From Clostridia bacterium (GTDB lineage Bacteria > Bacillota > Clostridia > Oscillospirales > Acutalibacteraceae): DNA of 48,710 bases. The stretch spans positions 1 through 48,710 of the forward strand of contig JAFQVM010000014.1 of assembly GCA_017407995.1 (NCBI GenBank), written 5' to 3'. A program made the translations under genes and the position numbers. The stretch's first letter is position 1; every line of letters begins with the position of its first letter. Below the pieces are notes generated by a model that did not search any database, was not told the DNA's origin, and was given only the letters and a program-made list of their open reading frames with translations. Positions 1 to 48,710 of the stretch are shown here, in pieces.

Positions 1-306
1 CGCCTCCTTAAAATTTGGCGGGCATCGCAAAAACTTTCAACGCACCCGGGTGTTTCGTTGTTTCCCAATTTTAAAACCGGAAAACAATATTTCCGGGATG
101 CAATAAAAGCAGATGCAATTGCTGCAGCCGTCGCCAAGATGCGAGGGAAACGCACCCAGCCGTGGCCAACAGACCTGATTCGCCCGGTTTAAAATCGGAC
201 ATACTCCGCAGAAATTCCCCGTCTCAAAGGACGGCCACCTTCTGCATCATCGCATATCAGCATGTATGGTTTTGGGCATAATGACCCCACTTCCCATAAT
301 CATGCC
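1..306 (-). ncRNA. Structured noncoding RNA or long structured 5' leader (raiA-motif-like candidate)
   Basis: About 300 nt without a convincing ORF sit between a strong leftward promoter and an AAGGAGG at the window edge (complement of about 4-10), so the RNA probably leads into a gene outside the window. Read on the minus strand there are several stems: GTGGCC pairing with GGCCAC around an inner hairpin CCGTC/GACGG, CCGGAAA/TTTCCGG, and CAACG/CGTTG with an inner CAC/GTG. A strong promoter with a long conserved-looking leader is typical of clostridial structured RNAs. The raiA motif is my best guess from size and context, but I could not compare it with a covariance model. It does not look like RNase P, tmRNA or SRP RNA. 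Confidence 0.5.
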
Positions 307-311
307 TAAGT

Positions 312-340
312 ATAATAACACACAAGCCCTTGAAATGCAA
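312..340 (-). promoter_or_regulatory. Sigma-A promoter of the structured RNA
   Basis: On the minus strand TTGCAT (335-340) and TATTAT (312-317) are separated by exactly 17 bp. The predicted start is near 305, immediately before the structured region. Confidence 0.75.
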
Positions 341-344
341 GCAT

Positions 345-511
345 TTTTTTAACTTTTTTCAAGTTTTTTACACCCAAAATTTCAACTGACTATATATGGT
401 ATTTTGTACAAAAAAGAGAACAAAATATTGTGATAAAAATCAAAAGAAAAAATCCGAAAAACAAAAATTTTGTCTCTCGAATTTCTTATATATATTAAAT
501 GTATGCAATTT
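345..511. other. AT-rich spacer, nothing recognised
   Basis: This is A/T-homopolymer-rich sequence between the leftward RNA promoter and the 3' end of the PHP gene. The rightward ORF that starts here runs antisense into the PHP gene and has no family features. I see no clear terminator hairpin for the PHP gene. Confidence 0.5.
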
Positions 512-1339
512 TTACAAAAGAATCTTCTTAAGTTCATCCGCATGCGCCGCTGAATCTATAGCCACAAGCTTATGTGCATCCATACCTATATTAAATACCA
601 CACCGATTTCACGTCCTATATTGAAGAATCGGCGGTGGAAATCAGGGTCACGCAGCACCACGGGGATATTAAGCTCCCAGGCAGTCTGCGAAAGCTTTGA
701 AAGTTCCATAGCCTTCGCTATCTGCTCATCCTTTATTGCAGCCGAAAACTTGCAGACATCTTCGCCAAGGTCATCCTCAATACGCTTCATAAGATATCTG
801 CCGTCAAACGGATGAGCAATACAGTCAGCTCTTTTTGCTTTAAGCAGAGCTTCTATATTCTCGAAACAACGGTTTACATATGAGTTGAGAGACCTGTCCT
901 CAGGCTGAACCCAGTATTTGAGGTGATAGTGGTTACATGAATACAGGCGGTAATCGAGCGCCGCATTCTCCTCATCGGTATCCGAAAACTTTCCGATATC
1001 ATACGATGAAAGTTCTGCCCCGACAAGCACCTTGAAAGGCAGTTCTTGACCCTCAAGCTTACTGCGAAGAAACTCGACCTTTTCAAGATATGTCACAGGC
1101 TCATTATTCTTTCTCTTCTTCCTGTTCTTAAACCACTCTTCCGTCCTGTCGATAATACCAACTTTAGGCGGATGATGATGGTCGGTAAGCGCAATCATCT
1201 TAAGCTGAGTTTTCTTGGCAGCTTCGAGAATATTATCAATCGTCATCTCACGATTGGCACAAGTGGAAAATTCCGTATGAATATGTAAATTCTCATGCAC
1301 CAAGTCATCAATATCATATATTGCCTCATGTATATACAT
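512..1339 (-). CDS. PHP-domain metal-dependent phosphoesterase
   Basis: This 275-residue protein has the PHP-domain metal ligands: HIH at residues 19-21, TDHHHP at 52-57 and a late GMDAHK near 252-257. PHP proteins hydrolyse phosphoesters (histidinol phosphate, nucleotides or DNA ends) using a trinuclear metal site. No polymerase or other domain is fused, so this is a free-standing cytoplasmic PHP enzyme of unknown substrate. The ATG follows GGGGAAG at a short distance. It lies downstream of degV in the same direction, but a terminator at 1370-1402 separates them. Family is confident, substrate unknown. Confidence 0.85.
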   Translation of the reverse strand: MYIHEAIYDIDDLVHENLHIHTEFSTCANREMTIDNILEAAKKTQLKMIALTDHHHPPKVGIIDRTEEWFKNRKKRKNNEPVTYLEKVEFLRSKLEGQELPFKVLVGAELSSYDIGKFSDTDEENAALDYRLYSCNHYHLKYWVQPEDRSLNSYVNRCFENIEALLKAKRADCIAHPFDGRYLMKRIEDDLGEDVCKFSAAIKDEQIAKAMELSKLSQTAWELNIPVVLRDPDFHRRFFNIGREIGVVFNIGMDAHKLVAIDSAAHADELKKILL

Positions 1340-1369
1340 AACTGCTTCCCCACTCTCAATAAACCATTC

Positions 1370-1402
1370 AAAAAAGCCGTCTGTTGTTTTTACTAAGACG
1401 GC
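1370..1402 (-). terminator. Rho-independent terminator of degV
   Basis: On the minus strand GCCGTCT pairs with AGACGGC and is followed by TTTTTT, just beyond the degV stop codon. Confidence 0.75.
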
Positions 1403-1418
1403 ATTTTATTAGGCTAAT

Positions 1419-2270
1419 TTATTTTGTCATGAAAAGTATTCCCATGCAACCAGGTCCGCAATGAACGCTGATAGTGCATCCCGCACGTGTGATAAGAACT
1501 TCTTTAAACGGAGCTGTCTCTTTTATGAGATTGCACAGGTCATCAATTTCCTCCTGAGGAATTCCCGATGTGCACAGGAAAATTCTGTCCAAATCAAGAT
1601 TATCTTTATGAGCCTCAAGCTGGTCAGAAACATATTGGCGTCTTACCATGCTTATCTTTCCACGGTATTTCTTTGCAACGTCAAGAGTGCCGCCGTGCAT
1701 CTCAATACACGGACGGATTCCGAGAATATTGGCTCCCAGCGCCGCAGTAGCTGAGCAGCGTCCGCCTTTTTTCATATACTCAAGCTTCTCAAGAACAAAG
1801 CTGGTGCATGTTTTGTCAGCAAGGTCTGCAACAGCACTTGCAATTTCAGCAGCATTCTTTCCCTCGTCACGCATTTCGCACGCCTTTATAACCTGAAGCG
1901 CAATACTTGAACTCAAGTGCTGAGAGTCTACAACATAGACTCCCTCCATATCCTCGGCTGCTAACTTTGCATTGTTATGTGTTGCGGATATGCCTGAACT
2001 CAGTGAAAAGTGAACAACCTCTGCACCGTCGTTTATAAAAGATGTAAAAAAGTCCTCATAATCGGGAATCGGTATAGCGGAAGTTGTGGGCAGTGTTCCG
2101 TTTTCCTCATAATTATTAAAAATATCATCGGGCGTTATGTCTACGCCGTCCCTATAGGATTTATCATTGAGATTTACATACATTGGTATGATATGAATAT
2201 CATAGCGCTCGGCAAGCTCGCTGTATATATCAACAGGACTGTCTGCTGTAATAACTACTTTTTTACTCAT
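1419..2270 (-). CDS. DegV family fatty-acid-binding protein
   Basis: This is a 283-residue DegV/EDD-fold protein. DegV (FakB-like) proteins bind a fatty acid and present it to a fatty-acid kinase for phospholipid synthesis. Family features are the N-terminal ITADSPVDI strand, the TTSAIPIPDY segment, HFSLSSGISAT and the KGGRCSATAAL segment. The start is taken at MSKKVV because AAAGGAG lies just upstream of that ATG; a longer reading frame begins 30 nt earlier, inside the ribosome binding site region. No kinase (FakA) gene is adjacent. It is monocistronic, with a terminator after it. Confidence 0.88.
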   Translation of the reverse strand: MSKKVVITADSPVDIYSELAERYDIHIIPMYVNLNDKSYRDGVDITPDDIFNNYEENGTLPTTSAIPIPDYEDFFTSFINDGAEVVHFSLSSGISATHNNAKLAAEDMEGVYVVDSQHLSSSIALQVIKACEMRDEGKNAAEIASAVADLADKTCTSFVLEKLEYMKKGGRCSATAALGANILGIRPCIEMHGGTLDVAKKYRGKISMVRRQYVSDQLEAHKDNLDLDRIFLCTSGIPQEEIDDLCNLIKETAPFKEVLITRAGCTISVHCGPGCMGILFMTK

Positions 2271-2399
2271 GCGAGATGCTCCTTTCATTTCAATATACAA
2301 AGGATTATAGCACAGTTTATCAATAATATCAACTTGTGCAAATTACTAAAGTGTGATATTACTGTAAAATAATTATGATATTTTACAGATGTTTTATAC

Positions 2400-2437
2400 A
2401 AAAAGCAACACCGACTTTCAGTACGATGTTGCTTTTT
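2400..2437 (-). terminator. Terminator after the TIM-barrel gene
   Basis: A 10-bp stem, AAAAGCAACA against TGTTGCTTTT, has T tracts on both sides. It sits 45 nt past the stop of the leftward gene at 2483. Confidence 0.75.
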
Positions 2438-2482
2438 AGATTTGTTTTTCGAAAAATATACCTTTGCAACGCAGACTTCCAA

Positions 2483-3166
2483 TTAAAAATCAGGATGCGG
2501 TTCACCTCTGCGGTAAGCCTCCATAATATCTCTGAAAACCTCTCCGTTGGACGGCGGAGTCCATGTTATTGCATTTGCACCCGCTTCAATTGTCGCAATT
2601 ATCGATTCATTGGTGGGCCCGCCCGTTGCGATTATAGGCAGGTCGGGGAACCTCTCACGGATACTTCTGACAACCTGCGGCGTTCTTCCCGCAGCAGAAA
2701 TATTGAGTATATCCGCTCCTGCTGCAACACGTCCCTCTATATCCTCATCCTCACTCAAAACCGTCACAACTATCGGCACGTCAATCGTGTCGTGAAGCAT
2801 TTTCACAGTCTCATTCTTTGTCGGCGCATTCACAACAACGCCTAATGCACCCTGAAACTCAGCGTGCAAAGCGAGATTGAGCACCCTGTGCCCCTGTGTC
2901 AAACCTCCGCCAACGCCCACAAAAACCGGCACATCCGCCGCCACCATAACAGCCTGCGTAATTACCGGCTGCGGAGTAAACGGATAAACCGCTATCACCG
3001 CATCTGCATTAGTGTTACGGATTATACTTGCATCGGTTGAAAACAAGACCGACTTTATTCTTCTGCCGAGAATCTTTATTCCGCTGCACCTGTATATCGG
3101 CTCCGGCACTTTGAGCATGAAATCTCTGAGACTACCTCTTACCTCGGGTATATTCTGTTCAGCCAT
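2483..3166 (-). CDS. TIM-barrel protein, ribulose-phosphate-binding-like, function unknown
   Basis: This 227-residue protein has repeated strand-turn patterns of a (beta/alpha)8 barrel: DAVIAVYPF, VPVFVGVGGG, GALGVVVNAP, VPIVVTVL, GADILNISAAG, PIIATGGP and GANAITWTPP. The GATGGP-like phosphate-loop pattern near the C-terminus resembles indole-3-glycerol-phosphate synthase and related ribulose-phosphate-binding barrels. I see no catalytic set that fixes a reaction. It ends with a clean terminator and stands alone, so context gives no pathway. The start ATG is 8 nt after an AAAGGGA-type site. Confidence 0.7.
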   Translation of the reverse strand: MAEQNIPEVRGSLRDFMLKVPEPIYRCSGIKILGRRIKSVLFSTDASIIRNTNADAVIAVYPFTPQPVITQAVMVAADVPVFVGVGGGLTQGHRVLNLALHAEFQGALGVVVNAPTKNETVKMLHDTIDVPIVVTVLSEDEDIEGRVAAGADILNISAAGRTPQVVRSIRERFPDLPIIATGGPTNESIIATIEAGANAITWTPPSNGEVFRDIMEAYRRGEPHPDF

Positions 3167-3368
3167 TTAATCATCCCTTTCTCTATTGTTAAAGTGCCGC
3201 AACCTTAACTTTTTTCAAAAAAAGCTTTGCAATATGCAAAACTGAGCATATAATATGTTTTGGAGAAAAACCTCAAACACCGCATATTTACTGTTCACAA
3301 ATTATAACATAATTATAAACTGCGGTCAAATATGCACCGTTCATTTTCACACTTCAGGAGGAATCAAT

Positions 3369-3872
3369 ATGAGTTTTGAAAAAATCGATATCTGCCAACT
3401 AAGCGACAGCTTTACCAAAATGATAAGAGACGATTGGGCTCTGCTTACCGCAGGCGATAAAGACAGCTTTAACACAATGACTGTAAGCTGGGGAGCATCA
3501 GGCGAGCTTTGGGGAAAGGACGTAGCTATAGTCTTTGTTCGTCCTCAGAGATACACATATGAATTTATGGAAAAATCTGACACATTTACCTTAAGCTTTT
3601 TCGGCAGCGAGCACAAAAAAGCTCTCTCCTTTTGCGGCTCAAAAAGCGGTCGTGATGTCGACAAGGCTGCCGAGTGCGGCTTTAGCCCCGTAACTCTTGA
3701 CGGCTCAACAGCTTTTGATGAAGCGCAAACCGTTATTGTATGCAAAAAAATCGCTTTTCAGGATATGGACCCTGCAGGATTTTTATCCGATGAAATCAAC
3801 AACAACTACGCAAAAAATGACTACCACCGCATATATGTAGGCGAAATTTTGGGCACGTATAAAAAAGTTTAA
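3369..3872 (+). CDS. Flavin reductase family protein (FMN-binding split barrel)
   Basis: A 168-residue protein of the flavin reductase-like/split-barrel type. The segments FNTMTVSWGASGELWG, VFVRPQRYTYEFM and FTLSFFG match the FMN-binding core of these proteins, which reduce or bind flavin for partner oxidoreductases. The open frame extends 38 codons upstream, but AGGAGG 6 nt before this ATG fixes the start. The gene is short for the family and has no partner nearby. A 5S rRNA promoter follows within 20 nt of its stop. Confidence 0.8.
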   Translation: MSFEKIDICQLSDSFTKMIRDDWALLTAGDKDSFNTMTVSWGASGELWGKDVAIVFVRPQRYTYEFMEKSDTFTLSFFGSEHKKALSFCGSKSGRDVDKAAECGFSPVTLDGSTAFDEAQTVIVCKKIAFQDMDPAGFLSDEINNNYAKNDYHRIYVGEILGTYKKV

Positions 3873-3890
3873 AATTTTTTAAAAAAATGC

Positions 3891-3919
3891 TTGACTTTTG
3901 TCGTGGCGGGTGGTATTAT
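3891..3919 (+). promoter_or_regulatory. Promoter of the orphan 5S rRNA
   Basis: TTGACT (3891-3896) and TATTAT (3914-3919) lie 17 bp apart, with TATAAT overlapping at 3917. The predicted start is about 25-30 nt before mature 5S. Confidence 0.7.
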
Positions 3920-3953
3920 AATCGCACACTTTGAAGAGCGGTAGCGTTCTTTA

Positions 3954-4070
3954 GTCGGTGTTTATGACGATGAGGGTCCACCCGTTCCCATCCCGAACAC
4001 GGTAGTTAAGCTCATTCGTGCTGACAATACTCGGAGGGCAGCCTCCCGGGAAGATAGGTCGACGCCGACA
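3954..4070 (+). rRNA. rrf: 5S ribosomal RNA
   Basis: The terminal stem GTCGGTG (3954) pairs with CGCCGAC (to 4069). Inside are the hallmark 5S segments CCCGTTCCCATCCCGAACACG and the loop E/helix IV region ending GGGAAGATAGGTCG. Length (about 117 nt) is normal. No 16S or 23S gene is adjacent, so this is an isolated copy with its own promoter and terminators. Confidence 0.95.
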
Positions 4071-4080
4071 CTTATGAATT

Positions 4081-4107
4081 CAGCTTTCCAATAGGAAGGC
4101 TGTTTTC
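4081..4107 (+). terminator. First terminator after 5S rRNA
   Basis: The stem CAGC-TTTCC / GGAAG-GCTG with an AATA loop is followed by TTTT. Confidence 0.6.
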
Positions 4108-4114
4108 CTTCTCA

Positions 4115-4168
4115 CGGAGAGTTTGCATTTGGCTGCGTGACCAAATGCAAACTCTCCGCTTTTTTTGC
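4115..4168 (+). terminator. Second, very strong terminator after 5S rRNA
   Basis: A perfect stem of 17 bp or more (4116-4132 with 4141-4157) with an 8-nt loop is followed by a T-rich tail. Stacked terminators suit a highly transcribed rRNA. Confidence 0.8.
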
Positions 4169-4340
4169 AAAAAACATTCTCTCGTGCATTTACCCCGAGA
4201 TAGCGCAGTTATCATATCGTTAATAAAAAATTTACTTTTAGTAATATTTTAAAAATACGGTTTTTATGATATGATTATTTTAATCTTATGTTTGTTTTTT
4301 CAAAATAATAAACCATAGACAAGAAAAAGGGAGAATAAAA

Positions 4341-5294
4341 ATGCAGGACAAATCAAAGGTTTATACCGGAAAATCAGGATTTACAGTCGTTAAGAGAGAA
4401 TACTTTAATATTCGCCGCAAAATAGTGGCTAATATGACTACCGAAGCATGGATGGATGTACCACATGCTTCATGCACATACGAGCCTGATGTTACAGGTC
4501 TGTTGGCGGAACTCAAAAAATATAATGAGTCCGGAAAGCATCCCAGAAAAATCACAATAAATACTCTTCTTTTAAAAGTAATCGTTGAGGGTATAAAGGC
4601 AGAGCCGTTAGTCAACGCACATATTAAGTTTGACAAAAAATATGTAACAGGCTGTATTGAAACATATGAGGATATAAATATATCTGTTCCGTGGGTTCTT
4701 GATGACGGAAGCATGATGACCATCAATCTCCATAACTTTGAGAGCAAAACTCTCGATGAAATGGCAGAGTACATAGCTGATGTTTCACGCAGAATCAAAA
4801 ACACGAACATGACAGAGGCTATGTTTGAAGTGTCTCTTGACAATACACTTACCGCACTCAAACACGGACATGTCCTCAAAGCCATCCGCAGACTTATCGG
4901 TGCTAAAATCGGCAAGAGCAAGGTAAAGCTCCTCAAGGGCAAGGAGAAGAAAAAATACTACAGCATTCCGGCTGAGGACAGGCTTACAAAAGCCGACATA
5001 GAACAGGGTACAATAACAATCTCTAACCTCGGCAGTCTTTACCGCAGTTCATATATCATTCCTACACTTCTCGACGTTGTTCCGCCCCAGGTCTTTGTTG
5101 TCGGCATAGCGAGTGCTGTAAAAAAGCCTTTTGTAATTCAAAATGAAAACGGCGAAGACGAAACAGTCATCAGAAGCGTAATTCCGTTCAATCTTACTTT
5201 CGACCACCGTGCTCTTGACTTTGGTGATTTCATACCGTTCCTGAACAGACTTGATGACATATTCGCAAATCCGGAGCAGATTCACGAGTGGTAA
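4341..5294 (+). CDS. Stand-alone 2-oxoacid dehydrogenase E2-type acyltransferase domain
   Basis: This 317-residue protein corresponds only to the catalytic domain of dihydrolipoamide acyltransferases. The C-terminal FDHRALD keeps the catalytic His289 and Asp293 of the HxxxD motif, though the usual Gly after Asp is Phe. ITISNLGSL and the DVVPPQVFVVGI segment are also typical. There is no lipoyl domain and no peripheral-subunit-binding domain, and no E1 or E3 gene is nearby, so it is unlikely to serve a classical complex. It may transfer acyl groups from CoA to another acceptor. AAAGGGAG precedes the ATG. It is followed 49 nt later by the MGMT gene in the same direction. Confidence 0.82.
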   Translation: MQDKSKVYTGKSGFTVVKREYFNIRRKIVANMTTEAWMDVPHASCTYEPDVTGLLAELKKYNESGKHPRKITINTLLLKVIVEGIKAEPLVNAHIKFDKKYVTGCIETYEDINISVPWVLDDGSMMTINLHNFESKTLDEMAEYIADVSRRIKNTNMTEAMFEVSLDNTLTALKHGHVLKAIRRLIGAKIGKSKVKLLKGKEKKKYYSIPAEDRLTKADIEQGTITISNLGSLYRSSYIIPTLLDVVPPQVFVVGIASAVKKPFVIQNENGEDETVIRSVIPFNLTFDHRALDFGDFIPFLNRLDDIFANPEQIHEW

Positions 5295-5343
5295 AATCCG
5301 AATCGGGATATAATAAAAACATATTCCGAAAAGGACTGATAAT

Positions 5344-5652
5344 ATGAAATCTACTTTTGAACTGATATATGATGTTGTAAGAAAAATACCTAAAGGCTGT
5401 GTTGCGACCTACGGTCAGGTTGCAACACTTGCAGGCAATCCCCGCTGGTCGAGAGTTGTAGGATATGCCCTGCACGTAAACCCGGAGCCGGGGACTATCC
5501 CCTGCCACAGAGTGGTAAATCGATTAGGCGAAACATCAAAGGCATTCGCCTTTGGCGGAGAGGATATGCAGCGCATTCTTCTTGAAGAAGAAGGAGTTAT
5601 ATTCGACAAAAACGGAAAAGTAAATCTTGAACGTTTTCAATGGCGAACATAA
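5344..5652 (+). CDS. MGMT/Ogt-type O6-alkylguanine-DNA alkyltransferase domain protein
   Basis: This 102-residue protein is just the winged-helix C-terminal domain of O6-methylguanine methyltransferases. The active-site PCHRVV has the acceptor Cys54, so it is not the PWHR type of alkyltransferase-like proteins, which cannot accept alkyl groups. The DNA-reading helix segment ATYGQVATLAG (residues 21-31) is present. The missing N-terminal domain makes it shorter than Ogt (about 160-170 residues). It probably shares a transcript with the upstream acyltransferase and ends at a terminator that overlaps its stop codon. Confidence 0.85.
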   Translation: MKSTFELIYDVVRKIPKGCVATYGQVATLAGNPRWSRVVGYALHVNPEPGTIPCHRVVNRLGETSKAFAFGGEDMQRILLEEEGVIFDKNGKVNLERFQWRT

Positions 5653-5684
5653 AAAGGCAAGGGAAAAATCCCCTGCCTTTTTTA
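5651..5684 (+). terminator. Terminator overlapping the MGMT stop codon
   Basis: AAAAAGGCA-GGG pairs with CCC-TGCCTTTTT and is followed by T residues. It is nearly symmetrical, so it may also serve the opposing gene at 5700. Confidence 0.8.
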
Positions 5685-5699
5685 CACATCTAATTTTTC

Positions 5700-6683
5700 T
5701 TACCTGCTCAATATCAGCTCCAAAAGCTCTAACGTTTTCGCTTTATCATGTTTTAGAAAATATAAATAGTCCATCACATTAGAATATTGCGAAATCAGAC
5801 AAATACTACGATAATCCTCTATGACACTTTGCTCCAAAACATTCATTTCATATTCAGACAAAATAATATTTAGTTCTTCGTTCTGTTTTAAAATCCACTG
5901 GTCAAAAAAATCCGCCGCACTTTTTGATTTGAAATCCTCTTTCTCCATAAAGCCGTTAGTTTCTGCACAAAAATGATTTATATTAACTTCTGTACCAGCC
6001 ATATTGAAGTCAATCAATCCCACAAAATGATTTTCATGCACTAAAATATTACTGTCATTCAAATCACCTTGTATTACGCACCTTGGCAGATTTTTATAAA
6101 CACTTTTTATTCTTTTTCGCTTTTCTTCATTAAAAGCGATTGCCTTTTTCGCTAACCTAAATTTACCAAGCCTTTTAAGCTTAGAAACAAGCATGTTAAA
6201 ATTTTCCTGTTTTTCATCAACCTCTATATCCAGTGGAGCCAAATCGATTAAACTCCACATAGAATTTATCGGAGATAAATCAATATCCGAATACTTTTTG
6301 GATAACCGTCCTATCGATTTGAGAACCTCTTGACGCACCTGAGTATGGTCGAAATTATCCGAAACTTCTTTCTCAAGCTGATAATCAAGATATTCTGAAA
6401 TATAGCACACATGATTCTCATAAGGTGTAAGATATTTCCCGTAAATATTCTTAAACAGATGAGGTGCTAAAACACCGATATCACGGTACCGTCCACAAAG
6501 CCTTTCAATAGACTCCAGACGTTCTTCTGTAATAACAGGATTGTTCACTCGCAAAACATATTTTTTGTCAACGATAACATTTAACCGGTAATCGTCGCCC
6601 TTGGAAGAATCTATCTCTTCATACACTGAAACCGATGATATATTATAGTTGCTCAATATCCTTAACAATGTATTTTTATCCAT
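5700..6683 (-). CDS. Aminoglycoside-phosphotransferase-fold kinase
   Basis: This 327-residue protein has the APH/choline-kinase catalytic core: QGDLNDSNILV (catalytic Asp and Mg-binding Asn) and LIDFNMAG (the DFG-like Asp). It probably phosphorylates a small molecule; homologues include aminoglycoside, homoserine and choline kinases, and the usual HGD is QGD here. Drug resistance cannot be claimed. AAGGAG lies 10 nt before this ATG, but a TTG directly upstream (6684-6686) has better spacing and could be the true start. The gene is more AT-rich than its neighbours. Confidence 0.75.
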   Translation of the reverse strand: MDKNTLLRILSNYNISSVSVYEEIDSSKGDDYRLNVIVDKKYVLRVNNPVITEERLESIERLCGRYRDIGVLAPHLFKNIYGKYLTPYENHVCYISEYLDYQLEKEVSDNFDHTQVRQEVLKSIGRLSKKYSDIDLSPINSMWSLIDLAPLDIEVDEKQENFNMLVSKLKRLGKFRLAKKAIAFNEEKRKRIKSVYKNLPRCVIQGDLNDSNILVHENHFVGLIDFNMAGTEVNINHFCAETNGFMEKEDFKSKSAADFFDQWILKQNEELNIILSEYEMNVLEQSVIEDYRSICLISQYSNVMDYLYFLKHDKAKTLELLELILSR

Positions 6684-6761
6684 CAAGTAACGTCTCCTTT
6701 ATATACTGAGAACCCCTTATTTTACTTTGATTATATCTTATCTTCTTTTAATATTCAACCG

Positions 6762-6806
6762 AAAAACAGCACTGCAGAAGTCAAGTATCTGCAGTGCTGT
6801 TTTTTT
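6762..6806. terminator. Bidirectional terminator after thiT
   Basis: A 17-bp stem (6762-6778 with 6789-6805) containing CAGCACTGCAGA has T tracts on both strands. It lies directly past the thiT stop codon. Confidence 0.8.
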
Positions 6807-6814
6807 AATATAAA

Positions 6815-7483
6815 TTAAATCTTTTTCTTTCCTGATATCTGCGGGATATTGCCGATTATCAGAGCAACGACAGCGGTGATAACCATTTCGGGAATCATAT
6901 AAAGGCCGTTATAGAAGATTGAATAAACAATAGCCAGACCCTCTCCGCTGAAAGTATCGAGTATCTTACCGCCTATTGCATAGAAGCCGTCCTGTGTGAA
7001 AAACCACTCTGCCCATGAGCCGAAGAATATGTATCCCGACACGATATGAGCAATATAACGCAATCCGATGGCCACTATTGAGCCAAGACACAGACCCGCC
7101 GCAGGGCTTTTCACCTTGTTTCTGAAAATTCCACCAAAGCCGAGAACTGTATAAGCGATAATATAGTCAATTACGCATACCGTTACAGCTTTCCAAAGAA
7201 TCATATAGCTGTCGCTGTCAGGCAGGAAGAATGCAGATACTGTTCTAAAGCCCAAAAGCATCTGGATGAGTGCATAAATAAAGCCGCTGACAAGTCCCCA
7301 CTTTGTGCCGTTGCGGTATGCTATCAGCACGATTGGAAGCATGCTACAGATTGTGAATCCTCCGCCGAAAGGCAGGTTTAGAAACGGGATAAAGCTGCAC
7401 ACTACGTTGAGCACAGTCGCAACCGCTATCATAAGCGCACTTTCGACAATAATTTGTGTCGTGTTTTTTCTTGTTTTTGCCAT
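6815..7483 (-). CDS. thiT: Energy-coupled thiamine transporter ThiT (ECF S component)
   Basis: This 222-residue, six-helix membrane protein matches ThiT/YuaJ. Supporting segments are the N-terminal ALMIAVATVLN, FLNLPFGGGFTICSMLP, GFRTVSA and the later SGYIFFGSWAEWF and YNGLYMIPE, which form the thiamine pocket in this family. S components dock on a shared EcfAAT module encoded elsewhere. The TPP riboswitch directly upstream independently supports thiamine uptake. AGGAG precedes the chosen ATG by 9 nt; an ATG closer to it is out of frame. Confidence 0.93.
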   Translation of the reverse strand: MAKTRKNTTQIIVESALMIAVATVLNVVCSFIPFLNLPFGGGFTICSMLPIVLIAYRNGTKWGLVSGFIYALIQMLLGFRTVSAFFLPDSDSYMILWKAVTVCVIDYIIAYTVLGFGGIFRNKVKSPAAGLCLGSIVAIGLRYIAHIVSGYIFFGSWAEWFFTQDGFYAIGGKILDTFSGEGLAIVYSIFYNGLYMIPEMVITAVVALIIGNIPQISGKKKI

Positions 7484-7508
7484 CTTTCATCTCTCCTAAA
7501 AAGTATTA

Positions 7509-7534
7509 ACGCCCACAGAAAAATCTGCAGGCGT
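7509..7534 (-). promoter_or_regulatory. Expression-platform hairpin of the TPP riboswitch
   Basis: ACGCC-tGCAGA pairs with TCTGT-gGGCGT and is followed on the minus strand by TAATACTTTTT just ahead of the thiT ribosome binding site. It probably acts as a terminator when TPP is bound. Confidence 0.6.
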
Positions 7535-7564
7535 CTTAATTTTAATATACAGCAAAAGCTGTCT

Positions 7565-7645
7565 ATTAGCGTTCCTACGCCGGCATTACCCGGATCAGGT
7601 TCATAGGGTATCATCTCAGCCGACAGTTTTGTCAGCACCCCTTGT
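7565..7645 (-). promoter_or_regulatory. TPP riboswitch (THI element)
   Basis: On the minus strand the aptamer shows GGGGTGC, then GCTGAGATGATACCC, then GAACCTGATCCGGGTAATGC and CCGGCGTAGGAA, in the order and spacing of the THI box. It lies between the radical SAM gene and thiT and so controls only thiT. Thiamine pyrophosphate binding represses expression in this class. Confidence 0.95.
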
Positions 7646-7674
7646 AGTTATTCACTTTTTAAATAGGGTTACCC

Positions 7675-9099
7675 TTATTTCTCTCCGAGTTCAGCCTTGC
7701 CCTCGGGAGTGTCTCTGTAATACTGAGTCTTGGGGTTCGGATGCTCTCTCGACTCCCAAAGCTGCTGCGCCACAGGCGCCCACTCAGCAGCAAATTTATC
7801 ACATCTTGAACATAGGGTTTCAACGTCCTCCGGAGCTAAAAGGTCTGTGGACTTAGCCCCTGTATCCTTGATTATCTTTCTAAGACAATCCGGATTTTCA
7901 AGCATCGGACAGGGTCTTAAGTGGTTGTCATTAAAGGGTTGTCCTTTCCAGTAAGCCTGGAACAACGGACGCTTGAGCGCTTCGATAAGCGTATGCTGTC
8001 TGATATTAGAATCCGAATAGTGTATAAACACGCAAGGCTCTATGTCGCCTGCGGAGTTGATGTGGAAATAGTTTCTGCCGCCTGCTATACAGCCGCCGAC
8101 ATGTTCCCCGTCATTCTGAAAATCCATTACGAACATGGGTTTGCCGGTTTTGCTGTTGCGAACTCTGCGAACCCAATTATACATATGAGTACGCTGTTCA
8201 GGTGTCGGAATAAGTTCGGGAACCGCATCCCTGCCGACAGGCATATAGTTAAAGTACAGACCAAACCTTGCGCCCTTAGATACCATCAAATCCATAAACT
8301 CATCAGATGTGACGGTCTCGACATTATCGCTGGTATAGCATACGGAAATACCGAAAAGACACTTCTTAGCATGAAGCAAATCCATCGCTGCCATAACACT
8401 GGCGTAGCTTCCCTCACCACGGCGTGCATCGTTACTCTCCGGAGTACCCTCAATGCTGATTGCAAGAGTGATATTTCCCACTCTCTTCATATCCTCACAA
8501 AACGCATCATCAACGAGGTCAGCATTTGTATAGCATAAAAACACACAGTCAGGATGATTTTCGCAAAGTTTAATTATATCGTTCTTACGAAGCAGCGGTT
8601 CGCCGCCGGTAAACATATAAAAATGCGTGCCCATATCCACGCCCTGATTGACTATGCTCTCAAGTTCGTAATAAGAGAGGCTCTGCTTATAACCGTACTC
8701 AGCAGACCAACAGCCCTTGCACTTGCGGTTGCAAGCACTTGTCGGGTCGAGCAAAATAATCCACGGAATGTTACAGTGATATTTTTCACGGTTTTCTCGC
8801 ACCGTCTTTACTCCGTTTACTCCCGCACCAACACCAAAAGCAAGGAGCATCTTTTTAATGACATCATGGTCAACTTCATCTATTATATTGAAAGCAAGCT
8901 TGCGCCAAATATTATTAGGGTCTTTAGCGCCCTCACGCAGCTTTTCAAAGTTCTTTGTGGGGAATACATTGCCAAGCAAAGCTTCCGCCTTGTCAACAAG
9001 CGTGATAAAGTTTTTATCCGGGTCCTTTTTGACATACTTAAGAACTCGGTCAATAATCACAGCCGCTCCCGCACGCTGAGCCTTTTCTTTAACCGTCAT
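7675..9099 (-). CDS. Radical SAM protein with C-terminal cysteine-rich region
   Basis: This 474-residue protein has the radical SAM cluster motif CxxxCxxC at Cys123, Cys127 and Cys130 (CNRKCKGC), then the glycine-rich FTGGEPLL segment that contacts AdoMet. An N-terminal helical region of about 110 residues precedes the barrel. The C-terminal part is cysteine-rich (GGCIAGGRNYF, IEPCVF, RPCPMLENPDC, LCSRC), reminiscent of SPASM/twitch auxiliary cluster domains. The substrate is unknown, and no precursor peptide gene is visible nearby. AAAGGAG fixes the start at MTVKEK; the longer frame starts 48 nt upstream. Confidence 0.85.
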   Translation of the reverse strand: MTVKEKAQRAGAAVIIDRVLKYVKKDPDKNFITLVDKAEALLGNVFPTKNFEKLREGAKDPNNIWRKLAFNIIDEVDHDVIKKMLLAFGVGAGVNGVKTVRENREKYHCNIPWIILLDPTSACNRKCKGCWSAEYGYKQSLSYYELESIVNQGVDMGTHFYMFTGGEPLLRKNDIIKLCENHPDCVFLCYTNADLVDDAFCEDMKRVGNITLAISIEGTPESNDARRGEGSYASVMAAMDLLHAKKCLFGISVCYTSDNVETVTSDEFMDLMVSKGARFGLYFNYMPVGRDAVPELIPTPEQRTHMYNWVRRVRNSKTGKPMFVMDFQNDGEHVGGCIAGGRNYFHINSAGDIEPCVFIHYSDSNIRQHTLIEALKRPLFQAYWKGQPFNDNHLRPCPMLENPDCLRKIIKDTGAKSTDLLAPEDVETLCSRCDKFAAEWAPVAQQLWESREHPNPKTQYYRDTPEGKAELGEK

Positions 9100-9270
9100 G
9101 TCATTATCACTCCTTTCAAGTAGGGTGGTTTTAAACGCAATACACATAGTTTACCACGATAAGTTTGTAAAATCAACAATATCAAAAAATTTTAACAAAA
9201 ATAAAAATCTCTTTTTATAGACCCAAAAAATCAAATATGATACAATACAAATACCAAAGGAGGTACAGCA

Positions 9271-10449
9271 ATGGATTTTAGCTTGATGAAAGATTTTATG
9301 GACCGGCTCACGGACTGGCGTATTCCCGGAAACGGTATATCCGTATGCATAGATGGCAAAGAAGTCTTTTCCTATAATTCAGGTTTCGCAGACCTTGAAA
9401 ATAAAATTCCTATGACAAACAACCATCTTCTAAACATTTATTCCTGTACAAAAGTCGCTACCGTGACAGCAGCTCTGCAGCTCTATGAACAGGGATATTT
9501 TCTGCTCGATGACCCGCTGTATACCCTTATACCCGAATACAAAGATATGTATATAAAGAATCCCGACGGCAGCATCTCCAAAGCCAAAAATCACATAACC
9601 ATGCGTCATCTGTTTACAATGACCTCAGGATTATCATACGACGAAACCAACGTCGTCAAAAGAGCAAGAGAGCTGACAAACGGAAACATTGACACTCTGA
9701 GCTTTGTAAAATGTCTCGCTGAGGACCCCATATCCTTTGAACCAGGCACGCAGTGGCAATACAGCTGGAGCCACGATGTACTGGGCGCAGCAGTCGAAGT
9801 TATATCCGGCAAAAAATTCAGAGACTACGTCAAAGAAAACATATTCGACCCGCTCGAAATGAAAGACTCCTACTTTCACAGCAAGGAGCTCCTTGACCGA
9901 ATGGCTCAACAGTATCATTTTAAAAGCAGCGATGAAACAGATGAAGTAAAACTTCAAGCCGCAGGAAGCCTTATAAGCATGGCAGACGGTGTTGTATTTA
10001 ACTCAAAAAGGAGTCGAGCTGACGGCTTTGGCCCTGAATTCGACAGCGGTGGAGGCGGAATAGTATCCTCAATAAGCGACTACTCAAAGTTCTGCTCTGC
10101 ACTTGCAAACGGAGGCGTGGGCCAAAACGGCGAGAGAATCATCTCAAGCGGTACAATTGATTTGATGCGCACCAATCAACTAACCCCTGATATTTCCAAG
10201 AACTTTAATTGGGAACAGTTAAAGGGTTACGGCTACGGACTGGGGGTCCGCACACTAATTGACAAAGCTGCAAGCGGCTCAACGGGCAACATCGGAGAAT
10301 TCGGATGGGGCGGTGCCGCCGGTGCAAACGTACTTATAGACCCAAGCATTAAACTTTCTGCGTTTTATGCACACCACATGCTAAACCCTCAGGAAAGCTA
10401 TTATCAGCCCCGACTTCGAAATGTTCTTTATGCCTGTGTGAACAGATAG
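9271..10449 (+). CDS. Beta-lactamase-fold serine hydrolase (class C-like esterase/peptidase)
   Basis: This 392-residue protein belongs to the serine beta-lactamase/D-Ala carboxypeptidase-like hydrolases. The nucleophile motif SxxK is Ser58-Cys-Thr-Lys61, and the second catalytic element is probably Tyr164 in WQYSWSHD, where class C enzymes have YxN. There is no signal peptide, so it is likely cytoplasmic and more probably an esterase than a lactamase. AAAGGAGG lies 7 nt before the ATG. It is monocistronic and convergent with the NSS transporter. Confidence 0.85.
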   Translation: MDFSLMKDFMDRLTDWRIPGNGISVCIDGKEVFSYNSGFADLENKIPMTNNHLLNIYSCTKVATVTAALQLYEQGYFLLDDPLYTLIPEYKDMYIKNPDGSISKAKNHITMRHLFTMTSGLSYDETNVVKRARELTNGNIDTLSFVKCLAEDPISFEPGTQWQYSWSHDVLGAAVEVISGKKFRDYVKENIFDPLEMKDSYFHSKELLDRMAQQYHFKSSDETDEVKLQAAGSLISMADGVVFNSKRSRADGFGPEFDSGGGGIVSSISDYSKFCSALANGGVGQNGERIISSGTIDLMRTNQLTPDISKNFNWEQLKGYGYGLGVRTLIDKAASGSTGNIGEFGWGGAAGANVLIDPSIKLSAFYAHHMLNPQESYYQPRLRNVLYACVNR

Positions 10450-10450
10450 A

Positions 10451-10492
10451 AAATCCCCGACAGATACATCTCTGTCGGGGATTTGTTTTTTA
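10451..10492. terminator. Terminator between convergent hydrolase and NSS genes
   Basis: A 14-bp stem (10451-10464 with 10471-10484, core TCCCCGACAGA) with a 6-nt loop has a T tract on the plus strand and A/T sequence on the other. Confidence 0.85.
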
Positions 10493-10496
10493 AAAT

Positions 10497-11834
10497 TTAC
10501 TTCCACGAGAAAGTAATAAGTCCATAGACATACAGGAATATTACAACTGCGGGAATTATATAGCGAAACAGCGGTTTCATCCAGTTTTTAACCTTCAAGC
10601 CTTTTCCGGCATTCGCCTCTGCCAGCAGGTTGTCCCAGCCCCAGCCCCAGCGGTTACAACAAAACAGGGTATAGACAAGACATCCAAGCGGCAACAGATT
10701 CATATTGACGATGAAGTCCCAAATATCCAGTACGCTTGTTCCGGCGGCGAAAGGCTGGAAATCGCTCCACACGCTATAGCCCAGCGCAGTAGTCAAAGAC
10801 AAAACAAAAATTACTATGCCGCAAACAACCGAGCCTTTCGGACGGGACCAACCGGTCAACTCACGAACGCAAGCCAAAATGTTTTCAAACACAGCAAAAA
10901 CAGTAGACATAGCTGCAAAAACCATAAACAGGAAGAACAATGTTCCCCACCAGCGTCCGCCGTCCATATTATTAAAGACGGTAGCCATCGTGTTAAAGAG
11001 AAGTCCGGGACCTGCTTGCACTTCAAGGTCATATGTAAAGCAAGCGGGGAAAATAATAAGTCCTGCAACAATAGCTACAAAAGTATCCAAGCCGGCAATG
11101 CTTACAGACTCGCCTAACAGAGAGCGTTCTTTACCCAGATAGCTTCCGAAAATCGCCATAGAACCAATGCCCAAAGATAAGGTGAAGAAAGCTTGATTCA
11201 GAGCCGCTACAACAGTTGAACCTGTAATTTTAGAGAAGTCAGGCACCAGATAAAATTTGAGTCCCTCTGCAGCACCATCCATAGTGAAACTACGCACAGC
11301 CAATACAATCATTATGCCTAACAGGGCAACCATCATATATTTGGTGATGCGTTCAAGTCCGCCCTGCAACTTAAAGCTGACTACCAGAAATCCAATCGCA
11401 ACCGCAATAGCCATAAAACCTACATTGACAGGGGCACTGGACAGCATTCCCGAAAAAGACAGGCCCTGATTCTGACCCACTAAAAACTTGTAAAAATAAT
11501 AAATCATCCAGCCGGCGACCGTGGTATAAAAGCTCATCAGACAGATATTTCCAAACAGCGCAAAATATCCGTGAAGGTGCCATTTATGTCCGGGCTTCTC
11601 CAGCTTTTGATACATCTTTGCAGGGCTTGCCTGAGAGGCTCGTCCCAAAGCAAGTTCCATTGTCATGACAGGCAGACCTATAAGGATAATACACAAAAAA
11701 TATATCAGCACAAATCCGCCGCCGCCATTCTGACCTGTCAGCCAAGGAAATTTCCAAACGTTTCCGCAGCCGATAGCGCAGCCTGCACTGAGCAGAATAA
11801 ATCCAAGTCGGCTTCCCAATTTTTCTCGACTCAT
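10497..11834 (-). CDS. Sodium-dependent neurotransmitter:sodium symporter (NSS/SNF family)
   Basis: This 445-residue membrane protein has about 11 helices, the usual bacterial NSS number. The N-terminal segment SRLGFILLSAGCAIGCGNVWKFPW is the unwound TM1 that binds substrate and sodium in LeuT-type carriers, and GGGGFVLIY follows in TM2. The substrate is probably an amino acid, but none can be named. AGGAGG precedes the ATG. The upstream region holds an inverted repeat at 11861-11903. Confidence 0.9.
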   Translation of the reverse strand: MSREKLGSRLGFILLSAGCAIGCGNVWKFPWLTGQNGGGGFVLIYFLCIILIGLPVMTMELALGRASQASPAKMYQKLEKPGHKWHLHGYFALFGNICLMSFYTTVAGWMIYYFYKFLVGQNQGLSFSGMLSSAPVNVGFMAIAVAIGFLVVSFKLQGGLERITKYMMVALLGIMIVLAVRSFTMDGAAEGLKFYLVPDFSKITGSTVVAALNQAFFTLSLGIGSMAIFGSYLGKERSLLGESVSIAGLDTFVAIVAGLIIFPACFTYDLEVQAGPGLLFNTMATVFNNMDGGRWWGTLFFLFMVFAAMSTVFAVFENILACVRELTGWSRPKGSVVCGIVIFVLSLTTALGYSVWSDFQPFAAGTSVLDIWDFIVNMNLLPLGCLVYTLFCCNRWGWGWDNLLAEANAGKGLKVKNWMKPLFRYIIPAVVIFLYVYGLITFSWK

Positions 11835-11860
11835 AATATCCTCCTAAACATTATGTCTCT

Positions 11861-11903
11861 TACTGTTAAAGCAATCAACAAACAATTAACTTGATTAACA
11901 GTA
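11861..11903 (-). promoter_or_regulatory. Inverted repeat in the NSS transporter leader
   Basis: TACTGTTAA (11861-11869) and TTAACAGTA (11895-11903) are perfect inverted repeats about 25 nt apart, with further TCAA/TTGA pairing inside. It could be an operator or a leader hairpin in front of the transporter. Confidence 0.4.
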
Positions 11904-11937
11904 TAGCGTATGAAAATAAAAAAGTCGAGAAAAAAAT

Positions 11938-11965
11938 AAAAGCGAGGTGAGTTCACCTCGCTTTT
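11938..11965. repeat. Palindromic hairpin, copy 1, upstream of pit
   Basis: AAAAGCGAGGTGA and TCACCTCGCTTTT form a 13-bp stem. It looks like a terminator but lies between divergent genes, where nothing obvious ends. A near copy lies after the DUF47 gene at 13908-13936. Confidence 0.6.
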
Positions 11966-12069
11966 GTTGACCCGCAGACTGACAATAGCGGTAGAATATT
12001 TGTCCGTTATTCAAGCAATTATATAAAAACCTTTCAATAAACAACATTTCAGAAAACACCAAAATAGAC

Positions 12070-12098
12070 TTGACAGTTTTAAGGTTACTAAATAAAAT
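12070..12098 (+). promoter_or_regulatory. Sigma-A promoter of the pit operon
   Basis: TTGACA (12070-12075) and TAAAAT (12093-12098) are 17 bp apart. This also rules out translation from the TTG at 12070. I see no Pho-box-like direct repeats. Confidence 0.8.
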
Positions 12099-12147
12099 AT
12101 ATTTGATTCTGCTTGTTGTAAAGGCAAGGTTTTACAGGGGGCTGTTT

Positions 12148-13200
12148 ATGGATTCAATATTGGAATTTTGGTATCAGATGACGGCGAATCCGCTACTGTT
12201 TATTGCAGTAGTGCTGACACTTGGCGTTATCTTGGTAAATGGCTGGACAGATGCACCAAACGCTATCGCTACATGTGTTGTAACACGGTGTATGCCTCCG
12301 AAAGCCGCAATACTTATGGCGGCAGTTTTCAATTTTCTCGGAGTTTTTGTGATGACTCTTGTTAATGCAACGGTTGCTGAAACCATCACAAAGATGGTTG
12401 ACTTCGGTACAGACCCTGACAAAGCAATTATTGCCTTGAGCGCTGCATTGTTTGCTATTGTTCTTTGGGCAACACTTGCCTGGGTGTTCGGAATTCCTAC
12501 CAGCGAAAGCCATGCGCTTATAGCCGGTCTCACCGGTAGCGCTATTGCACTCAACAACAGTTTGTCAGGCGTTAACGGCAGCGAGTGGATAAAAGTCATT
12601 TACGGCATCGGTATTTCTGTAGTCCTCGGGTTTGGTCTTGGCTGGCTGGTGTGTAAACTCGTTACAAAAATATTCTATAAAGCAAACCGACCGAAAACTG
12701 AGCCGTTTTTCAGAGGAGCACAGATTGTCGGCGCCGCTTCGATGGCGTTCATGCACGGTGCACAGGACGGACAAAAATTTATGGGCGTTATGTTGCTCTG
12801 TGTATACATGTCAAAGGGACAAGCTCTTCCCTCGGACATACATATTCCCGTCTGGCTGATGATTATCTGCTCCGTTATCATGGCGACAGGCACAGCGATG
12901 GGTGGCAAAAAAATCATTAAATCTGTTGGAATGGACATGGTAAAACTTGAAAAATATCAAGGCTTTTCAGCAGATATTGCAGCAGCACTTTCGCTTCTGT
13001 TCTGTTCGGTATTCAGTCTTCCCGTATCGACCACACACGCAAAGACTACATCCATTATGGGCGTCGGTGCTGTAAAACGAGTATCCGCCATCAATTTTGG
13101 TGTCGTTAAGGAAATGGTTTTGACTTGGGTGCTGACTTTCCCCGGATGCGGACTTGTAGGCTTTTTAATGACCAAACTATTTATGTTTATATTTACCTGA
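12148..13200 (+). CDS. pit: PiT-family inorganic phosphate permease
   Basis: This 350-residue integral membrane protein has both PiT signatures: the N-terminal GWTDAPNAIATCVVTR (about residues 31-46) and the C-terminal repeat AALSLLFCSVFSLPVSTTHA. PiT carriers take up phosphate, often as a metal-phosphate complex, driven by a cation gradient. The start is the ATG after ACAGGGGG; the longer frame begins at the -35 box of its promoter. It is followed 18 nt later by the DUF47 gene, the usual partner. Confidence 0.93.
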   Translation: MDSILEFWYQMTANPLLFIAVVLTLGVILVNGWTDAPNAIATCVVTRCMPPKAAILMAAVFNFLGVFVMTLVNATVAETITKMVDFGTDPDKAIIALSAALFAIVLWATLAWVFGIPTSESHALIAGLTGSAIALNNSLSGVNGSEWIKVIYGIGISVVLGFGLGWLVCKLVTKIFYKANRPKTEPFFRGAQIVGAASMAFMHGAQDGQKFMGVMLLCVYMSKGQALPSDIHIPVWLMIICSVIMATGTAMGGKKIIKSVGMDMVKLEKYQGFSADIAAALSLLFCSVFSLPVSTTHAKTTSIMGVGAVKRVSAINFGVVKEMVLTWVLTFPGCGLVGFLMTKLFMFIFT

Positions 13201-13218
13201 TTAGAAAGGATTTTTAAA

Positions 13219-13839
13219 ATGGCTAAAGGTGATAAATTTTATTTTGAAAACTTCGCAGAAAGCACCGCTCTTTCTAAAAAAGCGGCCGCATATCTTGTAG
13301 AATGTCTGGAAAATTACAATGCTGAAGATATCGAAAAGATGCTTGAGGAAATGCATAAAATCGAACACAGTGCAGATATCAAAAAGCACGAAATGAGCGA
13401 AGCTCTCGCCAAGGCGTTTGTAACTCCTGTTGACCGTGAAGATTTAGATATGTTAAGTAATAATCTTGACCAGGTAACCGATAAGATTGAAGAGATTTTA
13501 CAGAAATTCTATATTTACAATATTCAGTCTGTTGATTCTTCTGTTATTGAATTTGCAAAGAAAATTGTCAAATCCTGTGAAATTCTTTGCGAGCTTATGA
13601 ACGAGTTTGAGAATTTCAAGCGTTCCAAGAAAATCCGTAAACTTATTATTGAACTCAACGACGTTGAAGAGGAATGTGACAGACTTTATCTCTCTTCTAT
13701 GCGTGCGCTCACCAATAACCCGGCAGATGCTCTTACTATAGTTTCATTTCGCAAGATTTATGACTGCTTTGAATCATGTGCCGATGCCTGCGAACATGTA
13801 GGTGAATGTGTAAGAACTGTCATTATGAAAAATACATAA
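13219..13839 (+). CDS. DUF47 (PhoU-like) phosphate transport regulator
   Basis: This 206-residue all-helical protein has the DUF47/PhoU-like pattern: KKAAAYLVECLENY, KIEHSADIKKHEM, FVTPVDREDLDMLSNNLDQV and a last conserved DCFESCADACEHVGECV helix. Members are encoded with PiT permeases and are thought to gate them and coordinate metals through acidic/His residues. The 18-nt gap from pit and the shared promoter make this a two-gene operon. Confidence 0.92.
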   Translation: MAKGDKFYFENFAESTALSKKAAAYLVECLENYNAEDIEKMLEEMHKIEHSADIKKHEMSEALAKAFVTPVDREDLDMLSNNLDQVTDKIEEILQKFYIYNIQSVDSSVIEFAKKIVKSCEILCELMNEFENFKRSKKIRKLIIELNDVEEECDRLYLSSMRALTNNPADALTIVSFRKIYDCFESCADACEHVGECVRTVIMKNT

Positions 13840-13907
13840 CTCTCATTTATAAAAAGCAACTGTATACAGTATAAACGAAAGTAACACATAGCATGGCATA
13901 AAGATAT

Positions 13908-13940
13908 AAAGCAAGGTGAAATTCACCTCGCTTTTAATAT
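13908..13940. terminator. Shared terminator of the phosphate operon and the UDG-like gene; hairpin copy 2
   Basis: AAAGCAAGGTGAA pairs with TTCACCTCGCTTT, with one A-C mismatch on the plus strand that becomes a G-U pair on the minus strand. It lies between convergent genes and resembles the hairpin at 11938-11965. Confidence 0.7.
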
Positions 13941-13949
13941 TATTACAGT

Positions 13950-14750
13950 TTATTCAAGAATTTCTTTTACCTTTTTCACTCTTGCTTTCAAAGGACACAA
14001 ATACTCTTCTTCATTCCATTTATGAAAAGAAGGGTGGTATGAGCCGATTATACAGCAAGTCCTTCCTGTTTCTTTGTTGTACGCTTCATACAACCCAAAG
14101 ATATCATCGTTTTCTGTGACCGTCCATTTTTCTTTGTCAAAATAAAATTCAACATCCTTAACACGAGTTTTGGAAGGCATTTTTCTCTTTGCACTCCACC
14201 CCGCTTGTATCACTACAACATCAGGCTGCAAAATTTCTATTTCATTTCTTACAATTGAGGCACAGTTTTTCCACATTGAGTCGCTCACCCTAATTCCGTG
14301 GTTTTTGCCTTCTTGTGATTTGTTTTTAAATGCACAGTGGTAATGATTTGTCAAGGCAAACTGTTTATGAAGATGTTCTTCTTCCTTAAAATGTATTTCT
14401 TTATTCCGATAGTTTGTTATGTCATCTGCACTGCAATATCCTAATAATGCAGCCAGAATATGTTTCGTACCTATATAGTGCTGATTTTTTACATCTGAAA
14501 AACTCGCCGGACGCAAGATATCTTCAGTATTACGGGAAACATCTTCTTTACCTATAAAAAGTACTTTGATTTTTGCCCGTTCATACCATTCGCCCAATTT
14601 AAGACTTTTATTACAAATAAACGAACTGTCATAATCAAAATCACAAGTTTTGCACTTTGAGAAGCACTGACAAACCGCATACTTGTTTTGCCCATTGCGG
14701 ACCTCGTTGCTATATTGAATTTTATACATATCGTTAAGTAATGTTTTCAT
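13950..14750 (-). CDS. UDG-superfamily-like protein with N-terminal cysteine cluster
   Basis: This 266-residue protein was not recognised as a named family. An N-terminal cluster (Cys27, Cys29, Cys33, Cys36, Cys46) could hold zinc or an Fe-S centre. It is followed by VLFIGKED (residues 63-70), LTNHYHCAF, a helix with IEILQPDVVVIQAGWSA, and GSYHPSFHKW near 236. The order strand-G, TN-x-x-x-C, LxPxVVVxxG and HPS is that of uracil-DNA glycosylase superfamily folds, including Fe-S families 4/5. The catalytic motif A is divergent, so activity is uncertain. The start is chosen at MKTLLN, after GAAGGTGA. It is the last gene of a leftward set with two RecA-fold-like paralogues. Confidence 0.55.
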   Translation of the reverse strand: MKTLLNDMYKIQYSNEVRNGQNKYAVCQCFSKCKTCDFDYDSSFICNKSLKLGEWYERAKIKVLFIGKEDVSRNTEDILRPASFSDVKNQHYIGTKHILAALLGYCSADDITNYRNKEIHFKEEEHLHKQFALTNHYHCAFKNKSQEGKNHGIRVSDSMWKNCASIVRNEIEILQPDVVVIQAGWSAKRKMPSKTRVKDVEFYFDKEKWTVTENDDIFGLYEAYNKETGRTCCIIGSYHPSFHKWNEEEYLCPLKARVKKVKEILE

Positions 14751-14787
14751 ATAACTGTCACCTTCGGTTAATTGTATCATCTCACAA

Positions 14788-15329
14788 CTAAATTGTAAAC
14801 TCAGCAACGGCACTTATATAATTTATAAGATAGTTTCCTATACCGCCACATCTGTTTTTAAGCACTCGCGCCATATATCTATCCGGATGTAGCGGTTCGA
14901 TAGAAATCAGCAATTCAATATCTTGCTCTATTCCACCGTCTTTACCGTATTCAGCTTTAAAATCACGCAAACTTAAATAATAATAACTTTTTTATACCGC
15001 AATAAAACAACAAATGTTATATCAAGCTCCTTGGCGACGGCAGCAATCTCGTAAAACAAGCAGTCATACTCTTGAGGTTTTTGGGGATTGTATTTAAAAA
15101 AATCAAACACAACAACGCCCAGATTCTGTTCCTTTTTTTCACAAACTGTTCGTACTTTTTCGAGTTTTTCTCTTACTTTTTCTTCATCAAAGTTGCCAGA
15201 AAAATGCATAACAGTTTCTTCAGGTGATTTGATTTTCATTACAAGCGAGCCAACCGAAGCTCTGACAAGTTTTTCATTTTCAGATGTGGTTTGTTTATAA
15301 GCTACTGCAACAATTCTGAAATTTCGCAT
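14788..15329 (-). pseudogene. Frameshifted paralogue of the 15342-15893 gene (RecA/DnaB-like C-terminal half)
   Basis: The first 118 codons end at a TAA (14973-14975), but the next frame (-1) continues with SLRDFKAEYGKDGGIEQD and RVLKNRCGGIGNYLI, matching TDFQRKNGRIGNVEQ and RVLKNNFGELSEHYI at the same place in the neighbour. Adding one A to the A6 run (complement of 14988-14993) joins both parts into about 180 residues, against 183 in the neighbour. The joined protein looks like the later half of a DnaB/RecA-type ATPase: GVVVFDFFKYN as a Walker B-like strand, EIAAVAKELDITFVVLL, GGIEQD and VLKNR. No Walker A is present. AAGGAG precedes its ATG, 12 nt after its paralogue. It may be a real mutation, a phase-variable tract or a sequencing error. 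Confidence 0.7.
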
Positions 15330-15341
15330 AATTAACTCTCC

Positions 15342-15893
15342 TTAATCTATGTAATGCTCGGACAACTCGCCAAAATTGTTTTTAAGTACTCGTACCGTAC
15401 AATCTTTAATTGTTTTTCCAGGGTCAGCCGCAACGATAACATCAAAATATTGCTCAACATTACCAATGCGACCGTTCTTTCTTTGAAAATCAGTTATACG
15501 CAATTTTTTCTTTATTAAATCGTGAGCAGTCCACAAAACAACATCAACACTGTATTCTTCTGAAATCTCTTTCATTTCAGCAACCATTTTTTCAAACGCT
15601 TTAGCAGTGTATTTTTGATAATATTCATGCCCGATATTTGTACCAAGTAAAGTAACATCGTCAACATCTTCACTAAAGTGACCATATGTAACTTCACCGT
15701 TCAGATATGCACGAAAGTATTTCGGCACATCTTCTATTCGCGGTTGATTTTCTGCTAGTGGATCATAAAAACAGAAGCTTGTGCCATTATCTATAACTTT
15801 TTTAAAAAAATGGTGAAAGGTTAAGTTTGCCCCGTGCCTGGTTGCTCTCAGATATTTGTTGTGAACAATTAAAATCATTTTAGGTTTGTACAT
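15342..15893 (-). CDS. Hypothetical protein resembling the C-terminal half of DnaB/RecA-fold ATPases
   Basis: This 183-residue protein has no recognised name. Its C-terminal half, with MKEISEEYSVDVVLWTAHDL, TDFQRKNGRIGNVEQYFD and RVLKNNFG (about residues 168-175), follows the pattern of the strands after Walker B in DnaB/RecA-type domains, including the GAIEQDAD-like and AKNRNG-like motifs. It lacks a P-loop, so ATP hydrolysis on its own is unlikely. AAAAGGGG precedes the ATG. It is the first gene of a leftward set of three and is read from one arm of the inverted-repeat promoter region at 15931-16044. The family resemblance is inferred by eye. Confidence 0.55.
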   Translation of the reverse strand: MYKPKMILIVHNKYLRATRHGANLTFHHFFKKVIDNGTSFCFYDPLAENQPRIEDVPKYFRAYLNGEVTYGHFSEDVDDVTLLGTNIGHEYYQKYTAKAFEKMVAEMKEISEEYSVDVVLWTAHDLIKKKLRITDFQRKNGRIGNVEQYFDVIVAADPGKTIKDCTVRVLKNNFGELSEHYID

Positions 15894-15930
15894 AATATTT
15901 CCCCTTTTTTCTGTTTTTTCTTATCTTATT

Positions 15931-16044
15931 GCTTTCATGCATATAACCGTTTAACTCTTTGTAGTTGGTCCAAAAAAATTAAAAAATTTTTTTTAAAAAG
16001 TGGACCAACTTCGTTTTTTAAAACGGTTATATAAATATGAAAGC
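15931..16044. promoter_or_regulatory. Long inverted repeat between divergent genes (mirror promoter/operator region)
   Basis: The left arm (15931-15972) and right arm (16001-16044) are imperfect inverted copies sharing the blocks GCTTTCAT, ATATAACCGTTT and AGTTGGTCCA, around a 28-nt A/T core. Each divergent transcript therefore leaves through the same order: TGGACCAACT, AAACGGTTATAT, ATGAAAGC. TATAT could be the -10 of both. The arrangement suggests duplicated promoters with a shared operator, though a MITE-like element is not excluded. Confidence 0.65.
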
Positions 16045-16128
16045 AAAAATCATTATGTTTTTCATGGGTATTGATGACAATTGATTTTTGCGTTAATAAA
16101 AATGAATATAAAACAACAGGAGGTTATT

Positions 16129-17112
16129 ATGAAAAAATTTTTAAACAAGGAAAATGTTATCGTTGCAGGCATAATGGTTGTTATAGTTTTATTTTTGGGT
16201 ATCGTTATTGGTGCCGACCCAATAAAAGAATGGTTAAGCGAACCCATAGTATGGAAAGAAACTGAATATATTGAGATTGTACCAACAAGAATAAACGAAA
16301 TAGAAACAAATAAACTAAAGATTGAACTTCTGATACTTAACAAATCAGATATAACAATATCTTCGTTTGAATTTATCGCCATAATCAATGGTGAAGAAGT
16401 TAAATTCAATTCATCCTACGGCCGTGAATTTTATAATCAAACATATCAAACCTTAAGCACAGATATATATTTATCAACAAATCCGGGGAAAATATTTTCC
16501 AACGGTGCGGTTATCAGCGAGGATACATATAATAAATTATTGCATACCCCTCTGAATGAAATTGATTTTGACTATAAAACTGTTTCTCTTGACGGTGAAA
16601 AAGCAAATGGACGCGATTTTAAATTCAGAAACAACGGCACAGTAAAAATCATTCTAATCCTTGCGCTTTCTGCCGTTTTAGGTTATCTTGGAATATACAA
16701 AGTAAAGCAATCTTGGTTGCGTATTGTTTTTAAAGTTTGTGGCTTGCCAGCAATTTTATTTGTAGTAATTATAATTACTGTAATAGCGATCGGCGGCAGT
16801 GGTAAAGGCACCGGTGATAACGGAGCTAGCGACGCAGAAAATCGTTATAAGCGGGCTGCAAATTTGAAAGCAGGTGCTGCCATGCACGGAAACAAAGAGG
16901 ATGCCGCCAGAGCCCAGGCTGAAATGGATAAAGCCATGGCAGATATGATAGGTGCCTCATCAAACAACTCAAGTATGCGACAAGCACAAGAGCGTTATAA
17001 GAGAGCTGCAAACTTAAAAGCAGGTGCTGTCATGCACGGAAACAAAGAAGATGCCGCCAAAGCTCAGGCCGAAATGGATAAAGCTATGGCGGAAATGATA
17101 AAAAATAAATAA
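16129..17112 (+). CDS. Membrane protein with two C-terminal 36-residue repeats, function unknown
   Basis: This 327-residue protein was not recognised. A hydrophobic segment near residues 9-27 is followed by an extracytoplasmic-looking beta-rich region, then two membrane segments (ILILALSAVLGYLGIY and ILFVVIIITVIAIGG) and a cytoplasmic tail. The tail has two copies of a 36-residue unit beginning RYKRAANLKAGA and ending AEMDKAMA-x-MI, rich in Ala, Lys and Met and probably helical. AGGAGG fixes the start; the longer frame starts 48 nt upstream. It is divergent from the RecA-like/UDG-like genes and shares the mirror promoter region with them. Confidence 0.65.
   Translation: MKKFLNKENVIVAGIMVVIVLFLGIVIGADPIKEWLSEPIVWKETEYIEIVPTRINEIETNKLKIELLILNKSDITISSFEFIAIINGEEVKFNSSYGREFYNQTYQTLSTDIYLSTNPGKIFSNGAVISEDTYNKLLHTPLNEIDFDYKTVSLDGEKANGRDFKFRNNGTVKIILILALSAVLGYLGIYKVKQSWLRIVFKVCGLPAILFVVIIITVIAIGGSGKGTGDNGASDAENRYKRAANLKAGAAMHGNKEDAARAQAEMDKAMADMIGASSNNSSMRQAQERYKRAANLKAGAVMHGNKEDAAKAQAEMDKAMAEMIKNK
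16843..17100 (+). repeat. Two 108-bp tandem in-frame repeats
   Basis: Units at 16843-16950 and 16993-17100 are near-identical at protein level and differ at scattered, mostly third-position bases. They are separated by 42 nt encoding a Ser/Asn-rich linker. Confidence 0.9.
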
Positions 17113-17114
17113 AA

Positions 17115-17143
17115 GTATAAAACTCCTTTGTTGACAGATACTA
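17115..17143 (+). promoter_or_regulatory. Forespore-type (sigma-F/G-like) promoter of the truncated spoVT copy
   Basis: GTATA (17115-17119) and GATACTA (17137-17143) with a 17-bp spacer match sigma-F/G-type elements (GHATR and CATnhTA) except for one base. The same two elements with the same spacing precede the real spoVT. Confidence 0.6.
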
Positions 17144-17174
17144 GAAATGTTATCAAAATAAACAAAGGAGTTTT
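17119..17174 (+). promoter_or_regulatory. Hairpin hiding the Shine-Dalgarno, truncated spoVT copy
   Basis: AAAACTCCTTTGTT (17119-17132) is perfectly complementary to AACAAAGGAGTTTT (17161-17174), which contains the ribosome binding site. The -10 element lies in the loop, so only transcripts started upstream would carry both arms. Confidence 0.65.
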
Positions 17175-17181
17175 TGCATAT

Positions 17182-17361
17182 ATGAAAGCAACTGGGATTG
17201 TGAGAAGAATTGACGATTTGGGAAGGGTTGTTATTCCGAAAGAGATTCGTAGGACTATGCGAATCCGTGAGGGAGACCCGTCACATATAACATTGACACC
17301 TTTCGACAGGTTTTGTATTGCGATACATAGTGTGGTGGATAGAAAGAAAGCGAAGCATTGA
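17182..17361 (+). CDS. Truncated SpoVT-like protein (AbrB DNA-binding half only)
   Basis: This is a 59-residue ORF. Its first 33 residues are identical to SpoVT (17651-18190), up to GDP, then it diverges into an unrelated 26-residue tail. The AbrB swapped-hairpin fold needs about 50 residues, so its last strands and the whole GAF domain are missing. The 23 base differences from the spoVT copy over these 33 codons are all silent. AAAGGAG lies 11 nt before the ATG. It is either a remnant of a duplicated or acquired spoVT or a retained small protein. Its own forespore-type promoter suggests it could still be expressed. Confidence 0.6.
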   Translation: MKATGIVRRIDDLGRVVIPKEIRRTMRIREGDPSHITLTPFDRFCIAIHSVVDRKKAKH

Positions 17362-17467
17362 GCTCGCTTTAATAAACGATTGATTTTCTTGATAATAAAT
17401 TATATAACTACAATAACGAATCAATATAATAAAATTGCTTTTTAATGTACGATAAGGAGATTTCATT

Positions 17468-17581
17468 ATGCAGGAAAAATTAGATGCCATTTCTAAAGAA
17501 AAAGTCTTCTTTATCATATGTACAAACGAATTAGAAAAAATACCCGAAAGCATTCGTGAAAAAATGCGTGTAATTAAATAA
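17468..17581 (+). CDS. Small ORF, 37 residues, possible AAA+ fragment
   Basis: ATAAGGAGA lies 6 nt before the ATG. The peptide ends VFFIICTNELEKIPESIREK plus MRVIK, which resembles the sensor-1 strand and following helix of AAA+ proteins such as Lon (TAN-x-x-x-x-IP, then R-x-x-x-I). It may be a remnant or a small gene in its own right. Expression is not shown. Confidence 0.35.
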   Translation: MQEKLDAISKEKVFFIICTNELEKIPESIREKMRVIK

Positions 17582-17586
17582 CGAAA

Positions 17587-17615
17587 GTATAAATCTCCTT
17601 AATTCACAGATACTA
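17587..17615 (+). promoter_or_regulatory. Forespore-type (sigma-G-like) promoter of spoVT
   Basis: GTATA (17587-17591), a 17-bp spacer and GATACTA (17609-17615). In Bacillus subtilis spoVT is transcribed by sigma-G, which agrees with this assignment. Confidence 0.65.
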
Positions 17616-17644
17616 ACATCACGATTTGAAATTAAAGGAGATTT
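17591..17644 (+). promoter_or_regulatory. Hairpin hiding the Shine-Dalgarno of spoVT
   Basis: AAATCTCCTTAATT (17591-17604) pairs with AATT-A-AAGGAGATTT (17630-17644), with one bulged A. The pairing is kept relative to the copy at 17119-17174 although the arm sequences differ. Confidence 0.65.
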
Positions 17645-17650
17645 GTATAA

Positions 17651-18190
17651 ATGAAAGCAACAGGAATAGTCCGACGCATTGACGACCTCGGACGAGTAGT
17701 TATACCAAAAGAAATTCGCCGCACCATGCGTATTCGTGAGGGCGACCCGCTGGAAATTTACACCGACGCTGACGGCGAAGTGATTTTTAAAAAATATTCC
17801 CAGGTAGGGGAACTGGCATCGCTTACAGGACAATATGCCGAGGTTCTTAATAAGGGTACCGGTATGGCAGTAATCATCACCGACAGAGACAGAGTTATTT
17901 CTTGTGCAGGTATTCCGAAAAAAGAAACCATTGACAGACGTATTACTCAGTCGCTTGAAAATGTGATGGAAAGACGTACACCGTTCATCTGCGTTGAAAA
18001 CGGTGAGCGTTTCCGCCCTGTAGAAGGCATTGACAAGGATGCCGCTATCGCCTATCCGATAATCGGCGCCGGCGATGTTTCGGGAGCTGTTGTTTTGCTC
18101 TCAAACGATGATTTATCCGTCCCCTCTCAGACAGAGCAGAAGCTCGCACAGGTCGCCGCTTCTTTTCTCGGAAAGCAGATGGAAGAATAA
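17651..18190 (+). CDS. spoVT: Stage V sporulation protein T
   Basis: This 179-residue protein has an N-terminal AbrB/MazE-type DNA-binding domain (GIVRRIDDLGRVVIPKEIRR and following strands, to about residue 50) and a C-terminal GAF-like domain. Length and arrangement equal B. subtilis SpoVT, a forespore regulator that tunes the sigma-G regulon and spore germination properties. It is read from a sigma-G-like promoter, and the ribosome binding site lies in one arm of a hairpin. It ends with a strong terminator. This gene shows that the organism, or its recent ancestors, form spores. Confidence 0.95.
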   Translation: MKATGIVRRIDDLGRVVIPKEIRRTMRIREGDPLEIYTDADGEVIFKKYSQVGELASLTGQYAEVLNKGTGMAVIITDRDRVISCAGIPKKETIDRRITQSLENVMERRTPFICVENGERFRPVEGIDKDAAIAYPIIGAGDVSGAVVLLSNDDLSVPSQTEQKLAQVAASFLGKQMEE

Positions 18191-18192
18191 CA

Positions 18193-18235
18193 AAAGCTTT
18201 GCAAATCACCATTTGATTTGCAAAGCTTTCTTTTT
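18193..18235 (+). terminator. Terminator of spoVT
   Basis: A 16-bp stem (18193-18208 with 18214-18229) containing AAAGCTTTGCAAATCA is followed by CTTTTT. Confidence 0.85.
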
Positions 18236-18303
18236 ATGTAATCTTGAAAAAAACATCATCATAAGTTAGAATATAAAGTAAGATATCTGCGCAGGAGAAT
18301 GTC

Positions 18304-19017
18304 ATGGAATATTTAAGACACATACCACTTGAAAATATACAAAACTGCCGTGACCTCGGCGGTTATCCCATAAAGGGAGGCGGCGCTACAAAGTTCGGGC
18401 GACTGCTTCGCTGCGGCGTACCCAAGAATCCTACAGCTTCGGATATGGAGTTTATCCGCAAATACGGCATACAAACTGTTTTTGATTTGCGTGGAAACTT
18501 AGAGGCAGCGCATATGCCTACTGTTTTAGCAAAAGACCCAAACATAGAATATCATCAGCTTTCGCTACTTGAAATAAATCCTGCCAACCCTAAAGTCGGA
18601 ATGACTATGTCCGAAGCTTATCTTATGAGCATTACAAAGTGCGGCAGCAATATTGCAAAGCTTTTTTCACTTCTCGCAGAGGTAAAAGGTCCCGCTCTTT
18701 TTCATTGTTTCCTCGGAAAAGACAGAACAGGCATCACCGCTGCACTTATTCTCTATTTAAATGATGTATATTTCGAGGACATTATAGCCGACTACAGAAT
18801 ATCCGCCACATATCTTGAGCCGTTTTACCGTCACGAAATTGAAATAGACTCAGGCCTCATCTGGGAGGATAACAAAGATAATCTCGACTCGAAACCCGAA
18901 TACATAATGACTGTTTTTGACTATATAGAGAAGCATTTTGGCTCCGTTCAGAAGTATCTGCTTTCTTTAGACGTCACACAAGCCGAAATTGATGCCGTTT
19001 CACAGATTTTACGCTAA
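18304..19017 (+). CDS. Tyrosine-protein phosphatase (PTP superfamily)
   Basis: This 237-residue protein has the Cx5R active site HCFLGKDRTG (Cys135, Arg141) and the N-terminal NCRDLGGYP and GRLLRCG segments of the bacterial Y_phosphatase3/LptA-like group. Members dephosphorylate phosphotyrosine or phosphoinositides. No signal peptide is seen, so it acts in the cytoplasm or is released by other means. CAGGAG precedes the ATG. It stands alone between spoVT and an XRE regulator. Confidence 0.88.
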   Translation: MEYLRHIPLENIQNCRDLGGYPIKGGGATKFGRLLRCGVPKNPTASDMEFIRKYGIQTVFDLRGNLEAAHMPTVLAKDPNIEYHQLSLLEINPANPKVGMTMSEAYLMSITKCGSNIAKLFSLLAEVKGPALFHCFLGKDRTGITAALILYLNDVYFEDIIADYRISATYLEPFYRHEIEIDSGLIWEDNKDNLDSKPEYIMTVFDYIEKHFGSVQKYLLSLDVTQAEIDAVSQILR

Positions 19018-19024
19018 AAAAGCA

Positions 19025-19080
19025 AAAAACAACCGTAAGTTTCGCAAAAAACAACTGCAAGTTGAGTATTTTTGCGGTTG
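19025..19080 (+). terminator. Nested inverted repeat after the phosphatase gene
   Basis: CGCAAAAA pairs with TTTTTGCG around CAACT/AGTTG, and outer CAACCG with CGGTTG. The T tract is within the stem, so it is a weak terminator or a leader structure for the following regulator. Confidence 0.45.
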
Positions 19081-19170
19081 AACAACTGTTACTCTCTTCA
19101 TAACCTGCACCCAGAATGTTACAATTCAGACATGAAGTGCTTCAAAAATTTCAAAAAGGTGGCTGACAAT

Positions 19171-19662
19171 ATGGAAACTTTAGGTAATCGCATTTCAAGA
19201 CTTCGCCGTACAAAAGGATATACACAGGAACAGTTTGCAGAAATACTCGGTGTATCGGCTCAGGCTGTAAGCAAATGGGAAAACGATTTATCTTGTCCCG
19301 ACATCACCCTTCTGCCTAAAATATCAGAGCTGCTGGGTCTTAGCGTGGATGAACTTCTTAAAGGTGAAGCTCCGCCGAAAGCTGAAGTTTTGCCCGAAGA
19401 TAAGCGCAAGGATATAAAAGATATGCAGCTTCGTGTTATTGTAACCCACACAAACGGACAGAATGTCAATGTCAGAGTGCCGATGGTAGTTGTCAAGACC
19501 GCTGCACAGCTCGGCACAGGAGTACAGTTTATGGGACTCGGTGACACCATATCTTCAATAGACCTCAACATGATTTTTAACGCCATAGAAAACGGCACAA
19601 TCGGTAAAATTGTCGACGTCGTAACCGAAAACGGCGACCATGTAGAGGTGATTGTTGAATAA
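19171..19662 (+). CDS. XRE-family transcriptional regulator with C-terminal beta domain
   Basis: This 163-residue protein has an N-terminal Cro/CI helix-turn-helix (residues 6-60; TQEQFAEILGVSAQAVSKWE). The C-terminal domain (from about 90) reads LRVIVTHTNGQNVNVRVPM, then a GKIVDVVTENGDHVEVIVE ending, and resembles the small beta domain found with YvlB/SHOCT-type proteins. AAGGTGG precedes the chosen ATG. The stop overlaps the start of the next gene (TAATG), so the two are translationally coupled. Confidence 0.82.
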   Translation: METLGNRISRLRRTKGYTQEQFAEILGVSAQAVSKWENDLSCPDITLLPKISELLGLSVDELLKGEAPPKAEVLPEDKRKDIKDMQLRVIVTHTNGQNVNVRVPMVVVKTAAQLGTGVQFMGLGDTISSIDLNMIFNAIENGTIGKIVDVVTENGDHVEVIVE

Positions 19663-19913
19663 TGAAAGCTGTTATTGAACTGCCGGAAAAAACAATTAAT
19701 CTGCGTGTTCCCGACAGATTGCTGCACTGCTTTCTTTTTCGTTTTATTATAGCCCGTACTATCAGAAAGTTGAGCGGTGGCGTTGTGCGTATTAAGGCAC
19801 GCAAATTGAAAAAAGGTATGAAAAGTATTGTAAAGGACATAAAGCGAGACGACATCCCTCTTGTGGACATCGACAAAAACGGTGTAAAGGAATTTTCGCT
19901 TTATCTGAGATGA
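19662..19913 (+). CDS. Small basic protein coupled to the XRE regulator, function unknown
   Basis: This 83-residue basic protein begins MKAVIELPEKTINLRVP, a pattern like the beta domain at the C-terminus of the preceding regulator, followed by a hydrophobic LHCFLFRFIIA segment. Its ATG shares one base with the upstream stop codon, so it is probably co-translated with that regulator and may interact with it. I do not recognise the family. Confidence 0.65.
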   Translation: MKAVIELPEKTINLRVPDRLLHCFLFRFIIARTIRKLSGGVVRIKARKLKKGMKSIVKDIKRDDIPLVDIDKNGVKEFSLYLR

Positions 19914-19927
19914 TAAAAAAGATTAAA

Positions 19928-19957
19928 CCCCAAGGACAAAAATCCTTGGGGCTTTTT
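19928..19957. terminator. Terminator between the regulator operon and the tRNA cluster
   Basis: CCCCAAGGA pairs with TCCTTGGGG around a CAAAAA loop, with CTTTTT on the plus strand and TTT on the minus strand. Its end touches the encoded CCA of tRNA-Val. Confidence 0.8.
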
Positions 19958-20033
19958 GGTGGACACACACGGACTCGAACCGTGGACCTCTTGCGTGTGA
20001 AGCAAGCGCTCTAACCAGCTGAGCTATGCGTCC
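19957..20033 (-). tRNA. tRNA-Val (CAC)
   Basis: A full cloverleaf with acceptor GGACGCA/TGTGTCC (one G-U), anticodon stem CTTGC/GCAAG, loop TTCACAC (anticodon CAC) and T arm CACGG-TTCGAGT-CCGTG. CCA is encoded. Confidence 0.95.
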
Positions 20034-20095
20034 TAAAAAAGAAAGATGTCAAATACAGAAGATAGCATAACTAAATTCCGTTGTCCGACATCTTT

Positions 20096-20170
20096 TGGTG
20101 ACCCGGACGAGAATCGAACTCGTGTTACTGCCGTGAAAGGGCGGTGTCTTAACCTCTTGACCACCGGGCC
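20096..20170 (-). tRNA. tRNA-Glu (TTC)
   Basis: Acceptor GGCCCGG/CCGGGTC, loop CTTTCAC (anticodon TTC), T arm ACGAG-TTCGATT-CTCGT, encoded CCA. The anticodon stem CCGCC/GGCAG has a C-A mismatch at 28-42, where the family normally has G42. Confidence 0.95.
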
Positions 20171-20175
20171 GAATA

Positions 20176-20252
20176 TGGTAGCGGCAGTTGGATTCGAACC
20201 AACGACACTCCGGGTATGAACCGAATGCTCTAGCCAACTGAGCTATGCCGCC
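20176..20252 (-). tRNA. tRNA-Met (CAT), elongator type
   Basis: Acceptor GGCGGCA/TGCCGCT region, anticodon stem TTCGG/CCGGA with loop TTCATAC, T arm TTGG-TTCGAAT-CCAA and encoded CCA. The overall sequence matches Bacillus-type elongator tRNA-Met, not the initiator. Confidence 0.93.
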
Positions 20253-20285
20253 ATTTGTTTGCCAAACTATTAGCAAGGCTTGATT

Positions 20286-20314
20286 ATTATATTACACATA
20301 AAACGATTTGTCAA
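20286..20314 (-). promoter_or_regulatory. Promoter of the tRNA Met-Glu-Val cluster
   Basis: On the minus strand TTGACA (20309-20314) and TATAAT (20286-20291) are perfect consensus boxes 17 bp apart, about 35 nt before tRNA-Met. Confidence 0.9.
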
Positions 20315-20359
20315 CACATTTTTTACACAAAACAGATTTTTTATTCTTTAGCTCTAATC

Positions 20360-20387
20360 TTGACAAAAAATCTGTCGGCGGTATAAT
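20360..20387 (+). promoter_or_regulatory. Promoter of the glycine riboswitch/TRIC transcript
   Basis: TTGACA (20360-20365) and TATAAT (20382-20387) with a 16-bp spacer lie just ahead of the first aptamer. Confidence 0.85.
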
Positions 20388-20407
20388 GAATAGGCTATCT
20401 TGGTTGA

Positions 20408-20563
20408 TGGGTTTGGGAGAGAACTGAAACGGCTTTTGCCTTATCAGTCACCGAAGGGGCGAAACTCTCAGGTAAAAGAACCGAATCCGGACAAGGCTCT
20501 GGAAAGACTGCTGCACCGACGAAGCAATCCGCTAAAAGCGGAGAATCTTTCAGGTAAAAAGAC
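20408..20563 (+). promoter_or_regulatory. Tandem glycine riboswitch (two aptamers)
   Basis: Aptamer 1 has GGGAGAGAACTG, CACCGAAGGGGC and AAACTCTCAGGTAAAAG. A short linker leads to aptamer 2 with GGACAAGGCTCTGGAAAGACTG, CACCGACGAAGCAA and AATCTTTCAGGTAAAAAGAC. These are the conserved cores of the glycine aptamer pair. The target is a TRIC-family channel rather than the glycine cleavage system. Confidence 0.95.
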
Positions 20564-20610
20564 AGAGTACACTCAGCACTGTATTTGGCTTTGCGGGTGT
20601 ACTCTTTTAT
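20564..20610 (+). terminator. Riboswitch-controlled terminator
   Basis: AGAGTACAC (20564-20572) pairs with GTGTACTCT (20597-20605), followed by TTTATTTT. It overlaps the 3' edge of aptamer 2, so glycine binding can decide whether it forms. Confidence 0.75.
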
Positions 20611-20659
20611 TTTGCCCGCATATTATAAATTTATCGACTACATTTTATCGGAGGAAGCT

Positions 20660-21304
20660 ATGGGAACTTTCATTTTTGTTATCGAAATAATCGGAACCGT
20701 TGCATTTGCCGTGTCGGGAGCTATAACGGGAATCAAAAAGAACATGGATATTTTCGGTGTTATGACGCTCGGTGTCGTAACCTCTGTCGGCGGCGGAATA
20801 ATCCGTGACCTTATTCTCGGCATCACACCTCCCGGTATGTTCGCTCGACCAATATACGCTATCGTCGCTACGGTTTGTTCAATTATAGTTTTTATCCCTG
20901 CTATAAGACGCATACTTGTAAAAAACCACAGAGCATACGAATTTATGATGCTTTTAATGGACTCTTTAGGTCTCGGCATTTTCACCGTTGTGGGTATCCA
21001 GACAGCATATACGGTTTCCTCAGGCTACGGCATATTCCTTCTTATTTTCGTCGGGGTTCTGTCAGGCGTAGGAGGCGGCGTACTGCGTGATGTGCTTGCA
21101 GGCAACACCCCATATATATTTGTAAAGCATATCTATGCCTGCGCATCGATAGCAGGCGCTGTTGTTTGTACCCTTTTATGGGATTTAAACAGCACATATG
21201 CCATTATTGCAGGCGCTGTTCTGACTGTCGTTATCCGATTTCTCGCAGCTCATTTCAGATGGAAGCTTCCCAGGGCACGTATACGTGACGGTGAGAATCT
21301 TTAA
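20660..21304 (+). CDS. TRIC cation channel family protein (UPF0126), probable glycine-responsive transporter
   Basis: This 214-residue, seven-helix membrane protein has the two-fold repeat of the family: GVVTSVGGGIIRDLILG and GVLSGVGGGVLRDVLAGNTP. Bacterial members form trimeric channels, and those placed behind glycine riboswitches are thought to move glycine. The start is MGTFIF because GGAGG lies 6 nt upstream; the longer frame would start within the terminator region. No neighbour shares its transcript. Confidence 0.9.
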   Translation: MGTFIFVIEIIGTVAFAVSGAITGIKKNMDIFGVMTLGVVTSVGGGIIRDLILGITPPGMFARPIYAIVATVCSIIVFIPAIRRILVKNHRAYEFMMLLMDSLGLGIFTVVGIQTAYTVSSGYGIFLLIFVGVLSGVGGGVLRDVLAGNTPYIFVKHIYACASIAGAVVCTLLWDLNSTYAIIAGAVLTVVIRFLAAHFRWKLPRARIRDGENL

Positions 21305-21365
21305 TTTAGAATCGTTTTTCACAAAAAACTTGTCCTCCTATTCACCAAATTTTCCTCTTTGGATG

Positions 21366-21394
21366 TTGCACAACCTCTCAGTCTATGATATAAT
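21366..21394 (+). promoter_or_regulatory. Promoter of guaB
   Basis: TTGCAC (21366-21371) and TATAAT (21389-21394) with a 17-bp spacer. I see no purine riboswitch in the short leader. Confidence 0.8.
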
Positions 21395-21419
21395 TAGATA
21401 ATTTATATTTCGAATATGA

Positions 21420-22901
<1,482 letters not shown>

Positions 22902-22913
22902 GAATAAAATATC

Positions 22914-22942
22914 AACCGCCGAGCGATGCTCGGCGGTTTTTG
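22914..22942 (+). terminator. Terminator of guaB
   Basis: AACCGCCGAGC pairs with GCTCGGCGGTT around GAT, then TTTTGTTT. Confidence 0.9.
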
Positions 22943-22966
22943 TTTATTTCTTTTCTTACATACTTT

Positions 22967-23005
22967 AAAAGCCCTCATGCGAGTAATCGCATGAGGGCTT
23001 TTTAC
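22967..23005. terminator. Terminator of the MFS gene
   Basis: A 16-bp stem (22967-22982 with 22987-23002, core GCCCTCATGCGA) has T runs on both strands. It lies past the stop of the leftward transporter gene. Confidence 0.85.
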
Positions 23006-23023
23006 GGTTAACTAATTCTTTTA

Positions 23024-24913
23024 TTAGTCTTCGTTCTCTTCCTTAGCTTGCTTTATAACCTCATCCGGAATAGCCTCACCGTGACGTACGAAGAGGATAC
23101 AGAGGATAGAGAGTGCGAACGCAATCGGGCTGTAGTAGAACAGCGACATATACGTTCCGGCAAACATTCTGATAAAGCCGTAGAGAATCGGAGTTGCAAT
23201 CTGAGCTGAGAATGTAGCGGTATAGTAATAACCTGTGAAAGTACCGACCTTCTCAATTCCGCCTATCTCAAGAACAAGGGGAAGTGTATTAACGGTGATG
23301 AACATATTTGCAGCACCGCCGAGAATAAGAACGGGATAAATGAGAACTCTCAGAATCTTTGTAACACCTGCAACTGTGTTGCTGACTGCTGCCAGAGCTT
23401 CACCGAAGCTTACAGACTCATCAGCATCGAGAATCTTCTGAGCAACTCCGGTAACGCTGGTGAATATCGAATCGCCCTTCTCATTCAGGGAAGCATCAAA
23501 ATCTGCATAAATTGTATTGTAGTCAGAAACATCAGCGCCGTTGTCGACAGCCTTTCTGTACTCAATATAGGTGTCCATATCAAGAGTGTCGCCCTCAGCA
23601 AGGGTGATACCGTCAGCCTTCGCTTTTTCAGCTATAGCGGCATTGTATTCGTTAAGTTCGTCATTAACGGTAATATATGCGTTATTGACAGCAACATATT
23701 TCGAGATACTCAAATCCTGCTTGCCGAGCATTCCTACGAATACTGCAAAGAATACTACGAAAGCGGAAAGGAACACAGAAAGACCCATAAGTATAGTCTT
23801 TTTTCTGCCGATTTTCTTTCCTATCTTACCTGCAGGCAGAGCTGCCAATGCGGAAACTACTGCAAAGATAAGCATTATAATTGTTGCTTCGGAGGTTATC
23901 ATGTGAAGAATCTCCTGAGCAAACAGTGAGAAGAAAGTGGTTATAGCGTTAGAGCCGCAGAACAGGAAGAACAGAGCTGCGAGCATAAAGATAAGGCTCA
24001 TTCTCTCTGACTTTGAGAGAACCATTGCTTTTCTTGCTGCCTTTTCAGCCTTCTTGGCTTCTTTTTCAGCCTTTCTGCGTGCAGCAGCATCAAGCTGCTG
24101 GTTTTCTTCACCCTTGATGCGGATGTTTGTGGGCTGCTCCTTAACAAAGAACAGAAGCACAAGCATACCGATTATCATAACAACCGAACCGATTGCAAAA
24201 ACATAGGGGAAAGAAACTGTTTCGTTTGCCTTAATCTGTTCAGATGTCATTCCGGTGAACAGACCACACAGAGCAATTGCTATTGTGCCGGCAACCATAC
24301 CTACAGCACCGCCGACTCCGCCCATAAGGTTGATGACCGCATTACCCTCACTGCGCATGCTGGGAGGAGTAAGGTCGGGCATAAGCGCAACAACAGGAGC
24401 TCTCCAAAGCGACATTGTGAAAACAAAGAGTATAATACAAATCATGGTCAACGGCAGACTGTGTGTATTAAGGAACACAATCGGAATCAACGCAAACAAG
24501 AGAGCTGATACCGGAGCACCGAAAACAACAAACGGACGGCGTTTGCCAAGCTTTGAATGGCAGTTATCCGAAAGCTTACCGAATGTGGGCTGGAAGATAA
24601 CTCCGAATATGTTATCGAATGTCATTATGATACCGATGAACAGCGGAACAAGAGTAAATCCGCCGCCGGCGAGAACGACGTCCTCGCCCTGCGCTTGTGC
24701 GAGCTCAGCCAAAATCGGCATTTTCTCCACAAGTGTTGCGCTCCACTTTGTAACTGTGGGTGATGCGTTAAGCAAAGCGTTCAAAATCTTTGTGATATAC
24801 GGGTCATAAATGGCCCATGCAATGGAAGATGCCAAGAAACCAAAACCTGTGAGTATGGTTCTCTTGTAGTTAAGCTTACCATTTTCCTTTGCACAGAAAA
24901 ATTGCTTTTCCAT
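23024..24913 (-). CDS. Large MFS transporter (GPH/SLC45-like)
   Basis: This 629-residue protein has about 12 helices. The cytoplasmic loop after TM3 (FGKLSDNCHSKLGKRRPFVV) and the later GKIGKKIGRKKTILMG carry the MFS/GPH basic motifs; the first resembles sucrose/SLC45-type carriers, so a sugar or glycoside is a plausible substrate. Two insertions make it long: a Lys/Ala-rich cytoplasmic segment in the central loop, and about 110 polar, acidic residues between two late helices that would face outside. AAAGGAG precedes the ATG. It is monocistronic. Confidence 0.8.
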   Translation of the reverse strand: MEKQFFCAKENGKLNYKRTILTGFGFLASSIAWAIYDPYITKILNALLNASPTVTKWSATLVEKMPILAELAQAQGEDVVLAGGGFTLVPLFIGIIMTFDNIFGVIFQPTFGKLSDNCHSKLGKRRPFVVFGAPVSALLFALIPIVFLNTHSLPLTMICIILFVFTMSLWRAPVVALMPDLTPPSMRSEGNAVINLMGGVGGAVGMVAGTIAIALCGLFTGMTSEQIKANETVSFPYVFAIGSVVMIIGMLVLLFFVKEQPTNIRIKGEENQQLDAAARRKAEKEAKKAEKAARKAMVLSKSERMSLIFMLAALFFLFCGSNAITTFFSLFAQEILHMITSEATIIMLIFAVVSALAALPAGKIGKKIGRKKTILMGLSVFLSAFVVFFAVFVGMLGKQDLSISKYVAVNNAYITVNDELNEYNAAIAEKAKADGITLAEGDTLDMDTYIEYRKAVDNGADVSDYNTIYADFDASLNEKGDSIFTSVTGVAQKILDADESVSFGEALAAVSNTVAGVTKILRVLIYPVLILGGAANMFITVNTLPLVLEIGGIEKVGTFTGYYYTATFSAQIATPILYGFIRMFAGTYMSLFYYSPIAFALSILCILFVRHGEAIPDEVIKQAKEENED

Positions 24914-24999
24914 GAATCACTTCTCCTTACTTTAGGTATTATTGCAATTGTAACACAGAAAATCGGGATTGAAAAGTGTTTTTAAGCTTTTTGCACAAA

Positions 25000-25926
25000 T
25001 TATTTCAAAAACACATTTACAATAACATCTTCAGCTTCTTCCTCTGTAAGCCCGAAGGTCATCAGCTTCAAAAGCTGGTCGTTATTGATTCGTCCGATTG
25101 CAGCCTCATGAACTATCTGAGCATCCGCATCGTTTGCGGCAATTTCGGGAATAGAGCGGACTTTTGCATTATCCATAATAATGGAGTCGCACTGTACATG
25201 GGCACGGCAAGCTGCGTTGCCGACCGCTCTGGGATAGAAAATCTGCTCCGATTCATCCTTTGCAACGGAACGAGAGATTATCTGTGCAGATGCATCCTCG
25301 CCGTTAAGGTTTATCTCCATATTTGAACGTGCCGTCTGCTTGCCGTGGGTAAGCAGACGCTCGGTTACAACCATCTTTGCACCCGCAGCGAGTGAAGCGT
25401 TCGTCTCACGTACGGTAGAGTCAACACCCGCAAGCTGAACCATCTCCATCTCGCAGAATGAGCCCTCCTCCATAGTAACCTCGGTTACGGGGTTGAGCAC
25501 ACGGTCGCCTGTACCTTCGCCCTCACCGTAGTGTTTCTCAACATACTTTATTCTCGCATTCTTCCCTATAAAAAATCGATGTATTCCGTCATGCTCAGTC
25601 TTCTTGTCGCCGCTGTTGTGTATTCCGCAGCCCGCAACTATAAGCACATCTGCACCCTCACCGATGTAGAAATCGTTATACACCAAATCCTCCACACCGC
25701 TCTGGGTAATTATCACAGGGATATGAACGCTCTCGTTTTTTGTAAACGGCTTTACATATATATTTATTCCGGGCTTGCCTGTTTTAGTTTCAATTGTTAT
25801 ATTCTCACTCGACTGGCGTGCAAAACCCTGTCCGTTTTTTCTTATATTATATGCACCCTGCGGGACCTCATGCAAATCAGCAATAGCATCAAGCAGTGAA
25901 GCATCTGTTTTTTCAAATATACTCAT
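25000..25926 (-). CDS. SufB/SufD family Fe-S assembly scaffold (minimal type)
   Basis: This 308-residue protein has the SufBD beta-helix core (GDRVLNPVTEVTMEEGSFCEM, SNMEINLNGEDASAQIISRS, VQCDSIIMDNAKVRSIPEI) but lacks the long N-terminal region of classical SufB (about 470 residues). It partners the ATPase encoded immediately upstream; the genes overlap by 4 nt (ATGA). Two-gene SufC-SufB sets without SufS, SufU or SufD are known from anaerobes and archaea and are thought to build Fe-S clusters with sulfide or another sulfur source. Confidence 0.88.
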   Translation of the reverse strand: MSIFEKTDASLLDAIADLHEVPQGAYNIRKNGQGFARQSSENITIETKTGKPGINIYVKPFTKNESVHIPVIITQSGVEDLVYNDFYIGEGADVLIVAGCGIHNSGDKKTEHDGIHRFFIGKNARIKYVEKHYGEGEGTGDRVLNPVTEVTMEEGSFCEMEMVQLAGVDSTVRETNASLAAGAKMVVTERLLTHGKQTARSNMEINLNGEDASAQIISRSVAKDESEQIFYPRAVGNAACRAHVQCDSIIMDNAKVRSIPEIAANDADAQIVHEAAIGRINNDQLLKLMTFGLTEEEAEDVIVNVFLK

Positions 25927-26660
25927 TTGTCACCTGCACCCTTTCCTCTGAAGTCACAGCCTTCATCAAGCTCGTCCAAAAGCTTTGGAAAAACTTCATC
26001 CTTAGAGCCTCTTGTTCTGACCTTTCCTTTTTCAACAACTATCATCTCATCCGCAAGCTGCATAATGCGCTCCTGGTGCGAGATAACTATAACCGTCTCA
26101 TAGCGGTTTTTGCACATCGAGCGAAAACTCTCAACAAGCATAGCAAAGCTCCAGAGGTCTATACCTGCCTCGGGCTCATCAAAGATAGCAAGCTTAAGCT
26201 TTCTCGCCATAAGCGTTGCAATCTCTACACGCTTGACCTCGCCGCCTGAAAGAGATGCATCAACCTCTCGGTTAAGATACTCCTTTGAACACAGTCCGAC
26301 GCTCGTAAGATACGCACAGCACTCGTCCTCAGGCAGCTCGCTGCCGTGGGCAAGGCTTAAAAGTCTGCGTACTGTAAGACCTTTAAAACGTGGCGGCTGC
26401 TGAAATGCATATCCCACACCAAGCTTTGCTCGCTCAGTTATACTCATATGCGTAATGTCAGTACCGTTAAAAATAATCTGACCCTTTGTAGGCTGCTCTA
26501 TACCCATAATCAGACGGGCAAGTGTGGACTTGCCGCCACCGTTAGGTCCGGTGATTACAACGAACTGACCATCGTCAATAGTCAGGCTTATATCGTCTAT
26601 AATTTCAAGATTTCCGTCACCGCTTTCAACGGAAAAGGAAACATTTTTAAGCTCCAGCAT
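25923..26660 (-). CDS. SufC-like ABC ATPase for Fe-S cluster assembly
   Basis: This 245-residue ABC ATPase has Walker A GPNGGGKST, the Q-loop QQPPRFKG, signature LSGGEVKR, Walker B LAIFDEPEAGID and H-switch VISHQER. The FDEPEAGID and SGGEVKR forms are those of SufC rather than of transport ATPases. It is first in a two-gene operon with the SufB-like scaffold, read from a good sigma-A promoter at 26710-26738. Confidence 0.9.
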   Translation of the reverse strand: MLELKNVSFSVESGDGNLEIIDDISLTIDDGQFVVITGPNGGGKSTLARLIMGIEQPTKGQIIFNGTDITHMSITERAKLGVGYAFQQPPRFKGLTVRRLLSLAHGSELPEDECCAYLTSVGLCSKEYLNREVDASLSGGEVKRVEIATLMARKLKLAIFDEPEAGIDLWSFAMLVESFRSMCKNRYETVIVISHQERIMQLADEMIVVEKGKVRTRGSKDEVFPKLLDELDEGCDFRGKGAGDK

Positions 26661-26709
26661 CTATAGCTCTCCCAGTTTTACATTTTTGCACAGAATCTGT
26701 GTAGATAAA

Positions 26710-26738
26710 ATTATATCTTTTTTTTGGCCCTATGACAA
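26710..26738 (-). promoter_or_regulatory. Promoter of the sufCB-type operon
   Basis: On the minus strand TTGTCA (26733-26738) and TATAAT (26710-26715) lie 17 bp apart. Confidence 0.75.
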
Positions 26739-26892
26739 GAGTTTTGCCGAAAAGCGGAAAAAAATCGTCTTTACATAGCAAATTTTTTTAATGTTTATGA
26801 GCATTTTGTAAATAAAGCCCTTTTTTATTTGAAAATCATACTGAAAGCTGATAAAATAACTATTGTATTTCTATCAGACAGGAGGCATTGCT

Positions 26893-28431
26893 TTGTCAGA
26901 TACAATGGATAACAAACAGCCCATACCGGAGGAAAATGCTGAAAACATCCAAACTCCGGAGGAAAACACGGACAATGTCGAAATCCTCGCAGAGGAAGCA
27001 GCCGAGCAGTCCGAAAATATTGAAACTGCTGACGGCGACATCAGCGAAGATGATAACAGCAGTTCTTTGGAATATGACCCCGCAAAGTGTGTCGTATGCC
27101 AGAAAAACCTCAGAGAAGAAGGCAGCTACTACTGCTCCGAATGCCGTACCGAGATGCTTAAAACAAAACTGAAATCAGGTTCAATTTTCGCCGCTGTTTT
27201 GAGCGCTGTTCTCTCCCTGGCAGCATTGGTTATTCTTTCCTTTAACGCCGCACAGATTCTTCCTCTTATCGAGGCAGATATACTTGTTAAAGACGGATAT
27301 GTAAATGCCGCAATGAACAGCGTTTCACAGGCAGAGGAAACAACTAACGGTATTAACAATATATCCTTTATCAGCACGCTCAGCGAGCTTTTTAACGGAC
27401 AGGAATTTTTCACCTTGGGCAACGCAGCAGATATAACTACCGCTAAAATCTACGCAAAAGGCTACACAGAAGTAGATGCAGGCGGATATCTTGTTCAGCA
27501 GGTAGGCGAAGACGAGGTTATGTCTAACCCCTTGTTCTTGAGTGTAAGAAAGTATGTAAAAGAGTATAATCTTTACAACAACACCCAAAAGGCAGTATAC
27601 GACTACTTCTCTGCCTATGAGTCCTTAGATTCACAGGAGTTTCCGTATGAAGAAACCATAAAGAAAATCAACAGTCACAAGAACAAAGACGGTATAGGCA
27701 ACCACTATCTTGAACACTACAAGTGCTATGCCGCCATACTTGCCGACAAGGGATATGAGGTACAAAACGAATATCTGCTTGAGATGGAGAAGCTCTATCC
27801 CAGCGGAATACTCATTTACGGCGCCCTTTTGGCTGACAACTACTATCAGATGGGCAAGTACGACAAGGCCATTGAATATGCAGACAAAATGCTTGCACAA
27901 AACAGAAACTACTCCCCTGCATACGAACTTAAATTCACAAGCTATCTCGCAACAGATGACTTTAAAAACGCCGAAAAAGTCTGTGACGACATTGCTCAAA
28001 CGAACAACAAAGCAGGTACAGACAACGGCGACTATACAGAATATTCTCTGCGTGCAAGACTCTTGTGGGAGCAGGGCGACTATGAAAAAGCCCTTGTGAC
28101 CTGCGAAGAGGGAATAGAAATTTCCGGCGGCGACGCTGAAATTTACCGCCAGCAGGCAATAGTATATCTGCTCCGTAAAGACTATAAAAAGGCGGTTGAA
28201 AGTGCCAACAACGCCTACCAGTTTGCATATTACAGTTCAACACTCGACCTTCAGACCCTTAACACTGCTGCTCTATGCGCAGGCCTTGCCAAAGATGACG
28301 AGCTCTATGAAACCATGGAAAGCACTCTTCAAAGCTACGGCTATGAGATAAGTACACTTGTCACAGACTGCATTGCAGGCAAGATAACTGTTGAGGAAGT
28401 ATTTTCAAGCGTAGGAGGAGATGTTTTATGA
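26893..28431 (+). CDS. Zinc-ribbon/TPR membrane-anchored protein, function unknown
   Basis: This 512-residue protein starts at TTG: AGGAGG lies 7 nt before it, while the next ATG is 19 nt away. In order it has an acidic N-terminus, a CxxC...CxxC zinc ribbon (CVVCQKNLREEGSYYCSEC), one membrane segment (FAAVLSAVLSLAALVILSF) and an extracytoplasmic region of tetratricopeptide repeats (for example YYQMGKYDKAIEYADKML and LWEQGDYEKALVTCEEGI). It probably scaffolds other proteins at the membrane. It overlaps the next gene by 4 nt, so the pair is coupled. Confidence 0.75.
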   Translation: MSDTMDNKQPIPEENAENIQTPEENTDNVEILAEEAAEQSENIETADGDISEDDNSSSLEYDPAKCVVCQKNLREEGSYYCSECRTEMLKTKLKSGSIFAAVLSAVLSLAALVILSFNAAQILPLIEADILVKDGYVNAAMNSVSQAEETTNGINNISFISTLSELFNGQEFFTLGNAADITTAKIYAKGYTEVDAGGYLVQQVGEDEVMSNPLFLSVRKYVKEYNLYNNTQKAVYDYFSAYESLDSQEFPYEETIKKINSHKNKDGIGNHYLEHYKCYAAILADKGYEVQNEYLLEMEKLYPSGILIYGALLADNYYQMGKYDKAIEYADKMLAQNRNYSPAYELKFTSYLATDDFKNAEKVCDDIAQTNNKAGTDNGDYTEYSLRARLLWEQGDYEKALVTCEEGIEISGGDAEIYRQQAIVYLLRKDYKKAVESANNAYQFAYYSSTLDLQTLNTAALCAGLAKDDELYETMESTLQSYGYEISTLVTDCIAGKITVEEVFSSVGGDVL

Positions 28432-28976
28432 TATCTACAATAATTTATCTTATCGGCAAGCTTCTGACTTTTCCGGGCGCTTATCTGAAAGGCTTTTTTG
28501 AACATCTCTGCGGACGTGTGTTCAGCATACCAGTAGAGAGCAGCCAATATCTACGCCTTACCGACGGCTGCGGCCACGTTGAACACGATACAATAAACGG
28601 TAAGGCTAAAAACTTCTTCTATTGTCTGCTTCCCGGACTCATAACAAGTGCCATAGGCGCACCGATGCTCTATGCAGGATTCTTCGGGCTCTTCCTTTTG
28701 AAGGTATCTTTCACCTCAACCACAAGCTTGATTTTCATTGTATACTGCATACTGTTCTATCTCGGTTTTTCGCTGTGCGCTAACGTGTACCCGCTCATGG
28801 AGGATGCCCTTGCACTTTGGCATTCAATATATGGCAAAGACGGAGCAAATATTTTCGTAAAGATTATTCTCTTTGTTCCGGTTGTTAACATCGTAATCGG
28901 AGCTTTCTTCGAAAAGTACTCCATCAATGTTCTTCTGATGACCGTCTCTGCTGCCGCTATTGCTCTGTTTATATAA
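28428..28976 (+). CDS. Integral membrane protein coupled to the TPR gene, function unknown
   Basis: This 182-residue protein has about four to five membrane helices. A conserved-looking GCGHVEHD segment precedes the first long helix, reminiscent of membrane metalloprotease-like proteins with an H-x-x-E-H-type motif, but the motif is too short to assign a function. Its ATG overlaps the TPR stop (ATGA), which strongly suggests that the two products act together. Confidence 0.65.
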   Translation: MISTIIYLIGKLLTFPGAYLKGFFEHLCGRVFSIPVESSQYLRLTDGCGHVEHDTINGKAKNFFYCLLPGLITSAIGAPMLYAGFFGLFLLKVSFTSTTSLIFIVYCILFYLGFSLCANVYPLMEDALALWHSIYGKDGANIFVKIILFVPVVNIVIGAFFEKYSINVLLMTVSAAAIALFI

Positions 28977-28981
28977 AACTC

Positions 28982-29015
28982 AGCCGCTCCGGGCTAACGC
29001 TCGGAGCGGCTTTAT
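28982..29015 (+). terminator. Terminator of the TPR/membrane operon
   Basis: AGCCGCTCCG pairs with CGGAGCGGCT, followed by TTTATCTTTT. Confidence 0.8.
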
Positions 29016-29091
29016 CTTTTGCCGACTACAGCTTGAACACCAACCCATAGTATGATACAATTTATAACAAGGAAAACACGAAAGGGTTTAG

Positions 29092-30537
29092 ATGATGAAA
29101 GGTCTGTATGTTTTAGTCGCTCTGCTGATATGTCTTGTTGTCTTTTTGGCAATACTCGTAATTCGAGCAGCAACAATAAAAAGAAAAGCTGAAAAAATAG
29201 AACAGCCTCTCGTATTTCACAGCGAGGAGGAGGACCTCGAATACGCACAGAGGCTCATGAAGATGATAGAGTGCAAAACCGTATCGTCAAGGGAGATATA
29301 TGACGATACCGAGTTTGCTAAACTGCGTGCGGTTATGAAAGAGCTGTTTCCGCTCGTCCATGAACGTGCTGAGATAAAATATTTCAGTGAGGACTGCTGG
29401 GTATACAAAATCGAAGGCGTTGACACAAACAGAAACATTCTTCTCATGTCGCACCACGACGTTGTTGCCGCCACAGGCGAATGGAGTCATGAGCCGTTCG
29501 GCGAAATTGACGACGGCGTTATCTGGGGTCGTGGAACCGTTGACACAAAAACGTCCCTCTTTGCCGAGTTCTCAGCAACAGAGGAACTTCTCAACGACGG
29601 ATATATTCCGCCTTGTAACTTATATATAGCTTCGGGGCACAATGAAGAAGTTTTCGGTGACGGAATAGAATCTGCTGTCGAATATTTCAAAGAGCAGGGT
29701 ATAACATTCGAGCTTGCACTTGATGAGGGAGGCGGAATAATAGACGCTCCTATCGGCGGTATAGGCTGCAAATGCGCCATGATTGCTGTTCACGAAAAGG
29801 GATACCACAGATTCTCCGTTCGTGCCATCCAGGGTGACAGTGAAGGCTTAAGCCTTGCAGAAAGCCCTGTTCTGCGTATATCAAAATTCATAACGAAAGT
29901 AAGCAAGCTTAAGCTTACACGCAAACTCCCCTCACAGGTCAGAGCCATGTTCGAATCTCTCGCTCCGTATGCGAACTTCCCCCTGCGCCTTGTTTTTGGC
30001 AACCTATGGTGCTTCTCTGCCCTGCTTGTAAAAGTTGTTCCGAAAATCAGCTCACAGGCTGCCGCTATGCTCGGCACCACCTGCTCGTTTGGCTCTGTCC
30101 AATCAAAAAGAGGGGCCGTTCCCAGAGATAATGAGTGTTCTGCAAGCGCATTGGTGCGCTACATAGACGAAGAAGACCTTGAATCTGATATGAAAAAAAT
30201 CAGAGCTCTTGCTAAAAAGTATTCACTTGAAATTACAGAGCCTGAGGAAGGTCATGAGTTTCACCGCAGTGCAGACCTCAGTCTGCCTCAATATGAATAC
30301 GTACGCAAATGTGCAAAAGAGACCTTCCCCCATGCTGCAGTAGGTCCGTTCGTACTTACAGCCGGAACCGATGCCCGCTGGATGAGTGACGTGTGCCCCT
30401 GCACGCTGCGCTTTGCTCCTATAGATATCAACAACCAGCAGTTTAACAGTGTCCACTGTCCGAACGAAAACATAAACATAAGCGCTGTCGGCAGTGCGGT
30501 TGAATTCTACAAAACACTTCTGAAAAACTATCAATAA
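29092..30537 (+). CDS. Membrane-anchored M20 family metallopeptidase
   Basis: This 481-residue protein has an N-terminal membrane helix and the M20 zinc ligands and catalytic residues: LLMSHHDVVAA, WGRGTVDTK, SGHNEEVFGDG, LDEGGG and AGTDARW. The size and the anchor resemble PM20D1-type carboxypeptidases, which cleave or form N-acyl amino acids and dipeptides. Two ATGs in a row follow AAAGGG; the first is used here. It is monocistronic with its own terminator. Confidence 0.87.
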   Translation: MMKGLYVLVALLICLVVFLAILVIRAATIKRKAEKIEQPLVFHSEEEDLEYAQRLMKMIECKTVSSREIYDDTEFAKLRAVMKELFPLVHERAEIKYFSEDCWVYKIEGVDTNRNILLMSHHDVVAATGEWSHEPFGEIDDGVIWGRGTVDTKTSLFAEFSATEELLNDGYIPPCNLYIASGHNEEVFGDGIESAVEYFKEQGITFELALDEGGGIIDAPIGGIGCKCAMIAVHEKGYHRFSVRAIQGDSEGLSLAESPVLRISKFITKVSKLKLTRKLPSQVRAMFESLAPYANFPLRLVFGNLWCFSALLVKVVPKISSQAAAMLGTTCSFGSVQSKRGAVPRDNECSASALVRYIDEEDLESDMKKIRALAKKYSLEITEPEEGHEFHRSADLSLPQYEYVRKCAKETFPHAAVGPFVLTAGTDARWMSDVCPCTLRFAPIDINNQQFNSVHCPNENINISAVGSAVEFYKTLLKNYQ

Positions 30538-30541
30538 AAGG

Positions 30542-30573
30542 AAACGGGCTGTCACGATGTGACAGCCCGTTTT
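30542..30573. terminator. Terminator between convergent M20 and azlD genes
   Basis: AAACGGGCTGTCAC pairs with GTGACAGCCCGTTT around GAT, with T residues on the plus strand and TTT on the minus strand. Confidence 0.85.
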
Positions 30574-30578
30574 ACATA

Positions 30579-30890
30579 TCAAATTATCAGCTCTGTTATC
30601 AACACCGCCACGCACGATGCTGCAGCAACGGTTAGCAAACCTCTCTCAAAATATGCCAGAATAACTGCCACAACAAATCCTACAGCAGCAGATGCAAAGC
30701 ACGAGGTCGAATAGAAAATGGCAGGGATTGTCATAACACCCAGCACGGCATACGGCACATAATATAAAAACGATTTGATAAACTTATTTTCAATCTTCTT
30801 TTTGACAAGCACCAGCGGCACCATACGAACAAGATATGTAACCCCTGCTGCCACAAGGAGACCCGCAACAAAAGACATTGTGTTATTCAT
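30579..30890 (-). CDS. azlD: AzlD family branched-chain amino acid export subunit
   Basis: This 103-residue protein has four hydrophobic segments and the AzlD pattern (AAGVTYLVRMVPLVLV, YYVPYAVLGVMTIPAIFY). AzlD works with AzlC to export branched-chain amino acids or analogues. Its start lies 8 nt inside the end of azlC, so translation is coupled. Confidence 0.9.
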   Translation of the reverse strand: MNNTMSFVAGLLVAAGVTYLVRMVPLVLVKKKIENKFIKSFLYYVPYAVLGVMTIPAIFYSTSCFASAAVGFVVAVILAYFERGLLTVAAASCVAVLITELII

Positions 30891-31608
30891 TCTCGGCTAC
30901 CTCCTTTTCATCAGGAACGGGAGCAACCAAGGCAAACAGCACACTTGCGGCTACTGCACAGATTATAATAACAAAACCGTTAGGAACAACGTTGAGTATC
31001 GGAATATATTTAAACGCACAGCTCAAAGCCACGGCGAAAAGGATGCACAGAGCAGTCGGCAGGCTCTTTTTTGCAGGCGGAATGATAATTGCTATAAACA
31101 TTCCGTAAATTGCAATTCCGAGTGCGGATACAATAATTTCAGGCAATATATTACCTGCAACTGCGCCAACAAGTGTACCCATACTCCAACCGAGATACGG
31201 GGTAAGAATCAACCCGTAAAGATATTTTCTTCCGAGATTTCCGTCCTTGCCTGATGCAACCGCGAAAACCTCATCGGTATTTACAAATGCTATTAAAAAG
31301 CGGTCTATGACACGCACCGTCGAGCCTAACTTTTGTGAGAGCAAAACCGACATCAGTGAATAACGCAAATTTATAAAAAATTGTGTCATCGCAAGCTCAA
31401 AAAGCGACCCGCCTCCCGCTATAATCGGCACCGCCGCAAGCTGACCTGCTGATGTAACGTTTGTCATTGAAATCAGCACCGTCTCCAAAACGGACAGTCC
31501 GCTGCCAACGGAAAAAATACCAAACGCAAACGACACTGATATGTATCCGAGACAAATCGGTATTCCGTCTTTTATTCCTTTCCAAAAGCTGTTATTCTTA
31601 TCTTCCAT
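30883..31608 (-). CDS. azlC: AzlC family branched-chain amino acid exporter
   Basis: This 241-residue membrane protein has the AzlC features GIKDGIPICLGYISVSFAFG, the NVTSAGQLAAVPII segment and NLRYSLMSVLLSQKL. The start MEDKNN is chosen because GGGTGA lies 6 nt upstream; the longer frame runs through a TATAAT box at about 31645. It is first in the azlCD operon. No Lrp/AsnC-type regulator is adjacent. Confidence 0.9.
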   Translation of the reverse strand: MEDKNNSFWKGIKDGIPICLGYISVSFAFGIFSVGSGLSVLETVLISMTNVTSAGQLAAVPIIAGGGSLFELAMTQFFINLRYSLMSVLLSQKLGSTVRVIDRFLIAFVNTDEVFAVASGKDGNLGRKYLYGLILTPYLGWSMGTLVGAVAGNILPEIIVSALGIAIYGMFIAIIIPPAKKSLPTALCILFAVALSCAFKYIPILNVVPNGFVIIICAVAASVLFALVAPVPDEKEVAENE

Positions 31609-31723
31609 TGAGTTCACCCGATAAAACAAATTAACATCGGACATTATATCACAAAAACGCTCAAACAAATAGAAAAACTATCAACTTTTAAAAAATTTTT
31701 ATGTTTATGCAAATATTTTATAG

Positions 31724-31752
31724 TTGATGAAAATATATAAAAGTATTATAAT
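31724..31752 (+). promoter_or_regulatory. Promoter of the phosphohexomutase gene
   Basis: TTGATG (31724-31729) and TATAAT (31747-31752) with a 17-bp spacer. Confidence 0.75.
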
Positions 31753-31805
31753 AAATATAATGGTTTAATTGTGCGGTATTTTACCGCCGAAAAGGAGTGT
31801 CGTTA

Positions 31806-33527
31806 ATGAAAAAAGAAATCAAAGAACTTTATGACCTCTGGTGTGAAAAAACCAAAGGTGACGAAGCTTTGCAGAGTGAACTTTTGTCAGTAAAAGACAG
31901 CGAAGAGGAAATCTCAGACAGATTCTACCGTTCGTTGGAATTCGGCACAGGCGGACTGCGCGGAGTGCTCGGTGCAGGAACAAACCGAATGAATATCTAC
32001 ACTGTTAATCAGGCAACTCAGGGACTTGCAGATTTTCTCAATTCCAAATATGAGAACCCATCTGTTGCTCTGGCTTATGATTCAAGAAGAAACTCCGATG
32101 TTTTTGCAAAAGAGGCTGCAGGCGTACTTGCCGCCAACGGAATTAAAGTATATATCTATCCTGAGCTTGTTCCCACTCCGATGCTCTCATTTGCAATCCG
32201 CAAACTCTCATGCAGCTCAGGTATAATAATCACTGCAAGCCACAATCCCGCAAAATATAACGGCTATAAGTGCTACGCTCCCGAGGGCTATCAGATGACC
32301 GATGATGATGCAGCAAAAACTTACGAATTCATCAGCCGTGTTGATATCTTTGAGGACGTGCGTCGCATAGACTTTGATAAGGGCATCAAGGACGGTATAA
32401 TTGAATATATCGATCCCTCTGTAAATGAGGAATTTTATGAGTGCGTACTCTCACGCCGTGTTAACCCGCAGGCAGCCCAAAAGGCCGGTCTTAAACTAAT
32501 TTATACACCCCTCAACGGCACAGGAAACAAACCCGTTCGTGAGGTGCTTAAACGAGCAGGATTCAGCGATGTTACCGTTGTCCCCTCTCAGGAGAATCCC
32601 GACGGCAACTTCCCGACTTGTCCTTATCCGAACCCTGAGATTCGTCAGGCATTCGAAGAGGCGCTCAAACTTGCTGCAGATAAAGGCGCTGACCTTCTGC
32701 TCGCAACTGACCCCGACTGCGACCGTGTAGGTATTGCCGTAAATGACGGCGGCGAATACAAACTCATGAGCGGTAATGAGGTTGGTGTTCTGCTTACAGA
32801 GTATGTCCTTTCTTCAATGAAAGAGGCGGGTACACTTCCGAAAAATCCTGCTATTGCAAAATCCTTTGTTACAACTCCGCTCGTCACAAGAGTTGCAGAA
32901 AGCTACGGCTGCGAAGTCGCAGACTTCCTCACAGGTTTTAAATATATCGGCGAATTCGTAACAAATCTCGAAAAGGTCGGCGAGGAGAACAGATTTATCC
33001 TCGGAATGGAAGAGAGCTACGGTTATCTCTCCGGTACACACGCACGTGACAAGGATGCCGTTGTTGCTACCCTGCTCGTATGCGAAATGGCAGCCTACTA
33101 CAAAGAACAGGGAAAAACACTTATCGATGTTATGAACTCCCTGTATGAGAAGTACGGATTCTATAATAACTCTCTTCTCAACTTCGCCTTTGAGGGTGAA
33201 AGCGGTATGACAAAGATGGCATCTATCATGACAGCACTTCGTGACAATGCACCGAAAGCTATCGCCGATTTAGATGTTCTCACCGTCTCTGACTATCAGG
33301 CATCGCAGACAACTGACACCAAAACAGGTGATATTAAAGAGATTACTCTTCCCAAATCAAATGTTCTTGCGTATGCTTTGGCAGACAGTAACTCCGTTAT
33401 TATCAGACCCTCAGGCACAGAGCCCAAGCTTAAGATATATGTCACAGCCTGCGCTGCTACAGCCGATGATGCTGACAAGCTCGCACAAAAAATCGGCGAC
33501 GATATGAAAAAAATTCTCGGTATATAA
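31806..33527 (+). CDS. Phospho-sugar mutase (phosphoglucomutase/phosphomannomutase)
   Basis: This 573-residue enzyme of the alpha-D-phosphohexomutase family interconverts hexose 1- and 6-phosphates. The phosphoserine loop TASHNPAKYNGYK, metal loop ATDPDCDRVG, sugar loop EESYGYL and phosphate loop RPSGTEPKLKIY are all present in order. The length fits the PgcA-type phosphoglucomutase group, and galU elsewhere in the window would use its product. AAAGGAG lies 8 nt before this ATG; a GTG 9 nt upstream is less likely. It is followed 19 nt later by a small membrane protein gene. Confidence 0.93.
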   Translation: MKKEIKELYDLWCEKTKGDEALQSELLSVKDSEEEISDRFYRSLEFGTGGLRGVLGAGTNRMNIYTVNQATQGLADFLNSKYENPSVALAYDSRRNSDVFAKEAAGVLAANGIKVYIYPELVPTPMLSFAIRKLSCSSGIIITASHNPAKYNGYKCYAPEGYQMTDDDAAKTYEFISRVDIFEDVRRIDFDKGIKDGIIEYIDPSVNEEFYECVLSRRVNPQAAQKAGLKLIYTPLNGTGNKPVREVLKRAGFSDVTVVPSQENPDGNFPTCPYPNPEIRQAFEEALKLAADKGADLLLATDPDCDRVGIAVNDGGEYKLMSGNEVGVLLTEYVLSSMKEAGTLPKNPAIAKSFVTTPLVTRVAESYGCEVADFLTGFKYIGEFVTNLEKVGEENRFILGMEESYGYLSGTHARDKDAVVATLLVCEMAAYYKEQGKTLIDVMNSLYEKYGFYNNSLLNFAFEGESGMTKMASIMTALRDNAPKAIADLDVLTVSDYQASQTTDTKTGDIKEITLPKSNVLAYALADSNSVIIRPSGTEPKLKIYVTACAATADDADKLAQKIGDDMKKILGI

Positions 33528-33546
33528 AAGGAAAGGGATGTAAAAA

Positions 33547-33774
33547 ATGCGTAATAAAAGAAGTATGGTAACAAGAATCGTTGCAATTGTTTTAGCGGCA
33601 CTTATGATTCTCAGCGTCGCTGCAGCAGCACTCACAGTATTTGCTGCCGGTCAGGAAGTTCCCGTTACCGGTCAGCAGGAGTCAAACACAAAATGGCTGG
33701 TTATTCTCATAGTTATAGCCGTCCTCGCCATTGTTGCATGCGTAATCTTACCCATGGCGAAGAAGAAGAAATAA
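33547..33774 (+). CDS. Small bitopic membrane protein, function unknown
   Basis: This 75-residue protein has an N-terminal signal-like helix (IVAIVLAALMILSVAAAALTVFA), a short Gln/Ser-rich external linker and a C-terminal helix (LVILIVIAVLAIVACVIL) ending in Lys residues. AAGGGATG precedes the ATG. It directly follows the mutase gene and likely shares its transcript. Confidence 0.7.
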   Translation: MRNKRSMVTRIVAIVLAALMILSVAAAALTVFAAGQEVPVTGQQESNTKWLVILIVIAVLAIVACVILPMAKKKK

Positions 33775-33786
33775 GTTTCTAAAATT

Positions 33787-33823
33787 AACAGCGGGTATGC
33801 GTTGCATACCCGCTGTTGTTTTT
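33787..33823. terminator. Terminator between convergent operons
   Basis: AACAGCGGGTATGC pairs with GCATACCCGCTGTT around GTT, followed by GTTTTT. Confidence 0.85.
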
Positions 33824-34550
33824 AACAATCACTCTCTTGTCCGCTGCTCGGAGCTGCAAGCTCCTCACTATTCTTTTTCCTCCGCTTACGGATAAATTTT
33901 ATCACCCAATATACCATTACCAACGGTATACAGCAAATTACTATCTTAATTATACTATGCATTGGAACATAGTCATACAGCGTATCGCCTACAACCGTAA
34001 ACATTGCCACTCTCGGCATAATTCCTGCGATAGATATAAGAATATACTTCCAAAACGGCAGTTTCACCGCACCGAGAAACAGACTTACAAAATCTATCGG
34101 AAACACGGGCAGTACCCGCACAACAAAAAGTGCGGAAAGCATCTTGTTATCCTGCAAAAAGGACATGACCTTTTCACCCGCAGGCTTACCACGCAGACGT
34201 TTTTCAACATATGAGCCGCCTAAGAAAAGTCCGAGCAGATAAGTCAATGTTACCTCAAGGAAGATTCCTGCAAAATTCACAGCTATTGCACTAAGCGGAG
34301 AGAAAGCCATGCCGACATATATATAAATCATCGATGCAGGTATTATAAACAGCATTGATTTTACGGCGTAGATACCAAGTATAATAGCTATGGCAATAAC
34401 AATATTACCTGCTCCGTCAACGAGTGCTCGCATATCTATATTTGTAAGGCGATTATAATTTACAACTGCCGTCACAAAAAGTATCAGCGCTACCGCACAG
34501 CGCAGTGCGAGCATAATAGGTTCTCTGTGTTTATTAAAAAATGTTTTCAA
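33822..34550 (-). CDS. VTT-domain (TVP38/TMEM64 family) membrane protein
   Basis: This 242-residue protein has the VTT/SNARE-associated core: IPASMIYIYVGMAFSP, a central amphipathic GLFLGG and VVRVLPVFPIDFVSLFLGAVKLPFWKY-type re-entrant segments. Members are linked to lipid scrambling and membrane maintenance. The start codon is TTG (34548-34550), 7 nt after GGAG; no in-frame ATG is near a ribosome binding site. It is monocistronic. Confidence 0.83.
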   Translation of the reverse strand: MKTFFNKHREPIMLALRCAVALILFVTAVVNYNRLTNIDMRALVDGAGNIVIAIAIILGIYAVKSMLFIIPASMIYIYVGMAFSPLSAIAVNFAGIFLEVTLTYLLGLFLGGSYVEKRLRGKPAGEKVMSFLQDNKMLSALFVVRVLPVFPIDFVSLFLGAVKLPFWKYILISIAGIMPRVAMFTVVGDTLYDYVPMHSIIKIVICCIPLVMVYWVIKFIRKRRKKNSEELAAPSSGQESDC

Positions 34551-34648
34551 CTGTCTTCTCCGTTCAGGTTTTACTTCATTCTAAAGTATAGACACAAATG
34601 GCATTATTTGCAACATTTTTCTTTCTATTATTTTTCACACTGACCCTA

Positions 34649-34690
34649 TGTGACCAAGTCACAGAACTTTTTGACCGCTGTGAATATAAT
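34649..34690 (+). promoter_or_regulatory. Promoter with Crp/Fnr-type operator ahead of the FTR-thioredoxin genes
   Basis: TGTGACCAAGTCACA (34649-34663) is a perfect palindrome about its central base. TATAAT lies at 34685-34690 with no good -35 box. The predicted start near 34697 places the palindrome centre at about -41, the class II activator position. A Crp/Fnr gene lies 550 nt downstream. Confidence 0.6.
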
Positions 34691-34713
34691 AAAACCAGAA
34701 AGAGGTGGTAACA

Positions 34714-34914
34714 ATGGCAATCAGACTTAACGAGGACAAAAACATAGTCCAAACCATAAAAGAGGGATTAAAAAACAGAGGCGGTTACTGCCCCTGTCGA
34801 ATGGAGAAAACTCCTGAAAACAAATGTATGTGCAAAGAGTTCAGAGAGCAGATAGCAGACCCCAACTTTGAAGGCTACTGCCATTGCTTGCTCTACTATA
34901 AAAGTTTAGATTAA
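34714..34914 (+). CDS. Ferredoxin-thioredoxin reductase catalytic subunit-like protein
   Basis: This 66-residue protein has the six-cysteine set of FTR catalytic chains: CPC, CMC and CHC (GYCPCR, KCMCKEF, GYCHCLLYY), which hold a 4Fe-4S cluster next to a redox disulfide. It probably passes electrons from ferredoxin to the thioredoxin encoded 23 nt downstream. The ATG is preferred over a GTG three codons upstream, which lies within the AGAGGTGG ribosome binding site. Confidence 0.85.
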   Translation: MAIRLNEDKNIVQTIKEGLKNRGGYCPCRMEKTPENKCMCKEFREQIADPNFEGYCHCLLYYKSLD

Positions 34915-34937
34915 CAATGAAAGAGAGGATGTAAATT

Positions 34938-35249
34938 ATGTCTGTTATAAAAATATCTAAATCCAATTTCCAATCCGTTGTTATGGAAAGCGAAAAGCCC
35001 GTTCTGCTCGACTTCTGGGCAACCTGGTGCGGTCCTTGCAGAATGGTATCCCCAATTGTCGATGAGATAGCCGAAGAGAATCCGCAAGTCCTTGTCGGCA
35101 AGGTTAACGTAGACGAAGAGCCGGAACTCGCACAGGCTTTCGGTATAGTCAGCATACCCACTCTCGTTGTCATGAAAGGCGGAGAAATCGTCAACCAGAT
35201 TATCGGTCTGCGACCGAAAGAGCAGATTCTTTCTCTGTTAGAGGGTTAA
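34938..35249 (+). CDS. trxA: Thioredoxin
   Basis: This 103-residue protein has the classic WCGPC active site (Cys31, Cys34), the buried Asp in LLDFWATW and the cis-Pro SIPTLVV. It reduces protein disulfides in the cytoplasm. It follows the FTR-like gene in the same direction, while no NADPH-thioredoxin reductase gene is present here, which suggests ferredoxin-driven reduction. Its last 12 nt overlap the 3' end of the opposing Crp/Fnr gene. Confidence 0.95.
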   Translation: MSVIKISKSNFQSVVMESEKPVLLDFWATWCGPCRMVSPIVDEIAEENPQVLVGKVNVDEEPELAQAFGIVSIPTLVVMKGGEIVNQIIGLRPKEQILSLLEG

Positions 35250-35912
35250 TTCACGAAGTTTTTTGCGGTCGATAATCTTTATCCCGCCACGTGACAGTTC
35301 TACGATTCCCTCAGATGAAAAATATTTCAACATCCTTGACACTACCTCACGGGCAGATCCCATGTATTTGGCGATTTGCTCGTGTGTCATTTTAATAGTG
35401 GAATCGCCTGTCTTGGATATTTCATCCATAAGAAAGATTGCAAGTCTTTTGTCAAAGCTCATAAAGAGTATCTGCTGCATTACCCACATAACATCGGAAA
35501 AACGGCTGACCGCTGTTTCAAGCGAAAAAATCTTCATCTGCGGGTTTCTGTCAGAAACCGTAGCGAAAACAGGTCCGCTTATAACACAGCAATCGCTATC
35601 CTCCTCAGCATCAACAAACACATCAAACGTAACGGTTTGCAACACACATGATGCCGAAAGCATACACATATCGCCGTCAAACAGCCGATAAAGCGTTATC
35701 TCCTTGCCATCATCGGAAACTATGCTCACTCGCAGACATCCGCTTTTAACAATGATAACACCCGTACATTCATTACCGTCGTGTATACTCTCACCCTTTT
35801 GGTATTTTACCGACTTCGTGTTTGCGCACAGCAAATCCTTATCGCCCTGCTGCAGGTTATCCCAAAAAGGAAAAAACTCCGAATATATATCACTAAATTT
35901 GCAGTACTCCAT
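35238..35912 (-). CDS. Crp/Fnr family transcriptional regulator
   Basis: This 224-residue protein has an N-terminal cyclic-nucleotide-binding-like jelly roll and a C-terminal winged helix with recognition helix HEQIAKYMGSAREVVSRML (E-x-x-SR). It has no obvious N-terminal 4Fe-4S cysteine cluster like FNR, though several cysteines (CVLQTV, DCCVISG) lie in the sensor domain. The start MEYCKF follows AAAGGGG. It is 17 nt downstream of the NifX-like gene, so the two form an operon opposite the FTR-thioredoxin pair, which it may regulate. Confidence 0.9.
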   Translation of the reverse strand: MEYCKFSDIYSEFFPFWDNLQQGDKDLLCANTKSVKYQKGESIHDGNECTGVIIVKSGCLRVSIVSDDGKEITLYRLFDGDMCMLSASCVLQTVTFDVFVDAEEDSDCCVISGPVFATVSDRNPQMKIFSLETAVSRFSDVMWVMQQILFMSFDKRLAIFLMDEISKTGDSTIKMTHEQIAKYMGSAREVVSRMLKYFSSEGIVELSRGGIKIIDRKKLRELTL

Positions 35913-35929
35913 TTGAGCACCCCTTTTAC

Positions 35930-36331
35930 TTAATGTCCGCAAGAATGACTGCCACAGCCGTGGTCACCGCAGTTGTGGTTATGCTCATGCTCCTCACCGT
36001 GATGGTTGCACTTGACATCGGGATTAAAAGCAAGAGTTTCTTTAAGCAGTGCTTCAACTGCCTTATCTGCATCGCCTGAAACTCCGCCGTATAATTTTAT
36101 ACCTGCTTCTCTCAATGCATTCTGAGCTCCGCCGCCGATTCCGCCACAGATAAGAACATCTACTCTGAGCATCTTCAAAAGCTGTGCCAACGCACCGTGA
36201 CCGCTTCCGTTTGTGCTGATAACTGAACTTCTTGTCACTTCACCGTTTTCTGCATCATAAACCTTAAAATACTCTGTATGGCCGAAGTGCTGAAATATAT
36301 TTCCGTTTTCATATGTTACTGCAATTCTCAT
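35930..36331 (-). CDS. NifX/NifB-type Fe-Mo cofactor-binding domain protein with His-rich tail
   Basis: This 133-residue protein has the dinitrogenase iron-molybdenum cofactor-binding fold (MRIAVTYENGNIFQHFGHTEYF, DVLICGGIGGGAQNAL). In bacteria without nitrogenase such small members are thought to carry Fe-S or metal clusters. The last 25 residues are rich in His and Cys (a metal-binding tail). AGAGGAG precedes the ATG. It is encoded with a Crp/Fnr regulator beside redox genes, which suggests metal or redox homeostasis. Confidence 0.88.
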   Translation of the reverse strand: MRIAVTYENGNIFQHFGHTEYFKVYDAENGEVTRSSVISTNGSGHGALAQLLKMLRVDVLICGGIGGGAQNALREAGIKLYGGVSGDADKAVEALLKETLAFNPDVKCNHHGEEHEHNHNCGDHGCGSHSCGH

Positions 36332-36360
36332 TTCTTTTCTCCTCTAAAATATATGTTTGT

Positions 36361-36390
36361 ACCGCAGCGAAGTAGTCTTCGCTGCGGTAA
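36361..36390 (-). terminator. Hairpin between galU and the NifX-like gene
   Basis: ACCGCAGCGAAG pairs with CTTCGCTGCGGT around TAGT. There is no T tract on the minus strand, so termination may be partial and some galU transcripts may read into the downstream pair. Confidence 0.5.
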
Positions 36391-36401
36391 TTAATTAACT
36401 A

Positions 36402-37280
36402 TTAAAGGCTCTTTGCAAGCTCCTTGAGATATTCTTTGAAGTCCTCGCCAATCTCAGGATGGTTGAGTGCAACTTCACAGTTAGCCTGCATGATACCGAG
36501 CTTGTTACCCATATCATAACGCTTACCCTCAAAGTCATATGCGATAAGGTCGCCTCTTGCGCCAAGGTCGCTCATAACGTCTGTAAGATAAAGCTCCTGT
36601 CCTTCCGGAGTCTCCTCAAGACCCTTTTCAAGCATTCCGAAAACCTCGGGAGGAAGAACAACTCTGCCAAGAATAGCATAGTTTGACATAACCTGCTCAG
36701 GTGTGGGCTTTTCGATAATCTTATGGCAGCTCATTGCACGACCCTCAAGAGGTGTGACACCCAGTGAGCAGTAAAGAGAAATAAGCTCATCCGGAACTTC
36801 CTTAACACCGACAACACCCTTGCCGTACTGCTCATATGCTCTGCAGAGCTGAGCTGTTACGGGGTCATCGCATACTGTGACGTCATCACCGTAAAGCACT
36901 GCAAACGGCTCGTCGCCGACAAAGGATTTACCGCAAAGAATAGCGTGTCCGAGACCCTTTGTCTCCTTCTGACGGACAAAATATATGTTAGCAAGGTTTG
37001 CAACAGCTGTTACATCCTCATATATCTTTTCCTTACCCTTCTTGCCCTTGAGATTTGCCTCAAGCTCAAAAGAATGGTCAAAGTGGTCCTCGATAACACC
37101 CTTACCACGGTTTGTTATGATAAGTATATCCTCGATACCGGCAGCGACAGCCTCCTCCACAAGATACTGAATTGCAGGCTTGTCAACAATGTTGAGCATC
37201 TCCTTGGGCACTGCCTTTGATGCAGGGAGAACTCTTGTTCCGAGACCTGCAGCCGGAATAATCGCTTTCTTGACTTTCAT
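36402..37280 (-). CDS. galU: UTP--glucose-1-phosphate uridylyltransferase
   Basis: This 292-residue nucleotidyltransferase makes UDP-glucose from UTP and glucose 1-phosphate. It has the N-terminal signature KKAIIPAAGLGTRVLPASKA, the catalytic KPAIQYLVEEA segment and the FAVLYGDDV metal site. ATG at 37280 gives the usual family N-terminus; a GTG three codons upstream is an alternative. The phosphohexomutase in this window supplies its substrate, and a sugar transferase (40288-40872) could use such nucleotide sugars. Confidence 0.95.
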   Translation of the reverse strand: MKVKKAIIPAAGLGTRVLPASKAVPKEMLNIVDKPAIQYLVEEAVAAGIEDILIITNRGKGVIEDHFDHSFELEANLKGKKGKEKIYEDVTAVANLANIYFVRQKETKGLGHAILCGKSFVGDEPFAVLYGDDVTVCDDPVTAQLCRAYEQYGKGVVGVKEVPDELISLYCSLGVTPLEGRAMSCHKIIEKPTPEQVMSNYAILGRVVLPPEVFGMLEKGLEETPEGQELYLTDVMSDLGARGDLIAYDFEGKRYDMGNKLGIMQANCEVALNHPEIGEDFKEYLKELAKSL

Positions 37281-37302
37281 AAAATACACCGAACCTTTCC
37301 AG

Positions 37303-38289
37303 TTAGTTTATTAAAAGCGCTGCAAGACTTAGCAGCAGATTATAGATAACATTATAACCGAAATAAGCGGCAAAAGCAATAAAAATCGCAGTTCCGCCAC
37401 GTTTTAATGATGCGGCCTCGTAAGCTCTGTTCTCAGAGAACTGCTGCCTCAAATTTTTGACGTCCTTTATAACATGCCGCTTATAAATCGGGTCCGCCAA
37501 AAATCCCGCAACTATACCCAAAACGCCTTGAATAGCAAACATAGGCAAAACCTTGAGCATGGCATCTACAACCTCGTCAAAGGCAGACACGATTTGCTCA
37601 GATGCAACCACCTTCGGGTCCATCTCAAGATACGAATAATACAAGTCCTGAAAGTCCTGTGCTATACCCGTGAAAGCCAGTTCCACAGCCAACAGGATTC
37701 CCACAAATATAAGTCCGACTTTCCACATCTTACGGTAAAAGAACCAGTACGGACCGAAAAATAGTGCCGCCCAATTAAAAGACACTTTCTTTTTCTTCTC
37801 TGACAAGTCCTTAAACTTTGGAATATATCTTGAAGAAGCTGTCTGAACATAGCAAGCGATGTCCTTAACTTTGGCCCCCTCTATCTCACTGTCGGGGTCG
37901 AGCGCTACACCGTACAAAAACGGATTTGTCGCACTTGCTACGTTGAAGAAAGGTCCAAACGGATTCTGAGCCTGACTTCCGCCCAAAAGAGGTGCCCCGC
38001 AGTGAATACAAGTAAGCGCATTTTTAGAGTTCTCTCCGCCGCAAGCCACACAGCACTGAACTTCTGCCGACTGTCCCTCAGAAGCAGGACTCTCCTTTTC
38101 GGGCTCACTCTGTGCCTCCTCAGCCTGCCAGACAAATTTCTCTGCGTGGCGTGCTGCATTTACACATTCTCCGTTTTCCTCCCAGCACTCTCTATGCTGT
38201 GGAGTTCCGCAAACAGGACAAACAACAATATCTTCATTTTCGCTCATGAGCTTTCCGCATCCGGAACAGACCTGGCCCGTATAATTCAT
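37303..38289 (-). CDS. Zinc-finger/DUF2628 membrane protein
   Basis: This 328-residue protein has an N-terminal RING-like zinc finger (CSGCGKL, CPVCGTPQHRECW, C), a second zinc ribbon (CCVACGGE...CIHCGAPL), then a DUF2628-type region with FNWAALFFGPYWFFYRKMW and four membrane helices. The finger plus DUF2628 arrangement is common in gut clostridia, function unknown. The start MNYTGQ follows AAAGGA; a GTG upstream is less likely. It is 22 nt upstream of galU and probably shares its transcript. Confidence 0.82.
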   Translation of the reverse strand: MNYTGQVCSGCGKLMSENEDIVVCPVCGTPQHRECWEENGECVNAARHAEKFVWQAEEAQSEPEKESPASEGQSAEVQCCVACGGENSKNALTCIHCGAPLLGGSQAQNPFGPFFNVASATNPFLYGVALDPDSEIEGAKVKDIACYVQTASSRYIPKFKDLSEKKKKVSFNWAALFFGPYWFFYRKMWKVGLIFVGILLAVELAFTGIAQDFQDLYYSYLEMDPKVVASEQIVSAFDEVVDAMLKVLPMFAIQGVLGIVAGFLADPIYKRHVIKDVKNLRQQFSENRAYEAASLKRGGTAIFIAFAAYFGYNVIYNLLLSLAALLIN

Positions 38290-38461
38290 AAGCAAACATC
38301 CTTTCACAGCTAAAGGTTAAACTAATTATATATCAGATTAATTATATCACAGACACTGCATAATATTGTAGACGATTTTCGTACTTTTTTCAATTATTAT
38401 ATGAACAAAAAAGCTTTTTTTGTAAAAATAACATTATATAACGCTTTCTGGAATTTCTTTC

Positions 38462-38490
38462 TTTACTTTGTTTAAAGTTTTTTGTATAAT
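38462..38490 (+). promoter_or_regulatory. Promoter of the prfB operon
   Basis: TTTACT (38462-38467) and TATAAT (38485-38490) with a 17-bp spacer. Confidence 0.7.
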
Positions 38491-38528
38491 AGAAGGACAT
38501 AAAACATGATTTTTAATGAGGTTTGTTT

Positions 38529-39644
38529 ATGCTGCAATTTGAAGAATTACGACTTGAGCTGCTCGACAACAAGGATAAGCTTAAAGAGCTTAGAGAAGCT
38601 CTCGGTCTTGACAATTTAAAAACTGAAATCTCCTCACTTGAGGAGCAGACAGCCGCAGAGGATTTCTGGGGTGACCTCGAAAACTCTCAGAAGGTGCTGC
38701 AGAGAATAAGTCAGCTTAAAAACAAGGTAGCTGCATACACTTCACTTGAAAACTCTTTCGATGATACTCTTACCCTCATTGAACTTGCCAACGAGGAAGA
38801 GGATTTGAGTATGTTTGATGAATGCCGTGAGGGTGTTGACAGCTTCATTGAAGAGCTTGACAAGCAGACACTCAGCACCCTGCTCACAGGTGAATATGAC
38901 GCAAAAAATGCACTACTCACTTTCCACGCAGGTGCAGGCGGCACAGAGGCTCAGGACTGGGCGCAGATGCTTGTTCGTATGTATCAGCACTGGGGTGAGA
39001 AGCGTGGTTTCAAAGTCAGTATGCTCGACTTCCTTGACGGCGACGAAGCAGGCTTAAAATCCGCTGTCCTACTTGTTGAGGGAGAAAACGCTTACGGCTA
39101 TCTCAAGGGCGAAATGGGCGTTCACAGACTTGTCCGTGTTTCACCGTTTGACTCCTCAGGCCGCAGACACACATCCTTTGCATCCCTCGAAGTTATGCCC
39201 GAAATTGACGATAACATCGAAGTTGAAATAAATCCCGATGACCTCAAGGTTGATACCTACCGTGCAAGCGGTGCAGGCGGTCAGAAGGTTAACAAAACCT
39301 CATCAGCTGTTCGTATAACCCACCTGCCTACGGGAATTGTTGTTTCGTGTCAGATTGAGCGTAGCCAGCACCAAAACCGTGAGGTTGCACTCAAAATGCT
39401 CAAATCAAAACTGCTCGAAATAAAAGAACGTGAGCATCTCGACAAAATCGAGGATATCAAAGGCGACCAAAAAGAAATCGGATGGGGCAACCAGATACGT
39501 TCATATGTTTTCATGCCCTACACCCTTGCAAAAGACCACAGAACAAACTTCGAAAACGGAAATATCGGCGCCGTTATGGATGGCGACCTCGACGGTTTTA
39601 TAAATGCATATCTCAAGATGGAATCGTTAAAAGGAAAGGAATGA
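38529..39644 (+). CDS. prfB: Peptide chain release factor 2, without programmed frameshift
   Basis: This 371-residue RF2 recognises UGA and UAA stop codons. SPF (205-207) is the codon-reading tripeptide, and GGQ (250-252) is the hydrolysis motif. Most prfB genes need a +1 frameshift at CTTTGAC near codon 25. Here codons 27-28 read CTT GAC (38607-38612) with no internal UGA, so the frame is continuous. GAGG lies 7 nt before the ATG. It is followed 4 nt later by a cyclase gene. Confidence 0.97.
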   Translation: MLQFEELRLELLDNKDKLKELREALGLDNLKTEISSLEEQTAAEDFWGDLENSQKVLQRISQLKNKVAAYTSLENSFDDTLTLIELANEEEDLSMFDECREGVDSFIEELDKQTLSTLLTGEYDAKNALLTFHAGAGGTEAQDWAQMLVRMYQHWGEKRGFKVSMLDFLDGDEAGLKSAVLLVEGENAYGYLKGEMGVHRLVRVSPFDSSGRRHTSFASLEVMPEIDDNIEVEINPDDLKVDTYRASGAGGQKVNKTSSAVRITHLPTGIVVSCQIERSQHQNREVALKMLKSKLLEIKEREHLDKIEDIKGDQKEIGWGNQIRSYVFMPYTLAKDHRTNFENGNIGAVMDGDLDGFINAYLKMESLKGKE

Positions 39645-39648
39645 TTCC

Positions 39649-40269
39649 GTGAAGATAATTGATATTTCAAGGGACTTGCTCAACACCGAAGTCTATCCGG
39701 GCGACCCTGAGCCTGAAAGCAAGTTCGTGAAAGTTATCGGCGATGACTCCGACTGCAACCTGTCCACTCTCTTCACCTGCGTTCACACAGGCACCCACGC
39801 CGATGCGCCGTTGCACTTTATTGAGGGCGGCAAAACCGTAGATGAATTAGACCTCGAACGGTTTATCGGTCCGTGCAAGGTGATAGAAGTCCCGCACGGA
39901 GCAATCACCGGCGAATATGTAAACGACTGTTTCCCGCAGGACTGCGAGCGTCTGCTTATAAAAGGCGACGGCGAGGCCTATTTCATGGGAAGCGCCGCAG
40001 AGGAGGTTGCTGCACTCGGCATCCGCCTTTTGGGAACGGACTCTATGTCCGTCGGCACAAGCGGTGCGCAGGTCGAACCCCATAGGGCTTTTCTTTCAGC
40101 AGAAATCGCTGTGCTTGAGGGGCTCGATTTAAGCGACGTTGTCCCAGGTGATTATTTCCTGTTTGCACCTCCGATAAAACTCGGTGGTCTTGAGGGCGCA
40201 CCCTCAAGAGCGATACTTATTTCAGACTATATTTTCTGGAGCACTGGCGAGAAAAAGATTTTTAAATAA
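39649..40269 (+). CDS. Cyclase family protein (kynurenine formamidase-like metal hydrolase)
   Basis: This 206-residue protein has the cyclase/KynB metal motif HTGTHADAPLHF and the later GTDSMSVG segment. Family members hydrolyse amides such as N-formylkynurenine using a bimetal site; the substrate is not clear here. The start codon is GTG, placed 8 nt after AAAGGA, which overlaps the end of prfB. It is co-transcribed with prfB and the sugar transferase. Confidence 0.88.
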   Translation: MKIIDISRDLLNTEVYPGDPEPESKFVKVIGDDSDCNLSTLFTCVHTGTHADAPLHFIEGGKTVDELDLERFIGPCKVIEVPHGAITGEYVNDCFPQDCERLLIKGDGEAYFMGSAAEEVAALGIRLLGTDSMSVGTSGAQVEPHRAFLSAEIAVLEGLDLSDVVPGDYFLFAPPIKLGGLEGAPSRAILISDYIFWSTGEKKIFK

Positions 40270-40287
40270 ACGAAAGGCGTGACCTAT

Positions 40288-40872
40288 ATGAAGCGTATTT
40301 TCGATGTGGTCTGCAGCTTGATAGCTATAGTTCTGCTCTCCCCGCTCATGCTTTTAATCAGCCTTATAATTTTAATAGACGACGGCCGTCCGATTCTGTT
40401 TTCTCAGGAGAGGGTCGGTTACAACGACCGTTTGTTCAAAATCAAGAAGTTCCGCACAATGAAGAACGGCACAAGAAATGCCTCAACAGCCAATCTCTCT
40501 GAGTCGGACGATTGCATTACAAAGAGTGGTAAATTTCTTAGAAAAACCAGCCTTGACGAGCTGCCTCAGCTTTTTAATGTTTTAAACGGCACAATGAGCT
40601 TTGTCGGTCCCAGACCGCTCATCCCCGAAGAGGAAAACATAAGAAATCTCAGACGTGAATACAACGTATTCTCCGTGCGTCCCGGAGTTACAGGCTGGGC
40701 GCAGGTAAACGGCAGAGACAGTCTTTCCGATGAGGACAAAGCCGCCTTTGACCGTGAATATATTGAGCGCCAAAGTCTTATTTTTGATATTAAAATACTC
40801 TTTAAAACCGCTCTCGTCGTTCTTACAGGCAAAGACATAGTCGAAGGCGGAGAAGACAAAAACGAGGAATAA
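40288..40872 (+). CDS. Undecaprenyl-phosphate sugar-1-phosphate transferase (PglC-like small type)
   Basis: This 194-residue monotopic transferase has an N-terminal re-entrant helix (SLIAIVLLSPLMLLISLII), then KFRTM, the catalytic SLDELPQLFNVL with the Asp-Glu dyad, FVGPRPL and the RPGVTGWAQVNG segment. It moves a sugar phosphate from UDP-sugar to the lipid carrier, starting a glycan. AAAGG lies 10 nt before the ATG; a GTG three codons earlier is too close to it. No other glycan genes are adjacent. Confidence 0.92.
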   Translation: MKRIFDVVCSLIAIVLLSPLMLLISLIILIDDGRPILFSQERVGYNDRLFKIKKFRTMKNGTRNASTANLSESDDCITKSGKFLRKTSLDELPQLFNVLNGTMSFVGPRPLIPEEENIRNLRREYNVFSVRPGVTGWAQVNGRDSLSDEDKAAFDREYIERQSLIFDIKILFKTALVVLTGKDIVEGGEDKNEE

Positions 40873-40898
40873 AGTACCGATACGGACATATAAAAAAA

Positions 40899-40920
40899 CG
40901 AACCGGTAAAACCGGTTCGT
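40899..40920 (-). terminator. Hairpin after the sugar transferase gene
   Basis: ACGAACCGGT pairs with ACCGGTTCGT around AA. The T tract (TTTTTTT) is on the minus-strand side, so it best serves leftward transcripts from the VanY-type gene. Confidence 0.65.
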
Positions 40921-40952
40921 CTGATTTAGAGAGCTGATTTAATTTTACAACG

Positions 40953-41117
40953 CAGTATCACGCAACATTTTCCGCTTGTTTACCGAAACGGTAAGGATTG
41001 AGAAAATTTGTGTGAGACAAGGCTTGGGGTTCCGGGAACAAAGGAGCGTACTTTGTGTACGTGACTGCTGTTCACAGGTTCCCATAACACAGTATCACGC
41101 AACATTTTCCGCAATCC
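40953..41117. repeat. Palindromic intergenic repeat element with 23-bp direct repeats
   Basis: CAGTATCACGCAACATTTTCCGC occurs perfectly at 40953-40975 and 41090-41112. A third, imperfect copy in inverted orientation (about 40994-41014) lets 40994-41117 fold into one long hairpin, with GGATTG/CAATCC at its base and GGGAAC/GTTCCC and GTAC/GTAC pairs inside. It is noncoding. It resembles a REP- or MITE-like dispersed element. Confidence 0.65.
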
Positions 41118-41121
41118 TGAA

Positions 41122-42015
41122 CTAAGCTATGTCAAAATACTCCTCTAAGCACTCTCCGCTCTGCTTCATCGCTTTTGCGGTCTCAACTCCGACATAGCGC
41201 CAGTGCCACGGCTCATAAGTTATCTTTGTTATGTGCTGTTTATCCTTGGGATAGCGGAGTATAAAGCCGTAATCGGCGGCGTTTTCCTGAAGCCATGCAA
41301 ACTCGTCGCTGTTTTCAAAGCTGACTTCAAGAGAGAGAATATCCATTGCCAAACCTGCGTTATGCTCACTGGTTGACGGCGGCAATATAATCTCCGATGC
41401 CATAACGGTTGCCTGAGCTTTGCTGTAACCTTTATTCACATAATCGGCTATGAGATTTTCAAAATTATTCTTCTGACGCTGTACCGAACGGTAACCCGAA
41501 AGCGGAGAAAGCTTAAGCCCATCTTTAAGTGCGGCATTATACATCTCTATATAATGCGGTGCTACACGGTAATCGAGATAACCCCTGTCATATCCGCCAT
41601 ATATGTCTACAACGGTTTTTGCTGTTTTAACTTCAAAATCGTCGGGCAGAATATAGTCACGGTTGACAAGCAGCAGATACCACTTACCGTCTTTCATAGT
41701 CGCAAGCTTGGGATTAAAACCTGCATAAGCATATGCGTATTCACTGGCACTCTCAGACTCTGTCGTTTGGGGAGCTTTTGTAGGAATCTTGTTCTGCTCA
41801 GCCTCAGTCTGCTCAGCCTCGGTATTGTCTGCACTTGTTTTCTCAGCAGTACTTTCAACCGTTTGAACAGATACGCTGTCAGTCGTACTCTCCCCCGTGG
41901 TAATCTCATCACCGTTTGACTTCATTTTTACTGCAGCATAGCTGCCAACAAGCCCTATAACCGTAACAGCAAGCACAACAGCAATAATGACTCTTATTTT
42001 TGCTGATTTATTCAT
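41122..42015 (-). CDS. Membrane-anchored D-alanyl-D-alanine carboxypeptidase (VanY family)
   Basis: This 297-residue protein has an N-terminal membrane anchor, a Ser/Thr/Glu-rich linker (about residues 35-95) and a VanY/M15B domain. The zinc ligands are in SEHNAGLAMDI and EPWHWRYVG, with LSPLSGYRSVQRQ before them. It trims the terminal D-Ala of peptidoglycan stem peptides outside the cell. No vancomycin-resistance genes are nearby. AAAAGGTG precedes the ATG. Confidence 0.92.
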   Translation of the reverse strand: MNKSAKIRVIIAVVLAVTVIGLVGSYAAVKMKSNGDEITTGESTTDSVSVQTVESTAEKTSADNTEAEQTEAEQNKIPTKAPQTTESESASEYAYAYAGFNPKLATMKDGKWYLLLVNRDYILPDDFEVKTAKTVVDIYGGYDRGYLDYRVAPHYIEMYNAALKDGLKLSPLSGYRSVQRQKNNFENLIADYVNKGYSKAQATVMASEIILPPSTSEHNAGLAMDILSLEVSFENSDEFAWLQENAADYGFILRYPKDKQHITKITYEPWHWRYVGVETAKAMKQSGECLEEYFDIA

Positions 42016-42147
42016 GTAATCACCTTTTCTTATCTGTTTTACGGACTATATTTTAATACAGATTGCATCTCCTGTCAAATTAGGACTCAAAAAAAAGTGC
42101 TTTTAATTTGACTTTATCATATTTGGTTTTTCGAAAGGAGTTTATTT

Positions 42148-43137
42148 ATGAAAGCCAGAGAAAGTGTAAAAAATTATCCGTCGGCGCTGCGTGAAATGAC
42201 TAACTACTCAGTGCGTGGAATTAAAAAAATCTGCACAGAGGTTGGCGCTCGTCCGAGTGGCAGCGAGCAGGAGTTTGAGGCTCAAAAGCACATGATGGCA
42301 GAACTTGAGCAATGCTGCGACTCAGTACAGGTAGAAGAGTTTAAAACCAGACCAAACGCAATCACTTTTTCATTAATTGCCTTTTTCGTTTTGGCAATAG
42401 CAATGTCGGTATTTATGTTTTTTGATTTAATGGTACCGTTCTTTGTTCTCTTGGCAATTAATTTGGTTATTTTGTTCACCACTGTAGCCAGAAAAAGTAT
42501 TTTTGCACCGTTTTTTCCAAAAAAGACATCGCATAACATTATCGGCATTAAAAAGCCCGAAGATTACGCAGCAAACCGTCGCATAATTTTCAGCGCCTAC
42601 TGCGACTCCACTGAAAAAAGGAATTCCGAAAAAGCCCCTATTGGTGCCAACCGCAATCTCAGCGGATGTTTTGCCGCTCTTTCAGTTGTAAAGTTCCTGC
42701 AGCGACAGGAATTAAAGCTTGAAAATACCGAAATATGGATTGTCCTGACAGGTTCACGCTATGTAGAATCAGCAGGTGCAAGAGCTTTCGCTTCTGCACA
42801 CAAGTTTGATGATATGGAAACCATATTCATAGGGTTGGATACACTGTATGACCCCGATGGAATATCTGTATCCTCAGCTGATGAATCTGTTTACGGTCTC
42901 ATTCAAACAGCCATCGAAACTACAGGACTTGACTACTCAGTCGCCGAGATTAAACATGATGCTGCCGAAACTGCCAAAAAAGGTATAAAATCAGCTTGTA
43001 TCGGCGCAAACATCAAAAGCACTCTGGCTGCAAAATCCGATAATGCAGATGCTTTGAACCCCAAAGCAATAGAAGCCTGTGTCGATATTGCTTTGGAAAC
43101 GGCTTTCCTTTTTGATACAAAGGGATTAATACAATAA
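42148..43137 (+). CDS. M28-like aminopeptidase homologue with lost metal ligands
   Basis: This 329-residue protein has the layout of membrane M28 peptidases: an N-terminal helix region with EVGARPSGSEQE, two membrane helices (about 71-112), then the peptidase core. The expected metal ligands are replaced: SAHxDS is SAYCDS (Tyr151), GANDNxSG is GANRNLSG (Arg169) and TGSEE is TGSRY (Arg204-Tyr205); the Asp in GLD (about 231) remains. It is therefore probably a pseudoenzyme. GAAAGGAG precedes the ATG. Confidence 0.75.
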   Translation: MKARESVKNYPSALREMTNYSVRGIKKICTEVGARPSGSEQEFEAQKHMMAELEQCCDSVQVEEFKTRPNAITFSLIAFFVLAIAMSVFMFFDLMVPFFVLLAINLVILFTTVARKSIFAPFFPKKTSHNIIGIKKPEDYAANRRIIFSAYCDSTEKRNSEKAPIGANRNLSGCFAALSVVKFLQRQELKLENTEIWIVLTGSRYVESAGARAFASAHKFDDMETIFIGLDTLYDPDGISVSSADESVYGLIQTAIETTGLDYSVAEIKHDAAETAKKGIKSACIGANIKSTLAAKSDNADALNPKAIEACVDIALETAFLFDTKGLIQ

Positions 43138-43325
43138 TCAATTGTATAAAACCAACAAAAACAGCACTGCTTTTTCAATGATTATACCAAAAATATTTTT
43201 AGCAGGAAACTTTTTCTGTTATAAGTAAAAATTATATGCTATAATAATGTCTGTATAAATCAGCGGCTTGCAGCGGCACAAATCCGAGCGCATCCGCTTA
43301 ATAAACGAAAGGGGATTCAACCTTT

Positions 43326-44162
43326 ATGAAAAAAAAGATTTATTCGGTTTGCGCACTTCTTATTGCGCTGGCAATGGTTTTCTCTTTTGCCGCTTGTGAC
43401 TCTCTCAAAGCTGAAGAAGAAACCACTGAGCCGCCAATCATAAGCAAAACTCCGATGCCCACTAATGATGAGGCAGCACTCAACTATTTTAACGGTCTTA
43501 TCAATGCTGTTAAGGCTGCTAAGCCCGGCACTCTTTATGAGCAGACAAACAAAGACGTTTCCGATGCTGTCTGCGGTGAGGAAGACGGTGAGAGAAACGA
43601 ACTTATCGAAAATGCTTTCCCCTTTCTCAAAAAGTACATACTTCAATCAGCAGAGAGCGTAGAGACCAAGTACGGCGAGGACCTTACAGAAAAGTTCCCC
43701 ATCGCAGGCCAGACCTGGTCCAGCAAGCTCACAGCAGCTGACATCAAGAGCGCAGCTTGCGTTGAGAATGAGGATAATTATGAGCTGACAATTATCCTTA
43801 ACGATGAAATCAATCCCACTCAGGCAGGTGTACACGGCAAAGCTTTCAACATCCCGACAGATGCTGACAGACAGGCTATCCTCAAAGAGTTCCAGGATAA
43901 GATGAAGGATTATATCACCATCAGCGGTATTGAGTCTCTCACATACACTGAGTGCCAGATTTTCTGTGTTATCGAAAGAGAAACAGATAAGCTTATTTCT
44001 GTTGAGTATTCAAGAAACGTCAAAGTCGGCACAACCATTACAGGCGTTGGTACACTTGAAAATATGGGTCCTGCTCCCTGCTCCTTCACATATAAATATG
44101 CTGAGAAGTACAGCTTTGACTGGACTGACCCCAACGCACCTACTACCGAGGCTGCTGAATAA
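43326..44162 (+). CDS. Putative lipoprotein, function unknown
   Basis: This 278-residue protein has a lipoprotein signal peptide with lipobox FAAC (Cys24), then a Thr/Glu/Pro-rich linker and a globular region with no motif I recognise. It ends with another Thr/Glu-rich tail. AAAGGGG lies upstream of the ATG, which follows a TATAAT-type -10 region. It is probably surface-attached and monocistronic. Confidence 0.75.
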   Translation: MKKKIYSVCALLIALAMVFSFAACDSLKAEEETTEPPIISKTPMPTNDEAALNYFNGLINAVKAAKPGTLYEQTNKDVSDAVCGEEDGERNELIENAFPFLKKYILQSAESVETKYGEDLTEKFPIAGQTWSSKLTAADIKSAACVENEDNYELTIILNDEINPTQAGVHGKAFNIPTDADRQAILKEFQDKMKDYITISGIESLTYTECQIFCVIERETDKLISVEYSRNVKVGTTITGVGTLENMGPAPCSFTYKYAEKYSFDWTDPNAPTTEAAE

Positions 44163-44176
44163 GTTATAAAAAATTT

Positions 44177-44206
44177 AAGGCTCACGCAAAGCGTGAGCCT
44201 TTTTAC
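44177..44206. terminator. Terminator between lipoprotein and GNAT genes
   Basis: AAGGCTCACGC pairs with GCGTGAGCCTT around AAA, with T residues on the plus strand. Confidence 0.85.
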
Positions 44207-44208
44207 TT

Positions 44209-44625
44209 TTATCTGAGTTCCTTTTTCATCCAAATGTGAGGGCAGTCTTCTTCAAATTCTATCTCTCCATATGAGAAATAGCCCAGCTTTTCATAAAACT
44301 CAGCAGCCCTTAGCTGTGAATGTAAGAATACGCTGTCTCCGCCGAGTTGTTTTATCTGCTCCTCAGCAGCACGCAGGACTGCACTGCCGAGACCTTTGTT
44401 TCTGTATTTTTTGAGCACCGCTATACGCCCGACTATATATGAACCGTTCTCATCAGCAAAGTATCGGCAGGTAGCAACAGCTTTTCCGTCTGTGAAAAGC
44501 ACGACATGATATGCGCTGTTGTCAACCGTGTCAAACTCCTCACGAAACCCCTGTTCCTCAACAAAAACCTCTTGACGTATTTGTGCCGCCTCTTTGGGCA
44601 GTGCTGTGTAGGTCTTAATGGTCAT
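44209..44625 (-). CDS. GNAT family N-acetyltransferase (ElaA/YjcF-like)
   Basis: This 138-residue acetyltransferase has the acetyl-CoA loop KKYRNKGLGSAVL and the YEKLGYF segment. The N-terminal RQEVFVEEQGF and YHVVLF segments fit the YjcF/ElaA-like subgroup. The start MTIKTY is fixed by GGAGGAG 6 nt upstream; a longer frame would overlap the preceding gene. It follows another GNAT gene by 20 nt. Confidence 0.87.
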   Translation of the reverse strand: MTIKTYTALPKEAAQIRQEVFVEEQGFREEFDTVDNSAYHVVLFTDGKAVATCRYFADENGSYIVGRIAVLKKYRNKGLGSAVLRAAEEQIKQLGGDSVFLHSQLRAAEFYEKLGYFSYGEIEFEEDCPHIWMKKELR

Positions 44626-44645
44626 TTGAAGCTCCTCCAAGCTGT

Positions 44646-45170
44646 TCATTTCACTATTCTTACCATTGCCGCCGTAAATACTTGACCTAAAAGGCTCTTG
44701 TATATTCTCACGTACTCCTCACTGCTTACATTGCCGCCAAGAGTAAGTATCTCCATAGGTGTTCCGGCGAGTCTGATGTCTATTCCAGTTTCCTCAAAAC
44801 CGTTTCTCAGATAAAAATCTTTTCTCCTGATTGTGTCCGGCTTTTTATCGTCAGGCTTTTCAATTTCAATTATAATCCTGTTCCCGCTATATCTCTCAGC
44901 CAACAAAGAAATTACCTTTGAGCCTATCCCCTGCCCACGGACATCCGAAGCTACTGCGAAGTAGTTTAACAAAATCATGTCCTCAAAGCAACTTGGTATA
45001 GCGAGCGCACAGGGCGTTGAATCACTCTCTGCAACAAGAATTTCCATTTTGTCCTTTTCATGCTTCCTACGCATAAAAGAAAAGGGCATACGCTCATAAA
45101 GAGGAAATGCCTCACGGTAAAGTTTTTTAATGTAGCCATAATCCTGATTTTGAGCCTTGCGAAGAATCAT
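44646..45170 (-). CDS. GNAT family N-acetyltransferase
   Basis: This 174-residue GNAT protein has the acetyl-CoA-binding SDVRGQGIGSKVI and a C-terminal RKDFYLRNGFEETG segment. The substrate is unknown. AAGGTG lies 5 nt before the ATG; the TTG just upstream is too close to it. The two GNATs are not close paralogues, which suggests different substrates on one transcript. Confidence 0.87.
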   Translation of the reverse strand: MILRKAQNQDYGYIKKLYREAFPLYERMPFSFMRRKHEKDKMEILVAESDSTPCALAIPSCFEDMILLNYFAVASDVRGQGIGSKVISLLAERYSGNRIIIEIEKPDDKKPDTIRRKDFYLRNGFEETGIDIRLAGTPMEILTLGGNVSSEEYVRIYKSLLGQVFTAAMVRIVK

Positions 45171-45195
45171 CAAATCACCTTGATTTTATATTTAT

Positions 45196-45227
45196 TCCCG
45201 CCGACTTTTGTCGGCGGGATTTTTTTA
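45196..45227. terminator. Hairpin between the GNAT operon start and the FAD oxidoreductase end
   Basis: TCCCGCCGAC pairs with GTCGGCGGGA around TTTT, followed by T7 on the plus strand. On the minus strand, where the FAD gene ends, the tail is only A/T-rich. Confidence 0.6.
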
Positions 45228-45228
45228 T

Positions 45229-46632
45229 TTATTCATCTCTCTGAGCTAAACTTCTGCCCATCAGAACACCCATAACGGATGCCATCATAAGACCTCTTGT
45301 CCATCCGCTGGAATCACCCAGACAATGTAAGCCTTTTACGTTGGTATCAAAATTTTCATCCATCTTTATACGATTGGAATAGAACTTGAGTTCAGGTGAA
45401 TAGAGCAATGTCTCCTCAGCAGCAAATCCCGGTACAACATAATCCACTGCCTGAATAAAGTTTATGATATTTATCATCGCTCTGTACGGCATAGCTGCAG
45501 TTATATCGCCTGCAACGGCATCAGGCAATGTGGGCTTCAAGTTAGAACGTGCAAGCTCACGCTGCCAGGTGCGCTTACCGTCAAGTATATCGCCGTAACG
45601 CTGGACGAGAATATGTCCCGCTCCAAGCATATTGGTAAGTTCGCCGACCTTCTGAGCGTACTCAATTGGTTGGTTGAACGGATGATTAAAGTTGTGTGAG
45701 CAAAGAATTGCGAGGTTTGTATTGTCACTCTTGAGTTCCTTGTATGAGTGTCCGTTGACAACTGCAAGGTCATTGTCATAATTTTCCTGGCTTACAAATC
45801 CGCCGGGATTCTGACAGAACGTTCTGACCTTGTTTTTAAAGGGCTTGGGGTAGCCGATAAGCTTCGATTCATAGAGCACATCGTTGACGGTTTCCATTAC
45901 CTCGTTTCTTATCTCAACACGCACACCGATATCAACTGTTCCAGGCTGGTGAGAAATATCATGCTCAGCGCACAGACGCTCAAGCCAATCAGCACCTCTG
46001 CGGCCTGTTGCAATAACCGTATGGTCTGCAAAAATCTCCTCTGTGCCGCCCTTGTTGTTTTCTATATATACACCCTTGCACTCGTTGCCCTCAAGAATTA
46101 TATTCTCACACTGGTAGCCGAAAAGCATGTCCACGCCGTTTTCTTCAAGATACTTCTCAATAGCATAGTAGATATCCTGCGCCTTCTCTGTTCCGAGGTG
46201 GCGTATCGGACAGTCTACAAGACGAAGTCCCGCTTTTATAGCACGTTTGCGAATCTCCTTGACCTCGTCCTCACGGCCTATTCCCTCGATATGGGTGTCC
46301 GCACCGAACTCAAGATAAATTTGGTCGGCATAATCTATTGTCTCCTGCGCAAGCTGTTCGCCGATAAGCTCAGGCAACTGACCGCCAACCTCAGGGCTCA
46401 ATGATAGCTTACCGTCCGAAAATGCACCTGCACCCGAAAAGCCCGTTGTAATATGGCAGTAGGGCTTACAGTTAACACATTTTTGGGTCTGTGCTTTGGG
46501 ACAGCGGCGCTTTTCTATCGGCTGCCCTTTTTCAACAATCACTATTTTCTTCTTTGAACCCTTTCTTATAAGCTCAAGCGCAGTGAATATACCTGCAGGT
46601 CCCGCTCCGATTATCACTACATCATATTTCAT
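45229..46632 (-). CDS. FAD-dependent oxidoreductase (COG2509-type dehydrogenase)
   Basis: This 467-residue flavoprotein has the N-terminal Rossmann loop VIIGAGPAGIFTALEL, a cysteine pair cluster (KCVNCKPYC) and HTVIATGRRG, and ends with the FAD-contacting LGDSSGWTRGLMMA. It belongs to the uncharacterised FAD-dependent dehydrogenases common in anaerobes. The start MKYDVV follows GAGGTG; a TTG five codons upstream is less likely. It is 21 nt downstream of folK, so it is probably the last gene of the folate operon. Confidence 0.88.
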   Translation of the reverse strand: MKYDVVIIGAGPAGIFTALELIRKGSKKKIVIVEKGQPIEKRRCPKAQTQKCVNCKPYCHITTGFSGAGAFSDGKLSLSPEVGGQLPELIGEQLAQETIDYADQIYLEFGADTHIEGIGREDEVKEIRKRAIKAGLRLVDCPIRHLGTEKAQDIYYAIEKYLEENGVDMLFGYQCENIILEGNECKGVYIENNKGGTEEIFADHTVIATGRRGADWLERLCAEHDISHQPGTVDIGVRVEIRNEVMETVNDVLYESKLIGYPKPFKNKVRTFCQNPGGFVSQENYDNDLAVVNGHSYKELKSDNTNLAILCSHNFNHPFNQPIEYAQKVGELTNMLGAGHILVQRYGDILDGKRTWQRELARSNLKPTLPDAVAGDITAAMPYRAMINIINFIQAVDYVVPGFAAEETLLYSPELKFYSNRIKMDENFDTNVKGLHCLGDSSGWTRGLMMASVMGVLMGRSLAQRDE

Positions 46633-46653
46633 CTTCACACACCTCAATCTGTC

Positions 46654-47160
46654 TTACTTGGGTAAATCTATCTCTTCATCAATTTTTACAACACCGTCAG
46701 TTCCCACTTCGTGCAATGCCGGCATAAAAAACAAACCGGGAGCTCTGCCTGTGGGGAACAAATCAAGCAACGGCACCATTACAAATGCCCGCTCAAGAAT
46801 TCTTGGGTGCGGAAGAGTTAAGGAAAAGCTCTCACTCTTAACACCCTCATAGAGAAGCAAGTCAAGGTCGAGTACCCTCGGTCCGTTCTTTACCGTTCTG
46901 ACTCGTCCGAAAGCTCCCTCTATACCCAAACAAGCACCTAACAGCATCGCTGCAGACAGCTCTGTTTCAACGGTTATCGCAGCGTTGTAAAACGTTGCCT
47001 GCTCCTCATAGCCTACCGGCTGTGTCTCATAGACGTGAGAGCAGTCCACTATTCTCGTTTTCGGAAGACGTGAAATGGAGTGAACAGCGCCGTTTATGTT
47101 TCTGAGTCTGTCTCCCATATTTGAACCTATGCCTATTACGGCCTGCATATAGTTTGCCAT
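46654..47160 (-). CDS. folK: 2-amino-4-hydroxy-6-hydroxymethyldihydropteridine pyrophosphokinase
   Basis: This 168-residue enzyme transfers pyrophosphate from ATP to 6-hydroxymethyldihydropterin. The family features IGIGSNMGDR, VYETQPVGYEEQATFYNA, and the Mg-binding PRVLDLDLLLYEG followed by LPHPRILERAFVMVPL are all present. The start MANYMQ follows AAAGGA; a longer frame is unsupported. It lies between folB and the FAD oxidoreductase. Confidence 0.95.
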   Translation of the reverse strand: MANYMQAVIGIGSNMGDRLRNINGAVHSISRLPKTRIVDCSHVYETQPVGYEEQATFYNAAITVETELSAAMLLGACLGIEGAFGRVRTVKNGPRVLDLDLLLYEGVKSESFSLTLPHPRILERAFVMVPLLDLFPTGRAPGLFFMPALHEVGTDGVVKIDEEIDLPK

Positions 47161-47223
47161 TGTTATGTTTCCTTTCGGTAATTTATGTGGTATTCCGCTG
47201 TACACGGAAGATTATTGCCTTTG

Positions 47224-47586
47224 TTATTCCCTTGTGCGGACTATCTCGACCGCAACATAATCAAAATCCGCCTTTATCGGCGCATCCGGTTTTTTACACG
47301 TCACCTTTACTCTTTGCAGCAGAGAAAACTCATTCAAAAGTGCATCTGCAACACGCTGAGCCGCCCGCTCTATAAGAGCGTTTTTTTCGGCGATAAACAC
47401 TCGCCGAGCGCACTTTATCATCTGCGCATAGCTGACAGTATCATCTATATCATCGCTTTGACATGCCTTAATCAAAGAAGCTTCTGCCTCAATATCAAGC
47501 ACAAAATACTGCCCGTCCTCCTGCTCTTCAGGATTAACTCCGTGAAAAGCAAAGAGCTTGAGTCCTTTTATCTTTATCTTGTCCAT
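47224..47586 (-). CDS. folB: Dihydroneopterin aldolase
   Basis: This 120-residue enzyme cleaves dihydroneopterin to 6-hydroxymethyldihydropterin. It has IKGLKLFAFHGVNPEEQE with the substrate-binding Glu, the VSYAQMIKCARR segment and the lysine in KVTCKKPDAPI. ATG at 47586 is chosen; a GTG four codons upstream is an alternative. It lies between folP and folK, as expected. Confidence 0.95.
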   Translation of the reverse strand: MDKIKIKGLKLFAFHGVNPEEQEDGQYFVLDIEAEASLIKACQSDDIDDTVSYAQMIKCARRVFIAEKNALIERAAQRVADALLNEFSLLQRVKVTCKKPDAPIKADFDYVAVEIVRTRE

Positions 47587-47678
47587 CTCGTGATTCACCC
47601 TTTCTGCGCTAAAATCACACGAAGGTTATTTTACATCTTTAAACCTGCAAAACAAGTCGATTTAACAAGAAAAAGTCT

Positions 47679-48494
47679 TTAAATTGACTTTATTGCATCT
47701 GCTACCCTTGCAGCCTGTACGGCTGAAAAAACATCATGCACACGAATAATATCAGCGCCGCCCAAAATTGAAGCGGTATGCGCTGCAACTGTTCCCGCAT
47801 CTCGCTTTGCAGCAACCTGTTCACCTGATGCTATGCCAATAACTCTCTTGCGTGAAACCGCCGACATCAGTGCCGACCCCTCAACCCTCGTTCTGCCGAT
47901 TTCTTTTATCAGTTTAAGATTGTCCTCATAGTTTTTTGCAAAACCCACTCCGATATCAAAGCATAGGCTCTCACGGGGTATGCCAAAGGATTCTGCTTTA
48001 TTTGCTGCCGACAAAAAGAAGTTACTTACAGCTTCAACTACGCCCTTGTCATACACCATATCCGTGTTCGCATCTGCAGGATTGTGCATGATTATCCAGC
48101 CTGCGCCCCAACTGCTGACAACACGTGCCATGTCGTCTGAAACTTGTCCGCTGACGTCATTTATTATGCTTGCACCGTTTTCAAGCGCCGTCTCAGCACA
48201 TTTAGGATAAAAAGTGTCAACGCTTATCGGAACAGTTATTTTTTCTCTCAACAGTTCCAACACGGGAACTAACCGTTTCTTTTCCTCCCATGCACTCAAA
48301 AGCTGAGCACCCGGTCTGGTCGACTGAGCGCCGACATCAATTATATCCGCTCCCTGCGCCTGCATTTCGCAGGCTCGCTCGAGCGCTTTTTTCGGCTCGT
48401 CCCACAGTCCGCCGTCGGAAAAAGAATCGGGTGTTATATTAAGTATTCCGCACACAAGCGTGCGGCCGCTTATATCAAATTTAAAATTCTTCAT
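47679..48494 (-). CDS. folP: Dihydropteroate synthase
   Basis: This 271-residue TIM-barrel enzyme joins p-aminobenzoate to the pterin pyrophosphate and is the target of sulfonamides. It has the motifs CGILNITPDSFSDGG, DIIDVGAQSTRPGA and INDVSG. The ribosome binding site is weak (GACGAG). It follows folE by 18 nt. Confidence 0.96.
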   Translation of the reverse strand: MKNFKFDISGRTLVCGILNITPDSFSDGGLWDEPKKALERACEMQAQGADIIDVGAQSTRPGAQLLSAWEEKKRLVPVLELLREKITVPISVDTFYPKCAETALENGASIINDVSGQVSDDMARVVSSWGAGWIIMHNPADANTDMVYDKGVVEAVSNFFLSAANKAESFGIPRESLCFDIGVGFAKNYEDNLKLIKEIGRTRVEGSALMSAVSRKRVIGIASGEQVAAKRDAGTVAAHTASILGGADIIRVHDVFSAVQAARVADAIKSI

Positions 48495-48512
48495 TTTAAT
48501 ACTCGTCTTTAT

Positions 48513-48710
48513 TTACTTTATAAGCAAAGACATTACCTCTGCCCTTGTTTTTGCATCTGAACGCATGGAGCCACGCAAGGCTGACGTTCTCGTCTGTGCG
48601 CCCGATGCCCTGGCACCACGCATTGTCATGCACAGATGCTCCGCCTCAATAACAACTGCCACTCCCATCGGCTCAAGCTCTGTATAGAGAAAATCCGCTA
48701 TCTGAGATGT
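48513..48710 (-). CDS. folE: GTP cyclohydrolase I, C-terminal part (cut by window edge)
   Basis: The last 65 codons of folE run in from the right edge. [20 protein letters not shown] carries the conserved His/Cys zinc and active-site segment of GTP cyclohydrolase I, and [16 protein letters not shown] is its usual C-terminal continuation. The stop TAA is at 48513-48515. The start lies outside the window. The enzyme makes dihydroneopterin triphosphate, the first pterin of the pathway. Confidence 0.93.

Follow-up and report, generated by a model that had tools for sequence, protein, structure and literature searches.

A predicted hairpin masking the ribosome site, overlapped by a forespore-like promoter, in two spoVT leaders of a Clostridia genome

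In Bacillus subtilis, a large hairpin over the ribosome site of sigG (spoIIIG) was proposed to block the translation of read-through transcripts from spoIIG, and this large hairpin cannot form in RNA started from sigG's own forespore promoter (PMC5942855). A related design was described for gene e and I-TevI of phage T4, in which a late promoter lies within the DNA for the 5' part of an inhibitory hairpin, and the late RNA is without that part and is translated (PMC3014915, PMC2988022). For gene e, the design is supported by experiment, with a reported 100-fold effect (PMC2988022, PMC3014915). The masking design proposed for the spoVT leaders considered here is not new in kind, but has the same logic as that published for B. 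subtilis sigG and T4 gene e. There are differences: the gene is another one, and whereas the upstream transcript is known for sigG (spoIIG; PMC5942855), at spoVT it is one that we infer. The T4 genes, moreover, are a matter of phage timing, while spoVT is a matter of cell type. A search limited to a collection of open-access papers for spoVT together with a hairpin and a ribosome binding site found no paper.

The window, i.e., the whole stretch of 48,710 nucleotides that was analysed (contig C30), comes from a 1.67-Mb draft genome that is 86% complete and whose close relatives are often from animal guts. An earlier note on this DNA had described a forespore promoter inside a hairpin in two spoVT leaders, here called copy 1 (17115–17181) and copy 2 (17587–17650). 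The features of the locus are as follows:

16081..17112, + strand: upstream ORF from the ORF list, with no assigned function; its stop lies 2 nt before the copy 1 −35 box, making it a possible source of read-through
17115..17119, + strand: copy 1 −35-like box GTATA, sigma-F/G-like by motif only
17119..17132, + strand: copy 1 5' arm AAAACTCCTTTGTT, from the inverted-repeat search
17137..17143, + strand: copy 1 −10-like box GATACTA (motif), inside the loop
17161..17174, + strand: copy 1 3' arm AACAAAGGAGTTTT, from inverted repeat and fold, including AAGGAG at 17165–17170
17182..17361, + strand: truncated spoVT of 59 aa, consisting of SpoVT residues 1–33 and a tail similar to the one that recombinase elements of relatives have at their left junction
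17468..17581, + strand: small ORF of 37 aa, with its stop 5 nt before the copy 2 −35 box
17587..17591, + strand: copy 2 −35-like box GTATA (motif)
17591..17604, + strand: copy 2 5' arm AAATCTCCTTAATT, from the inverted-repeat search
17609..17615, + strand: copy 2 −10-like box GATACTA (motif)
17630..17644, + strand: copy 2 3' arm AATTAAAGGAGATTT, from inverted repeat and fold, including AAGGAG at 17635–17640
17651..18190, + strand: spoVT, 179 aa, with a DNA-binding domain and SpoVT_C, from the domain search
18193..18229, + strand: terminator-like hairpin 3' of spoVT, a 16-bp perfect inverted repeat that is terminator-like on both strands

These coordinates confirmed the observation of the earlier note, with corrections. 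The sequence GTATA-17-GATACTA is present in both leaders (17115–17143 and 17587–17615), and we take the boxes to be sigma-F/G-like by their likeness to consensus sequences. AAGGAG lies within the 3' arm in both copies, the place of the ribosome site in the sigG and T4 gene e type, and the arms are unlike between the copies yet complementary within each, as had been claimed. The copy 1 arms form a perfect repeat (14/14 bp, 28 nt apart, with a 17-nt promoter spacer and the ATG at 17182), whereas in copy 2, which has its ATG at 17651, the 14 pairs are accompanied by one bulged (unpaired) A. The note had placed the whole promoter between the arms; this is correct for the −10 box and the expected start, which are in the loop, but not for the −35 box, since the 5' arm sits between the −35 and −10 boxes and shares one base with the former. 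In both leaders, the position of the promoter motif fits an RNA without the 5' arm, the start being predicted from the motif. The arrangement is indeed present twice, but the assignment of both leaders to spoVT had to be rejected: the copy 1 ORF encodes SpoVT residues 1–33 followed by an unrelated tail, and would make no full SpoVT.

Perfect 14-bp repeats with loops of 3–40 nt were found at 19 start positions in 8 clusters of the window, compared to none in 20 block-shuffled windows. Such a repeat is thus not unique in the window, and what stands out is its overlap with the promoter and the ribosome site rather than the repeat itself. Seven Rfam matches up to E = 1 were found in 16900–18300, none of which overlapped either leader (17115–17181 or 17587–17650), and a known RNA family was rejected on these grounds. 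Neither the upstream ORF nor the 37-aa ORF had a Pfam match at E ≤ 0.01; among the fetched loci, the latter matched copies of the same place only. The 3' end of the upstream ORF (16834–17100) is made up of a 117-nt direct repeat, with copies 87% identical, that encodes RYKRAANLKAGAxMHGNKEDAA.

The long RNA, which begins with the −35 box and runs up to the start codon, was predicted to fold at −20.2 kcal/mol for copy 1 (z = −4.84) and −17.7 kcal/mol for copy 2 (z = −4.46), with the ribosome site paired; none of 200 shuffles was equally stable for either copy. RNA starting after the −10 box folds at only −1.0 kcal/mol (copy 1) and 0.0 kcal/mol (copy 2), leaving the site open. The short sigG RNA of B. 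subtilis differs here in that a second, small hairpin was described at its ribosome site (PMC5942855). On paper, a switch between masked and open states thus exists, because the long folds pair the site and the short folds leave it open, in agreement with what the earlier note had proposed. In such a switch, the spacer DNA of a forespore-type promoter would itself encode the 5' arm, and the RNA would start in the loop. RNA from the leader's own promoter would then lack the 5' arm and expose AAGGAG, while RNA entering from the upstream gene would carry both arms, fold and hide it. SpoVT, a forespore transcription factor, would consequently not be made from stray transcripts. We consider it probable that the spoVT leader hairpin insulates translation from read-through in this way, and the interpretation of the note is in that sense partly supported. 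If so, hiding the ribosome site on stray transcripts would be a recurring way to confine forespore regulators (sigG, spoVT), and the leaders of relatives would supply natural arm variants for testing.

A simple scan, which considered loops of 3–8 nt only, found no + strand terminator before copy 1 or between the ends of the upstream ORFs and the leaders. With just 2 nt and 5 nt separating these ORFs from the GTATA boxes, transcripts would probably enter the leaders from upstream. Two features of the neighbourhood are among the findings that count against the masking reading. First, RNA from the copy 1 promoter, which is also forespore-like, would run into copy 2 and mask it. Second, two relatives (L060 and L045) have strong hairpins although the next upstream ORF is divergent; read-through does not explain these hairpins, since that ORF points away, unless the hairpin is older than its neighbourhood. 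Comparison of upstream-gene orientation with hairpin strength gave a mixed result, with the orientation assignable for 29 of 44 leaders from mechanically called ORFs.

The promoter motif was compared with the rest of the genome. GTATA-N15-CANAYANTA with at most one mismatch had 32 matches, compared to 31 for the reversed control, so that the loose motif is found no more often than by chance. The exact motif had three matches, two of which are the two leaders. Nineteen of 32 matches were inspected as control promoters, including both leaders, and one other was followed by a start codon that passed the filter. The genome has a sigG-like gene (G000:C21:104185-104940) that scores 416 bits against TIGR02850. 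This falls short of the curated cut-off, 457, which no genome among the 45 of the genus passes; 21 of them have a match above 400 bits. Traces of spoVT coincide with the sigG-like gene across these genomes: 18 have both, 3 the sigG-like gene only, 3 spoVT only and 21 neither.

Leaders of the same kind were collected from relatives. The 192 candidates, including partial spoVT copies, were reduced to 191 by removal of L253, which had no start motif, and to 145 at 90% similarity; five loci without an intact 5' end (L067, L069, L093, L097 and L258) had been excluded beforehand. Each leader was taken at the first start motif of its locus, so that L038, L054, L107 and L112 are represented by an upstream partial copy. 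A promoter was recognised in 73 of the 145 leaders and not in 72, and 44 had GTATA within 72 nt of the start; these 44 include truncated copies, and two (WIN1 and WIN2) are from the window itself. In a test of each leader against its own dinucleotide shuffles, 30 of the 44 GTATA leaders fell in the best 5%, and 14 were not significant, compared to 8 of the 72 leaders without a recognised promoter. Own pairing in the 44 was at −13.9 kcal/mol, as against −8.8 kcal/mol when upstream parts were swapped between leaders; for the 72 leaders without a recognised promoter, swapping made no difference. Where the context of the ribosome site differs, so does the 5' arm, as seen by eye for TCCTGCGG/CCGCAGGA in L083 and L252, and for the ACTCCC/GGGAGT arms of L101. 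The usual spoVT leader of sister species within the genus (GTATAAACCGCAAATTCTGACAAACAATAAC) has the promoter and no 5' arm, which counts against the masking reading.

We considered whether the repeat might act as DNA, with a dimeric regulator, perhaps SpoVT itself, binding both arms and controlling the promoter. The arms do overlap the promoter, the 44 leaders (a set cut at 72 nt) have the GTATA box 60–71 nt away from the start, and hairpins persist next to divergent genes. G-U pairs were not clearly favoured over A-C oppositions (27:18; a MAFFT alignment of 32 leaders, which misplaced the ribosome site, was left out of these pair counts), and so weak a bias would also suit an operator. However, the arms vary between lineages, while SpoVT residues 1–33 are nearly invariant in the copies read, and bulges and mismatches are common. 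Furthermore, of the 37 leaders with significant pairing, 34 have 4 nt or more of the ribosome site inside the duplex, a coverage that an operator would not need, with the reservation that a site so rich in G is favoured by the energy measure. (In all 37, the 5' arm lies before the expected start, largely by construction, and this was not used as evidence.) We regard a DNA operator as unlikely.

Another concern was that AT-rich promoter spacers match the purine-rich ribosome site by chance, with related leaders inflating the count. By the same own-shuffle measure, 17 of 92 neighbour genes in the fetched loci and 1 of 28 window genes fell in the best 5%; the neighbour genes thus exceed the expected 5%, but the 30 of 44 leaders exceed both controls (Fisher p about 2e-8 each). 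In a stricter test, the 5' arm was restricted to the promoter stretch and the arms were permuted among leaders. The observed sum for the 44 leaders was −488.5 kcal/mol, compared to −396 ± 15 kcal/mol for permuted arms, and none of 10,000 permutations reached it, with the caveat that related leaders remain among the 44 and that permutations ignore descent. Without the GGAG core, the observed value was reached in 4 of 10,000 permutations, and a per-leader Wilcoxon test was marginal (p = 0.054). For the 33 leaders outside the genus, the counts were 0 of 10,000 with the core and 18 of 10,000 without it. When the set was thinned to 20 leaders (≤80% alike), they were 0 and 103 of 10,000, and at 12 leaders (≤70% alike) 1 and 330 of 10,000, while the own-shuffle test was significant for 11 of the 20 and 5 of the 12. 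The signal outside the GGAG core weakens with thinning, which speaks for chance; with the core included, no more than 1 of 10,000 permutations reached the observed value in the thinned sets. In the genus alone (11 leaders), arm matching was not significant (p = 0.26 and 0.42 in Wilcoxon tests; 811 and 2941 of 10,000 permutations), and six of the 11 leaders, including both from the window, beat 95% of their own shuffles. Overall, a chance match appears decidedly improbable. Comparing relatives across the family, it looks as if pairing rather than sequence is selected, as the earlier note had claimed from the two copies, but the claim does not extend to the genus by itself. Complementarity in relatives, the absence of which the note had named beforehand as refuting, is kept at the family level.

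That the hairpin mainly terminates read-through transcription, rather than hiding the ribosome site, we consider highly improbable: the copy 1 3' arm does continue into TTTTT, but a T run is absent at this place from several hairpin-bearing relatives (G018 and L054, for example), and neither hairpin was scored by the terminator scan with its 3–8 nt loops.

The masking arrangement can also be compared with sigG in the genus. The check covered the best-scoring 12 of 21 strong sigG loci, which are closely related (L286–L297). Their leaders have a strong hairpin that includes a −10-like box and carries the ribosome site in its 3' arm; arms were visible in 11 of the 12, those of L288 being read by eye. 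The arms, AACCCCG...CGGGG, surround GGCAATAC, and 9 of the 12 loci reached p ≤ 0.05 against simple shuffles. With a narrower duplex window, ten of the 12 came to no more than −4.1 to −10.3 kcal/mol. The sigG leader of the genome under study had no such hairpin in the same check, which counts against the masking reading.

The first 33 codons of copy 1 encode the same residues as those of copy 2, with about 20 synonymous differences. The tail that follows is similar to what mobile elements have at their left junction in the relatives G020, G018, G011 and G026 (52–56% over 25–27 residues, E = 5e-6 to 1e-4), in a comparison in which the query included four residues of SpoVT itself (EGDP) and had further matches in modules for which no element is known (L122, L126 and L127). 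Modules of this kind, consisting of a forespore-like promoter, a ribosome site, 33 codons of spoVT and a short tail, are dispersed in several genomes of the genus (L114–L132, and 17115–17361 of the window), and when they are aligned, the similarity begins at the GTATA box. In 19 of 22 modules read (three of G030 were excluded), codons 1–31 have pS = 0.41 and pN = 0.015. These values fit purifying selection, but the signal may be inherited from intact genes. Partial spoVT copies with their own leader are also found 0.95–1.3 kb upstream of an intact spoVT in L038, L054, L107 and L112, resembling the situation in the window; in L054, L107 and L112, just 20–24 codons are open. Leader copies without spoVT codons behind them occur in L153 (G010), L157 (G025) and L148 (G004). 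These comparisons make a remnant of the dispersed or partial-copy kind, with promoter and hairpin intact, the best reading of copy 1.

SpoVT is active in the forespore of B. subtilis, and an action there was also described for Clostridioides difficile. To our knowledge, the known targets of intervening elements other than sigK and gerE are mother-cell genes. In the skin, SPbeta, vfbin, gin and yin elements, a sporulation gene is interrupted by an element with a recombinase and made whole again by excision, and sigK and gerE function in the mother cell (PMC5595907, PMC10747680). The spoVT gene is split in 9 of the 45 genomes of the genus, where about residues 28–179 share one reading frame with a large serine recombinase (domains read in one case). 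Close homologues of the recombinase (E ≤ 1e-100) are fused to spoVT in 9 of 9 cases in the genus and 8 of 9 among 300 genomes of the family, or 17 of 18; L258 is one more fusion, met by its spoVT part. Over all these loci (L158–L166, L258, L328 and L330–L336), the elements split spoVT near codons 31–34, and about residues 34–179 are joined to the recombinase. Excision is predicted to give back the ORF, as in the skin-type elements: when the halves were put together at their common core, a 179-residue SpoVT ORF resulted in four of four elements whose two junctions lie on a single contig. The sigG-like gene is kept in all nine split genomes, compared to six of eight with intact spoVT (draft genomes). 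A sigma-A-like promoter is readable by eye in the upstream stretches before the recombinase, so that nothing yet points to sporulation control.

In the window, there is no recombinase element between gene halves, and an intact copy 2 follows after 290 nt; the best recombinase match in the genome is only 30% identical and on another contig. Copy 1 was consequently rejected as a skin-type intervening element, which has the element present, while the window holds a junction-like remnant only. It is conceivable, though we hold it to be doubtful, that the spoVT of the family is the home site of dedicated serine-recombinase mobilizable elements, perhaps excised in development in view of the restored ORFs and the retained sigG-like gene, and that copy 1 is a junction scar that keeps the promoter, the masking hairpin and a DNA-binding mini-protein. 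If this were true, excision in the forespore would alter the germ line, in contrast to the known mother-cell cases. The recombinase line that targets spoVT also makes one ask how a spore former manages when one of its forespore genes is split. Searches limited to a collection of open-access papers for spoVT with "intervening element" or "serine recombinase" found no paper. The exception among the close recombinase homologues, L329 (73%), has a frame that runs into non-spoVT sequence, perhaps another target. The element in G026 (L113 and L114) carries a MobA/MobL relaxase, DarT and a macro-domain protein, and another element has TnpV at its left end.
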